Assembly (NCBI GenBank): GCA_019234945.1
Contig: JAFAKX010000251.1
Coordinates: 1-45,827, forward strand
Direction: 5' to 3'
Length of the DNA stretch: 45,827 nt
Origin: Silvibacterium sp.
GTDB lineage: Bacteria > Acidobacteriota > Terriglobia > Terriglobales > Acidobacteriaceae
The notes beneath the pieces are model-generated. The model was not told where the DNA came from. It worked only from the letters and a program-made list of their open reading frames with translations, and did no database searches. Of this stretch, positions 1-45,827 are shown one piece after another; the first letter of the stretch is position 1; every line of letters starts with the position of its first letter. A program made the translations under genes and the position numbers.

Positions 1-469
1 ATAGCCGGAGTCCGTCGCCCAATAGGACAGGGGCTATGGTCAACTTGATTTCGTCCACCAGGCCGAGTTCGAGGAAGCGCTGACATAACATGGCGCCACC
101 CACCAGCCAGATATTTCGAAATCGCGGCGCGAGTTTCTCATCAACGAGCGTCTTGAGATCGCCCGAATAGAATTCGACGCTCTTCTTTGTCGACGGCAAT
201 TTCCTTCCCGTCACCACTACGGTCGGAGTGTCACCGTACGGCCAGCCCAATTCGAGTGCGTGTTCATACGTGCGAGAGCCGAGCACGTAACAGTCAATGG
301 CTTTGACGAAGGCCGCGGCTTGTTCTTTCGAAATGGAAACCCCGGCTTCGTAGACACCGGTGCTATCCAGCCAGGAGACACTGTTGTCCTTCCTCGCGAT
401 GAATCCATCAAGGCTCGAAACCACGTGCAAGGTTACCTTTGCTCCTGCTGCATTTCCTTCGCCCGACAT
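1..469 (-). CDS. RibD C-terminal/dihydrofolate reductase-like protein, 3' end cut by window edge
   Basis: About 156 residues are visible, read from the ATG at 467-469, which is preceded by a strong AGGAGG ribosome site; the C-terminus lies beyond position 1. The protein starts with a beta strand and the segment VVSSLDGFIA, followed by VLGSRTYEHALELGWPYG, VVVTGRKLPS and WLVGGAMLCQRFLE, and then EIKLTIAPVLLGDG. These are typical of the RibD_C/DHFR fold, where the SLDGxxA strand and the GG(A/G) turn bind NADPH. Stand-alone members of this family are usually annotated as dihydrofolate reductase family proteins, and most have no assigned substrate. A role as true folate DHFR or in riboflavin synthesis is not supported, because no deaminase domain or riboflavin gene is next to it. 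Confidence 0.85.
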   Translation of the reverse strand, partial: MSGEGNAAGAKVTLHVVSSLDGFIARKDNSVSWLDSTGVYEAGVSISKEQAAAFVKAIDCYVLGSRTYEHALELGWPYGDTPTVVVTGRKLPSTKKSVEFYSGDLKTLVDEKLAPRFRNIWLVGGAMLCQRFLELGLVDEIKLTIAPVLLGDGLRL

Positions 470-678
470 AACGCCTCCTGGCCTTTGCCGAAATTGATCT
501 GCATGCGATGGCGCATTGGGACGATGCCTTGTCGCCCAAGGAAAGATCGTACAAGGAATCAACCGCAGCTCCGTTAATTCTGTGTCTCAATTGCTGAGGG
601 AACAGGTTTGCTAGTGCGTCATGCAGATGGCGACTAAGAAGACGGGCGAGGGCGGGGCGTTCAGATTGTGCAGGGTAT

Positions 679-714
679 GGCATCCCACGTCCGAAAATCC
701 GGACGCGGGATGCC
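679..714. terminator. Strong hairpin downstream of sucA, probable terminator
   Basis: GGCATCCC (679-686) pairs with GGGATGCC (707-714), and CGTCCG (688-693) pairs with CGGACG (700-705), leaving one mismatch and a six-base AAAATC loop. It sits 18 bases beyond the sucA stop on the minus strand, where a transcript end is expected. There is no clear U-tract on either side, so it could also be a processing or 3'-stabilising hairpin. The rest of 470-731 shows no convincing gene. Confidence 0.6.
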
Positions 715-731
715 CTGGGTTTGTCTCCGGT

Positions 732-3254
732 TTACTTTTTGATTTTTTCGTGAAGGCCGGAACCGAGAGCGAGCTCGATCAGGGTCTTCTGCTCCATGTC
801 GTGCGCCTTAGCTGAGCCGGTGGCGGGGCTGGCCGCGGCGGAGCGCTTGATGCTGAGGACGTGGCGATCTCCGGCGAGGCGGCGCAGGCGCGGCATGACG
901 AAGGAGTGAGCGCCCATGTTCTCGGGCTCCTCCTGGACCCAGATGATTTCTGTAGCGTCGGGGTGGGCGTCGATGGCTGCGATGAGTTCGGCCTCGGGCC
1001 AAGGGTAGAGCTGCTCGAGGAAGATGATGCAGGTCGTATTGTCTCCGCGCTTCTGGCGCTCGACGCGCAGCTCGTGGCCGATTTTGCCGGTGCAGATAAG
1101 CAGGCGCTTTCCGTTTGTGATGGAGGTCTCGGGCAACACGTTGCGGAAGTGCGGACGGGTGAGGTCCTCGATGGGCGACACTGCGTCAGGATGGCGCAGC
1201 ATGCTCTTGGGCGTGAAGACGATGAGCGGCTTTCGCCACTTGCGCAGCGCCTGACGACGCAGCAGATGGAAATACTGCGCAGCGGTCGAGGGCTGGCAGA
1301 CCTGGATGTTGTCGTGCGCGGCGAGTTGGAGATAGCGCTCGACGCGGGCGCTCGAGTGCTCGGGGCCCTGGCCTTCGTAGCCATGTGGCAGAAGAAGAAC
1401 GAGGCCGGTCAGGAGTCCCCATTTGTCTTCGCCGGCGGAAATGAACTGATCGACGACGATCTGCGCACCATTGGCGAAGTCGCCGAACTGGGCTTCCCAG
1501 AGGACAAGGGTTTCGGGGTAGTCGCGGCTGTATCCGTACTCGAAGCCCATGACGCCGGCCTCAGAGAGGACAGAGTTGTAGATGTCAAAGGCGGCCTGGT
1601 CGGAGGAGAGATTCGAGAGCGGGACCCAGGGCTGCTCGCTTTCGATGTCGATGAGGACGGAGTGGCGCTGGTTAAAGGTGCCGCGCTGGCTGTCCTGTCC
1701 GCTGAAGCGGATGGGCGTGCCGTCGATCAGGAGCGAGCCGAAGGCGACAGCTTCGGCCATTCCGTAGTCGAAGGCGCGCTTGCCGTGGCCCATCTCGGCA
1801 CGCTGTTCCAGTAATTTTTTGATTTTGGGGTGGATGTGGAAGGTATGCGGATAGGAAGTGAGGCCTTCAGAGATTTTCTCGATCTGCTCGTGGGTGAGGC
1901 CGGTTTCGACTTCATACTCGGGCTTCCAGGGGCCGCCTTTGAAGGACGACCAGTATTCGGGCAGGCGCGCGAGATGCGGCATCTTTTGCATCGTCGTGGC
2001 AGTCTTCTGCGCTTCCGCGAATTCGGCCTGCAGCTCGCGCACGCGGGCGGAGATGTCGACGCCAAGGTATTTTGCGTAGAGATCCGAAAGCGGTGGATGG
2101 TTCTTGATGCGGTTGTAGCGCAGCGGCTGCGTGATGGTTGGGTCGTCGACCTCGGAGTGGCCGTGGCGGCGGTATCCGATGAGATCGATGACAACGTCGC
2201 TGTGGAAGGTGCTGCGGTATTCAGCGGCAAGAGCGGCGATGCGCATGACGGCGGCGGGATCTTCGGAGTTGACGTGGAAGACGGGGATGGGCAGCCGGTG
2301 TGCGAGATCGGAGGCAAAACGCGTCGAGTTGGACTCGTCGGGCTCGGCGGTGAATCCGATGAGGTTGTTGACGATGATGTGGATGCTGCCGCCGACGGAG
2401 AAGCCCTCGACTTCGGCGAGGTTGAGGGTTTCGGCCCAGATGCCCTGACCGGCAAAGGCTGCATCTCCGTGGATGGTGACAGCGAGGACCCGTTCGATGC
2501 CATCGGCTCCCCAGCGGGTTTGTTTGGCGCGGGCGCGGCCCATGACGACAGGGTCGACTGCTTCGAGGTGGCTGGGATTCGAGACCAGGTGGAGCGCGAC
2601 CCACTCCTCGTTACGGGCGTGGAAGACGCCGGTGGCTCCGACGTGGTACTTGACGTCTCCACCGCCGAGGATGCTGCGGGGATTGACGTCTTCAAACTTG
2701 GAGAAGATGTCGGCGGCGGGCTTGCCGAGGGTGTTGACCATGACGTTGAGGCGTCCGCGATGGCTCATGGCCATGATGCAGGTCTGCACGCCAAGTTCGG
2801 CGGAGCGATCGAGCAGTTCGTCGAGGAATGGCAGGAGCGCGGTGACGCCTTCGAGCGAGAAGCGCTTGGTTCCGAGATAGCGCGACTGGATGACCTGCTC
2901 GAAGGTGTCGGCGCGGATGAGCAGATCGAGGACGCGCTGCTGCGCCGCGGCATCGAGGGTGGGCGGGCCGGATTCGAGGCGCTCGGCGATCCATTCGCGG
3001 CGGTCGGCGTAAGGGATGTGCATGAACTCGACGCCGATGGTCGAGGCGTAGATACGGCGCGCGTCGGCTGCGTCGGGCCCGGTGAGATCGAGCTCGGGGA
3101 CACGCACGGGCGAGAGGTATTGGTCGAGCGGATCGAGCTGTGCCTGGAGATAGCCCCAGCGGCGGAATGCGTCGAATACCTGCTCGCGTAGTTGGGATTG
3201 TTGCTTCGGAGATTGTTCTTCGGTGGGAGGAGTATCCAGCCTGGTTGCGCTCAT
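732..3254 (-). CDS. sucA: 2-oxoglutarate dehydrogenase E1 component
   Basis: Thiamine-diphosphate-dependent E1 subunit that decarboxylates 2-oxoglutarate in the TCA cycle and passes the succinyl group to the lipoyl arm of E2. The 840-residue product has the family landmarks: ASTIGVEFMHIP near residue 70, AMSHRGRLNVM near 163, HLVSNPSHLEAVDPVV near 222, the HGDAAFAGQG cofactor segment near 262, VNNLIGFT soon after, and FSGQDSQRGTFNQRH and ANGAQIVVDQFI in the C-terminal transketolase-like half. It is roughly 90 residues shorter than the E. coli enzyme, mainly at the N-terminus. I chose the ATG at 3254, preceded by AAAGGG, over an upstream in-frame start that would add 23 atypical residues. The E2 (sucB) and E3 (lpd) partners are not adjacent. 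The flavoprotein at 21650-23038 is E3-like but far away. Confidence 0.95.
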   Translation of the reverse strand: MSATRLDTPPTEEQSPKQQSQLREQVFDAFRRWGYLQAQLDPLDQYLSPVRVPELDLTGPDAADARRIYASTIGVEFMHIPYADRREWIAERLESGPPTLDAAAQQRVLDLLIRADTFEQVIQSRYLGTKRFSLEGVTALLPFLDELLDRSAELGVQTCIMAMSHRGRLNVMVNTLGKPAADIFSKFEDVNPRSILGGGDVKYHVGATGVFHARNEEWVALHLVSNPSHLEAVDPVVMGRARAKQTRWGADGIERVLAVTIHGDAAFAGQGIWAETLNLAEVEGFSVGGSIHIIVNNLIGFTAEPDESNSTRFASDLAHRLPIPVFHVNSEDPAAVMRIAALAAEYRSTFHSDVVIDLIGYRRHGHSEVDDPTITQPLRYNRIKNHPPLSDLYAKYLGVDISARVRELQAEFAEAQKTATTMQKMPHLARLPEYWSSFKGGPWKPEYEVETGLTHEQIEKISEGLTSYPHTFHIHPKIKKLLEQRAEMGHGKRAFDYGMAEAVAFGSLLIDGTPIRFSGQDSQRGTFNQRHSVLIDIESEQPWVPLSNLSSDQAAFDIYNSVLSEAGVMGFEYGYSRDYPETLVLWEAQFGDFANGAQIVVDQFISAGEDKWGLLTGLVLLLPHGYEGQGPEHSSARVERYLQLAAHDNIQVCQPSTAAQYFHLLRRQALRKWRKPLIVFTPKSMLRHPDAVSPIEDLTRPHFRNVLPETSITNGKRLLICTGKIGHELRVERQKRGDNTTCIIFLEQLYPWPEAELIAAIDAHPDATEIIWVQEEPENMGAHSFVMPRLRRLAGDRHVLSIKRSAAASPATGSAKAHDMEQKTLIELALGSGLHEKIKK

Positions 3255-3399
3255 AAACCCTTTGGATTGCAGGCGCGGGCGTAAAATTCGCGGCTTTCCT
3301 GCGACCAAAGCCTCGCGCTGCATCGCAAGCTTTCATTTTACAGCTTCGGGACGGGGAGGACGGAAATGCCGTGATTTCGAGGACATGATTGTTTACTAT

Positions 3400-3418
3400 T
3401 CCGGGAACGATTCCCGGA
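3400..3418. promoter_or_regulatory. Perfect 8-bp inverted repeat just upstream of lipoprotein start
   Basis: TCCGGGAA (3400-3407) and TTCCCGGA (3411-3418) are perfect inverted copies around a CGA centre. The repeat ends eight bases before the ATG at 3427 and directly abuts the purine-rich ribosome site GAGAGGAAC. In DNA it could be an operator; in RNA it could be a hairpin that limits ribosome access. Confidence 0.5.
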
Positions 3419-3426
3419 GAGGAACG

Positions 3427-4266
3427 ATGCGAGCACGAATTTTGCTTGGTTGTCTTGTTGTGCTGTCGGGGTGCGCAGAACATAGGGCGGCGAGAGTGGC
3501 GACGCCAAGAGTTGCAGCGGCTCCGGTGGTTTTAGCGGAGAAGGTGCGGGAAGCGGCGCCGAATGACTATCTGCGGGTGGGTTTTCTGGCTCCGGGGACA
3601 GAGGTCACGAGCATTGCCCGGCCTGGGGCGCTGCGCGGGTTTATGACGGCGACGGTGCTGTATTCACCTCCACTGACGGTGGAGGATTATCCCACCTATT
3701 CGGGACTCGTGAATGACGACAGCAAGGTGCTGGTCGCCATGCGATGCAAGCCGACTGATCCGGCAACGGTAGATGCTGTGCTGGCGACCTGGCCCAATGT
3801 ATTTTCGGCAGTTCTGCGGGATGTGGGCGAGTGCGATGCGTCGTCTTCAGATCCAGGTAAGGAGATGGCGTGTTTTGCGAAGGGCTTCAGTGATCCGGCG
3901 GAGACAGCGGTGCCTGCTGCGCTGGCGCGGACTTTCAATTATGCCGGGACAATCTACGACAGCAGTCACGGAGCCTTGGCAAAGTGGCTGCAGGCGAATT
4001 ACGGGATCTATCCGGCGTTTGTGGGGACTGGGTATTCCGTGAAGGATTCGTACTTTATCGACAAACAACCGATGACGTCGCGGCAGATTCTGGTGAAGTC
4101 CGTGTCGTCGGAGTACCTGCTGAAGAATGTTCCGCTAAAGGACGCGGGTTGCCGGTGTATTTCTGTTCCGCCGTATCCAGGGCGGGCGAGCGATCGGCTC
4201 GATCCGGAGTTTATCGAGCAGCAGGGCGGTGATGGCGTGTGCAAGAAGGTGGATCACCTGCACTGA
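3427..4266 (+). CDS. Predicted lipoprotein of unknown function
   Basis: The 279-residue product begins MRARILLGCLVVLSGC: a basic start, a short hydrophobic core and a lipobox (LSGC, acylated Cys16). It is therefore expected to be a membrane-anchored lipoprotein. The mature part is not recognisable as a known family to me. It contains AMRCKPTD, several further cysteines including a CRC pair near the C-terminus, and a segment with GTIYDSSHGALAKWLQ. The start at 3427 follows GAGAGGAAC at normal spacing and gives a clean signal sequence; earlier in-frame starts would bury the signal. It is divergent from sucA and has no co-oriented neighbour, so the context gives no function. Confidence 0.7.
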   Translation: MRARILLGCLVVLSGCAEHRAARVATPRVAAAPVVLAEKVREAAPNDYLRVGFLAPGTEVTSIARPGALRGFMTATVLYSPPLTVEDYPTYSGLVNDDSKVLVAMRCKPTDPATVDAVLATWPNVFSAVLRDVGECDASSSDPGKEMACFAKGFSDPAETAVPAALARTFNYAGTIYDSSHGALAKWLQANYGIYPAFVGTGYSVKDSYFIDKQPMTSRQILVKSVSSEYLLKNVPLKDAGCRCISVPPYPGRASDRLDPEFIEQQGGDGVCKKVDHLH

Positions 4267-4601
4267 GCAACGCGGGGGCATCACCGCTCTCCTGCTTCGT
4301 CGGCTCACGCTCAAGGATCAGCAAGGCGAAATGACACGAAACGACACAGCAGAGGGTTATTTCAATTAAGAACGGAAGCATGTTGGGTCCTCAGCTTGAA
4401 TAGGGTTTTCATAAAGCACGGCGGCGCAAACTCAGCCCCGCGTTCTGCCTGCACAACTGGTTTGTCGGCAGAAACAGAACGCGGAGTTAACCAGGCAATG
4501 TTCTACTTCGTGATCGCGCCGGGGTTGCGGGCGTCCGAAGCGTTCAGGGGTGGGGAGGATCCGGCAAGAAGTGCCGCCGGGACGGAATGTGCATGGTGGA
4601 T
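4267..4601. other. Intergenic stretch, no gene seen apart from a hairpin
   Basis: About 335 bases follow the lipoprotein stop. Open frames on either strand here have no ribosome site and no protein-like composition. The only structure I see is the inverted repeat at 4438-4484. Confidence 0.4.
4438..4484. repeat. 10-bp inverted repeat with 27-base loop
   Basis: CCGCGTTCTG (4438-4447) is the exact reverse complement of CAGAACGCGG (4475-4484). The loop has a secondary CTGC/GCAG pairing. It lies between the lipoprotein gene and the small minus-strand gene, so it may end one or both transcripts, or it may be one copy of a dispersed palindromic element. No flanking U-tract is present. Confidence 0.45.
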
Positions 4602-4823
4602 CTATCCAATCCCGGCAATGGCCGCGATGAAGGCGGCGAGGCCGGCGGTGGAGAGGACGGACCGCCAGTCGATGGCCTGGGCCTCGTCCCGGAACCTGGG
4701 CGGAATGAGGAGTTCGGCCGTGACGGGAACCGCGACTTGATCGCCGGCGGTCTGGTGCTCCTTTTCCGTTGCGCGGTTAGTAATGAAGGCTTCGTTGGGC
4801 TGGCTGAAGGTCTGGTCGGTCAC
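4602..4823 (-). CDS. Small protein with C-terminal hydrophobic segment, hypothetical
   Basis: A possible 73-residue protein reading from the GTG at 4821-4823, with AGGAGA placed at good spacing upstream. The first 50 residues are polar and the last 20 form a hydrophobic stretch (WRSVLSTAGLAAFIAAIAGI), so a tail-anchored or single-span membrane protein is plausible. I do not recognise a family. Supporting evidence is only the ribosome site, the membrane-like tail and the absence of a competing gene. An overlapping plus-strand frame looks like a high-GC shadow. Expression or conservation data would decide it. Confidence 0.4.
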   Translation of the reverse strand: MTDQTFSQPNEAFITNRATEKEHQTAGDQVAVPVTAELLIPPRFRDEAQAIDWRSVLSTAGLAAFIAAIAGIG

Positions 4824-5196
4824 GGCCGTTCTCCTTATCTCTGGTACCGGATTCCCTGCGACTGGGGTTTCCGGCGTCAGCAAAGCCAACGTAGGACAGT
4901 CGGCGGATTAATGTCGTTTGAAAGCGCTGAAAGATGGCTTGGGGTTCGGGCGCAAATGGCGGAGGGCGCGAATAGCAGGCGCAACTGTCATATTTTAAAT
5001 ACTTAGCTGGCGAAACAGTCGTGTCGACCACCGGACGCCGAGGGCGGACTGAGGTTTCCGGAGGACTCCCCAAAGCGAGCTTGGAAAAAGCTTGGAGCGT
5101 TAGCAGCGACGGGTTGAGGCGGGGATATGGCGACCTGGGATGCGGGAAGCGTGCCGGACGGTAAATCAACCGCCTGACTTCGACGTTACGTCTGTC
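4824..5196. other. Intergenic stretch with no recognised feature
   Basis: About 373 bases between the small minus-strand gene and the end of the M3 peptidase gene. Part of it is AT-richer than its surroundings (around 4985-5005). Frames on both strands lack ribosome sites and have proline/arginine-rich, non-protein-like composition. I see no hairpin or repeat worth naming. Confidence 0.4.
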
Positions 5197-7350
5197 CTAT
5201 TGCGCTCCGTTCAGGCCGCGGTACTTGAGCATGGGCTGGATGGTGGGCTCGGCGCCGAGCCAGGCCCGGTACATGGCGGCAAGGTCTTCGGTGTTGCCGC
5301 GCGAGAGGACCATCTGGCGGAAGCGGTCGCCGTTGGCGCGGTTGAGACCTCCGTGGGCGACGAACCACTCGTAGGCGCTGTCGTCGAGCATCTCGCTCCA
5401 GAGATAGGCGTAGTAGCCAGCGGCGTAGCCGTTCTGCCAGATATGCGCGAAATAGCTGGAGCGGTAGCGGGGCGGGACTTCGCGCAGGGCAATGTGTTGC
5501 TTTTCGAGCGCCTGCTTCTCGAAGACGTCGACGTCCTCAAGAGGCGAGCCGGGCGGCAGCGTGTGCCACTGCATGTCGAGCTGGGCGGCGGCGAGGAGTT
5601 CGGTGAGGAGGTATCCCTGGTTGAAGGTGCGGGCCTTTTCGAGCTTTGCGGCGAGGTCGGCCGGCATGGGCTCTCCGGTCTTGTAGTGCTTTGCGTAGTG
5701 CTGGAAGACAGCGGGATGGGTCGCCCAGTGCTCGTTGAACTGCGAGGGAAATTCGACGAAGTCGCGGGGGACTGAGGTTCCAGAGAGGGTCGGGTAGTCG
5801 GTGTTTGACAGCATGCCGTGCAGAGCGTGTCCAAACTCGTGGAACATGGTGATGACGTCGGTGAAGGAGATAAGAGCAGGGTCGCCCGGTGCGGGCTTGG
5901 GCAGGTTGGCGACGTTATAGACGACAGGAAGCGTGCCCAGCACTCTGGACTGTGGAACGAATTCGCTCATCCAGGCGCCGCCGTTTTTGTTGTCGCGCTT
6001 GAAATAGTCGCAGTAGAAAAGGGCGAGCGGCTTGCCGTCGGCGTCGTAGACATCGAAGAGACGCACGTCGGGCTGGTAGACGGGGATGTCGTGGCGCTCC
6101 TTGAAGGTGAGGCCGTAGAGCTGGTTCGCGGCGTAGAAGACGCCGTTCTCGAGGACGTTGTTCAGCTCGAAGTAGGGACGGACCTGCGATTCGTCGAGGT
6201 CGTACTTGGCCTTGCGCACCTGCTCTGCGTAGAAGTTCCAGTCCCACGGTTCAAGCTGGAAGGCGGCATGCTGGTCGTCGATGACGGCCTGGATCTCTTT
6301 GGCTTCGCTGCGGGCGTTGGCGGTGGCCGGAGGGACGAGGTCGTCCATGAATTTCAGCGCGGCCTCAGGCGTTTTGGCCATCTGGTCTTCGAGCTTCCAT
6401 GCGGCGTAGTTGGGGAAGCCGAGCAGCCTGGCTTTTTCGGTACGGAGCTGAGCGAGGCGAGCGATTGTTGCGCGGGTGTCGCTATCACCGCCACGTTCGG
6501 AGCGGGTCCAGGAGTCTCCAAAGAGGGACTGGCGGGTCGCGCGGTTGCTGAGTGAGGTGAGCGAAGGCTGCTGCGTGGTGTTCTGCAGCGGGATGACGTA
6601 GCCGGACTGATTGCGGTCCTTCGCGGCCTCGGCTGCGGCTGCGATCTCGGCGTCGGTCAGGCCGACAAGGGCGGATTTGTCGGTGGTGGAGAAGGCGGCG
6701 CTTTTAGTCGCAGCGAGCAGCTTGTTCTTGAAGGCGTTCGAGAGGGTCGATTCTTCTTCGTTGAGCTTCTTGAGCTTTGCCTTGTCGGCGTCGGAGAGGT
6801 TGGCTCCGGCGTGGATGAACTTTTTGTAGACGATTTCGAGCAGGCGAGCCGCTTCGGGATCGAGGTGCAGCGACTCGCGCCGGTTGTAGACGGTCTGGAC
6901 GCGGGCGAAGAGCCGCGAGTTGAGATAAATGGCGTCGTTGTGAGCGGCGAGTTTGGGAGCCAGGTTTTCTTCGGCCTTCTGCAGCGTGGGATTGGTGTTG
7001 GCTCCGGTGACGGCTTCGAGAGCGAGGCTGGCGCGCTGCAAGAGACGGCCCGATTTTTCCATGGCAACCAGCGTGTTTTCGAAGGTGGGCGGCGCGGAGT
7101 TGTCGGCGATAACGCGAATCTCCTCAAGTTGCTGCGCCATGCCGGCCTCGATGGCGGACTGGTAGTCGGTGTCCTTGATTTTGTCGAAGGGCGGCGCGTG
7201 AAAGGGCAGCGTGCTCGGCGCGTAGAAGGGGTTTGAGGGGCCGAACGCTGGGGTGGTCTGGGCGGTTTGGGCGATGGCGATGGTGGTCATAAAGGTGATG
7301 CTCGCAAGACAAAGGAGAGGGCCTTTCCCTGGCCGGCGAATATTGATCAC
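5197..7350 (-). CDS. dcp: Secreted M3-family metallopeptidase (peptidyl-dipeptidase Dcp-like)
   Basis: A zinc peptidase of the M3 (thimet oligopeptidase/Dcp) family, 717 residues. The zinc site is visible as HEFGH at 504-508, with the third ligand Glu533 in FVEFPSQFNEH. The surrounding MFHEFGHALHGML and the C-terminal GYAAGYYAYLWSEML are typical of Dcp, which removes dipeptides from peptide C-termini. The N-terminus (VINIRRPGKG, then a hydrophobic stretch ending around AIAQ) looks like a signal peptide, so it probably works in the periplasm. The start is a GTG at 7348-7350 behind GGGAGA. The nearer ATGs upstream run into a stop. It is divergent from the DinB-like gene with 79 bases between. 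Confidence 0.93.
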   Translation of the reverse strand: MINIRRPGKGPLLCLASITFMTTIAIAQTAQTTPAFGPSNPFYAPSTLPFHAPPFDKIKDTDYQSAIEAGMAQQLEEIRVIADNSAPPTFENTLVAMEKSGRLLQRASLALEAVTGANTNPTLQKAEENLAPKLAAHNDAIYLNSRLFARVQTVYNRRESLHLDPEAARLLEIVYKKFIHAGANLSDADKAKLKKLNEEESTLSNAFKNKLLAATKSAAFSTTDKSALVGLTDAEIAAAAEAAKDRNQSGYVIPLQNTTQQPSLTSLSNRATRQSLFGDSWTRSERGGDSDTRATIARLAQLRTEKARLLGFPNYAAWKLEDQMAKTPEAALKFMDDLVPPATANARSEAKEIQAVIDDQHAAFQLEPWDWNFYAEQVRKAKYDLDESQVRPYFELNNVLENGVFYAANQLYGLTFKERHDIPVYQPDVRLFDVYDADGKPLALFYCDYFKRDNKNGGAWMSEFVPQSRVLGTLPVVYNVANLPKPAPGDPALISFTDVITMFHEFGHALHGMLSNTDYPTLSGTSVPRDFVEFPSQFNEHWATHPAVFQHYAKHYKTGEPMPADLAAKLEKARTFNQGYLLTELLAAAQLDMQWHTLPPGSPLEDVDVFEKQALEKQHIALREVPPRYRSSYFAHIWQNGYAAGYYAYLWSEMLDDSAYEWFVAHGGLNRANGDRFRQMVLSRGNTEDLAAMYRAWLGAEPTIQPMLKYRGLNGAQ

Positions 7351-7429
7351 ATCATTCTCCCGAATGGTTGATTGTAGACGAACGTTTGGGCTGAATGAGA
7401 GGCTGGCTTCGTCTTGAGGAGGACCCCTG

Positions 7430-7948
7430 ATGCGTCATGCCATCGGTCTGATTGCTGCAGTGGCTCTTGGTGTATTGCCGCGCGCATTGCCTGCCACCGC
7501 GCCCCAGGGAAATGCGGCGGGAGAATACTCGAAACACTTTTCCGCGCTCAGCCAGCTGTCTATCGCCGTTGCAGACACGATGCCAGCGGAAAAATATGGC
7601 TTTCGTCCGCATCCTGAATCCATGAGTTTTGGGGAATTGATGTCACACGTAGCGAGCACGAACTACCAATTTTGTGCGGGCCTCAAAGACACTAACACCC
7701 CGGCTTTGCCTTCACCATCTGACAAAGAGGCGATCGTCCGGTTCCTCAGCGATTCGTTTCAGTATTGCTCCACTGTGATCAATAGCCTGACCGAAGAGCA
7801 ACTGAACGCAGTGCACAATTCTCCCGACGGGCGCCTTCCCGGCCGAGAAGTCCTGCTCGCGATGTATATCCATGTGGCCCATCATCGTGGCCAGGCAGAG
7901 ATCTATCTCCGAGACAATGGAATCAAGCCACCTGCTTACCGGATTTGA
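7430..7948 (+). CDS. Exported DinB-superfamily protein
   Basis: 172 residues from an ATG behind a strong GAGGAGG site. An N-terminal signal-like segment (LIAAVALGVLPRALPATA) precedes a four-helix DinB fold. The family signatures are SFGELMSHVASTNYQFC early and HVAHHRGQAEIYLRDNGIKPPAY at the end (quoted here in parts: HVAHHRGQ supplies two of the usual metal-binding histidines, and the first helix histidine is in MSHVAST). DinB-like proteins are metal-binding and include thiol-dependent transferases. Most exported ones, common in Acidobacteriota, have no known reaction. It is convergent with the lipocalin-like gene, with only 11 bases between the stops. Confidence 0.85.
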   Translation: MRHAIGLIAAVALGVLPRALPATAPQGNAAGEYSKHFSALSQLSIAVADTMPAEKYGFRPHPESMSFGELMSHVASTNYQFCAGLKDTNTPALPSPSDKEAIVRFLSDSFQYCSTVINSLTEEQLNAVHNSPDGRLPGREVLLAMYIHVAHHRGQAEIYLRDNGIKPPAYRI

Positions 7949-7959
7949 CGTGAACTGGC

Positions 7960-8430
7960 TTAAAGCACTCGTTGCCAGGTGAGCTGGGCGACGAGGGTGT
8001 GGTTTCCGGATTTGAGGGGGCCGGTGCGGAGGGTGAGTTTGTCTCCGTCGAAGGTGTAGTAGCGGACTTCGTCGCGGTCGACCCAGAGCGGAAAGAGGCT
8101 GGCTTCGACGTGGTGGGTGATGGTGTCTCCCTGGACGGTGAAGCGGCCAGTGTAGGCGATGTAGCGGCGGTTGCGGCGTGGGCGCGATGAGGGCGTGATG
8201 CGCTCGATCACTCCGCGGGGACGGCGTGCGGCGCCGAGGTTGCCGCTCATGAATCCCTCGGCGGAGTAGAGCAGATAGCCGCGCACGTCGGTTCCCCAGG
8301 GCTTCTCGACGACTCCGTCGTCGTGGATGAGGGAGTAGTCGAGGAGACGCCAGGTCCCGATGAAGTCGGCGGCTGTGGCTTGCGCGGTCATTCTGCTTGC
8401 TGAGTCACTCTGGGGCGCGATCGGGCTCAT
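7960..8430 (-). CDS. Lipocalin-like domain protein
   Basis: 156 residues. FIGTWRLLDYSLIHDDG followed by VRGYLLYSAEGFMSG is the signature of the lipocalin-like domain (the PF13924 type), a small beta barrel. ARRPRG and YIAYTGRFTVQGDTITHHVE continue the pattern of repeated strands. No ligand is known for these proteins. It is the last gene of a minus-strand run, five bases after the ATPase stop, and is probably translationally coupled. The start could instead be the internal ATG at 8391 (MTAQATAADFIG), since neither has a clear ribosome site. Confidence 0.75.
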   Translation of the reverse strand: MSPIAPQSDSASRMTAQATAADFIGTWRLLDYSLIHDDGVVEKPWGTDVRGYLLYSAEGFMSGNLGAARRPRGVIERITPSSRPRRNRRYIAYTGRFTVQGDTITHHVEASLFPLWVDRDEVRYYTFDGDKLTLRTGPLKSGNHTLVAQLTWQRVL

Positions 8431-8435
8431 ACAGG

Positions 8436-9263
8436 TTACGCAGGCAGCACCAGCGCGTCGAGTTCGAGGAACTGGCGAAGGATGTCGTCGCTGGAGGACT
8501 TCATCTCGTCCATTGTGCCGAAGAACTCAGCTTTGCCCTGATGCAAGAATAGGACGCGGTCGGCCAGGCGCTCGGCGAACCGCATGTCGTGGGTGACGAC
8601 AATGCTGGTGAGTCGGAGCTGGTACTTGAGCTTCTGGATGAGGTCGCCGAGGAGGCGGGCGATGAGCGGGTCGACCATCGTGGTTGGCTCGTCATAAAGG
8701 ATGGCCTCGGGCTGAGCGGCGAGCGCCCGCGCAATGGCGACCGAGCGTTTCATTCCAGTGGACAGGTCGGAGGGGAGCAGGTCCGTCATGCCGGAGACGC
8801 CGACCATCTCCAGCAGCCCGTTGACGATCTGCTGGATTTGATCGTCGGCCAGCTGGTCGCGCTCGCGCAGTGGAAATGCGACATTTTCACCAACGGTGAG
8901 GGAGTCAAAGAGCGCCCCGTTCTGGAAGACCATGGTGACCTTGCGGCGGATGTGCTGGAGCTGCTCTTCGGTGAAGCGGCTGATCTCCTCGCCGGCGACG
9001 AAGATTTTGCCGGAGTCGGGCTTGAGGAAGCCCATGATGTTCTGGAGCGACACGGATTTGCCGACGCCGCTGCGGCCCAGGATGCAAAGGGTCTCGCCGG
9101 GATTGACGTAGAAGCTGACCTGGTCGAGGACGCTGAGGCTCCCGAAGGATTTTGAGACTTTATCAAAGGAAATGTAGGGGGCGACACCCTCGGAATGCGG
9201 GACCTGCTCGATGATGGCTACTTCGGGGGCGATGATTTCCGAGGTGTCGGGCGTGGCGGCCAA
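8436..9263 (-). CDS. ABC transporter ATP-binding protein, MlaF-like
   Basis: 275 residues with a 35-residue N-terminal extension. Walker A is GRSGVGKS, the Q-loop is MVFQNGALFDSLTVGENVAF, Walker B is AILYDEP and the H-loop is VVTHD. The GALFDSLTV segment is typical of MlaF/Ttg2A/Mce-associated ATPases, which power phospholipid or lipid trafficking across the envelope with a MlaE permease and an MCE protein. Two conserved places are unusual: the ABC signature reads LSTGMKRS instead of LSGGM, and the D-loop region reads EPTTMVDP instead of EPTTGLDP. No MlaE or MCE gene is adjacent; the neighbours are mobA upstream (23-base gap) and the lipocalin-like gene downstream. Partners must be elsewhere. 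Confidence 0.88.
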   Translation of the reverse strand: MAATPDTSEIIAPEVAIIEQVPHSEGVAPYISFDKVSKSFGSLSVLDQVSFYVNPGETLCILGRSGVGKSVSLQNIMGFLKPDSGKIFVAGEEISRFTEEQLQHIRRKVTMVFQNGALFDSLTVGENVAFPLRERDQLADDQIQQIVNGLLEMVGVSGMTDLLPSDLSTGMKRSVAIARALAAQPEAILYDEPTTMVDPLIARLLGDLIQKLKYQLRLTSIVVTHDMRFAERLADRVLFLHQGKAEFFGTMDEMKSSSDDILRQFLELDALVLPA

Positions 9264-9286
9264 GAGTCTGCTCCCTGAGACCTAGA

Positions 9287-9928
9287 TTATTGGATGAGTG
9301 GCGTCTTCTCCAATGCTGCAATTTGGAGGTCGGCAATTCGAAGATCGGGGGGAGTGTTGATGTTCTGAAACCAGCGGTGGACGGGTGGGTCGGAGGGGAA
9401 GTCGAGGCAGGCAGCGATGGTCTCGACGTTGAAGCAGTCGAGTTTCGATCCGAATGCGACGGCGGCGTGCTCGATGGCGCGCATGACCTTCAGGTCTCCA
9501 GCGGCAAGAGCGGATTTGATATGGGCCAGGAGGTCGCGGTGGTAGATGGCGCAGAGCGGCTGCGGACGGCCCTGGAGGTGTGGGATAGTTGCGAGGGCAG
9601 AGGTTTCGGAGGCGCGGGCAGTCATCCATCGGAGGAAATCAGGAGGGAGCAAGGGCATATCGATGGGCAGGAAGAGATTCAAGTCGGCGTCGCTGGCGGA
9701 CAGAGCCGCTTCGATACCGGCGAGTGGGCCCGAGCCGGGGTAGCTGTCGCCCAGAATGGGAGCCCAGACGGCGAGGTCGGGGCGGCTGCCGGCGATGCGT
9801 GGAGAGAATCCGAGGGCGCGGAGGCTGGCCAAGGCGTGCTCGATGAGGGGGCGGCCGTGGAATGGGAGCAGGGCCTTGTCGCGTCCCATGCGGGTGCTCT
9901 GGCCGCCGGCGAGGATGAAGGCGTTCAT
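9287..9928 (-). CDS. mobA: Molybdenum cofactor guanylyltransferase
   Basis: 213 residues. The N-terminal nucleotide-binding motif is FILAGGQSTRMGRDKALLPF, followed by GPLAGIEAAL and the metal-binding PIDMPLLP. GRPQPLCAIYHR and the C-terminal FQNINTPPDL complete the MobA pattern. MobA transfers GMP from GTP to molybdopterin-Mo, giving the MGD cofactor of DMSO-reductase-family enzymes. Its ATG overlaps the stop of the upstream M20 peptidase gene in an ATGA arrangement, so the two are translationally coupled. No molybdoenzyme is encoded in the window. Confidence 0.9.
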   Translation of the reverse strand: MNAFILAGGQSTRMGRDKALLPFHGRPLIEHALASLRALGFSPRIAGSRPDLAVWAPILGDSYPGSGPLAGIEAALSASDADLNLFLPIDMPLLPPDFLRWMTARASETSALATIPHLQGRPQPLCAIYHRDLLAHIKSALAAGDLKVMRAIEHAAVAFGSKLDCFNVETIAACLDFPSDPPVHRWFQNINTPPDLRIADLQIAALEKTPLIQ

Positions 9929-11298
9929 GCAGCTACTTCCTGCATGAACGTGATGATGGACTCGATGCCGCGATAGAAGTTGGCCAGGTGGAACTTTTCG
10001 TTAGGTGCGTGGATCTGATCGTCGGGAAGGCCGAAGCCCATCAGGACGGAGGGAATCTTCAGGTGGCGCTCGAAGTCGCCGACGATGGGGATGGATCCTC
10101 CGGAGCGGATGAAGACGGTGTCCTTGCCCCAGACCTTTTTGAGGGCGCGCGTCGCGGCCTGGATGTAGGAGTTGTTGGTGCCGACGATGATGGGGTCGCC
10201 GGAGTGGATGAGACGGATGTCCAACTCGATGCCGTCGGGCTTAATGGACTCGACATAGCTCTTGTATTGGGCAAAGGCATGTTGGGGCGTCTGGTCCGGG
10301 ACGAGGCGCATGGAGATTTTGGCGACGGCTTTGGCGGGGATGACGGTCTTGGCTCCGGCACCGGTGAAACCGCCGGGCATGCCGTGGACTTCGAGTGTCG
10401 GGCGGGCCCAGGTGCGCTCGAGGACCGAGTATCCCGGCTCGCCGGTGAGACGCGATGAGCCGACTTCGGTGAGGCGGTAGTGCTCTTCGTCGAAGGGGAG
10501 CTGCTGCCAGGCGCGGAGCTCGTCGTCGCTGGGGCGGCGGACAGTGTCGTAGAAGCCGGGGATAAGGATGCGGCCGGCCCCATCCTTGAGCTGGGCGGTG
10601 ATCTGGGCGAGGGCGACGAAGGGGTTGGGGGCTGCGCCTCCGTACATGCCGGAGTGGAGGTCGGATTTTGCGCCGCGGGCCTCGATTTCGGTGTAGATCA
10701 TGCCGCGGAGGCCGACGCAGAGGGTGGGCAGCTCGGGCGCGAACATTTCGGTATCGCAGACGAGGGCGAAGTCGGCCTTGAGGCGGTCGGGATGCTCGCG
10801 AATAAAGCGTGCGATCTGCTCTCCGCTGACTTCTTCCTCTCCTTCAAGGATGATCCGTATGTTGATGGGCAGCTTGCCTTTATTCGCAGAGAAGAGCGCT
10901 TCGATGGCTTTGACCTGCATGTACATCTGGCCCTTGTCGTCCACGGCTCCGCGGGCGTAGAGATTGCCGTTGCGCTCGGTGGGCTCGAAAGGCGGGGAGT
11001 GCCATTCGTCAAGGGGATCGGGGGGCTGGACGTCGTAGTGTCCGTAGCAGAGGCAGGTGGCTTTGCCGGGGGCGTGCAGCCAGTCGGCGTAGACGAGAGG
11101 ATGTCCGGGGGTGGTGATGACCTCGACGTGCTCCATGCCGATGCGCGTGAGCTCTTTGGCCAGCCACTGGGCGGCGGCGAGCACGTCTGCTTTGTGTTCG
11201 GGCAGGGTGGAGACGGAGGGGATGCGGATGAGGGTCTTGAGCTCGTCGAGGAAGCGTGGGTAATTGCTGCGGGCGTAGTCGATGGCGGCGGAGGACAT
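9925..11298 (-). CDS. M20-family dipeptidase (ArgE/DapE/carboxypeptidase G2 type)
   Basis: 457 residues of a cytosolic-looking zinc aminoacylase/dipeptidase. The metal-site motifs are GHYDVQPPDP (first His-x-Asp), YARGAVDDKGQMY (bridging Asp), EGEEEVSGE (catalytic Glu and next ligand) and VCDTEMFAPELP. A lid or dimerisation domain lies between, and the C-terminal half has IRSGGSIPIVGDF and GFGLPDDQIHAPNE with the last ligand histidine. This set matches the group usually named dipeptidase or M20/M25/M40 peptidase. The ATG at 11298 follows AGGAGCC. It is the first gene of a minus-strand run with mobA, the MlaF-like ATPase and the lipocalin-like gene. Confidence 0.92.
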   Translation of the reverse strand: MSSAAIDYARSNYPRFLDELKTLIRIPSVSTLPEHKADVLAAAQWLAKELTRIGMEHVEVITTPGHPLVYADWLHAPGKATCLCYGHYDVQPPDPLDEWHSPPFEPTERNGNLYARGAVDDKGQMYMQVKAIEALFSANKGKLPINIRIILEGEEEVSGEQIARFIREHPDRLKADFALVCDTEMFAPELPTLCVGLRGMIYTEIEARGAKSDLHSGMYGGAAPNPFVALAQITAQLKDGAGRILIPGFYDTVRRPSDDELRAWQQLPFDEEHYRLTEVGSSRLTGEPGYSVLERTWARPTLEVHGMPGGFTGAGAKTVIPAKAVAKISMRLVPDQTPQHAFAQYKSYVESIKPDGIELDIRLIHSGDPIIVGTNNSYIQAATRALKKVWGKDTVFIRSGGSIPIVGDFERHLKIPSVLMGFGLPDDQIHAPNEKFHLANFYRGIESIITFMQEVAA

Positions 11299-11386
11299 GA
11301 TGGCTCCTGAAAGATGACAGAGAAGTATAAGGCAGGGGGTGTTTTCTATAATTCAGCCAAAGGGGCACGGCGGAGCAGCATTGGGC

Positions 11387-11677
11387 ATGAGACCTTCGGA
11401 AGCACTTGCGCAGAATCGCGACGAAGTACGGCGTATTGTTCTTGAGAACAAGAGCCGGAATCCGCGTATTTTCGGATCGGTGCTGCACGGTGAAGACGCC
11501 GAAGGCAGCGACCTCGATTTGCTGGTCGATCCTGATCCGGGCGCAAGCCTCATGGACATTGCGCGGATTCAGAACAGGCTCGAGGCGCTTCTAGGAGTTT
11601 CTGTGGATGTGCTTACTCCACGCGGACTGCCGGAGAGCTATCGGGGCAGGGTCCTTGCGGAGGCCAGCCCGGTATGA
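11387..11677 (+). CDS. MNT-domain nucleotidyltransferase antitoxin (MntA-like)
   Basis: 96 residues of the minimal nucleotidyltransferase fold. The active-site pattern is FGSVLHGEDAEGSDLDLLVD, with Gly30-Ser31 and Asp42/Asp44, and a third carboxylate in SVDVLTP (Asp74). In studied MntA/HepT pairs the MNT protein modifies the HEPN toxin with AMP and so silences it. The gene overlaps the HEPN gene by four bases (ATGA), which is the usual arrangement. I chose the ATG at 11387, since the upstream in-frame start adds residues unlike the family. Confidence 0.88.
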   Translation: MRPSEALAQNRDEVRRIVLENKSRNPRIFGSVLHGEDAEGSDLDLLVDPDPGASLMDIARIQNRLEALLGVSVDVLTPRGLPESYRGRVLAEASPV

Positions 11678-12036
11678 AGACAGACCCGGCGCGGGTTGTC
11701 CAGTATCTGGGACACATGCTCGAGGCCATTTCACGAATCAATCAATACACGGACGCCACAAGTGAAGCGGAGTTCTCGACGAATGCGCTTTTGCAGGATG
11801 CAGTAATCCGCAATTTCGGGATACTCGGCGAGGCCACCCGGAATATCGAGACTCACGATCCGACATTCGGGAGTCGTTATCCCCAAATTCCATTGCGCGA
11901 AATTTACACGATGAGAAACAGGCTCACCCACGGATACTTCTCTGTCGATCTGGGCGTTGTATGGAACACGATCCAGCATGATCTGCCTGCTCTGCGGAAA
12001 CAGGTGGAGTTGGCTCTGAAGGATCTGGAAACCTGA
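11674..12036 (+). CDS. HEPN-domain RNase toxin (HepT-like, DUF86)
   Basis: 120 residues, all alpha-helical in appearance. It carries the HEPN active-site pattern R-x4-H-x-Y as RNRLTHGY (Arg81, His86, Tyr88), preceded by IRNFGILGEATRNI. HepT-like toxins cut RNA with the Arg/His pair, and the Tyr of this motif is the site where the partner MntA adds AMP. The catalytic residues are intact, so the pair looks functional. The pair lies between a core metabolic run and a rhodanese gene without other mobile-element signs. Confidence 0.9.
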   Translation: MKTDPARVVQYLGHMLEAISRINQYTDATSEAEFSTNALLQDAVIRNFGILGEATRNIETHDPTFGSRYPQIPLREIYTMRNRLTHGYFSVDLGVVWNTIQHDLPALRKQVELALKDLET

Positions 12037-12040
12037 AGGG

Positions 12041-12373
12041 TCAATATCTCGGCACCGTGGGGTCGATGTCAGCCGACCAGGTGTCGATGCCCCCACGGAG
12101 AGACTGCGCGTTTTCGAAGCCCTGGTTGCGGAGCCAGACGGCGACGTTGATGGAACGGACTCCGTGATGGCAAATGGCTACGATGCGGGCCTCAGGGTCG
12201 AGTTCCTGGAAGGCGCGGGAAGGGACGTCTCCCATGGGCATAAGGGTGCTGCCCTGGATGTGGGCGGCCTGGTGCTCCCAGGGCTCGCGCACATCCAGTA
12301 GAATGAAGCCTTCGGACTCCCCGCAGTTGATCAGCTCGCTCAGTTGCTGCGCCGTAATCTCATAATCCAGCAT
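12041..12373 (-). CDS. Single-domain rhodanese
   Basis: 110 residues from the ATG at 12371-12373. FILLDVREPWEHQAAHIQGS is the N-terminal rhodanese box and ICHHGVRS the active-site loop with the persulfide-forming cysteine. LRNQGFENAQSLRGGIDTW is the family's C-terminal box. It would transfer sulfane sulfur to a thiol or cyanide acceptor in the cytosol, in the manner of GlpE. Longer in-frame starts exist but their extra residues are low-complexity. It is convergent with the HepT gene and divergent from the sigma-54 activator. Confidence 0.9.
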   Translation of the reverse strand: MLDYEITAQQLSELINCGESEGFILLDVREPWEHQAAHIQGSTLMPMGDVPSRAFQELDPEARIVAICHHGVRSINVAVWLRNQGFENAQSLRGGIDTWSADIDPTVPRY

Positions 12374-12480
12374 AGAATCAGGATAACCCCCTCCCCGAAC
12401 TGCTGCTTTTGTCCGGCTTTTGAGGTCGCTGCACGCCGGGCGCATGATACAAGGTAAGTGTCCCCAGACAAGAAATTGAT

Positions 12481-13884
12481 ATGGCAACACAGGAAAAGGT
12501 TTTAATCGTTGAAGATGAGGTGCACGCCCTGACCGGGCTCGCAGAGCTGGTTTCGGGTTGGGGTTACCGGACGGATACCGCCCGAGACGGGGTTGAGGCG
12601 CTCGAGCGTGTGCAGACGTGGCGGCCTGGCATCGTAGTGACGGACCTGAAGATGCCGCGCATGGATGGGCTTGAGCTGCTGGAGCGGCTGAACGAGATGA
12701 AGCAGAGCCAGGCGGTGGTTGTGCTGACAGCTCAGGGATCAATTGAGCTTGCGGTCGAGGCCATGAAGATGGGCGCCTACGACTTTATCCAGAAGCCGGT
12801 AGATGCGACGCGACTGCGGACGATCCTGATGAACGCGACGCGGCAGCGGGAGACAGAGCGCGAGCTGGAGGTGACGCGACGTAAGCTCCGCGATACGGGT
12901 GTGCTGGGCTCGCTGGTGGGCTCGTCGAGGAAGATGCAGGAGTTGTTTGCGCTGATCGAGCGGGTGGCTCCGTCGAATGTGTCGGTGCTGATTACGGGCG
13001 AGAGCGGCACGGGCAAGGAGATGGTGGCCCGCACTTTGCATGAGCTGAGTCCCCGGAAGGCTAAGCCGTTTGTCGCGGTGAACTGTGCGGCAATTCCGGA
13101 AACGCTGATCGAAAGCGAGATTTTCGGGCATGAGAAAGGCGCATTTACAGGCGCGCTGGAGCGGCGGGCAGGCTGCTTCGAGCTGGCCGAAGAGGGCACG
13201 CTGCTGCTGGATGAAATAGGAGAGATGCCGGTCGGCACGCAGGCCAAGCTGCTGCGCGTGCTTGAGGAGCGCAAGCTCCGGCGGCTGGGCAGCAAGGTAG
13301 AGGCACCTGTCGATGTGCGGGTGCTGTCGGCAACGAATCAGGATCCCGAGACAGCAGTGACGAACGGTCAGCTGCGAAGCGACCTCTATTACAGGCTGAA
13401 TGTGTTCAACATTCACATGCCGCCGCTGCGCGAGCACAAGGAGGACATTCCCGAGATTGTGAACGCAATGCTGGTGGAGATGAACCGCAAGCACGGTCGC
13501 GACGTGACGGGAGTAGAACCGGACATGATGTCGCGGCTGATTGCCTACGACTGGCCGGGGAATGTACGCGAGTTGCGCAACACGATTGAGCGGGCGGTTG
13601 TGCTGTGCGGAGGCAACGTAATTGAAGCGCAGCACCTGCCGCCGGGTTTCGGCATGAAGACGATACGGATGCAGCTGGAGGCTGCGGTGGCTCCGAATGC
13701 GATACAGGTCGAGATTGGCGCGACGGTTGATGAGGGAGAGCGCCGGCTCATCTTGAAGACTCTCGAATCGACGAACAACAACAAGACACGGGCGGCGGAG
13801 ATCCTGGGCATAAGTCTGAAGACTTTACACAACAAGCTGAAGGACTATGAGAAGCTGAAGGATGACACCGGGCAGGTGGAATAA
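12481..13884 (+). CDS. Sigma-54-dependent response regulator (NtrC family)
   Basis: 467 residues with three domains. The receiver domain has phospho-acceptor Asp55 in VVTDLKMPRMDG and acidic residues EDE at 11-13. The AAA+ domain has Walker A GESGTGKE at 173-180, the sigma-54 contact loop GAFTGA at 220-225, Walker B LLLDEIGEMP and the arginine-finger region. A Fis-type helix-turn-helix ends the protein (NNNKTRAAEILGISLKTLH). It should activate sigma-54 promoters after phosphorylation by the sensor kinase encoded immediately downstream. I could not identify a convincing sigma-54 promoter in the window. The ribosome site is weak (AAGAAA). Confidence 0.95.
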   Translation: MATQEKVLIVEDEVHALTGLAELVSGWGYRTDTARDGVEALERVQTWRPGIVVTDLKMPRMDGLELLERLNEMKQSQAVVVLTAQGSIELAVEAMKMGAYDFIQKPVDATRLRTILMNATRQRETERELEVTRRKLRDTGVLGSLVGSSRKMQELFALIERVAPSNVSVLITGESGTGKEMVARTLHELSPRKAKPFVAVNCAAIPETLIESEIFGHEKGAFTGALERRAGCFELAEEGTLLLDEIGEMPVGTQAKLLRVLEERKLRRLGSKVEAPVDVRVLSATNQDPETAVTNGQLRSDLYYRLNVFNIHMPPLREHKEDIPEIVNAMLVEMNRKHGRDVTGVEPDMMSRLIAYDWPGNVRELRNTIERAVVLCGGNVIEAQHLPPGFGMKTIRMQLEAAVAPNAIQVEIGATVDEGERRLILKTLESTNNNKTRAAEILGISLKTLHNKLKDYEKLKDDTGQVE

Positions 13885-13924
13885 AATACCGTTCGCCCAT
13901 CGGCTCGCGGGGACCCCTTCGACC

Positions 13925-15829
13925 ATGCGATTAAAGACCAAAATCGCTCTGGCAATTGGCGTGCTGGTCTTTTTGGTAGCGACTGCACTGTCCTGGGTAT
14001 ACCTGAACCAGCTGCTGAAACAGCAAATTGACCTGACGTACGATTCCGCCCGTCTAATTGCCGAGCAGCTCCTTGGGGTGACAAGGACCGCAATCCAAAC
14101 GGGCGTACCCCAAGACGTAAACGCACATGATCCGGAAGCGGTGCGGAAAGCGGTTGCCGCCGCTTTGCACAAAGATGAGGCGCTGAATGAGCTCATCCTC
14201 TCGATCTTGGGCCATACGAACACCGTGTCCGACATTGAGATTGTCGACAACGACGGCAAAGCGCTGCTCACAACTCTCGGCAAGGATCAGCAGCCGTCGA
14301 AAGGCTTTGATTTTGCATCCCTGCAGGGAAATTCGCTCATTGGCAAGCTTAAGGTGATTTTTGGTAAGCCGCAGGTTTATGACGTTACCACCAGCCTCGA
14401 TCGCGATGGGAAGCCGTTCCTCACAATTCGTGTCGGGATCAAAACACTGTTTCTTGGTCGTTTTGAGGTCATCCCGCTATTAAGCGGTGCGCTTACATAC
14501 ATCGCAGTGGGCATACTGATTTCGCTGCTCGCGGCCGGCTTTGTTTCCAAACTTGCGCTGAGGCCGCTCGAGCAGATCAGCTCGCGGCTGGATGCGCTGG
14601 AGCAGGTGGAAGCGGGAGCGGCCGCCGAGATCGAGGCGGGACGGTCGTCGGACGCCGTGGTTCAGGTATCGCACAAGATCGAACGGCTGGGCCGCCGGAT
14701 GAAGAACGTGGAGGAGGTATTTTCCGCCCTCAAAGAGAACATCGACCAAATACTTTCGAACCTGCAGGACGGCATCATGCTTTTTACGCGTGACTCGCGC
14801 GCAGTGCTGGTATCGCGGTCGATGGAGCGGTTTCTGGATGTAAGCCGCGATCAGCTTCTCGGGGCGGAGGTGCATGAGATCTTCGACCGCAACAGCCTGC
14901 TGGGCCGCACGGTGCGGCAGGCGTTCGACGCCGGCATGTCGATCGTGCAGGAGGAAATCACAACAGAGGCAGGGCGCAGGCTGGAACTTTCGCTGGACCT
15001 CATTCATGACGACCAGATCGACAGTGGACGGTCGCTGGGCGCACTGCTCACCCTGCACGATGTGGAGTCAGTAAGCGAGATCGAGAGCGAACTGGAGCTC
15101 TCGCGCCGCATGGCGGCGATCGGGCGGCTGACTTCGGGCGTTGGGCACGAGGTGAAGAATCCCATCAACTCCATTGTGGTACACCTGGAGCTGCTGCGCA
15201 GCAAGGTGGGCGGCGAGCCGACGGCGGCAAGGCACCTGGAGATCATCCAGAGCGAAATTCAGCGGCTGGATCGGGTGGTGCAAACGCTGGTCGACTTCTC
15301 AAGGCCGGTCGAGCTGAAGCTGAGGGACCACGACATGCGCCAGATTGTGTCGAGCGTGCTGCTGCTAGCCTCTGCGGGGCTCGAATCGTATAACGTGACG
15401 GTGGTGAGCCAGTTGCCGGATCATCCGATAATGGTGAAGGTGGATGCCGATTTACTAAAGCAGGCGCTGCTGAACGTAGTGCTGAACGGCGCGCAGGCGA
15501 TGGCGGACGGGGGCGAGCTTTCCGTGCGGCTGACCGAAGATGGACGCTGGGCGACGATTAAGGTGCAGGATCACGGCGAAGGGATTCCGGAGGAGATACG
15601 GTCAAAGATCTTCGACCTGTACTTTACAACGAAGCGCGAAGGCAGCGGGATCGGGCTGGCGATGACGTACAGAATTCTTCAGCTTCACCATGGACAGCTT
15701 GACGTAGAATCGAAGCTCGGAGAGGGATCGACCTTCACCTTATCCGTGCCGACATCCGGCCTGACAGATCCGAGGCTGCGCGGCGTACTGGAAGCAAATT
15801 CACTGGTGGTTGAGGAACGACGGGGATGA
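13925..15829 (+). CDS. Membrane sensor histidine kinase (NtrY-like)
   Basis: 634 residues from the ATG at 13925. The first membrane span is near residues 6-28 and is followed by a periplasmic domain of about 150 residues. The second span ([16 protein letters not shown]) leads to a HAMP region, a PAS-like segment ([18 protein letters not shown]), the HisKA box [13 protein letters not shown] with phospho-acceptor His408, and an ATPase domain with [18 protein letters not shown] and GSGIGLAM. It is the likely partner of the sigma-54 activator upstream. An earlier start at 13862 would overlap that gene by 23 bases. The stop overlaps the next gene's ATG (ATGA), so all three form one operon. Confidence 0.93.
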
Positions 15830-16434
15830 ACTCCGCACGCAGGCTCGCGGCTCTCTTGCTGATAATCGGGATCGCGGGCTGCAAGCACAAGGTACAGAGC
15901 GCGGCCCCCCCGCCGCCAGCACCGCCGGTATTTACGCCAACCCAGATTGCGGATAAGGCGCCGTTGCCGCAACCGCCGGCTCCGCAGCCGGTGGATGTGA
16001 AGCTGGGGTCGGATAAAAAGCAGGAGCCCACTCCGGTCAAGCAGAAGAAGCCCCCGCATCACAAGTCCAAACCGTCCGAGGCTGCTCCGGTACAGACGGC
16101 GAAAGACGCGACTCCGCCCGCAACTGCCCCGGCGCAGGCGGTCTCAGCGGGCCAACCGCCGAATACGTCGCCAATTGGGCAGCTTTCCAGCTCGAGCGAT
16201 AGCAGCAGTGGGTTTAAGCATCAAGACATTCAAAAGCAGATCAATGACACGGAAAGCGGGCTGAACGGGATCATTTCCAAGCGCAAGCTAAGCTCAGATG
16301 AGGAGCAGACTGCGGCACAGATCCAGACGTTTCTAGAGAAGGCCAAGAAGGCACTGAATGAGGACGATCTGGATGGAGCGAACACGCTGGTCAAGAAGGC
16401 GGCGGTTTTGCTGGAAGAGCTGACGAAAGGATGA
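15826..16434 (+). CDS. Proline-rich lipoprotein in the two-component operon
   Basis: 202 residues. The signal ends in a lipobox (GIAGC, acylated Cys19). Residues 25-120 are a low-complexity, Pro/Lys/Ala-rich linker. The last 75 residues are a charged alpha-helical, possibly coiled-coil segment (KQINDTESGLNGIISKRK, then two more helices). The layout suggests a lipid-anchored protein reaching into the periplasm or peptidoglycan by a flexible tether. Translation is coupled to the sensor kinase by a four-base overlap, so I infer a role in presenting or modulating the signal that the kinase senses. I recognise no family. Confidence 0.8.
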   Translation: MNSARRLAALLLIIGIAGCKHKVQSAAPPPPAPPVFTPTQIADKAPLPQPPAPQPVDVKLGSDKKQEPTPVKQKKPPHHKSKPSEAAPVQTAKDATPPATAPAQAVSAGQPPNTSPIGQLSSSSDSSSGFKHQDIQKQINDTESGLNGIISKRKLSSDEEQTAAQIQTFLEKAKKALNEDDLDGANTLVKKAAVLLEELTKG

Positions 16435-16442
16435 GAGACAGG

Positions 16443-16484
16443 GATTAGCGATTAGGGATTAGCCATTAGGGGTTAGCCATTAGC
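16443..16484. repeat. Six tandem 7-bp repeats, consensus NATTAGS
   Basis: Units are GATTAGC, GATTAGG, GATTAGC, CATTAGG, GGTTAGC and CATTAGC, directly head to tail, just after the lipoprotein stop. The unit is too short for CRISPR and has no spacers. Simple-sequence tracts of this kind can arise by slippage, but this one lies outside coding sequence. Confidence 0.85.
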
Positions 16485-16510
16485 CTCCAGCTATTCGCCG
16501 ATTGCCGCCA

Positions 16511-16528
16511 AGTCCGAGGGTCCGGACT
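16511..16528. terminator. Short hairpin between convergent genes, possible terminator
   Basis: AGTCCG (16511-16516) pairs with CGGACT (16523-16528) around a six-base loop. It lies between the convergent lipoprotein gene and nadK. The stem is short and no U-tract follows, so efficiency is doubtful. Confidence 0.35.
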
Positions 16529-16540
16529 ACAGCGGTGATT

Positions 16541-17398
16541 CTACCGCTCGCCCCATTTGAGCTTGGAGCGGAGCACGTCAAAGAAGCCGGTGGCTCCCAA
16601 ACGAACGAGCTTGACAGTGTGGACTGAGCGGCGGCAGCGCAGCTCGTCGCCCACCTTCATGAGGATGGCCTCCTGGCCGTCGATCGTGAGGAATGTCTGG
16701 TCGGGTATCCCTACGAGATTGACGGCGATGTTCGTTTCGCCGCGGACCACCATAGGGCGCAGTGTCAACAGGTGGGGACAGACGGGAGTCACGATGAGCG
16801 CGTCGACATTGGGGAGGAGAATGGGGCCGTTGGCGGCCAGCGAGTAGGCGGTCGAGCCGGTCGGGGTGGAGACGATGACTCCATCGGCGCGGAATGAGGC
16901 GGCGAGCTGGTTATCGAGATGGATGCGGAAGTCACCCATACGCGCGATGGCGCCCTTGGCGACGACGACGTCATTGAGAGCCTCGTGCTCGGCGAAGAGA
17001 TTGCCGTCGCGCCAGAGCTCGCTGTGGAGCATAGATCGCGAATCCGAGGTGCAGCAGTTTTTGCACCAACCCTCGAGGGTGGAGTAGAGGTCGGAGAGGC
17101 GGGTTTCTGTAAGGAAGCCAAGGGAGCCCAGGTTGACGCTGAGGATGGGCGTCTCGCTTTTGGCGAAGACGCGGGCGGCTGAGAGAAGGGTGCCGTCGCC
17201 GCCGAGCACGATGACCAGGGATGGCGCTTCGGCAGGCATTTCATGGCGGGGAACGATGCGGGCCTGCTGCGTGTAACTTCCGCTCACAGGGTCGAGGATG
17301 GGGTCCAGGTCGTGGGCCTTCATCCAGAGCACCAGGTTTGGCAATAGCTGGTACAGCTCTTCCTTTTGCGGTTTCGATATGATGGCGACCGGACGCAT
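16541..17398 (-). CDS. nadK: NAD kinase
   Basis: 285 residues. NAD kinase makes NADP from NAD and ATP or polyphosphate. The diagnostic GGDG motif is at 66-69 in VIVLGGDGTLL, followed by SVNLGSLGFLTE, LNDVVVAKG and the NAD-binding DGVIVSTPTGSTAYSLAANG. The gene starts three bases after the tlyA stop, so the two are co-transcribed. Length and motifs are normal for bacterial NadK. A polyphosphate-glucokinase-like gene lies nearby at 19751-20482 on the other strand. Confidence 0.96.
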   Translation of the reverse strand: MRPVAIISKPQKEELYQLLPNLVLWMKAHDLDPILDPVSGSYTQQARIVPRHEMPAEAPSLVIVLGGDGTLLSAARVFAKSETPILSVNLGSLGFLTETRLSDLYSTLEGWCKNCCTSDSRSMLHSELWRDGNLFAEHEALNDVVVAKGAIARMGDFRIHLDNQLAASFRADGVIVSTPTGSTAYSLAANGPILLPNVDALIVTPVCPHLLTLRPMVVRGETNIAVNLVGIPDQTFLTIDGQEAILMKVGDELRCRRSVHTVKLVRLGATGFFDVLRSKLKWGER

Positions 17399-17401
17399 GA
17401 A

Positions 17402-18199
17402 TCAACAGTGTAGACCGGCAGTTTGAAGACTCACACGCGCGTGCATGAGAAATTCACGATTGCCTTCGGAACCAAGGATTGGGGAATCGACGACCTCAAT
17501 CGCAGTGGTTCCCAGGGAATCGATGCAGGTGGTCACGCGTTCGACAGCAAGACGATGAGCCGCGGGATCGCGGACGATTCCGCCCTTGCCGATGTGCTCG
17601 CGACCGGCTTCGAACTGCGGCTTGATGAGGACGACGGCTTCAAGTGGCGCAGGAGCCTTGAGCGCTGCCCTGTCTCCCGCCCTGGCGGCGCGTACAACGG
17701 GTGGCAGCAGGAGGGTAGAGGAGATGAAGGAGACATCCATCGCGAGGAAGCTGATGCCGGGGGGCAGATCACCGGGGACGAGATTGCGCGCGTTGGTGCG
17801 CTCCATGAGTGTGACGCGCGCGTCGCGGCGAAGCTTGTCGGCGATCTGTCCATAGCCGGTGTCGATGGCGAGGACGCGGGCGGCTCCGTACTGGAGCATG
17901 CAGTCGGTGAAGCCTCCGGTCGAGGCTCCGATGTCCAGGCAGAAGCGTCCGGTGAGGTCGATGTTCCAATGGCGCAGCGCGGCTTCGAGCTTGAGTCCGC
18001 CACGGCTGACGTAGCGGAGGTCGTCGCCGAGAACGCGGAGCGCAGCGCTGTCGGGAACGGTATGACCGGGCTTGTCGAATTTCTGCTCGTCGACAAGGAT
18101 GCGGCCAGCGAGGATGAGCGCCTGGGCGCGCTCGCGAGTAGGAGCGAGTCCGCGCTCAACGAGGAGTTTGTCGAGCCGTATTTTCATGGGGTGGGGCAT
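17402..18199 (-). CDS. tlyA: TlyA-family rRNA 2'-O-methyltransferase
   Basis: 265 residues. An N-terminal S4 RNA-binding domain (RLDKLLVERGLAPTRERAQ) is joined to an FtsJ-like methyltransferase domain with SAM motif FCLDIGASTGGFTDCML, AIDTGYGQI and AMDVSFIS. VVLIKPQFEAGRE carries the catalytic lysine. TlyA proteins methylate cytidine ribose in 16S and, in some species, 23S rRNA. The start may be the ATG at 18187 (MKIRLDK), which fits family N-termini better than 18199. It is upstream of nadK in a two-gene unit. Confidence 0.93.
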   Translation of the reverse strand: MPHPMKIRLDKLLVERGLAPTRERAQALILAGRILVDEQKFDKPGHTVPDSAALRVLGDDLRYVSRGGLKLEAALRHWNIDLTGRFCLDIGASTGGFTDCMLQYGAARVLAIDTGYGQIADKLRRDARVTLMERTNARNLVPGDLPPGISFLAMDVSFISSTLLLPPVVRAARAGDRAALKAPAPLEAVVLIKPQFEAGREHIGKGGIVRDPAAHRLAVERVTTCIDSLGTTAIEVVDSPILGSEGNREFLMHARVSLQTAGLHC

Positions 18200-18289
18200 T
18201 TGGGGAGCGGCCGTGGCATGATGAAGGCGATCAAAACGACTGCGACTAAAAGTTATCCTGCATCATAGAATACCTTTGGACTCGACAGC

Positions 18290-18886
18290 ATGGCCCTGGA
18301 CCCGAACAATCCAAGGAGCGGCGCTCCTCGTTCCTCTGATGGAACGCCTGAACGGATGAATGATGCCGACGACATGGGCCTGCTCACACGCATTGAGTCA
18401 GGGGATCAAACGGCGATGTCGGCCTTGTTCGACCGCTACGGGACCCTGGTTTATTCCGTGGCACTCCGCGTGCTGAAGGATGCGAGTGAAGCCGAAGACG
18501 TGATGCAGGAAATATTCGTACAGGTGTGGAAGAATCCTCGCGCCTTCGAGTCCGGAAAGGGATCGCTTGCAGGGTGGCTGGCGGTAGTGGCGCGCAACCG
18601 CTCAATCGATGTGATTCGCAGGCGGCGTCCGGCTGAGCCGGTGGAGTTGTTCGCGTTGCCGGCGGCGACCAACCTCGCGCGCGAGACAGAGCGCGATTCC
18701 CTGCTCGGAAAAATTCGCGGCGTGATGGGTTCACTTCCGGAGGAGCAGAGAAGGCCGCTGGAACTAGCCTTCTTTGAGGGGTTGAGCCACTCGGAGATCG
18801 CGGAGAAGACGGGCGATCCGCTGGGAACGGTAAAGACGCGAATCCGTATCGCGTTGTCGACGATCAGAAAGGCATTGACGGCTTGA
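18290..18886 (+). CDS. ECF-type RNA polymerase sigma factor
   Basis: 198 residues. Region 2 includes LFDRYGTLVYSVALRVL, EDVMQEIFVQVWKNP and LAGWLAVVARNRSIDVIRRRR. Region 4 ends with GLSHSEIAEKTGDPLGTVKTRIRIAL, a helix-turn-helix that reads the -35 element. It resembles SigK-type ECF factors, which agrees with the RskA-like anti-sigma gene that overlaps its stop by four bases. A second possible start at 18356 would remove a non-conserved N-terminal tail. No autoregulated promoter could be identified with confidence in the 90 bases upstream. Confidence 0.93.
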   Translation: MALDPNNPRSGAPRSSDGTPERMNDADDMGLLTRIESGDQTAMSALFDRYGTLVYSVALRVLKDASEAEDVMQEIFVQVWKNPRAFESGKGSLAGWLAVVARNRSIDVIRRRRPAEPVELFALPAATNLARETERDSLLGKIRGVMGSLPEEQRRPLELAFFEGLSHSEIAEKTGDPLGTVKTRIRIALSTIRKALTA

Positions 18887-19686
18887 GCACGAGACCACAC
18901 ATCTCCGAAGAAGACCTGGCGCTCTACGCGATGCAGGCGCTGCCCCACGAAGAGGAGCGCACCGCGCAAGCGCATCTGGATGTGTGCGCGTACTGCCGGG
19001 CGGCTTTGGTCGAGGCGATGGCAGACGTGTCGCTGGTGGGGCTGAGCGTGGAACAACAGGCTCCTCCGGATGGCGCGCGACAGCGGCTGATGGCGAGGAT
19101 TGCGAATACTCCGCAGGAGCGGGCTCCGGGGCCGAAGCCGGTAACGGTGTTGCCGGTGCGCGAGGAGCCCCGGACAGAATTTAACTGGGGCTGGCTGGGC
19201 TGGGTCGCCGCCACCGCGATGCTGGCGGTGGCTGCGTATCTGGGATACAGCAATCACACGCTAAAGCAGCAGCTAAGCGAAGATCGTGGGCAGATTGCAC
19301 GGCTCGCAGCAGGAGCGGACCGGGCCGAGGCATTGACGGAGGCGCTGACGTCTCCGGATGCCAAGCAGGTGACGCTTACGGAGACGAAAGGACCCGCGAA
19401 GCCGGTGGGGCACGCGACGTATCTACCGAAGCGCGGCACGCTGATTTTTGTGGCGAGCAATCTGAGGCCGGTTCCGGCGAACAAGACGTATGAGTTGTGG
19501 CTCATTCCGACGAACGGCAAGGCTCCGGTGCCGGCGGGGCTGTTTCGGCCTGATGCGAGCGGGAGTGCTTCGATTGTGATGCCAACGCTGCCGCAGGGCG
19601 TCGAGGCGAAGGCATTCGGAGTGACGATCGAGGACGCGCAGGGCTCGGCGACCCCGACGCTGCCGATCGTGATGGCGGGGCAATAA
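18883..19686 (+). CDS. RskA-like transmembrane anti-sigma factor
   Basis: 267 residues, beginning at a TTG that overlaps the sigma-factor stop (TTGA). The cytosolic N-terminal domain has the zinc anti-sigma pattern H-x3-C-x2-C (His31, Cys35, Cys38). A single membrane span follows near residues 104-124 (WLGWVAATAMLAVAAYLGY). The periplasmic C-terminal part matches the anti-sigma-K factor domain: GTLIFVASNLRPVPANKTYE, ELWLIPTNGKAPVPAGLF and AFGVTIEDAQGS. It should hold the ECF factor at the membrane until an envelope or redox signal triggers release. Confidence 0.92.
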   Translation: MSTRPHISEEDLALYAMQALPHEEERTAQAHLDVCAYCRAALVEAMADVSLVGLSVEQQAPPDGARQRLMARIANTPQERAPGPKPVTVLPVREEPRTEFNWGWLGWVAATAMLAVAAYLGYSNHTLKQQLSEDRGQIARLAAGADRAEALTEALTSPDAKQVTLTETKGPAKPVGHATYLPKRGTLIFVASNLRPVPANKTYELWLIPTNGKAPVPAGLFRPDASGSASIVMPTLPQGVEAKAFGVTIEDAQGSATPTLPIVMAGQ

Positions 19687-19750
19687 TTGCTCAGGACGCG
19701 CCTGGAACCCACGCAATTCCCATCCCTATCGAGTACACTTGACGCGTCCT

Positions 19751-20482
19751 ATGCCAAATAAACCGTTGCCCTTTCCGCACCCGATAACACTGGCCGTCGA
19801 CATTGGCGGCACAGGTATGAAAGTGATGGCGCTCGACGCGAGAGGGAATCCTCTGACGGAGCGGCTGCGCGAACCCACTCCCAAACCTGCGACGCCGACG
19901 AGCATGCTGGCGGTGCTCGACAACTTGCGCAAGGAGATGCCGAAGTGCGACCGCGTGTCAGTTGGCTTCCCGGGCGTGATCAAGCAGGGCAAGACGATGA
20001 CAGCGGCGAACCTCGATCCGGCGTGGCTTGGGTTTTCGCTAAAAAACACACTCGAGAAAAAGTGGAAGCTACCGGTTCATCTCGCGAATGACGCGGCGGT
20101 GCAAGGGTATGGCGCGATCAGCGGGCGCGGCGTGGAACTGGTGCTGACACTGGGGACAGGGCTGGGCTCGGCGCTGTTTACGGATGGGCATCTTTGCGCG
20201 GGACTCGAGCTGGGGCATCATCCGTGGCAGAAAGGCAGGACCTATGAGGATTATCTGGGCCGCCGCGGACTGAAGAAGTACGGAAAGAAACGCTGGAACC
20301 GGCTGCTGGCAATAGCGATTGAGCAGACGGCAAAGACCTTCAACTGGGACAAGCTGTATCTCGGCGGCGGGAATGCGAAGGAGATCAACTTCAAGCTGCC
20401 ACTCTATGTTTCTACCATCTCGAATGAAGACGGGCTGTTCGGCGGCGTGGCTCTGTGGCGGTATCAGGCGACGCAAACCTGA
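19751..20482 (+). CDS. ppgK: Polyphosphate glucokinase-like ROK kinase
   Basis: 243 residues. The phosphate-binding loop is LAVDIGGTGMKVMALD; VSVGFPGVI, ANDAAVQGYGA and LTLGTGLGSALFTDG are the other ROK-family boxes. ELGHHPWQKGRTYEDYLG follows, as in polyphosphate/ATP glucokinases. Such enzymes phosphorylate glucose to glucose 6-phosphate using polyphosphate. The zinc-binding cysteine motif of other ROK kinases is absent, which fits PpgK. The ATG at 19751 is preferred to a TTG twelve bases upstream. Donor specificity cannot be read from sequence. Confidence 0.88.
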   Translation: MPNKPLPFPHPITLAVDIGGTGMKVMALDARGNPLTERLREPTPKPATPTSMLAVLDNLRKEMPKCDRVSVGFPGVIKQGKTMTAANLDPAWLGFSLKNTLEKKWKLPVHLANDAAVQGYGAISGRGVELVLTLGTGLGSALFTDGHLCAGLELGHHPWQKGRTYEDYLGRRGLKKYGKKRWNRLLAIAIEQTAKTFNWDKLYLGGGNAKEINFKLPLYVSTISNEDGLFGGVALWRYQATQT

Positions 20483-20499
20483 TGGCGCGAGCGAGCGAA

Positions 20500-21630
20500 T
20501 CAGGCGCCGGGAAGCGTGTAGATGCTGATGGCGTTGTTGTCGAGAATGGCGATGGATTTTCCGTCGGGACAGAGCTCAGCGCGGCTGAAGTAGGCCGATC
20601 CGTTCTTTTCGAAGAGGAATTTGTGGGCGTCCATATCGCCGACGACGAAGCGGCGTCCGGCGATGCACTCGTCACACAGTCCCTGCGCGTAGAACTCCAG
20701 AGCGAATCGATTATCAGCCACGCCGATGAGGTCGTGTACGGTGTAGCTGTAGCCGACGCCGGGGACGGGTGTCTTCGCTCCCGTGGGGCGGACGATGAAC
20801 AACTGCGGACTGTGAAAAAAATTCTTGTCCTGGCGCGAGATGAGCAGGTGCGTGGGATCGAGGAAGCCGATGGGCTGCAGCGAGACGGGTTTGTCGGTTT
20901 CCTCGTAGGACCAGGGCGCGCCGTCCGGGGTGATGAAGTTTGCGTCGGGCGTGACGACGAGGATTTTCGTGCAGGTGTATTCGGACTTGTCGCGGCAGAG
21001 GCTCCCCGCGACTCGCTCGTCCCCGGGGACCCATTCGGTCACCTTATTGATCTCTGAGGACTGATCGAGCGCGATGGTGGTGAGCAGCTTGAGGGGGTTC
21101 GTGCCATAGAACTCGAAGTTGCGGCCATCGGCGGACAGCAGCGGAATCGTGCGGCGCCGGGGCGTGACCCAGATGCCCTTGGGTTTCTCGGAAAGCTCGC
21201 CGGAGTCGATGGGCCTGAGCTGACTGTCGAAGAATTCAAGCCTGTTTCCCTTCCAGACAACGATGGACCTGCCGGGCCCGGCGAAGACGGTGAGGTCGTC
21301 CTGAGCCGGCCAGTCGCGGGTCGCGATTTTGGTTCCGGATCTGTCGAAGACGATGCCGCGGATGCTGGCGGGCTCCTGACCAGACTTCACCGTGCAGGGA
21401 GAATTTGTGGTGAAGGCGACGAAGATGTGGGTGGTATCGAGCCAGAAAATCCGGGTTCCTGCTGTGTGGACGTGGAAACAGGCGAACGGCCGGGTGTTGG
21501 GGAAGAGCCCCTTGGGGATCCCGAATGGATCGAGAGGGATGACGACGGGATGGTTTTTTTCTTCCGCGCGGGCGGCAGTGGAGAGCGTCAGGACAAGAAT
21601 CGCGAGAAGAGCGGGCAGAGCGGTTCTCAT
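20500..21630 (-). CDS. Secreted beta-rich protein of unknown function
   Basis: 376 residues from the ATG at 21630, with a clean signal peptide (MRTALPALLAILVLTLSTAA, cleavage near ARA-EE). The mature part is made of short strand-like repeats such as FWLDTTHIFVAF, VWKGNRLEFFDSQLRPID, FIVRPTGAK and GKSIAILDNNAISIYTL, which suggests a WD40- or TolB-like beta-propeller. Cysteines occur in several places (CTVK, SLCRDKSEYTC, GLCDECIAG). A longer start at 21663 would overlap the flavoprotein stop by 14 bases. It probably shares that gene's transcript. I recognise no specific family. Confidence 0.7.
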   Translation of the reverse strand: MRTALPALLAILVLTLSTAARAEEKNHPVVIPLDPFGIPKGLFPNTRPFACFHVHTAGTRIFWLDTTHIFVAFTTNSPCTVKSGQEPASIRGIVFDRSGTKIATRDWPAQDDLTVFAGPGRSIVVWKGNRLEFFDSQLRPIDSGELSEKPKGIWVTPRRRTIPLLSADGRNFEFYGTNPLKLLTTIALDQSSEINKVTEWVPGDERVAGSLCRDKSEYTCTKILVVTPDANFITPDGAPWSYEETDKPVSLQPIGFLDPTHLLISRQDKNFFHSPQLFIVRPTGAKTPVPGVGYSYTVHDLIGVADNRFALEFYAQGLCDECIAGRRFVVGDMDAHKFLFEKNGSAYFSRAELCPDGKSIAILDNNAISIYTLPGA

Positions 21631-21649
21631 CGGAGCTGCCCGCTGATGG

Positions 21650-23038
21650 TCATTGTTCGCCATCCCAATTGAAAAAGACGTTGTTGAGGGATTCGGCGAG
21701 CGTGGGATGTGAGAAGATTCCATCGCGAAGAGCGGTGTATTTGAGCCTGCCCTGCATGGCGATCTGGATGATGGAAGCAATTTCTCCGCCTTCTATGCCG
21801 AGGACGGCTGCGCCGAGAATCTGGTCGGTGTCGCGGTCAACAACGATCTTCATGAAACCCCGGGTCTCGGCGGTCTCGATGGCGCGGGCAACATAAGTCA
21901 TCGGCATTTTGGCGACGCGGATGTTGCGGCCTCGTTCGCGGGCTTCGGTTTCGGTGAGGCCGATGCGGCCGAGCTGCGGATCGATGAAGACGGTGTAGGG
22001 CAGGATGCGGTCGCGAATGCTGCGGCGCTCTCCGCGCAGGAGATTCGCATCGATGATGCGGTAGTCGTCGTAGGAGATGTGGGTGAAGGCAGGGCCGCCC
22101 TTGACGTCTCCGATGGCGTAGATGCCGGGGGCGGTGGTCTCGAGGTAGTCGTTGACCTTGATGTAGCCGTGCTCGTCGGTGGCGACTCCGGCGGCGGCGA
22201 GGTTAAGCGCCTCGGTGTTGGGAATGCGGCCGGTTGCCACGAGGAGATGCGAGCCGATGAGCCTGCGGGTTTCGGAGCCCTGCCGGACGGAGAGCTGGAC
22301 GGAGTTGCCCGACGAGCCGGCAGCGAAGGTGTCGGCTTCGAGCAAGACTTCGATGCCGTCTTCGGCGAGGATTTTTCGGATTTCTTCAGCAACGTCGGGG
22401 TCTTCGTGGTCGAGAAGCTGATGCCCCTTGTGGATGATGGTGACGTTGCTGCCGAAGCGGCGAAACATCTGTCCGAACTCGAGGCCGATGTAGCCGCCTC
22501 CGATGATGAGGAGGTGCTGGGGGACTGCGTCGAGTTCCATGATGGATTCGTTGTTGAGTAACGGGATGTCGCGGAGTCCGGGCATGGTGGGGACGGCGGC
22601 GCGAAGGCCGGTGTTGAGGAAGATCCAGTCGGCTTCGAGTGTGCGTGAGCCGCCATCACGGAGATCGACATGGAGGGTCTTGGGGCCAGCGAATTCGGCG
22701 ATGCCGTAAATGAGCTCCATGTTTTCGCCGGTCAAGCGCTTTATGTTGCCGGAGCGGAAGCTCTCGACGATTTCGCGCTTGCGCTCGCGGACACGGCCGA
22801 GGTCGATGGAGATGGGGCCGGTGCGGACTCCGTAATCGGCACCGCGGCGGGTGAGATAGGCGACGCGGGAACTGGCGACCATGGTCTTGGTAGGCGTGCA
22901 GCCCTCGTTCACGCAGGTTCCGCCGACGTGCTTCGTTTCGATGGAAGCGATCTTCTTTCCTGCTTTTGCGAGGGCACCGGCGAGAGGCTTGGCGGCCTGC
23001 CCGGTGCCCACGATGATGGCGTCGAATCGTTCGGTCAT
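21650..23038 (-). CDS. MerA/Lpd-like FAD-dependent pyridine nucleotide-disulfide oxidoreductase
   Basis: 462 residues. The FAD loop reads IIVGTGQAAKPLA, where the usual third glycine is alanine. The redox-active disulfide is GGTCVNEGCTPTKTM (Cys42, Cys47). The NAD(P) loop is LLIIGGGYIGLEFG, the second FAD motif is GIYAIGDVKGGPAFTH, and the C-terminal base pair is HPTLAE (His444, Glu449). The overall pattern fits proteins annotated as mercuric reductase, but the N-terminal NmerA domain and the C-terminal vicinal cysteines needed for Hg(II) handling are absent. A general disulfide or quinone reductase role is more likely. It could be the E3 of the 2-oxoglutarate complex, but the divergent disulfide motif argues against this. 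Confidence 0.88.
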   Translation of the reverse strand: MTERFDAIIVGTGQAAKPLAGALAKAGKKIASIETKHVGGTCVNEGCTPTKTMVASSRVAYLTRRGADYGVRTGPISIDLGRVRERKREIVESFRSGNIKRLTGENMELIYGIAEFAGPKTLHVDLRDGGSRTLEADWIFLNTGLRAAVPTMPGLRDIPLLNNESIMELDAVPQHLLIIGGGYIGLEFGQMFRRFGSNVTIIHKGHQLLDHEDPDVAEEIRKILAEDGIEVLLEADTFAAGSSGNSVQLSVRQGSETRRLIGSHLLVATGRIPNTEALNLAAAGVATDEHGYIKVNDYLETTAPGIYAIGDVKGGPAFTHISYDDYRIIDANLLRGERRSIRDRILPYTVFIDPQLGRIGLTETEARERGRNIRVAKMPMTYVARAIETAETRGFMKIVVDRDTDQILGAAVLGIEGGEIASIIQIAMQGRLKYTALRDGIFSHPTLAESLNNVFFNWDGEQ

Positions 23039-23107
23039 AGACAGGTCTCAGGGAAACGGGGATCAGAGCACGGAGAGGTCTTGTGCTCTTCCGAGAAACC
23101 ATTTCAC

Positions 23108-23132
23108 CGCAAAGACGCGAAGAGCGCAAAGG
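23108..23132. repeat. Short degenerate repeat, consensus CGCRAAGA
   Basis: CGCAAAGA, CGCGAAGA and GCGCAAAGG run head to tail in the 94-base gap between the quinone oxidoreductase stop and the flavoprotein start. Sequences of this type occur as dispersed intergenic elements in many genomes. A single copy here cannot prove that. Confidence 0.4.
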
Positions 23133-24101
23133 TTACGGAATTAAAAGCAGCTTTCCGGTGGTTTTGCGGCCAGCGAGGTCGAGCTGAGCCTGGCGGGCGT
23201 CGCGGAGCGGGTAGGTGTGCTCCATGCGGACCTTGAGCTTGCCGGAATCTACGGCCTTGAGGACGTCAGCGGCGCGGGCGAGGAGTTCGTCCCGCGTGAG
23301 GGTGTAGTGCTTGAGCGTGGGGCGCGTTACGTAGAGCGAGCCTTTGGTGGAAAGCTCGATGAGGTCGAAGGGCGGGACGGCTCCGCTGGCGCCTCCGAAG
23401 AGGACCATCATGCCGCGCGGGCGGAGAGTGTTCAGCGATTTCTCGAAGGTTGTCTTGCCGACTGAATCGTAGACGACGTCGACGCCGCGGTTGCCGGTGA
23501 GGCGCTTTGTCTCGGATTCGAAGTCGGCCTGGGTGTAGAAGATGATTTCGGTGGCTCCGGCCTGGCGGGCGAGGGCGGCTTTTTCTTCCGTCGAGACCGT
23601 GGCAATGACGCGCGCGCCGATCTGGGAGGCCATCTGAGTAAGGAGCAGGCCGGTGCCTCCGGCGGCGGCGTGGATGAGCGCGGTGTCTCCGGACTTGAGG
23701 GGGAAGGTGGAGTGGACGAGGTAGTGCGCGGTCATGCCCTGCAGGATGACGGCTGCGGCGAGCTTGAGGTCGAGGTGCGCAGGGACGGGCACGAGTTGGT
23801 TGACGGGGACGATGGCGTACTCGGCGTAGCTGCCAAGGATCATGCACCAGGCGACGCGGTCTCCGGGGGCAAAGCCGGTGACGCCGGGGCCCACGGACTC
23901 GACGGTGCCTCCGCCCTCCTGTCCGACGATGAAGGGCAGGTCGGTCTTGTAGCGGCCCTCGCGGTAGTAGATGTCGATGAAGTTGACGCCGGACGCGGCG
24001 ACCTTGACGAGGACTTCGCCAGCTTTGGGGGTGGGAACGGGGACGTCCGTGTAGTTCAGGACGTCTGGGCCGCCGGTCTGCTGGATCTGTATGGCTTTCA
24101 T
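23133..24101 (-). CDS. Zinc-independent quinone oxidoreductase (MDR superfamily)
   Basis: 322 residues from the ATG at 24101. Family boxes are ASGVNFIDIYYREGRY, IVGQEGGGTVESVGPG, QGMTAHYL and the NADPH-binding ALIHAAAGGTGLLLTQ. The catalytic and structural zinc ligands of alcohol dehydrogenases are missing, as expected for QOR (zeta-crystallin-like) enzymes. It would reduce quinones or enones with NADPH in the cytosol. Longer in-frame extensions upstream run antisense through the mocA-like gene and are not credible. It is divergent from that gene with 30 bases between starts. Confidence 0.93.
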   Translation of the reverse strand: MKAIQIQQTGGPDVLNYTDVPVPTPKAGEVLVKVAASGVNFIDIYYREGRYKTDLPFIVGQEGGGTVESVGPGVTGFAPGDRVAWCMILGSYAEYAIVPVNQLVPVPAHLDLKLAAAVILQGMTAHYLVHSTFPLKSGDTALIHAAAGGTGLLLTQMASQIGARVIATVSTEEKAALARQAGATEIIFYTQADFESETKRLTGNRGVDVVYDSVGKTTFEKSLNTLRPRGMMVLFGGASGAVPPFDLIELSTKGSLYVTRPTLKHYTLTRDELLARAADVLKAVDSGKLKVRMEHTYPLRDARQAQLDLAGRKTTGKLLLIP

Positions 24102-24131
24102 AAGGCCCAGAGTACATTGGAAGGGTTTGAT

Positions 24132-24758
24132 ATGAGAAGCAAGGGTGATTCGCGAGTTGGAGCGGTGATTCTGGCGGCCGGAAAGTCGGCACGCATGGGT
24201 GAAGCGAAGCAACTGCTGCGGCTGGGCGAGAGTACAGTGCTGGGGCAGACGGTGGCCCATGTCCGCGCGGCCAGCGTGGATGAGCTGGTGATTGTGCTGG
24301 GCGCATCGGCGGAGGCGGTTCGGGAGCAGCTTCCGGCTGAGGTTCCGGGGTCGCTGTGGGTCGTGGTGAATCCGGAATACGAAACGGGGATGGCGAGTTC
24401 GCTGCGGACCGGGCTCGGCGCGCTGGGTTCTGAGATCGAGGCAACTTTTGTTGTGCTCGGAGACCAGCCGTTTGTCCGGGCAGCGACGCTTGACAGGCTC
24501 ATTGAGGAGTATCGGCGGACGGGGGCGCAGATCGTACTCCCGCTGCACCAGGGTATTCGCGGCAACCCGGTCCTGCTGGATCGGTCGATGTTTGCCGAGG
24601 TAATGGAACTCGAGGGCGATATTGGGTGCAGGGCGCTCTTCGGAAAACACCCGGAGGGGATCGTCAAAGTAGAGGTGGACGACCCGGGGGTTCTTATGGA
24701 TATCGACAGCAGGGAGGATTACGAGCGGCGCTCCCACTCAAGCCAAAACCAAGCTTGA
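24132..24758 (+). CDS. MocA-like nucleotidyltransferase (molybdenum cofactor cytidylyltransferase type)
   Basis: 208 residues. GAVILAAGKSARMGEAKQLL is the NTP-binding motif; NPEYETGMASSLRTGL, VVLGDQPFV (metal-binding Asp) and QGIRGNPVLLDR complete the MocA/MobA-like pattern. The GDQP motif and RGNP box resemble MocA, which adds CMP to the Mo cofactor used by xanthine-oxidase-family enzymes. No xdh, cox or xdhC gene is in the window. The ATG follows GGAAGG. The C-terminus is slightly extended compared with relatives. Confidence 0.88.
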   Translation: MRSKGDSRVGAVILAAGKSARMGEAKQLLRLGESTVLGQTVAHVRAASVDELVIVLGASAEAVREQLPAEVPGSLWVVVNPEYETGMASSLRTGLGALGSEIEATFVVLGDQPFVRAATLDRLIEEYRRTGAQIVLPLHQGIRGNPVLLDRSMFAEVMELEGDIGCRALFGKHPEGIVKVEVDDPGVLMDIDSREDYERRSHSSQNQA

Positions 24759-24871
24759 AAGGGGTGCCGGCGCGCCAGCGCGATGGCCCATTCGGGGCGG
24801 CGTTTCCGCAATACCGATTAGAGGGAGTTGGGGCTGAAAGGCCAGTCCCATCGGATTGCGGGAGGTGAGTC

Positions 24872-25096
24872 ATGCTGTTCGAGAATTTCTACAACGCAAA
24901 TGGACCGGCTGCCGATGATCTGCAACGTGGTATGACGATCGCAGCGCGGGGCGCGCATGAGTACGACTACAGCCATCTGGTTGATCGCTTTGTGACGCCT
25001 CGAGAAAGAGTGAAGCGCACAGGCTTCGATGCGATACTCACCGACTACGACCGGATACTGCTGCAGTTCGGGATGCACATTGCGTGGGAAGGCTAG
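24872..25096 (+). CDS. Small protein of unknown function
   Basis: 74 residues behind a very good ribosome site (GGGAGGTGAG, spaced for the ATG at 24872). The sequence has normal protein composition: MLFENFYNANGP, AARGAHEYDYSHLVDRF and DAILTDYDRILLQFGMHI. It has no membrane span, signal peptide or cysteine. I recognise no family. It is 113 bases after the mocA-like gene and convergent with hyuB, with only five bases between the stops. Confidence 0.65.
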   Translation: MLFENFYNANGPAADDLQRGMTIAARGAHEYDYSHLVDRFVTPRERVKRTGFDAILTDYDRILLQFGMHIAWEG

Positions 25097-25101
25097 ACCG
25101 T

Positions 25102-26742
25102 TCAAGTCAGTGGTCTGCCCCATCCGCCACCGCCCGGCGTTTCGAGGTGGAGGATTTCTCCCTTCGAGAGCATGCGTGTGCATTTGCCCGGCAGTTCGGC
25201 TTCTTCTGTGCCGTCCGATGTGGCGGGCCTGCGGGATGTGATGGTCCAAGCGCGTCCTGCGCCTCCTTCTTCCCCGCCCTCTAATCCGTAAGGCCGGAAC
25301 TTTCTGCGCTCAGCGAGCAGAGTGACCTGCGCGTCGGCGAGCAATTCGATTTCGCGGATGAGACCGTCGCCACCGCGGAACTGGCCTGCGCCACCCGAGC
25401 CGCGGCGGTATCCATAGCGGCGGAGCCGAAGAGGGTAGGCGTATTCGAGGGCTTCGATAGGCGTGTTGAGGGAGTTGGTCATGTGGGTCTGGACGCCGGA
25501 GATGCCGTCGAGCGAGGGGCGAGCGCCCATGCCTCCGGCGGTGGTTTCGTAGTAGGTAAAGGGCGTGCCGGTGCGGGGATCGATGCCTCCAATGGTGAGA
25601 TTGCTCATCGTTCCGGCGCTGGCGGCAGGGACGCGCTCGGGAACGGCTTGAGCGAGCGCGCAAAGCAGGACGTCGACGATACGCTGCGAGGTCTCGACGT
25701 TCCCTCCGGCGACGGGTGCGGGCGGCAGTGCGTCGACGATGGTTCCGGGCGTGGTGTGGAGGGTGAGCGGGCGCAGGATTCCAGCGGTTGCGGGCGCATC
25801 TTCCGCGAGCAGGCAGCGGAGCATGTAGAAACAGGCCGAGAGCGTGATAGCGCGGACGGCGTTGATGCTGCCTGCAACCTGAGGGGATGAGCCGGTGAAG
25901 TCGACGCGGAGGGATGCCCCTTCGGGATTGAACTGCAATTCGACGGCGATTTTGTGCGGGGTGTCGGTGACGCCGTCATCGTCCATCCAGTCTTCGGCGG
26001 TGAAGCTTCCGGCGGGCATTTTGCGCAGCTCGGCGCGCACGAGGCGTTCGGAGTAGTTGAGGATTTCGTCGATGAGGGCGTGCATCTTCTGGTTGCCATA
26101 GCGGGCCGCCAGCTCAAGCATGCGCTGCTCGCCGACGCGGCAGGCTCCGATCTGGGATTCGAGGTCGCCTTCGCGCTCCTGTGGTGTGCGGACGTTGAGC
26201 AGGATGAGGTCGAGGATGTCGCGGTCGAGCTGGCCGCTGCGGACGATGCGCACGGGAGGGATACGAATGCCTTCCTGGTAGATTTCGCGCGCGGGACCCA
26301 TCGATCCGGGGAATGCGCCGCCAACGTCGGCGTGATGCGCGCGATTCGAGACATAGAAGGCGGGGCGGTCGGCTCCGCTGAGAAAAACGGGCAAGACCAT
26401 GGTGATGTCGGGAAGGTGGGTTCCGCCAGCATAAGGGTCGTTGAGGATGGCAATATCACCGGGGGCGAAGTCGATGGCGTTAACCGCGGCCTGCACCGAC
26501 ATAGGCATGGAGCCGAGGTGGACGGGCATGTGGTCACCCATGGCGATGACGCGCGCAGCGGAGTCGAAGATGGCGCAGGAGTAGTCGCGGCGCTCCTTGA
26601 TGTTGGGCGAGAGCGCGGTGCGGCGGAGAGCGGCTCCCATTTCTTCGGCGATGGAGTGGACGGCGCTCTGGAAGACGGCGAGGTCTATGGGGTCTGGTTT
26701 GGGGGCATCTACTTTGGGCGGGTCTATTTTCGGTGAGGTCAT
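25102..26742 (-). CDS. hyuB: Hydantoinase B/oxoprolinase subunit
   Basis: 546 residues of the HyuB family, the partner of HyuA in ATP-dependent hydrolysis of hydantoins or 5-oxoproline. Typical segments are EEMGAALRRTALSPNIKERRD, DPYAGGTHLPDITMVLPVF, ISNRAHHADVGG-like SNRAHHADVGGAFPGSM, and TNSLNTPIEALEYAYPLR near the end. The C-terminal PGGGGWG motif is present. Its ATG overlaps the hyuA stop in an ATGA arrangement, so the subunits are made together. Substrate cannot be assigned from sequence: relatives act on hydantoins, 5-oxoproline or, as acetone carboxylase, on ketones. Confidence 0.93.
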   Translation of the reverse strand: MTSPKIDPPKVDAPKPDPIDLAVFQSAVHSIAEEMGAALRRTALSPNIKERRDYSCAIFDSAARVIAMGDHMPVHLGSMPMSVQAAVNAIDFAPGDIAILNDPYAGGTHLPDITMVLPVFLSGADRPAFYVSNRAHHADVGGAFPGSMGPAREIYQEGIRIPPVRIVRSGQLDRDILDLILLNVRTPQEREGDLESQIGACRVGEQRMLELAARYGNQKMHALIDEILNYSERLVRAELRKMPAGSFTAEDWMDDDGVTDTPHKIAVELQFNPEGASLRVDFTGSSPQVAGSINAVRAITLSACFYMLRCLLAEDAPATAGILRPLTLHTTPGTIVDALPPAPVAGGNVETSQRIVDVLLCALAQAVPERVPAASAGTMSNLTIGGIDPRTGTPFTYYETTAGGMGARPSLDGISGVQTHMTNSLNTPIEALEYAYPLRLRRYGYRRGSGGAGQFRGGDGLIREIELLADAQVTLLAERRKFRPYGLEGGEEGGAGRAWTITSRRPATSDGTEEAELPGKCTRMLSKGEILHLETPGGGGWGRPLT

Positions 26743-28757
26743 GCGGTCTCCTCGGCGATCGTGAGGATGAGATTGCCGTAGCCGTCGACGCGAGCGGAGC
26801 AGCCGGGCGGCAGAACTGTGGCGGAGGTGTATTCGGTGATCATCGCGGGGCCGTGGATAGTGTCGCCAGGGACAAGCTTGTCGCGGCGGTAGAGGCGGGA
26901 GGCCATGAATTCTCTCTCGAAGAAGATGTCGCGCTCGGAGTAGAAGGCGGATGCGGCGTCTCCGGGCTCGGGCTGGCTGAAGGGCGGCGAATAAGGCTCG
27001 GCGGGAGAGGACATGCGCAGGCGGAGGTTGACGATTTCGACAGGCCTGCGCGGATCAGAGAAGCCGTAGCGCTGCTGATGGAGGTGATGGAAGGCTTCGA
27101 TGCTGTGCTTGGGAGAGCGCGGATCGTAGGGGATGTTCAGTTCGTACCCCTGGCGGCGATATCGCAGGTCGAGCGAGCGGTCGGCTATTCCTTCCAAGCC
27201 TTCGGCGCTGAATTCTTCGACTGTGTGCAGTTCGAGGTCGAAGAAGATGCTTTCGAGTTGGTCTATGTTTTCGCCGGGGAGCATGACGGTACGGGAGTAG
27301 TCGCGCACGGCGTCGGCAAGCAGGATTCCGACGGCGGAGAGCGCCCCAGGCATGGCGGGGACAAGCACGGTGGGGATGCGGAGGGCGCGTGCAAGGGAGC
27401 AGGCGTGGAGCGGGCCTCCGCCGCCGAAGGCGACGAGTGTGAACTGGCGCGGGTCGTGGCCGCGCTCGACGGAGATGATGCGGATGGCTTTCTCCATGTT
27501 TGTCTCGACGACGCGGAGGATTCCGGCTGCGAAGTCTTCGGCGGTGGGAAGTGGGCCTTTCCCCTCGCGCATCACGCGCTCGGCTCGATGGCGATCGAGG
27601 TGAACGCTGCCGCCGAGGAAGGTGTCGGGGTCGAGGCGTCCGAGAAGGAGATTCGCATCGGTGACCGTTGGCCTTCTTCCGCGGCCAAAGCATATGGGGC
27701 CAGGATCAGCTCCAGCGGATTCGGGGCCGACACGCAGCATGTTTCCAGCGTCAAAGCGAGCGATCGAGCCGCCGCCGGCTCCGATGGTGTGGATGTCGAG
27801 CATGGGCACGCTGACAGGCACGCCGGCCACGATAGATTCACCGGTCCGCTGCGGGCCGCCTGAGGCAGAGGCGGCGAGGAAGACGTCGGTGGAGGTGCCT
27901 CCCATGTCGATACCTATGATTCGCTCAAACCCGATGCGATCAAAGCCTGCCCAGCGCGCGACCTGGCAGGCTCCGATGACGCCACCTGCGGGTCCGGAGA
28001 GGATGGTGCGGACTGGCTCCAGTGCGGCGAGGCGGGCGGGAATGATGCCGCCGGAAGACTGCATGACCTCGACGCGGCCGCCGCGGTGCTGTTGGGAAAC
28101 GCGCTGTTCGAGATGCGAGAGGTAGCTGCCCATGCCGGGCGCGAGATAGGCGTTGACGACGGTGGTCGATGCGCGCTCGTACTCGCGGAATTCGGGCAGG
28201 ATGCGGTGCGAGGTGGAGATGGGAAGTCCCAAAGGGCGCAAAGCTGCTTCGACGCGCCGCTCGGTTTCGGGATTGGCGAAAGAAAAGAGCAGCGAGATGG
28301 CGATGGCTTCGGGGCTGACTTCGGGTGGGGCGGCGCGGATTTGATCTGCAAGTGCGGCGAGTTCTTCTTCGGTGGGTAAGCGTAGGATTTCGCCCTCGGC
28401 GCTGACTCGCTCGGGCACGCCGAAACGGAGTTCGAGAGGCACGAGGCACACGGGCGCGGGCGCGAACCAGTCGTAGAGACGGCTGCGGGCCTGACGGCCA
28501 ATGGCGATGGTGTCCTCGAAGCCGGCGGTGGTGACGAACGCGACGCGCGCGCCCTTGCGCTCAAGCATGGTGTTGGTGCCGACGGTGGTGCCGTGGCGGA
28601 CCTGGAGTTCTGAGCCAGCTTCGATACGGGCGAGCGCGTGGATGACGGCGAGCGACGGGTCGGCGGGGGTGGAGAAGATTTTGAGGACCCGGAGTTCTCC
28701 GCCGGCGAGGTATACGCAGTCGGTGAAGGTGCCTCCGGTGTCGATGGCTACGCGCAA
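26739..28757 (-). CDS. hyuA: Hydantoinase A/oxoprolinase subunit
   Basis: 672 residues. The actin-like ATP-binding start is RVAIDTGGTFTDCVYL; HGTTVGTNTMLERKGARVAF, LPEFREYERASTTVVNAYL and GIDMGGTSTDVFLA are the other HyuA boxes. It uses ATP to activate the cyclic amide that HyuB then opens. The start appears to be a TTG at 28755-28757, since no in-frame ATG or GTG lies close upstream and the IDTGGTFTD motif follows immediately. It is divergent from the MFS transporter gene, which may import the substrate. Confidence 0.93.
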   Translation of the reverse strand: MRVAIDTGGTFTDCVYLAGGELRVLKIFSTPADPSLAVIHALARIEAGSELQVRHGTTVGTNTMLERKGARVAFVTTAGFEDTIAIGRQARSRLYDWFAPAPVCLVPLELRFGVPERVSAEGEILRLPTEEELAALADQIRAAPPEVSPEAIAISLLFSFANPETERRVEAALRPLGLPISTSHRILPEFREYERASTTVVNAYLAPGMGSYLSHLEQRVSQQHRGGRVEVMQSSGGIIPARLAALEPVRTILSGPAGGVIGACQVARWAGFDRIGFERIIGIDMGGTSTDVFLAASASGGPQRTGESIVAGVPVSVPMLDIHTIGAGGGSIARFDAGNMLRVGPESAGADPGPICFGRGRRPTVTDANLLLGRLDPDTFLGGSVHLDRHRAERVMREGKGPLPTAEDFAAGILRVVETNMEKAIRIISVERGHDPRQFTLVAFGGGGPLHACSLARALRIPTVLVPAMPGALSAVGILLADAVRDYSRTVMLPGENIDQLESIFFDLELHTVEEFSAEGLEGIADRSLDLRYRRQGYELNIPYDPRSPKHSIEAFHHLHQQRYGFSDPRRPVEIVNLRLRMSSPAEPYSPPFSQPEPGDAASAFYSERDIFFEREFMASRLYRRDKLVPGDTIHGPAMITEYTSATVLPPGCSARVDGYGNLILTIAEETA

Positions 28758-28781
28758 ACGGTTCGGCTCTCGTATGGTGGA

Positions 28782-30077
28782 ATGACGGCGGGTAGTGATG
28801 GCAGCAGCCGTACCCTTGAAACTCTAAATGCACGCGACACTCGGAACGCAAACGTGGCTGATTTGAACGCAATCTACGGCTGGCTGGTCGAAGCATCGGG
28901 GGAGCAGAGGCGAACGCTGCTGGCCGCGTCTCTGGGCTGGATGCTCGACAGCATGGACGTGATGCTGTACGCGCTGGTGCTGGGCGAGGTGCAGCGTGCG
29001 CTGCATCTCTCGGCAGCGCAGAGCGGGGCGATGATGTCGGCGACGCTTATCGCCGCTGCGGTCGGCGGCATGGGTTTCGGGTGGGTTGCAGACCGCTTCG
29101 GCCGCGTGCGCGCGCTGATGGCCAGTGTGCTGATCTATTCGGTTTTCACGGCGTTTTGTGGGCTGGCGCAGACGGCAGCGCAGCTTCTGGTCTGCCGGAT
29201 CATGCTGGGGCTGGGCATGGGTGGCGAATGGGCGTCGGGCGCGGCGCTGGTCGCGGAAACCTGGCCCGCGCAGCATCGGGGGAAGGCTCTGGCGCTGGTG
29301 CAGAGCTCGTGGGCGATCGGCTATGCGCTGGGCGCAGGGGTGGTCGCGTTTGTCATGCCGCTCTTCGGATGGAGGGCCGTGTTCTTCGCGGGAATTGTAC
29401 CGGCATTGGTTACGATTTGGTTCCAGCGTGGTCTGCGGGAGCCGGAGATCTGGCGCCAGGAACGAAAGCCGCAGCCGGAACTGGGGCGGCTGTTTCGCGG
29501 CGAGTACGGTCGCAGTATGGTGGTGTGCTCAACGATGAACGCGGCGACGTTGTTCGCTTATTGGGGTCTCTTTACGTGGGTACCGCGTTTTCTCTCGATG
29601 CCGGTTGCGCAGGGCGGCCGCGGGCTGAGCGTCGTACAGACCTCGGGATGGACGATGGCGATGCAGGCAGGAGCTTTTGCTGGCTATATCGTGTTTGGGT
29701 ACCTGGCTGACCGCTTCAACCGGAAGTACATCTATATCGGATATCTGGCGATGGCTGCGCTGGTGGTTCCGCTGTTTGCGTCGGTGCGCGATGCACAGGC
29801 TCTGTTGCTGATCGGACCGCTGGCGGGGTTTTTCGGGACGGGCTACTTCAGCGGCTTCAGCGTCATCGCGAGCGAGCTGTTCCCTGCCTCGCTGCGCGGG
29901 TCTGCCATGGGATTCGCGTACAACGTGGGGCGCATTGTGAGTGCCGCCGCGCCGTACATTGTTGGGCGGATCTCGGAGCGTGCCGGGCTGGGCCATGCGC
30001 TTTCGATTACTTCAGGCGGCTTCCTGCTGGCAGGGCTGATCGCCACGTTGCTGCGGCTGCCCGGCGAACGTGCGTAG
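28782..30077 (+). CDS. MFS transporter (sugar/acid:proton symporter type)
   Basis: About 431 residues with twelve predicted membrane spans. The MFS loop 2-3 motif is GFGWVADRFGRVRALM, and ASLGWMLDSMDVMLYALVLG, IMLGLGMGGEWASG and SELFPASLRGSAMGFAYNVG match metabolite:proton symporters such as aromatic-acid or sialic-acid transporters. A GTG at 28854 (VADLNAIYGWL) is an alternative start with a better-spaced GGAA site. It would leave room for divergent promoters, which the 24-base gap to hyuA otherwise does not. The position suggests import of the HyuAB substrate, but this is inference. Confidence 0.9.
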   Translation: MTAGSDGSSRTLETLNARDTRNANVADLNAIYGWLVEASGEQRRTLLAASLGWMLDSMDVMLYALVLGEVQRALHLSAAQSGAMMSATLIAAAVGGMGFGWVADRFGRVRALMASVLIYSVFTAFCGLAQTAAQLLVCRIMLGLGMGGEWASGAALVAETWPAQHRGKALALVQSSWAIGYALGAGVVAFVMPLFGWRAVFFAGIVPALVTIWFQRGLREPEIWRQERKPQPELGRLFRGEYGRSMVVCSTMNAATLFAYWGLFTWVPRFLSMPVAQGGRGLSVVQTSGWTMAMQAGAFAGYIVFGYLADRFNRKYIYIGYLAMAALVVPLFASVRDAQALLLIGPLAGFFGTGYFSGFSVIASELFPASLRGSAMGFAYNVGRIVSAAAPYIVGRISERAGLGHALSITSGGFLLAGLIATLLRLPGERA

Positions 30078-30139
30078 TCAGGCCCTTTGGATTACACAAA
30101 ATGCAAAGGCCTTCCCCTGACAAAACTGACAGTGGTTAT

Positions 30140-30162
30140 CAAGAATGCCCGGGCTTATCTTG
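30140..30162. promoter_or_regulatory. Imperfect dyad upstream of the cytochrome operon
   Basis: CAAGA (30140-30144) and TCTTG (30158-30162) flank the perfect core GCCCGGGC (30147-30154). It lies just upstream of the CRP/FNR-like site and may bind a second regulator, or serve as the terminator of the MFS gene. Confidence 0.35.
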
Positions 30163-30168
30163 GGAGTC

Positions 30169-30184
30169 TGTGACAGCCGTCACA
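30169..30184. promoter_or_regulatory. CRP/FNR-superfamily-like operator of the cytochrome operon
   Basis: TGTGA-CAGCCG-TCACA is a perfect dyad with the half-sites and spacing of CRP-type operators; the inner form is GTGAC-AGCC-GTCAC. Its centre (30176.5) is 41.5 bases upstream of the start point expected from the -10-like TATTCT at 30206-30211, which is the class II activator position. The same GTGAC-N4-GTCAC pattern precedes the phosphoketolase gene. Confidence 0.65.
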
Positions 30185-30205
30185 GTGCTTTGGTTGCGTA
30201 AACCC

Positions 30206-30211
30206 TATTCT
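30206..30211 (+). promoter_or_regulatory. Candidate -10 element of the cytochrome operon
   Basis: TATTCT matches TATAAT at four of six positions. No good -35 element is visible at the right distance, as expected for a promoter that depends on a bound activator at -41.5. This is a prediction from spacing only. Confidence 0.4.
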
Positions 30212-30223
30212 GTCGCTTAGTTC

Positions 30224-30288
30224 GCGGTAACGCATTGGGGTAGAACAGCGCCTGACTAATAGACAGGCCTACCGGGGCACCAGGCCCC
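30224..30288 (+). ncRNA. Structured 5' leader of the cytochrome operon: three consecutive hairpins
   Basis: Hairpin 1 is GCG-GTAA-CGC (30224-30233), closed by a GNRA-type tetraloop. Hairpin 2 is GGTAG (30239-30243), a six-base AACAGC bulge, GCCTG (30250-30254), a nine-base loop, then CAGGC-CTACC (30264-30273). Hairpin 3 is GGGGC-ACCAG-GCCCC (30274-30288), stacked with no gap on hairpin 2. Hairpin 3 is followed by TCCTTTTC and then the GGGAGAGAG ribosome site. It could be an attenuator or a ligand-binding leader. I compared it by eye with the cyclic-di-GMP-I, TPP and fluoride consensus sequences and found no match. Confidence 0.45.
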
Positions 30289-30309
30289 TCCTTTTCGGGA
30301 GAGAGACAG

Positions 30310-31260
30310 ATGAGACGTAAGCTGTTCGTTGCTACGTGTCTCGTGTTGTTTGGGATGGCCTGTACGACGCGATTTGCCAGGGCGGCGAGCGCGGAGCCGC
30401 AGCAGGCCGCCGTTTCCAATCCCAATACGAGCACTGCCAATGCCGACCAGTTTGTGGGGGCGGACACCTGCGAAACCTGCCATGCGGACGTCGCGAAGAA
30501 ATTCTTAGAGACTCCCCACTCGCGTCTTGCCTTGGAGCACGGGGGCAAGGGCGTAACCTGCGAAAGCTGTCACGGGCCCGGCAAGGCGCACGTGGACGCA
30601 GGCGGGGATGCGACGAAGATCTTTCAGTTCAGCAAGGCCTCCCCCAAAGTGGCCGATGAGAAGTGCCTGAGCTGTCACGCAGGGACCCATCCAAATTTTG
30701 AGCACTCGGCGCACGGCGAAGCGGCGATCGGCTGCCAGAGCTGCCACAGCGTTCACCATTCGAAGACCGAGGAGCACCTGCTAACGGCTGCGCAGCCAAA
30801 GCTTTGCTACACCTGCCATGCCGATATCAAGCCGGCATTCTCGCAGCCCTTCCACCACAAGGTGGATGAAGGGCTGATGAGCTGCAGCGATTGCCACAAT
30901 CCTCACGGCTCGTTCAACTCCACCTTGCAGCACCCCGCCACTATGCTCAACAAGGGTATCGGCGGCGACATCGTCTGCGTGAAGTGCCACACCGAGACTG
31001 CCGGCCCGTTCGTTTACCCACACCCTCCGATCCAGACCGAGGGCTGCCAAGGGTGCCATTACCCGCATGGATCGCCAAATCCAAGGCTTCTGACCCGCAA
31101 TAACGTGAATCAGCTTTGCCTGCAGTGCCACACGGCGTCCATGAACTTCACGGCTCCGGGAATTCCGTCGTTTCACAACCAGGCAAACCAGTACCAGGCC
31201 TGCACGGTCTGCCACTCGCAGATTCATGGATCCAACACCGACTTCGTGTTCTTCAGGTAA
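30310..31260 (+). CDS. Periplasmic decaheme cytochrome c, DmsE/MtrA family
   Basis: 316 residues with a signal peptide (cleavage near ARA-AS at 25/26) and exactly ten CxxCH heme sites: Cys54, 84, 119, 142, 166, 192, 223, 246, 270 and 298 (first Cys of each). Length, heme number and the even spread match DmsE/MtrA/PioA proteins, which sit inside an MtrB-type barrel and carry electrons across the outer membrane. The downstream gene encodes such a barrel. The DmsE name comes from DMSO respiration, but no DMSO reductase genes are present, so a metal, quinone or partner-cell electron route is more likely. The ribosome site is GGGAGAGAG. First gene of a four-gene operon. Confidence 0.93.
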   Translation: MRRKLFVATCLVLFGMACTTRFARAASAEPQQAAVSNPNTSTANADQFVGADTCETCHADVAKKFLETPHSRLALEHGGKGVTCESCHGPGKAHVDAGGDATKIFQFSKASPKVADEKCLSCHAGTHPNFEHSAHGEAAIGCQSCHSVHHSKTEEHLLTAAQPKLCYTCHADIKPAFSQPFHHKVDEGLMSCSDCHNPHGSFNSTLQHPATMLNKGIGGDIVCVKCHTETAGPFVYPHPPIQTEGCQGCHYPHGSPNPRLLTRNNVNQLCLQCHTASMNFTAPGIPSFHNQANQYQACTVCHSQIHGSNTDFVFFR

Positions 31261-31272
31261 GGGTGGGCACGT

Positions 31273-33474
31273 ATGACGAGCAAATACTCATTCGGATCGC
31301 GGGCAATGAGATTTCAGCGCAACACTCGACGGATTTGGCTTTGCGTTTTTGCGCTGGCGGCTCTTGCGGGGGCACAGGCGCAGAATAATCCGCTGTGGAC
31401 AGGGATCTCGACGGACACGGGTTCGGGCAAGAATGTCGCCGGTTATGAGGTCCACCAGTCCATCGACGTTGGCGGCCATATTCAGGAACAATCCGGCAGC
31501 CCCCAAATGTGGGCCACACTGGTCAACATCTACTCCGGGGCTCGCGTACTCGATCAGTCGCTGACAATGCGCGCCGCGGATCCCGGACATGCAATCGTCT
31601 TCGACCGGCTCTCATCCTATAGCTATGGATACGGTGGCGATCCCATTAATGTCACCAATCTCAACTTATCAAAGGGACGGCTTTACGACTTCCGTGGGAG
31701 TTACCGCAGGTATCGGCAATACTTCGACTACGACGTGCTGGCGAATCCGCTGATACCTCCGCAGTCGACCCCGTTTGTGCCGTGGCTGAACAGCCCGCAC
31801 CTCTACAACAGCCTGCGTCAGATCACCGATTTCGAGCTGAGGCTATTTCCGCTGTCACATGTGAGCGTGCGGTTCGGGTACAACCACAACATCAACCAGG
31901 GGCCCTCCTTTAGTTCGACACACCTCGGCAATGATCCATGGTTGTACCAGAACTGGAGAAATTCGACGGATACCTGGACTGGCGGTGTGGACTGGAAGCC
32001 GGACCCGAAGACGACCATCAGCTATGACCAGTTTGTGACTCATTACAAGGGCAACACGATCTGGACCCTGGCAGGCCTGGACTATGTGCTGCCCAACGGC
32101 CAGCCGGTAAGCCTCGGGGTGACTCTCTCGTCTGTGTGGAACGCTCCGTGTTCAGCTCCGTTTAACCCCGACGGCACGGTGAAGCCAACGTGCAACGCTG
32201 CCCTGGCCTACTCCCGGGTACAGCCCACACGAACCCTGTTTCCTACAGAGCAAGTACGGCTGCAGAGTTCGGACATTCCACACCTCAAGCTGAATGGGCG
32301 TCTGGCGTACACCGGTGCAAACAGCACACTCAACGGCTTCAACGAATCATTCAACGGATTGATTACCAGAACATCGCAGCGCGGGTACGTCGACACAGGT
32401 TCGGCACGTGTGCAACGCGTCAATGTCAACGGCGATTTCGCGCTCGAGTGGGAGATTACCCCAACGATCAGAGCCTCGGATGTTTATGACTTCTGGGCTT
32501 TCCGCATGCCAGGCATCAATACCCTTACAACAACGAGCTTTACAGGCACCTCGATGCTGCTCCCGCCCACTAGCTCGACCACAACGACCGCGACTGACCA
32601 GCAGTATCTGAATCAAAAGACCAGCACCAATACGGCTGTCCTGTCCTGGGACGTGACGCCAAAGGCAACCTTGTCGGTCGGCTATCGCTATCGCGCCCGC
32701 CGCATTACCGATGCAGGAGGCGACTCCATCCCGATCCATGAGAACTGGGGCCTGTTCGGCGCAGCGCTCCGACCCCTGCCTGAGCTGCGCATCAACTTCA
32801 ACTTCGAAGGCATGTCTGCAGATAACGCGTTCACCCGCATCGACCCGCGCCAACTGTATCACTACATTGTGCGCGCGACCTACAATCCGCGTACCTGGCT
32901 TTCTGTCAATGGCGCGGTGAACATTTTCGAGTCGAGAGACAATGTGCAGACGGTCAACCATCTCGAGCACGATCGCGACTTTGCCTTCGGCGCGTCGATT
33001 ATCCCCAGCGAGAAATGGTCGGTGGATCTGGGCTACTCGTACAACAGCGTGTACTCGACGACGCTGATCTGCTATCCCTCGACGCCGCCGCCGCCGGGAG
33101 CCGGAACCGCGCCTCCAGTCTGCGCCAGTGCGGGCACACCGTTTTCGGGGAACGGCTACTACAATGCTCCAACGAACTTCGGCACCATCGGCTTTACGTT
33201 CAACCCCATCAATCGCGTGCACGCCAGAGCGGGATATCGCATGAGTTCGGTGAATGGCACCTCGGAGTCGATCAACATCCGACAGGTGCCTGGCTCATTG
33301 CAGTCGCAGTATCAGCAGCCTTATGGCGGATTGGGCGTGGAGATTGCTCCGAAATGGACATGGAAGTTCGACTGGAACTACTACAGCTACGGCGAAGGAA
33401 CTCCGATCGGCCCAACGCTACCCAGAAGCACCCGCGGGAATGTGTATACGCTGGCTGTAAATTACGCCTTTTGA
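31273..33474 (+). CDS. Outer-membrane beta-barrel, MtrB/PioB-type porin for the decaheme cytochrome
   Basis: 733 residues. A signal peptide (WLCVFALAALAGAQAQ) is followed by many alternating amphipathic strands and a C-terminal aromatic residue (TLAVNYAF), typical of outer-membrane barrels. Strand-like segments include HVSVRFGYNHNINQGPSF and ATLSVGYRYRARRITDAGG. Its place 12 bases after an MtrA-type gene identifies it as the MtrB/PioB partner, which sheathes the decaheme wire. Apart from the signal there are only four cysteines, in two pairs (293/307 and 600/617), each bounding a Pro/Gly-rich loop. The MtrB N-terminal CxxC motif is absent. A second start at 31306 is possible. Confidence 0.88.
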   Translation: MTSKYSFGSRAMRFQRNTRRIWLCVFALAALAGAQAQNNPLWTGISTDTGSGKNVAGYEVHQSIDVGGHIQEQSGSPQMWATLVNIYSGARVLDQSLTMRAADPGHAIVFDRLSSYSYGYGGDPINVTNLNLSKGRLYDFRGSYRRYRQYFDYDVLANPLIPPQSTPFVPWLNSPHLYNSLRQITDFELRLFPLSHVSVRFGYNHNINQGPSFSSTHLGNDPWLYQNWRNSTDTWTGGVDWKPDPKTTISYDQFVTHYKGNTIWTLAGLDYVLPNGQPVSLGVTLSSVWNAPCSAPFNPDGTVKPTCNAALAYSRVQPTRTLFPTEQVRLQSSDIPHLKLNGRLAYTGANSTLNGFNESFNGLITRTSQRGYVDTGSARVQRVNVNGDFALEWEITPTIRASDVYDFWAFRMPGINTLTTTSFTGTSMLLPPTSSTTTTATDQQYLNQKTSTNTAVLSWDVTPKATLSVGYRYRARRITDAGGDSIPIHENWGLFGAALRPLPELRINFNFEGMSADNAFTRIDPRQLYHYIVRATYNPRTWLSVNGAVNIFESRDNVQTVNHLEHDRDFAFGASIIPSEKWSVDLGYSYNSVYSTTLICYPSTPPPPGAGTAPPVCASAGTPFSGNGYYNAPTNFGTIGFTFNPINRVHARAGYRMSSVNGTSESINIRQVPGSLQSQYQQPYGGLGVEIAPKWTWKFDWNYYSYGEGTPIGPTLPRSTRGNVYTLAVNYAF

Positions 33475-33528
33475 AAACTAGTCGTGCCGCGCTATGATTG
33501 GCGCGCTTAACAGGAGGAGCAACTCACA

Positions 33529-33843
33529 ATGGTTAAACAATTCGCAGGCGCCTGTCTCATGACCCTGCTCGCAGCAGGAACGGCGAGCTTTGCCCAGGAT
33601 GCAGCGGCTACTTACAAAGCCAAGTGCCAGATGTGCCATGGCGCAACGGGCATGGCCGACACTCCGGCGGGCAAATCGACCAAGGCAAGGCCTTTCAACT
33701 CACCGGATGTAACGAAAATGTCTGATGATGATCTGATCAAAGTTATAACCGACGGTCATGCCAAAATGCCGGCTTACAAGGGCAAGCTGACGGATGCCCA
33801 GATTAAGGACCTGGTCGCCTACATCCACACTCTGCAGAAGTAG
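33529..33843 (+). CDS. Small monoheme class I cytochrome c (c6-like)
   Basis: 104 residues. A signal peptide (cleavage near SFA-QD) leads to a soluble periplasmic cytochrome with heme site CQMCH (Cys33, Cys36, His37). The likely distal ligand is Met80 in HAKMPAYKGKL. LTDAQIKDLVAYIHTLQK is the typical last helix. The AGGAGGAG ribosome site is strong. Between the barrel gene and the inner-membrane cytochrome gene, it is well placed to shuttle electrons through the periplasm between them. Confidence 0.93.
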   Translation: MVKQFAGACLMTLLAAGTASFAQDAAATYKAKCQMCHGATGMADTPAGKSTKARPFNSPDVTKMSDDDLIKVITDGHAKMPAYKGKLTDAQIKDLVAYIHTLQK

Positions 33844-33866
33844 TAAGCGAAAGAGACAGCCCAAGA

Positions 33867-35300
33867 ATGGCACAAACCGGGGGCATCAAAGAGCGCTGGA
33901 TTCAGCCGGGCGTTTTCCTTGCGAACAACGCAATCAGTCTTATTGGAGTGGGGCTTACCACGGCGTCGGCCCTGATTCTGATTGGGTTCTGGGTCATCGA
34001 TGTATTCGGCCGGGGCGGGTCACACAACCCCTACGTCGGTATCATCGTCGACTTGTGCCTGCCGGCGCTCTTTGTCCTTGGGCTGATCCTGATTCCTCTC
34101 GGCATCCTGCTGCGGCGGCGCAAGCTGAGGGTGGCGGGCCAGTTACCAACCGAGTATCCAAAAATCGAGCTGAGGAATCCTGTCTTCCGCGAAGCCCTCA
34201 TTTTCGTTGTCGTTGCCACATTTCTGAATTTTGTGATTGTCGGGACGGCCAGCTATCGCAGCGTCGCCTACATGGACACGCCGAACTTCTGCGGCCAGGC
34301 GTGCCACGTGATGGCGCCGGAGTTCGCCGCGTATCAGGTGTATCCGCACTCGCATGTGGCATGTACGGAATGCCATATTGCTAGCGGGATTCCCGGCTTT
34401 ATTGCCGCGAAGCTGAACGGAACAAAGCAGCTTATAGACCTGGTGCTTGACACCTATCCGCGACCGATCATGCAAGCGGGCAAAGTGCCTGCGGCAAGCA
34501 CCACGTGCGTTCATTGCCACAATCCGGGGAGATTTGTTGGCGACAAGCTTGTCGTGACCACAGCGTACGGAGACGATGAGAACAATCCGGCGACCAAGTC
34601 ACTAGTGCTGCTGCATGTTGGTGGCAAGGACATGGCGGGGCATCTGAGCGGGATCCACGGCGCTCACATGGGACGTATCGAATACATCGCTACTGACAAC
34701 ACGAATCAGACGATCCCGTGGGTGGCTAAGGTGAATGACGATGGATCCACCACTGAGTTCGTTTCGTCGGACGCGAAGCAGCCGGTGAATGGCGCAAAAC
34801 GCGTGATGGATTGCATCGACTGCCACAACCGGGCCGCGCACTCGTTCGATACGCCGGAAAAATCGCTGAATAAGGCGATGCTGCGGGGGCTGGTGGATCC
34901 TTCTCTGCCCTTCGCGCACAAGGAAGGCCTGGCCCTCATCAAGGCCGAGTACGCATCACAGGCTGAGGCGGATTCAAAGATCGTCTCGGGATTTCAGGAC
35001 TTCTACAGGACACAACATGCTGACGTGTGGAACCAGAAGCAGTCGCAGATTGAGCGATCGGCGAAGGCCCTGAGCGCGATCTACGACGTGAACGTCTTTC
35101 CCAACATGAAGCTCACGTGGGGCACGCATCCCAACAACCTCGACCATAACGACTATCCGGGATGCTTCCGCTGCCACGATGGAAACCATAACACGAAAGA
35201 CGGCAGCAAGAGCATCAACAACGACTGCTCCGTATGCCACAATCTGCTGGCCACGGACGAAGCAAATCCCAAGCAGCTTGCCGACCTGGGATTGCAGTAA
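33867..35300 (+). CDS. NapC/NirT-type inner-membrane multiheme cytochrome (ImcH-like)
   Basis: 477 residues with three hydrophobic segments near 20-45, 57-82 and 108-128, then a periplasmic heme domain. Five normal CxxCH sites start at Cys166, 214, 316, 433 and 454. A sixth is CGQACH (Cys142, Cys146, His147), with three residues between the cysteines, in TPNFCGQACHVMAPEF. This CxxxCH form also occurs, to my recollection, in related Geobacter and Anaeromyxobacter proteins. NapC/NirT proteins oxidise membrane quinol. ImcH in Geobacter feeds electrons to extracellular acceptors of higher potential. Here it is the presumed entry point of the conduit encoded just upstream. Confidence 0.9.
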   Translation: MAQTGGIKERWIQPGVFLANNAISLIGVGLTTASALILIGFWVIDVFGRGGSHNPYVGIIVDLCLPALFVLGLILIPLGILLRRRKLRVAGQLPTEYPKIELRNPVFREALIFVVVATFLNFVIVGTASYRSVAYMDTPNFCGQACHVMAPEFAAYQVYPHSHVACTECHIASGIPGFIAAKLNGTKQLIDLVLDTYPRPIMQAGKVPAASTTCVHCHNPGRFVGDKLVVTTAYGDDENNPATKSLVLLHVGGKDMAGHLSGIHGAHMGRIEYIATDNTNQTIPWVAKVNDDGSTTEFVSSDAKQPVNGAKRVMDCIDCHNRAAHSFDTPEKSLNKAMLRGLVDPSLPFAHKEGLALIKAEYASQAEADSKIVSGFQDFYRTQHADVWNQKQSQIERSAKALSAIYDVNVFPNMKLTWGTHPNNLDHNDYPGCFRCHDGNHNTKDGSKSINNDCSVCHNLLATDEANPKQLADLGLQ

Positions 35301-35369
35301 ACCTTCAATCCTATAGAAAAGACGGCCCTTTCATTGAAATCGGGTGGTGAAACGCGAAGCTTGCATCCA

Positions 35370-35385
35370 TTCACATTCCGTTCAC
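35370..35385. promoter_or_regulatory. Phased direct repeat TTCAC upstream of phosphoketolase
   Basis: TTCACATTCCG and TTCACGATTCG are adjacent 11-base units, one helical turn apart, nine of eleven bases the same. Such phasing is common for OmpR/PhoB-type activators. They abut the CRP/FNR-like site. Confidence 0.35.
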
Positions 35386-35390
35386 GATTC

Positions 35391-35406
35391 GGTGACACCA
35401 GTCACT
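35391..35406. promoter_or_regulatory. CRP/FNR-superfamily-like operator of the phosphoketolase-glycogen operon
   Basis: GGTGA-CACCAG-TCACT contains GTGAC-ACCA-GTCAC, the same half-sites and spacing as the dyad before the cytochrome operon. It is about 120 bases upstream of the phosphoketolase ATG. Confidence 0.6.
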
Positions 35407-35413
35407 TACAGTA

Positions 35414-35476
35414 GCGCCTGGCGCAAGCAGGTTGTCAGCTGAGCGCTGGACGCTGTCACTTCTGACAGACGACAAC
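35414..35476. promoter_or_regulatory. Cluster of dyads in the phosphoketolase upstream region
   Basis: In order: GCGCC-T-GGCGC (35414-35424); TCAGCTGA (35435-35442); CTGTCA-CTTC-TGACAG (35453-35468). The last is nested in an outer repeat, GTTGTC (35431-35436) with GACAAC (35471-35476). They may be protein sites or alternative hairpins in the transcript, depending on where transcription begins. Confidence 0.4.
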
Positions 35477-35525
35477 AGCATGGCTCGATTCTAGACTCTC
35501 TCTGACCTTATGAAGGAGTGTGATT

Positions 35526-37961
35526 ATGGCGACCACATTGGCTCCAGAAAAAATTCACGATGACATCACGGCTTACGGCGCGGCCAGGTCGACAGTGCAG
35601 GGCACGCCCTTGAGCGATGAAGAACTACGCAAAACCGACGCCTACTGGCGCGCGTGTACCTACATGATGCTGGGGATGATCTATCTGCAGGACAATCCTC
35701 TTCTGAAAGAGCCACTGAAGCCGGAGCACATCAAGAATCGGCTTTTGGGACATTGGGGATCGAGCCCGGGTCTTGCGTTCACGTACATCCATCTGAACCG
35801 GCTCATCAAGAAGTACGACCTGGACATGATCTTTCTCGCCGGCCCGGGCCACGGAGCGCCCGGCGTGCTCGCGCCTGTGTATCTCGAGGGCACTTATTCG
35901 GAGATTTACACCGACAAGTGCGAAGACGAAGAAGGGATGCGCGCGTTTTTCAAGCAATTTTCGTTCCCGGGTGGGGTCGGGAGCCACTGCACGCCGGAGA
36001 CTCCCGGGTCGATCCATGAAGGCGGTGAGCTGGGCTATGTGCTTTCCCATGCGTGCGGCGCCGCGTTCGACAATCCGAACCTGATTGTTGCGGCGGTTGT
36101 CGGCGATGGCGAGTCCGAAACGGGGCCGCTGGCGACGTCCTGGCACATCAATAAGTTCCTGAATCCGATTCGCGACGGCGCGGTGCTGCCAATTTTTCAC
36201 CTCAACGGTTACAAAATCAACAATCCAACACTGCTGGCACGCATACCGCATAAAGAGCTGGAGGACCTACTCCGCGGTTATGGATGGACGCCATATTTCG
36301 TCGAAGGCTCCGACCACGCGAGTATGCACCAGGCGATGGCGGTGACGACGGAACACTGCGTCAATGAAATCAGAAAATCACAACAGGCGGCGCGCGAGAC
36401 GGGCGTTGCCACGCGCGTGCATTGGCCGATGATCGTGCTGCGGAGTCCGAAGGGTTGGACTGCTCCGAGACAACTGGATGGGCACTATGTTGAAGGATTC
36501 TGGCGCGCGCACCAGGTGCCGATGGCCGACGTGAAGACGAATCCGCATCGGTTACAGGAGCTCGAGGATTGGATGCGGTCGTACAAGCCGGAAAAGCTAT
36601 TCAATGCTAATGGAACCCTTATTGAAGAATTGAGGGAGCTCGCTCCCAAGGGCACTCGGCGCATGGGATCGAATCCTCATGCGAATGGCGGCGGACTGAA
36701 GCGGGCACTGCGGATGCCTGATTTCCGCGACTATGCCTGCAAGTTTGAGAAGCCCGGAACCATTGAGGTGGAGAACGCGAAGCCGCTTGGAACCTTCCTC
36801 CGCGACGTGATGAAGCTGAACATGAAGAACTTCCGCGTCTTCGGACCCGATGAAAACACATCGAACAAGCTGAGCGACATTTATGAGGTAAGCAAGAAGC
36901 TCTGGCTTTCCGAATACTTTGAGGAGGATATGGACGGCGGCGAACTGAGCCCCAATGGACGGGTCGTGGAGATGCTGAGCGAGCACACGATGGAGGGCAT
37001 GCTCGAAGGTTATCTGCTGACGGGCCGCCACGGGTTCTTCTCGTCGTATGAGGCGTTCATTCATGTGATCGACTCGATGTTCAACCAGCATGCGAAGTGG
37101 CTGGAGATATGCAACCACCTGTCGTGGCGAAAAAAGATTGCGTCGCTGAACATATTCGTAACGTCGACGGTCTGGAGGCAGGATCACAATGGCTTTACCC
37201 ACCAGGATCCGGGCTTTCTGGATGTGGTGGTCAACAAGAGCGCGGCTGTCACGCGCATCTACATGCCGCCTGATGTGAATTCCCTGCTCTCGGTCGCCGA
37301 TCATTGCCTGCGAAGCGAGCAGTACATCAACGTCATCGTCTGCGACAAGCAGATGCACCTGCAGTACATGGACATGGATGCAGCGATTGTCCACTGCACC
37401 AAGGGAATCGGCATGTGGGACCCGGCGTGCAACGATCAGGGCGTCGAGCCGGACGTGGTGATGGCTTCAGCCGGCGACATTCCCACGCAGGAGACGCTCG
37501 CAGCCATCTGCATGCTGCGTGAGGCGTTTCCCGACCTGAAGATACGCTACATAAATGTCATAGACCTGTTCAAACTGCAGCCGAGCACCGAGCATCCTCA
37601 TGGGTTGACGGACCGGGACTTCAATTCTCTCTTTACAGTCGACAAGCCGATCATCTTCAACTTCCATGGGTATCCGTGGCTGGTTCACCGGCTGACCTAT
37701 GCTCGTGACAATCACAACAACATGCACGTGCGTGGATACAAGGAGAAAGGCAACATCAATACGCCACTGGAGCTTGCGATTGAGAACGAGATCGATCGCT
37801 TCAGCCTGGCGATGGATGTGATCAAGCGCGTGCCGAAGCTGCAGAAGATCGGCGGTCATGCCAGGGAGAAATTCCTGAACGAGCAGATTGAGTGCCGCAA
37901 CTATGCGTTCCAGCATGGAATCGACAGGCCTGATGTCAGGGACTGGCGTTGGCCTTACTAG
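35526..37961 (+). CDS. xfp: Xylulose-5-phosphate/fructose-6-phosphate phosphoketolase
   Basis: 811 residues. A ThDP enzyme that splits xylulose 5-phosphate or fructose 6-phosphate with phosphate, giving acetyl phosphate plus glyceraldehyde 3-phosphate or erythrose 4-phosphate. [40 protein letters not shown] and the ThDP motif [16 protein letters not shown] are family-specific. HPWLVHRL-like [16 protein letters not shown] lies near the end, and DWRWPY is close to the usual C-terminus. The ATG at 35526 is seven bases after AAGGAG, so the GTG at 35520 is rejected. First gene of an operon with glgP and glgX; no acetate kinase gene is adjacent. Confidence 0.96.
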
Positions 37962-37993
37962 TCACGCCCGACAAGCCGAAAGGAAATGAGGCG

Positions 37994-40504
37994 ATGAGTA
38001 CTGAGATTGTTGCAACTGAGGCGAAGACAACCACGATCGATACAGCGCAGCTGCTGAAGCAGTATGGTTGCGGGCCGATAAAGTTCTCGAGCAATGATGG
38101 CCTTTACGAGCGGCATCTTCAGTTCGATAACGTCATTGACGAGAGCGAAGTCAACGCGCGCGAACAGTTCGAGGCCGGGGCTCATGCAATCCGCGATGTG
38201 CTTTCGCAGCGCTGGGTGGCGACCGAAAGGACCTACGACCAGCAGAACGCCAAGAGGGTCTACTACCTCTCGATGGAGTTTCTGCTCGGACGCTCGCTGT
38301 CAAATAACTTCACGAATATGCTGGTCACCCCTGAGATTTCGCGGATGGCGCAGGAGAACGGCATCGACCTGTTTCCCTTACTGGAGCAGGAACCCGATGC
38401 CGGGCTCGGCAATGGCGGACTCGGTCGCCTGGCGGCTTGTTTCCTGGATTCGATGGCCACGATGCAGCTTCCGGCGATGGGTTATGGGCTGCGATACGAG
38501 TACGGCATCTTCAAACAGGTCATCGAGGGCGGATGGCAGAAAGAGCAGCCGGACAACTGGCTCCGCCGCCCGGATCCCTGGGAAGTGATTCGCCCGTATG
38601 ACCAGGTGGAAATCAAACTGAACTGTACATTCCAACTGCACGAGGGGACCCTGCAACCGCTACGGGGCATGCCCTCCACCCTGTATGGCATACCGTTCGA
38701 TCGTCCGGTAGTCGGCTACGGTGGAAAGACAGTGAATACGCTGCGGCTCTGGGCGGCGGCAAGTCCGGACTATTTCGACTTTCAGAAGTTCAGCAGCGGT
38801 GACTTTGTCGGAGCGCTGGCGGAGAGCCTCGCGGCCGAATCGCTTACGCGCGTGCTTTATCCAGATGACAGTACAAGCATGGGCCGGGGGCTGCGCCTGG
38901 TCCAGCAATATTTCCTTGTGGCGTGTTCGCTGAAAGACCTGGTACGCCGCTTCCGCCGTTCCAACACAGATTGGAACACCCTGCCTGACAAGGTGGCGAT
39001 CCAGTTGAATGATACGCATCCCACACTGTCGGTTCCGGAACTGATGCGCATTCTGCTGGACGAGGCGCATCTTGGCTGGGACCAGGCGTGGGACATCACG
39101 CAGCGAACACTGGCTTACACGAACCATACGCTGCTGCCCGAGGCTCTGGAGAAGTGGCCGGTCGACTGGTTCGAGGCCATGATGCCAAGGCAACTCGAGA
39201 TTATCTACGAGATCAACCGGCGCCTCCTGAGGACAGTCAGAGATCGGTACCCCGGAGACGAGGGTCGCGCAGAGCGTGTGAGTCTGATCGAAGAGAAGCC
39301 CGAACGGAAAGTCCGGATGGCAAACTTGGCGATTGTGGGGTCGCACAGCACGAACGGGGTGGCGGCCATCCACAGCGAACTGCTGCGGAAGATGACGGTC
39401 AAGGACCTGGCAGAGCTGTTTCCGGAGCGCTTCAATAACAAGACGAATGGCGTGACGCCGAGGCGCTGGCTGTTGTTGTGTAATCCGGTGCTGTCAAACG
39501 TCATCACGGATACGATCGGGGATGACTGGGTGACGGACCTGAGCGAGTTGAAGAAGCTCGTTCGGCTTGCCGACGACCGTGGGTTCCATGCGTCATTCCT
39601 GAAGGCGAAGCGCGAAGCCAAGGTGAAGTTTTCCAATTGGTTAAAAGCGACTACAGGGCAGGAGGTGGATCCCGACACCATTATCGACTGCCAGGTGAAG
39701 AGAATCCACGAGTACAAGCGGCAATTGCTGAATGCGCTGCGGGTGGTTGTACTGTACAACCGTCTGCGGGAGAATCCGAACCTGGAGATGGCGCCGCGCA
39801 CGTTCATCTTTGCGGGCAAGGCGGCGCCGGCGTATCGGCTGGCGAAACTGATCATCAAGTTCATCAACAATCTGGCGGGGACGATCGATGGTGATCCGGC
39901 GGTCAAGGGGCGCATCAAAGTGTTGTTCCTGCCTGAGTATTGCGTCACGCAGGCCGAGCGGCTGATTCCGGCGTCGGATGTGTCGAACCAGATTTCGACG
40001 GCCGGATACGAGGCGAGCGGCACAAGCAACATGAAGTTCATGATGAATGGCGCGCTCACGATCGGCACCAGAGACGGCGCAACGATCGAGATGGCCGAAG
40101 AGGCGGGCGAGGAAAACTTCTTCCTGTTCGGTCTGACAACGGAGCAGGTGGCAAACAGCCGGGGCTGGTACAACCCGTGGTGGCATTATCACAACGAACC
40201 GGAAACGCGTGCGGCACTGGACATGATCTTCTCGGATTATTTCAGCCGGAATGAGCCGGGAGTGTTCGATCCGCTGCGCGAAACGCTGCTACTGAAGGGC
40301 GACTACTACATGCATCTGGCCGATCTCACGTCGTATCTGAATGCGGACCAGCAACTGCGAGATCTATACGCCGACCGCAATGGGTGGGCCAGGAAAGCCA
40401 TTCTGAATATTGCAAACTCCGGCAAATTTTCGAGCGACCGCACGATTGCGCAGTATGCCTCAGAGATCTGGGACGCGAAGCCGTGCCCGGTATTTTGCGG
40501 CTGA
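37994..40504 (+). CDS. glgP: Glycogen/alpha-glucan phosphorylase
   Basis: 836 residues. It releases glucose 1-phosphate from glycogen with phosphate. The PLP-binding lysine is Lys681 in GTSNMKFMMNGALTIGT. Other family boxes are YYLSMEFLLGRSLSNNF, GNGGLGRLAACFLDSMATM, QLNDTHPTLSVPELMRIL and VKRIHEYKRQLLNAL. Length is normal for the bacterial/eukaryotic GT35 group. The ATG at 37994 is preceded by AGGAAATGAGG and lies 32 bases after the phosphoketolase stop, so co-transcription is expected. No regulatory N-terminal phosphorylation or AMP site can be inferred. Confidence 0.96.
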   Translation: MSTEIVATEAKTTTIDTAQLLKQYGCGPIKFSSNDGLYERHLQFDNVIDESEVNAREQFEAGAHAIRDVLSQRWVATERTYDQQNAKRVYYLSMEFLLGRSLSNNFTNMLVTPEISRMAQENGIDLFPLLEQEPDAGLGNGGLGRLAACFLDSMATMQLPAMGYGLRYEYGIFKQVIEGGWQKEQPDNWLRRPDPWEVIRPYDQVEIKLNCTFQLHEGTLQPLRGMPSTLYGIPFDRPVVGYGGKTVNTLRLWAAASPDYFDFQKFSSGDFVGALAESLAAESLTRVLYPDDSTSMGRGLRLVQQYFLVACSLKDLVRRFRRSNTDWNTLPDKVAIQLNDTHPTLSVPELMRILLDEAHLGWDQAWDITQRTLAYTNHTLLPEALEKWPVDWFEAMMPRQLEIIYEINRRLLRTVRDRYPGDEGRAERVSLIEEKPERKVRMANLAIVGSHSTNGVAAIHSELLRKMTVKDLAELFPERFNNKTNGVTPRRWLLLCNPVLSNVITDTIGDDWVTDLSELKKLVRLADDRGFHASFLKAKREAKVKFSNWLKATTGQEVDPDTIIDCQVKRIHEYKRQLLNALRVVVLYNRLRENPNLEMAPRTFIFAGKAAPAYRLAKLIIKFINNLAGTIDGDPAVKGRIKVLFLPEYCVTQAERLIPASDVSNQISTAGYEASGTSNMKFMMNGALTIGTRDGATIEMAEEAGEENFFLFGLTTEQVANSRGWYNPWWHYHNEPETRAALDMIFSDYFSRNEPGVFDPLRETLLLKGDYYMHLADLTSYLNADQQLRDLYADRNGWARKAILNIANSGKFSSDRTIAQYASEIWDAKPCPVFCG

Positions 40505-40534
40505 TGCTGCACGGCCGGACGGGAAAGAGGCGCA

Positions 40535-42679
40535 ATGGGGGTAGCGCGGGTAAGTCCGGAACAGCAGGTTGATGGAGCCGGTTACAGCAAGGACGGCACT
40601 CGCGGCAGAAGCTCCCCCCTTGGCGCAACGCCAACGCAGAACGGCGTAAACTTCAGTGTTTATGCGCGTGATGCGACTGGCGTGGACCTCGTGTTGTTCG
40701 ATCGCGAAGATGACGCGCAGCCGGCGCGCGTCATTTCGCTCGATCCTTTCGCAAACCGCACCTATCACTACTGGCATGTCTTCGCTCCAAACGTAAAGGC
40801 CGAACAGCTTTACGGATATCGTGTGCGTGGGCCGTTCGATCCGGAGCGCGGTCTGCGCTTCGATGAGTCGAAGCTTCTGATTGATCCTTACGGGCGCGGT
40901 GTTACTGTTCCCCTCAACTACTCGCGCGAAACGGCGAAGGGTACCGACAATGCCGCGACCGCGATGAAGAGCGTCGTGGTCGATACCAGCGCGTACGACT
41001 GGGAAGGCGACGCACCTCTGTGCCTGCCGCCGGGGCGGACGATCATCTACGAAATGCATGTGAAGGGGTTTACGCAGAATCCCAACTCCGGTATTTCGGA
41101 GCAGACGCGCGGTACCTACCTGGGATTGATCGAGAAAATTCCCTATCTCAAGGATCTCGGTGTAACAGCCGTTGAGCTTCTTCCCGTATTTCAGTTCGAT
41201 GCGTTGGATTCCCCGCCGGGCCGGGTGAACTACTGGGGCTATGCTCCGGTCTCGTTCTTCGCGCCGCACCAGGGTTACAGTTCGGGGGCTTACAGTTCAC
41301 GCCGGAATCTCCTCGCACCGGTGAATGAATTTCGCGACATGGTGAAGGCGCTGCACCGGGCGGGCATTGAAGTCATCCTTGATGTGGTGTTCAACCATAC
41401 GGCGGAGGGGGACCAGAACGGACCTACATTCTGCTATCGCGGCTTCGATAACTGCGCTTATTACGTTCTGGAGCCGAACCGGGCGTGCTACTCAAACTAC
41501 AGCGGCACAGGAAACACGCTGAACGCCAACCATCCCATCGTCCGGCGGATGATCGTGGACAGCCTTCGATACTGGGTGGAAGAGATGCATGTAGATGGGT
41601 TCCGCTTCGACCTTGCCTCGATTCTGGCGCGTGATTCGACCGGCAACGTGCTGGCGAACCCGCCGGTGCTGTGGGATATCGAGTCGGACCCATCGCTGGC
41701 CGGAACGAAGATGATCGCGGAGGCGTGGGACGCAGCCGGTCTCTACCAGGTCGGCAGCTTTATCGGCGACAGTTGGAGGGAGTGGAACGGGCGGTTCCGG
41801 GACGACGTGCGCAGCTTTATGCGCGGGGAGGATTGCTCGGTGCGAAATTTTGCCGACCGTTTCCTCGGGAGTTGGCAGATCTATCGGCGTAAGGAGCGCG
41901 AGGCGGAGCAGAGCGTGAATTTCGTCACCTGCCACGACGGATTTACGCTGAACGACCTGGTTTCCTACAACCAGAAGCACAACGAGGCGAACGGCGAGAA
42001 CAATCGCGACGGCGGAGATGACAACCGCAGCTGGAACTGCGGGGTCGAGGGACCAACGGACGATCCTGCAATCGAGGAATTGCGAAACCGGCAGGTGAAG
42101 AACTTCATGACGGTGACGCTCATGTCGCTGGGCATGCCCATGTTCCTGATGGGCGACGAAGTGCGGAGAACGCAGTTTGGAAACAATAACGCCTACTGCC
42201 AGGATTCGGAGCTGAACTGGTTCGACTGGTCTCTGGTCGAGAAGCACAGAGATATCCATCGCTTTGTGAAGCTGCTGATCGCGAGACGGCATCTGCGCGA
42301 TTCGGAGGGCGAGTGGCGGGGTCTAAGCCTGAACAAGCTGCTGGCTCAGGCGGTGGCGGGGTGGCATGGGATCAAGCAGCATCAGGCGGACTGGAGCGAT
42401 CACTCCCACAGCCTGGCCTTCAGCGCGGACATAAAGCCGGAAGGCATTCTCTGCCATTTCATCTTCAATGCGTACTGGGAGCCGCTGACGTTCGAGTTGC
42501 CCTCTGTCCAGAACGGCGAGCGATGGAGGCGGTGGATCGATACTTCTCTGCCTTCTCCGCAGGACATCGCGCCCTGGAAGGATGCGCCTGAGATAGCGGG
42601 TCAGGCATATCAAGCGGGGCCGCGCTCGGTGGTCGTTCTCTGGGCACCGAGTGCGGAGAATACCGCAAAGTCTGCGTGA
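40535..42679 (+). CDS. glgX: Glycogen debranching enzyme GlgX (GH13)
   Basis: 714 residues. An N-terminal carbohydrate-binding module (GATPTQNGVNFSVYARDA) precedes a GH13 barrel. The catalytic set is the nucleophile Asp359 in VDGFRFDLAS, the acid/base Glu396 in AEAWDA and Asp468 in TCHDGF. VNYWGYAPVSFFAPHQGY and ILDVVFNHTAEGD are also typical of GlgX/isoamylase-type enzymes. It hydrolyses the alpha-1,6 branch stubs left by GlgP. The ribosome site is GAAAGAGG and the gap to glgP is 30 bases. Confidence 0.95.
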   Translation: MGVARVSPEQQVDGAGYSKDGTRGRSSPLGATPTQNGVNFSVYARDATGVDLVLFDREDDAQPARVISLDPFANRTYHYWHVFAPNVKAEQLYGYRVRGPFDPERGLRFDESKLLIDPYGRGVTVPLNYSRETAKGTDNAATAMKSVVVDTSAYDWEGDAPLCLPPGRTIIYEMHVKGFTQNPNSGISEQTRGTYLGLIEKIPYLKDLGVTAVELLPVFQFDALDSPPGRVNYWGYAPVSFFAPHQGYSSGAYSSRRNLLAPVNEFRDMVKALHRAGIEVILDVVFNHTAEGDQNGPTFCYRGFDNCAYYVLEPNRACYSNYSGTGNTLNANHPIVRRMIVDSLRYWVEEMHVDGFRFDLASILARDSTGNVLANPPVLWDIESDPSLAGTKMIAEAWDAAGLYQVGSFIGDSWREWNGRFRDDVRSFMRGEDCSVRNFADRFLGSWQIYRRKEREAEQSVNFVTCHDGFTLNDLVSYNQKHNEANGENNRDGGDDNRSWNCGVEGPTDDPAIEELRNRQVKNFMTVTLMSLGMPMFLMGDEVRRTQFGNNNAYCQDSELNWFDWSLVEKHRDIHRFVKLLIARRHLRDSEGEWRGLSLNKLLAQAVAGWHGIKQHQADWSDHSHSLAFSADIKPEGILCHFIFNAYWEPLTFELPSVQNGERWRRWIDTSLPSPQDIAPWKDAPEIAGQAYQAGPRSVVVLWAPSAENTAKSA

Positions 42680-42747
42680 CGAGCGCGTTCTGCCGGACTA
42701 CGCCGGGAGCCCGGTAGCCATCGTTTGCCAAATCAAAGCAGGACCGG

Positions 42748-42769
42748 GAACTGTCAGTTCTGCCAGTTC
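42748..42769. promoter_or_regulatory. GAACTG-T-CAGTTC dyad plus extra CAGTTC half-site upstream of RND operon
   Basis: A perfect 13-base dyad (42748-42760) is followed after three bases by another CAGTTC, so TGTCAGTTC and TGCCAGTTC are also direct repeats. It lies about 140 bases before the adaptor gene and could be the operator of an unlinked repressor. Confidence 0.4.
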
Positions 42770-42905
42770 TATTGCGCAGCGGTGGCGGCGTAACGTAACG
42801 GCACTGGACTGTTTTTGCCATTCGTTCCGGTAGTTGTTCGATCTGAAGGTTTTTCCCTTGTTTTGAGGCCGGATCCAAGCGGTGCGATGGGCGAGGAGCG
42901 AGTCA

Positions 42906-44177
42906 ATGAGGATTACATGTCTGTTTCAGGTGGATGACCGAGGCAAGCATCGTGCGACGCAGGAAAAAGCAAAGGCTTTAAGGCGTCATAGCGCCCGGTG
43001 GGGCGCGGCACTTCTAGCCGGATGCGCTGTTGCGGCGATCTCTGGCTGCGAGAAGAAGGAAGCGCCACCGCCGCCCGCTCCGCCGGATGTGAGAGTGGCC
43101 GAGGTGATGCAGCAGAACGTGCCCATTTTCAATGAGTGGGTGGCGCAGCTGAACGGGCCGGTGAACGCGGATATCACTCCAAAGGTTCAGGGCTATCTGC
43201 TGAAGCAGGTTTACCAGAACGGCTACTTCGTGAAGAAGGGCCAGCTGCTGTTCGAGCTGGATCCGCGGCAATATGAAGCAGCCGTCGAGGCAGCCAAAGC
43301 CTCACTGGCAGCATCGCAAGCGGAGCTTGGGAAGTACCAGAACGATGTTGTCCGCGACACTCCTTTGGCTGCGCAAAACGCAATTCCGCAGAAGCAGCTG
43401 GACACCGACACATCTAACCGTGATGCCGCGGCGGCTGACGTAAAGGCCAAGCAGGCAGATCTAGATAACGCCCAGCTGAATCTGGCCTGGACGAAGGTTT
43501 ACTCACCGATCGACGGGATTGCGGGCGTGTCGAATTCCCAAATCGGCGACCTGGTCGGCACAACCACGAAAATGGCGACCGTGTCGCAGGTCAATCCCAT
43601 CTGGGCCTACTGGAATATCAGCGAGAGCCAGTTTCTCGGCGTTGCGACCCGCGTGACTGGAATCATCAGCGGAAAGAGTACTGACCTCGGACGCACGCCG
43701 GTCGAATTCATCCAGGCAAACGATGTGCCTTATCCGCAAAAAGGCAAATTTGTTTACGTCAATCGGGCGGTCGGGACTTCGACCGGCACCATCCAGATCG
43801 CGGCCGCTTTCGCCAATCCCCAGGCCGTGCTTCGACCGGGCGGCTATGGACGAGTGCGGATCCAGACCGGCAATAACCAAGATGCCCTATTGGTTCCGCA
43901 GCCTGCCGTCATCGAAGTGCAGTCGAATTACATGCTGCTCGTGCTCACGCCCGACAACAAGGCCCACTTCCGGCCGGTGAAGATGGGCCCGCGGGTCGGA
44001 CCGAATTGGATCGTGAGCGAAGGCGTGAAGCCCGGCGAGAAGGTGGTGGTTGAGGGAATCGAACGGTTACAAATGGCCGCCGCAGCTATGCCGCAACTGG
44101 CGAAGGAAGGCATTCCAGTAAACGCTCAGCCTTACACGCCGGCCGCAACGGCCGCACCTGCTGGCGGGGGTAACTGA
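42906..44177 (+). CDS. RND efflux periplasmic adaptor lipoprotein (membrane fusion protein)
   Basis: 423 residues from the ATG at 42906, preceded by GAGGAG. A basic N-terminus leads to a hydrophobic segment and lipobox (ISGC), then a Pro-rich linker. The adaptor architecture follows: lipoyl half-motif ITPKVQGYLLKQVYQNGYFV, VKKGQLLFELDPRQYEAAVE, a coiled-coil hairpin (QADLDNAQLNLAWTKVYSPI), beta-barrel and membrane-proximal domains. It links the pump encoded three bases downstream to an outer-membrane channel, which is not visible here. The substrate cannot be inferred. Confidence 0.93.
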   Translation: MRITCLFQVDDRGKHRATQEKAKALRRHSARWGAALLAGCAVAAISGCEKKEAPPPPAPPDVRVAEVMQQNVPIFNEWVAQLNGPVNADITPKVQGYLLKQVYQNGYFVKKGQLLFELDPRQYEAAVEAAKASLAASQAELGKYQNDVVRDTPLAAQNAIPQKQLDTDTSNRDAAAADVKAKQADLDNAQLNLAWTKVYSPIDGIAGVSNSQIGDLVGTTTKMATVSQVNPIWAYWNISESQFLGVATRVTGIISGKSTDLGRTPVEFIQANDVPYPQKGKFVYVNRAVGTSTGTIQIAAAFANPQAVLRPGGYGRVRIQTGNNQDALLVPQPAVIEVQSNYMLLVLTPDNKAHFRPVKMGPRVGPNWIVSEGVKPGEKVVVEGIERLQMAAAAMPQLAKEGIPVNAQPYTPAATAAPAGGGN

Positions 44178-44179
44178 TC

Positions 44180-45827
44180 ATGTCGAAGTTCTTCATCAAT
44201 CGCCCCATCGTCGCGATGGTCATCGCGATTCTCATGGTGCTGGTCGGCGTCATCGCAACGCTCGAATTGCCTGTCGCGCAATTTCCTAATATCGCCGATC
44301 CGATGATCCAGGTGAAGGCCACCTATCCCGGTGCTGATGCCCAAACAATTGCGGAATCCGTTGCGACACCCATCGAGCAGCAGATGTCGGGGGTCAGCGG
44401 CATGAACTACATGTACTCGTTGAGCGCCAGTTCTGGTGGCGGCATGTCACTGTACATCGACTTTCAACTGGGAACGGACACCAACACCGACCAGATCCTG
44501 GCGCAGATGCGGAGCGGGCAGGCCAACTCCCAACTGCCATCGGAAGTTACCCAGCAGGGCGTCATCGTTCAGCCCGGCACGACCGCGCCTTTCATGCTGC
44601 TGGACCTCTATTCGCCGACCGGCGTATACGACAACATCTTCCTGGCTAACTACGCGACCATCAACCTGCAGTACGCGCTGACCCGTATTGCCGGCGTCGG
44701 CCAGGTGCAGATATTCGGCGCTGGACCCTATGCCATGCGCATCTGGGTCAACCCCGATCGATTGGCAAGCCTGGGCGTGACGGTCTCCGATATTACGAAC
44801 GCGGTCAAGGCCCAGAACAAGGTGAATCCCGCCGGCCAGATCGGAGGCGAACCCGTGCCTTCCGGTCAGCAGTTTACCTACAATGTGCGAGCTCCTGGCC
44901 GCCTGCCTACAGCCGAGGAATTTGGCGAGATCGTTGTTCGCGCGACCTCCGACGGCTCAATCCTGCGCCTCAAGGACGTGGCGCGCATTGAACTTGGGTC
45001 CCAATATTATTCCTACCAGGCGCGGCTGGGACTAGGAGGGAGCGACCAGCGTGCCCAGTCCGCAGCCCTCATCGCGCTCTATCTCACTCCGGGTAGCAAC
45101 GCACTGCAGACTCGCGCCGCCGTTCTCAAAATGATGGACGAAGCGAAGGGGAGATTTCCGCAGGGACTGGACTACATCACTGCCCTGGATACGACGCTGG
45201 CCGTAAGCGCCGGCATTCACGAAATTTACCATACCTTGATCGAAGCCCTGATTCTGGTGATTATTGTCGTCTACATCTTCCTCCAGGGCTGGAGGGCCAC
45301 GCTCATTCCTCTGCTCGCGGTCCCCGTCTCTCTGATCGCGACATTCATGGTCTTTCCTGCCCTTGGGTTCACGATCAATACTCTGTCGCTTTTGGGTCTG
45401 GTGCTCGCGATCGGACTGGTCGTCGATGATGCGATCGTGGTTGTGGAGGCAGTGGAACACCACATTGAACACGGGTTGTCGCCACACGACGCGTCGCTCA
45501 AGGCGATGGAGGAGGTTTCGGGTCCGGTCATTGCAATTGGGCTCATTCTGGCCGCAGTCTTCGTTCCTACAGCCTTCATTCCCGGTATTACCGGCCAGCT
45601 TTACAAACAGTTCGCCGTCACCATCGCGATCTCGGTTCTTTTCTCGGCATTTAATGCGCTCACTCTCAGCCCTGCGCTTTCCTCCTTGTTGCTTCGCCCC
45701 AGGAAACCGGCTCGCGGACCGCTGGGTGCTTTCTTCCGAGGATTCAATAAGGTCTTCGGCCGAGCAACTGACGGTTATGTGAACTTGTGCAGGCACCTGA
45801 TTCACAAGGCGGTCATAGCGTTTCTCA
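44180..45827 (+). CDS. RND efflux pump, HAE1/AcrB type, 3' end cut by window edge
   Basis: 549 residues are visible of an expected 1030-1060. The N-terminal MSKFFINRPIVAMVIAILM, ELPVAQFPNIADPMIQVKAT and porter-domain segments are typical of hydrophobe/amphiphile efflux pumps. The transmembrane helix 4 motif VVDDAIVVVEAVEHHI supplies the two aspartates of the proton relay. Together with the upstream adaptor it would export drugs, solvents or other hydrophobic compounds using proton-motive force. The gap to the adaptor stop is two bases, so translation is tightly linked. Confidence 0.95.
   Translation, partial: MSKFFINRPIVAMVIAILMVLVGVIATLELPVAQFPNIADPMIQVKATYPGADAQTIAESVATPIEQQMSGVSGMNYMYSLSASSGGGMSLYIDFQLGTDTNTDQILAQMRSGQANSQLPSEVTQQGVIVQPGTTAPFMLLDLYSPTGVYDNIFLANYATINLQYALTRIAGVGQVQIFGAGPYAMRIWVNPDRLASLGVTVSDITNAVKAQNKVNPAGQIGGEPVPSGQQFTYNVRAPGRLPTAEEFGEIVVRATSDGSILRLKDVARIELGSQYYSYQARLGLGGSDQRAQSAALIALYLTPGSNALQTRAAVLKMMDEAKGRFPQGLDYITALDTTLAVSAGIHEIYHTLIEALILVIIVVYIFLQGWRATLIPLLAVPVSLIATFMVFPALGFTINTLSLLGLVLAIGLVVDDAIVVVEAVEHHIEHGLSPHDASLKAMEEVSGPVIAIGLILAAVFVPTAFIPGITGQLYKQFAVTIAISVLFSAFNALTLSPALSSLLLRPRKPARGPLGAFFRGFNKVFGRATDGYVNLCRHLIHKAVIAFL

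Follow-up and report, generated by a model that had tools for sequence, protein, structure and literature searches.

Two neighbouring operons and their upstream dyads

The window analysed here, a stretch of 45,827 nt in total, derives from a Silvibacterium-like Acidobacteriaceae MAG with a completeness of 72% and carries two forward-strand operons arranged head to tail which, in this lineage, lie 225 nt apart. The first operon begins with a DmsE/MtrA-like decaheme c-type cytochrome (30310–31260), whose ten CXXCH motifs and TIGR03508 score of 248.5 bits (cut-off 192.2) place it in the DmsE family. This gene is followed by those for what is probably an outer-membrane beta-barrel (porin-like) protein (31273–33474), a small monohaem cytochrome c (33529–33843; PF13442 and PF00034, one CXXCH) and a NapC/NirT-family multihaem quinol dehydrogenase-like cytochrome (33867–35300; PF03264, five CXXCH and one CXXXCH). 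The porin-like product contains no CXXCH, gave no match in Pfam and matched the GSU2204 family weakly (27 bits against a cut-off of 350). The second operon encodes a xylulose-5-phosphate/fructose-6-phosphate phosphoketolase (35526–37961; PF09364/PF03894/PF09363, NF003617 1539 bits), the glycogen phosphorylase GlgP (37994–40504, from a predicted start codon in a frame open from 37949; TIGR02093 1079 bits) and the glycogen debranching enzyme GlgX (40535–42679; TIGR02100 708 bits, cut-off 641).

Both operons are preceded by an intergenic dyad, as described in the first-pass annotation: operator 1, TGTGACAGCCGTCACA, at 30169–30184, separated by 125 nt from the decaheme ATG (30310), and candidate operator 2, GGTGACACCAGTCACT, at 35391–35406, separated by 119 nt from the phosphoketolase ATG (35526). 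The claim that the two share perfect half-sites at the same spacing held in both respects. Allowing one mismatch, GTGAC-N4-GTCAC occurred four times in the window against 1.35 expected, a count reached in 6 of 100 shuffles. The proposed genome-wide scan with the strict pattern (3.5 Mb) returned six places, two of them being operators 1 and 2, against three for the reversed pattern, so that taken alone the strict model is only mildly enriched; it was dropped as a search model for being barely above its control. A refined model derived from orthologues, TGTGAYN4RTCACA, was enriched, with four sites in the source genome against none for the control and 1918 against 41 across 250 family genomes. 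The outer bases of operator 2 (G...T, not T...A) do not fit this refined model. As to whether the dyad simply occurs at background frequency in coding regions, three of the four other strict places do lie within called ORFs (815, 221 and 131 codons), and many strong sites in relatives also fall inside called ORFs.

Operator 1 and the promoters of decaheme cytochrome genes

Operator 1 is a CRP-type TGTGA-N6-TCACA palindrome lying in a stretch of 21 nt that the nearest relative shares without change. Sites scoring at least 10 of 11 were found before 57 of 73 orthologous decaheme promoters, but before a single one of the 73 when the motif was reversed as a control. A −10-like TAnnnT followed the site by 21–22 nt in 45 of these 57 promoters, with 13 at an offset of 21, 32 at 22 and two or fewer at each remaining offset between 0 and 37. 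Among named family records, all ten loci with a readable upstream region scored at least 9 with a −10 at 21–22 nt, several of them being from the same genomes as the 73 promoters. In the window itself, the −10-like hexamer TATTCT (30206–30211, forward strand) begins 21 nt after operator 1, from which we infer a transcript start near 30218 with the operator centred at −41.5. This fixed distance to the −10 would thus place the dyad near −41.5, the position of a class II activator. On enrichment, conservation before orthologues and geometry, the identification of operator 1 as a CRP/FNR-type operator is strongly supported, in line with the superfamily proposed by the first-pass annotation, and the cytochrome operon is likewise supported as a target that is widely kept and has a promoter of class II geometry. 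Further upstream, a direct repeat TGACA-N4-TGACA (30118–30131, forward strand) has half-sites that are kept in the nearest relative.

The same spacing bears on two other readings of these sequences. A pattern scan called 30168–30185 terminator-like, as would be expected if the dyads were terminators or RNA hairpins. However, the region gave four such calls against 5.2 in shuffles, the sequence that follows, TGCTTTGGTT, is no T run, and a constant distance to the −10 combined with variable loop bases is the mark of a protein site, making a hairpin function very improbable. Binding by the NADH-sensing repressor Rex would account for the redox targets and the half-sites, since Rex operators also contain TGTGA...TCACA (consensus TGTGAA-N4-TTCACA). 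The inner A....T pair of that consensus was nevertheless present in 0 of 28 TGTGA-N6-TCACA sites from five genomes, with pyrimidine....purine in 17, class II activator spacing is ill-suited to a repressor, and site number follows a Crp/Fnr subfamily (see below), so that Rex, too, has only a very slight chance of being the factor involved.

A Crp/Fnr subfamily and a possible low-oxygen regulon

Across the 250 family genomes, the number of sites tracked the count of one Crp/Fnr subfamily (Spearman 0.69), the mean per genome being 8.9 in the 210 genomes with a regulator match and 1.3 in the 40 without; G044, with a decaheme site, and G007, with one before ccmF, are exceptions, having no regulator match. 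The subfamily gene adjoins the decaheme operon in many genomes: in at least 26 of 125, the distance to the decaheme gene is no more than 3 kb. For phosphoketolase, 5 of 141 genomes have the regulator gene that close, and 10 have it within 20 kb. In an alignment of 17 members, the R and E of a CRP-type RE recognition helix are invariant and, given the published residue–base correlation (PMC1274295), TGTGA is the predicted target of the subfamily. A CX2CX8C motif is present in 15 of the 17 rows and a cysteine in the barrel in all 17; the two members without N-terminal cysteines mean that oxygen sensing may not be universal in the subfamily.

These features only partly match known regulators. As in FNR/ANR-type regulators (class II activation, [4Fe-4S]), geometry near −41.5 is combined with an N-terminal cysteine cluster, and cydAB, hydrogenase, USP and alcohol dehydrogenase genes are kinds of target in common. 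The operator half-site differs, being TGTGA here and TTGAT for FNR, as does the cysteine spacing: CX2CX8C, completed by a barrel cysteine as the fourth, departs from the canonical arrangement of E. coli FNR. Five of five subfamily proteins scored 34.6–74.8 bits, below the 228 set as the NCBIfam cut-off for FNR. HcpR of Desulfovibrio also belongs to the Crp/Fnr proteins, governs a redox regulon and has a TGTGA-type operator (wTGTGAnnnnnnTCACAw); it is described as being without the FNR cysteine motif and as having hcp for its main target (PMC1274295). Most subfamily members, by contrast, have the cysteines, and one conserved target is a decaheme conduit.

The sites could alternatively belong to a cAMP-dependent CRP signalling carbon status and not oxygen. 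The motif is the CRP core, read as in E. coli CRP and M. tuberculosis Crp by an RE helix, and among proteins of solved structure M. tuberculosis Crp comes closest to the subfamily in sequence. Yet its Arg-Thr-Ser stretch, which we take to be part of the nucleotide pocket, aligns with Tyr-Glu-Val in the subfamily consensus, five members scored 48–64 bits where the NCBIfam model for CRP requires 266, and many genes neighbouring the sites are respiratory and of anaerobic type. Control by cAMP is accordingly rated as unlikely.

The subfamily regulator was not found in the source MAG at its 72% completeness, in one search that scored 11 of 23 first-look candidates and in two others that scored all candidates and agreed. 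Since a sister MAG has one, this absence may reflect incompleteness of the assembly. The one full Crp/Fnr protein in the source MAG has a TPFTVSR helix and, judging from that sequence, should not be able to read TGTGA.

Genes beside the sites, with neighbours picked by hand, include cydAB, NiFe hydrogenase, nitroreductase, USP and CcmF in relatives and, in the source genome, a Zn-alcohol dehydrogenase and USP with twin sites. The first-pass annotation had named enrichment before redox, fermentation or stress genes as support; as hand-chosen cases, such genes do recur beside sites in the genome and its relatives, and together they suggest a low-oxygen regulon. A large low-oxygen response has been reported in the transcriptome of Acidobacterium capsulatum, where usp, adhP and glycogen genes are up at 0.1 µM O2 (PMC11636273); a word search of the main text of that paper returned neither Crp nor FNR.

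It is thus quite probable that operator 1 is bound by a Crp/Fnr-superfamily activator switching on the decaheme–porin–cytochrome c–NapC operon when oxygen is scarce. Operator 2 probably serves that factor as a weaker site, specific to this lineage. Members of the subfamily would bind operator 1, where they would touch RNA polymerase, and would act as sensors of oxygen or redox state.

Candidate operator 2 and the phosphoketolase–glgP–glgX operon

Operator 2 scored 9 of 11, its counterpart in the nearest relative is degenerate (AGTGATCCCGGTCGCA), and CAGGTT stands 21–22 nt downstream where TAnnnT would be expected for class II geometry. Sites scoring at least 10 preceded 15 of 104 family phosphoketolases (control 0), leaving 89 without, and a class II −10 was present for 5 of the 15; at a threshold of 9, the count was 25 of 104 against 5 for the control. 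An apparent phosphoketolase site in G005 proved to lie within a cytochrome c gene. Elsewhere, six of seven glgP homologues scored below 9, and the seventh (9.5) had its match at the start codon, giving no usable site. The first-pass proposal that one regulator governs both electron disposal and glycogen breakdown is partly supported; for control of phosphoketolase–glgP–glgX together with the cytochrome operon the support is weak, and a lineage-specific regulatory link between them is plausible.

In a competing explanation, operator 1 alone is genuine, the second dyad is a relic or due to chance, and the phosphoketolase operon is run by another factor or by mere read-through. A second palindrome, CTGTCA-CTTC-TGACAG (35453–35468), would offer such a factor a site: it lies within 23 nt that the sister genome shares unchanged, whereas operator 2 has diverged there, and CTGTCA-N4-TGACAG was matched in none of 100 shuffles of the window. 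A variant, TGTCAGTTTTGACA, precedes the phosphoketolase of G093, a genome that has neither a regulator match nor a site resembling operator 2 (8 being its best score). Reading 35453–35468 as an RNA hairpin was unsupported (fold z-score −0.72). A pattern scan called no terminator-like hairpin in the 225-nt gap, so that read-through could link the operons without operator 2. Against this, the perfect dyad is rare (six in 3.5 Mb, control three), making one in that gap unlikely by chance, albeit one picked post hoc, and the good sites before 15 other family phosphoketolases show that such genes can carry the motif. We give this explanation a considerable chance, somewhat below even.

If operator 2 does act as a weaker site of the operator 1 factor, electron disposal would be coupled to the conversion of glycogen to acetyl phosphate (ATP via acetate kinase), joining it with energy storage in a single switch; an equivalent coupling could come from read-through starting at operator 1. 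More tentatively, and at rather less than an even chance, the Acidobacteriaceae may have an oxygen/redox regulon of their own, with regulators from an undescribed Crp/Fnr subfamily in which a cysteine sensor like that of FNR is combined with DNA recognition of the CRP type. The regulon would be centred on the decaheme–porin conduit for extracellular electron transfer and would have been extended in the Silvibacterium lineage to the phosphoketolase–glycogen operon, so that glycogen would yield acetyl phosphate for ATP once oxygen is gone and the remaining electrons would leave the cell. Possible extracellular respiration would then come under the low-oxygen response in Acidobacteria, which are among the commonest soil bacteria, and a named operator, regulator subfamily and conserved target make the response of A. 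capsulatum directly testable.

Among the matches listed from the open-licence literature, no description was found of the operator or regulator in Acidobacteria, nor of a CRP/FNR–phosphoketolase–cytochrome link in this bacterial group or for a decaheme conduit. The first-pass annotation had not seen such a link described; outside this setting it has a precedent in FixK2 of Bradyrhizobium diazoefficiens, a Crp/Fnr protein of low oxygen that controls the phosphoketolase–acetate/propionate kinase operon bll2518–bll2517 and a cytochrome c (PMC9104804). FixK2 differs in its TTGA-type box, its phylum and the targets given for it, which do not include glgP–glgX or a decaheme conduit, and resembles the present proposal in placing phosphoketolase and cytochrome c under low-oxygen Crp/Fnr control.

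The two dyads and their operons

The G000 MAG comprises 3.50 Mb in 256 contigs (72% complete), the window being contig 203. Both GTGAC-N4-GTCAC dyads described in the first-pass annotation were confirmed in non-coding gaps, at 30169-30184 before a four-gene cytochrome operon (operator 1) and at 35391-35406 before phosphoketolase-glgP-glgX (operator 2). The cytochrome operon opens with a gene for a DmsE-family decaheme cytochrome (10 CXXCH motifs, TIGR03508 over cut-off) and further encodes a large protein lacking haem motifs, probably an outer-membrane barrel, together with a monohaem cytochrome c and a NapC-like multihaem protein. By its gene content the operon resembles a porin-cytochrome conduit, for which we infer the direction of electron flow. 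Decaheme genes in peat metagenomes were the basis for a proposed part of Acidobacteria in iron reduction, according to passages of PMC3669403.

The second operon, encoding phosphoketolase, glycogen phosphorylase and glgX, is separated from the first by 225 nt. Among the matches listed (136 decaheme rows from 125 genomes, after exclusion of 14 partial or broken rows from 150, and 150 phosphoketolase rows from 141 genomes, with neighbours hidden where contigs break), decaheme and phosphoketolase genes lay within 5 kb on one contig only in G000 and its closest relative among the sets searched, the Silvibacterium MAG G005, and 14-36 kb apart in four further genomes. A second, partial glgP-like copy (L336, G000:C172:36423-36821) showed 71% identity to the window glgP over residues 716-848.

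A predicted class II operator at the cytochrome promoter

The strict GTGAC-N4-GTCAC model proposed earlier for a genome scan gave a modest excess, with 6 sites in G000 versus 3 for the reversed control, and three of the six fell within called ORFs (815, 221 and 131 codons). Comparison with G005 showed that a 21-nt stretch with operator 1 and the GTAAACCCTATTCTG block were identical, the flanks having diverged. Upstream regions of decaheme orthologues, each some 350 nt long, were then scored by their best match to a refined motif built on orthologues, TGTGAYN4RTCACA (maximum 11), against the same motif reversed. Scores ≥10 were found in 24/34 promoters of a first set (the 30 best decaheme rows of those listed plus G003, two G006 copies and G016; control 1/34) and in 33/39 of a second (40 further rows minus one too short; control 0/39), giving 57/73 versus 1/73 for promoters that were chosen by similarity rather than at random, with a few genomes represented twice and related genomes non-independent. 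Named genome records gave 11 decaheme matches, 10 with a readable upstream region, including Silvibacterium bohemicum (two copies) and Bryocella elongata; all 10, which overlap in part with the 73, scored ≥9 and had a -10 element.

A TAnnnT element followed the 16-mer by 21 or 22 nt in 45 of the 57 promoters that scored ≥10 (13 and 32, respectively), with at most 2 at each other offset from 0 to 37. Likewise, 102 strong-site readings on both strands of the loci compared and the window gave 11 at 21 nt and 12 at 22 nt, with no more than 3 elsewhere. The window carries TATTCT at 30206-30211, which would place the start near 30218 and the centre of operator 1 at -41.5, so that with this predicted start its spacing is that of a class II activator. 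The cytochrome half of the original claim is real and stronger than could be known from the window: a predicted, conserved class II operator. A direct repeat, TGACA-N4-TGACA, lies upstream of operator 1 at 30118-30131, with half-sites kept in G005.

Operator 2 and the phosphoketolase genes

The G005 phosphoketolase is 92% identical to that of the window, and its counterpart of operator 2, AGTGATCCCGGTCGCA, carries two changes in the half-sites. Operator 2 showed no TAnnnT at 21-22 nt downstream. Across family phosphoketolases, taken as one row per genome from a subset of the listed rows and excluding out-of-family loci and one broken copy, sites ≥10 were found in 9/44 and 6/60, i.e. 15/104 (control 0/104), and sites ≥9 in 25/104 (control 5/104); the class II -10 was present in 5 of the 15. 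A search upstream of glgP homologues in other genomes gave no usable site. Operator 2 is doubtful, and the sparse phosphoketolase sites, with none usable at glgP homologues, indicate that phosphoketolase is a sporadic regulon member in the family. The phosphoketolase half of the original claim is plausible for this lineage only, where operator 2, read-through from operator 1, or both may tie phosphoketolase in.

A comparable link was described in Bradyrhizobium, where, in the relevant passages of PMC9104804, FixK2 controls bll2518-bll2517 (phosphoketolase and acetate/propionate kinase) via a TTGACCTCACGCAA box, with 10-fold lower levels in the FixK2 mutant, and likewise controls a cytochrome c. 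Tables in two further papers include the Bradyrhizobium phosphoketolase among microoxic protein and gene changes (PMC6515984) and a putative phosphoketolase within a predicted FNR/FixK regulon (PMC2908626). In an Acidobacteria genome survey (PMC5900883), a word search for FNR, Crp, phosphoketolase, decaheme and multiheme found none of these terms.

A CTGTCA-CTTC-TGACAG palindrome is also present at 35453-35468, roughly 57-73 nt upstream of the start of phosphoketolase, within a 23-nt block identical in G005; a variant precedes the phosphoketolase of G093, and the palindrome has its TGACA half-site and spacing in common with the 30118-30131 direct repeat.

Candidate regulator and regulon

The refined motif occurred 1918 times in 250 family genomes (reversed control 41), and its count per genome correlated with that of matches to A3, a profile of one Crp/Fnr subfamily (17 rows hand-picked out of 25 matches; E ≤ 1e-30, up to 11 candidates scored per genome), with a Spearman coefficient of 0.69 versus 0.09 for the control motif. 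Genomes with an A3 match (210) had a mean of 8.9 sites, 5 having zero, and those without (40) a mean of 1.3, 18 having zero. In A3 the helix has invariant R and E and a further R four residues after E, CX2CX8C occurs near the N-terminus in 15/17 rows and a barrel Cys is invariant. In the sections of a published survey bearing on this (PMC1274295), R180/E181 correlated with G and A of the TGTGA half-site, and the Desulfovibrio HcpR operator was given as wTGTGAnnnnnnTCACAw. By sequence, M. tuberculosis Crp and its relatives are the closest proteins of solved structure, and none of five subfamily members passed NCBIfam cut-offs. The regulator and decaheme genes lay no more than 3 kb apart in at least 26/125 genomes, often divergently, and the regulator gene lay near phosphoketolase in at least 5/141 (≤3 kb) or at least 10 (≤20 kb), these counts being lower bounds because 150 regulator rows were taken in. 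Operator 1 most likely belongs to this unnamed subfamily combining FNR-like cysteines with CRP-type DNA reading. G000 itself gave no A3 match among the up to 11 candidates scored, and two Pfam searches, with all candidates scored, yielded a single Crp/Fnr-type DNA-binding protein above the cut-off, whose helix differs. Four of the 73 promoters came from genomes without a regulator match: G093 (7.5) and G202 (8.5) had no site, and G000 and G044 had one.

Elsewhere in G000, a twin site 31 nt apart (L131 5510 and 5541, G000:C233) lies ahead of genes for a Zn-alcohol dehydrogenase and then a USP, with a Dps gene running divergently, and another site lies ~500 nt ahead of an NrfCD-like pair, within the called 221-codon ORF. 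In relatives, strong sites precede or adjoin cydAB (S. bohemicum S15, G006, and also G002), ccmF in G007 (a genome without a regulator match), NiFe-hydrogenase genes, USPs, regulator genes themselves, and genes for a nitroreductase, a fatty-acid desaturase and a GGDEF-EAL protein. These neighbours were hand-chosen (40 proteins annotated), and several lacked a family assignment or lacked a redox role, among them radical-SAM, propeller-repeat, ABC-transporter and amidohydrolase proteins; called ORFs also contain several strong sites in other genomes. As reported in part of PMC11636273, usp, adhP and glycogen genes of Acidobacterium capsulatum rose when O2 fell from 10 to 0.1 uM, an agreement that is weak evidence alone because ~81% of transcribed genes changed.

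An S. bohemicum redox island (L134-L136, parts of G006:C12:165000-252000) contains several Crp/Fnr paralogues, a NiFe hydrogenase, cytochrome bd, a nitroreductase and a USP, with phosphoketolase ~30 kb further on, and recalls the low-oxygen loci of other phyla. Tandem operators spaced by 22-24 nt, close to two turns of the helix, were found at L137 (4966/4988/5012), L138 (4312/4334), L139 (4735/4757) and L144 (5381/5403), some adjoining regulator or USP genes; this spacing suggests cooperative binding by stacked dimers.
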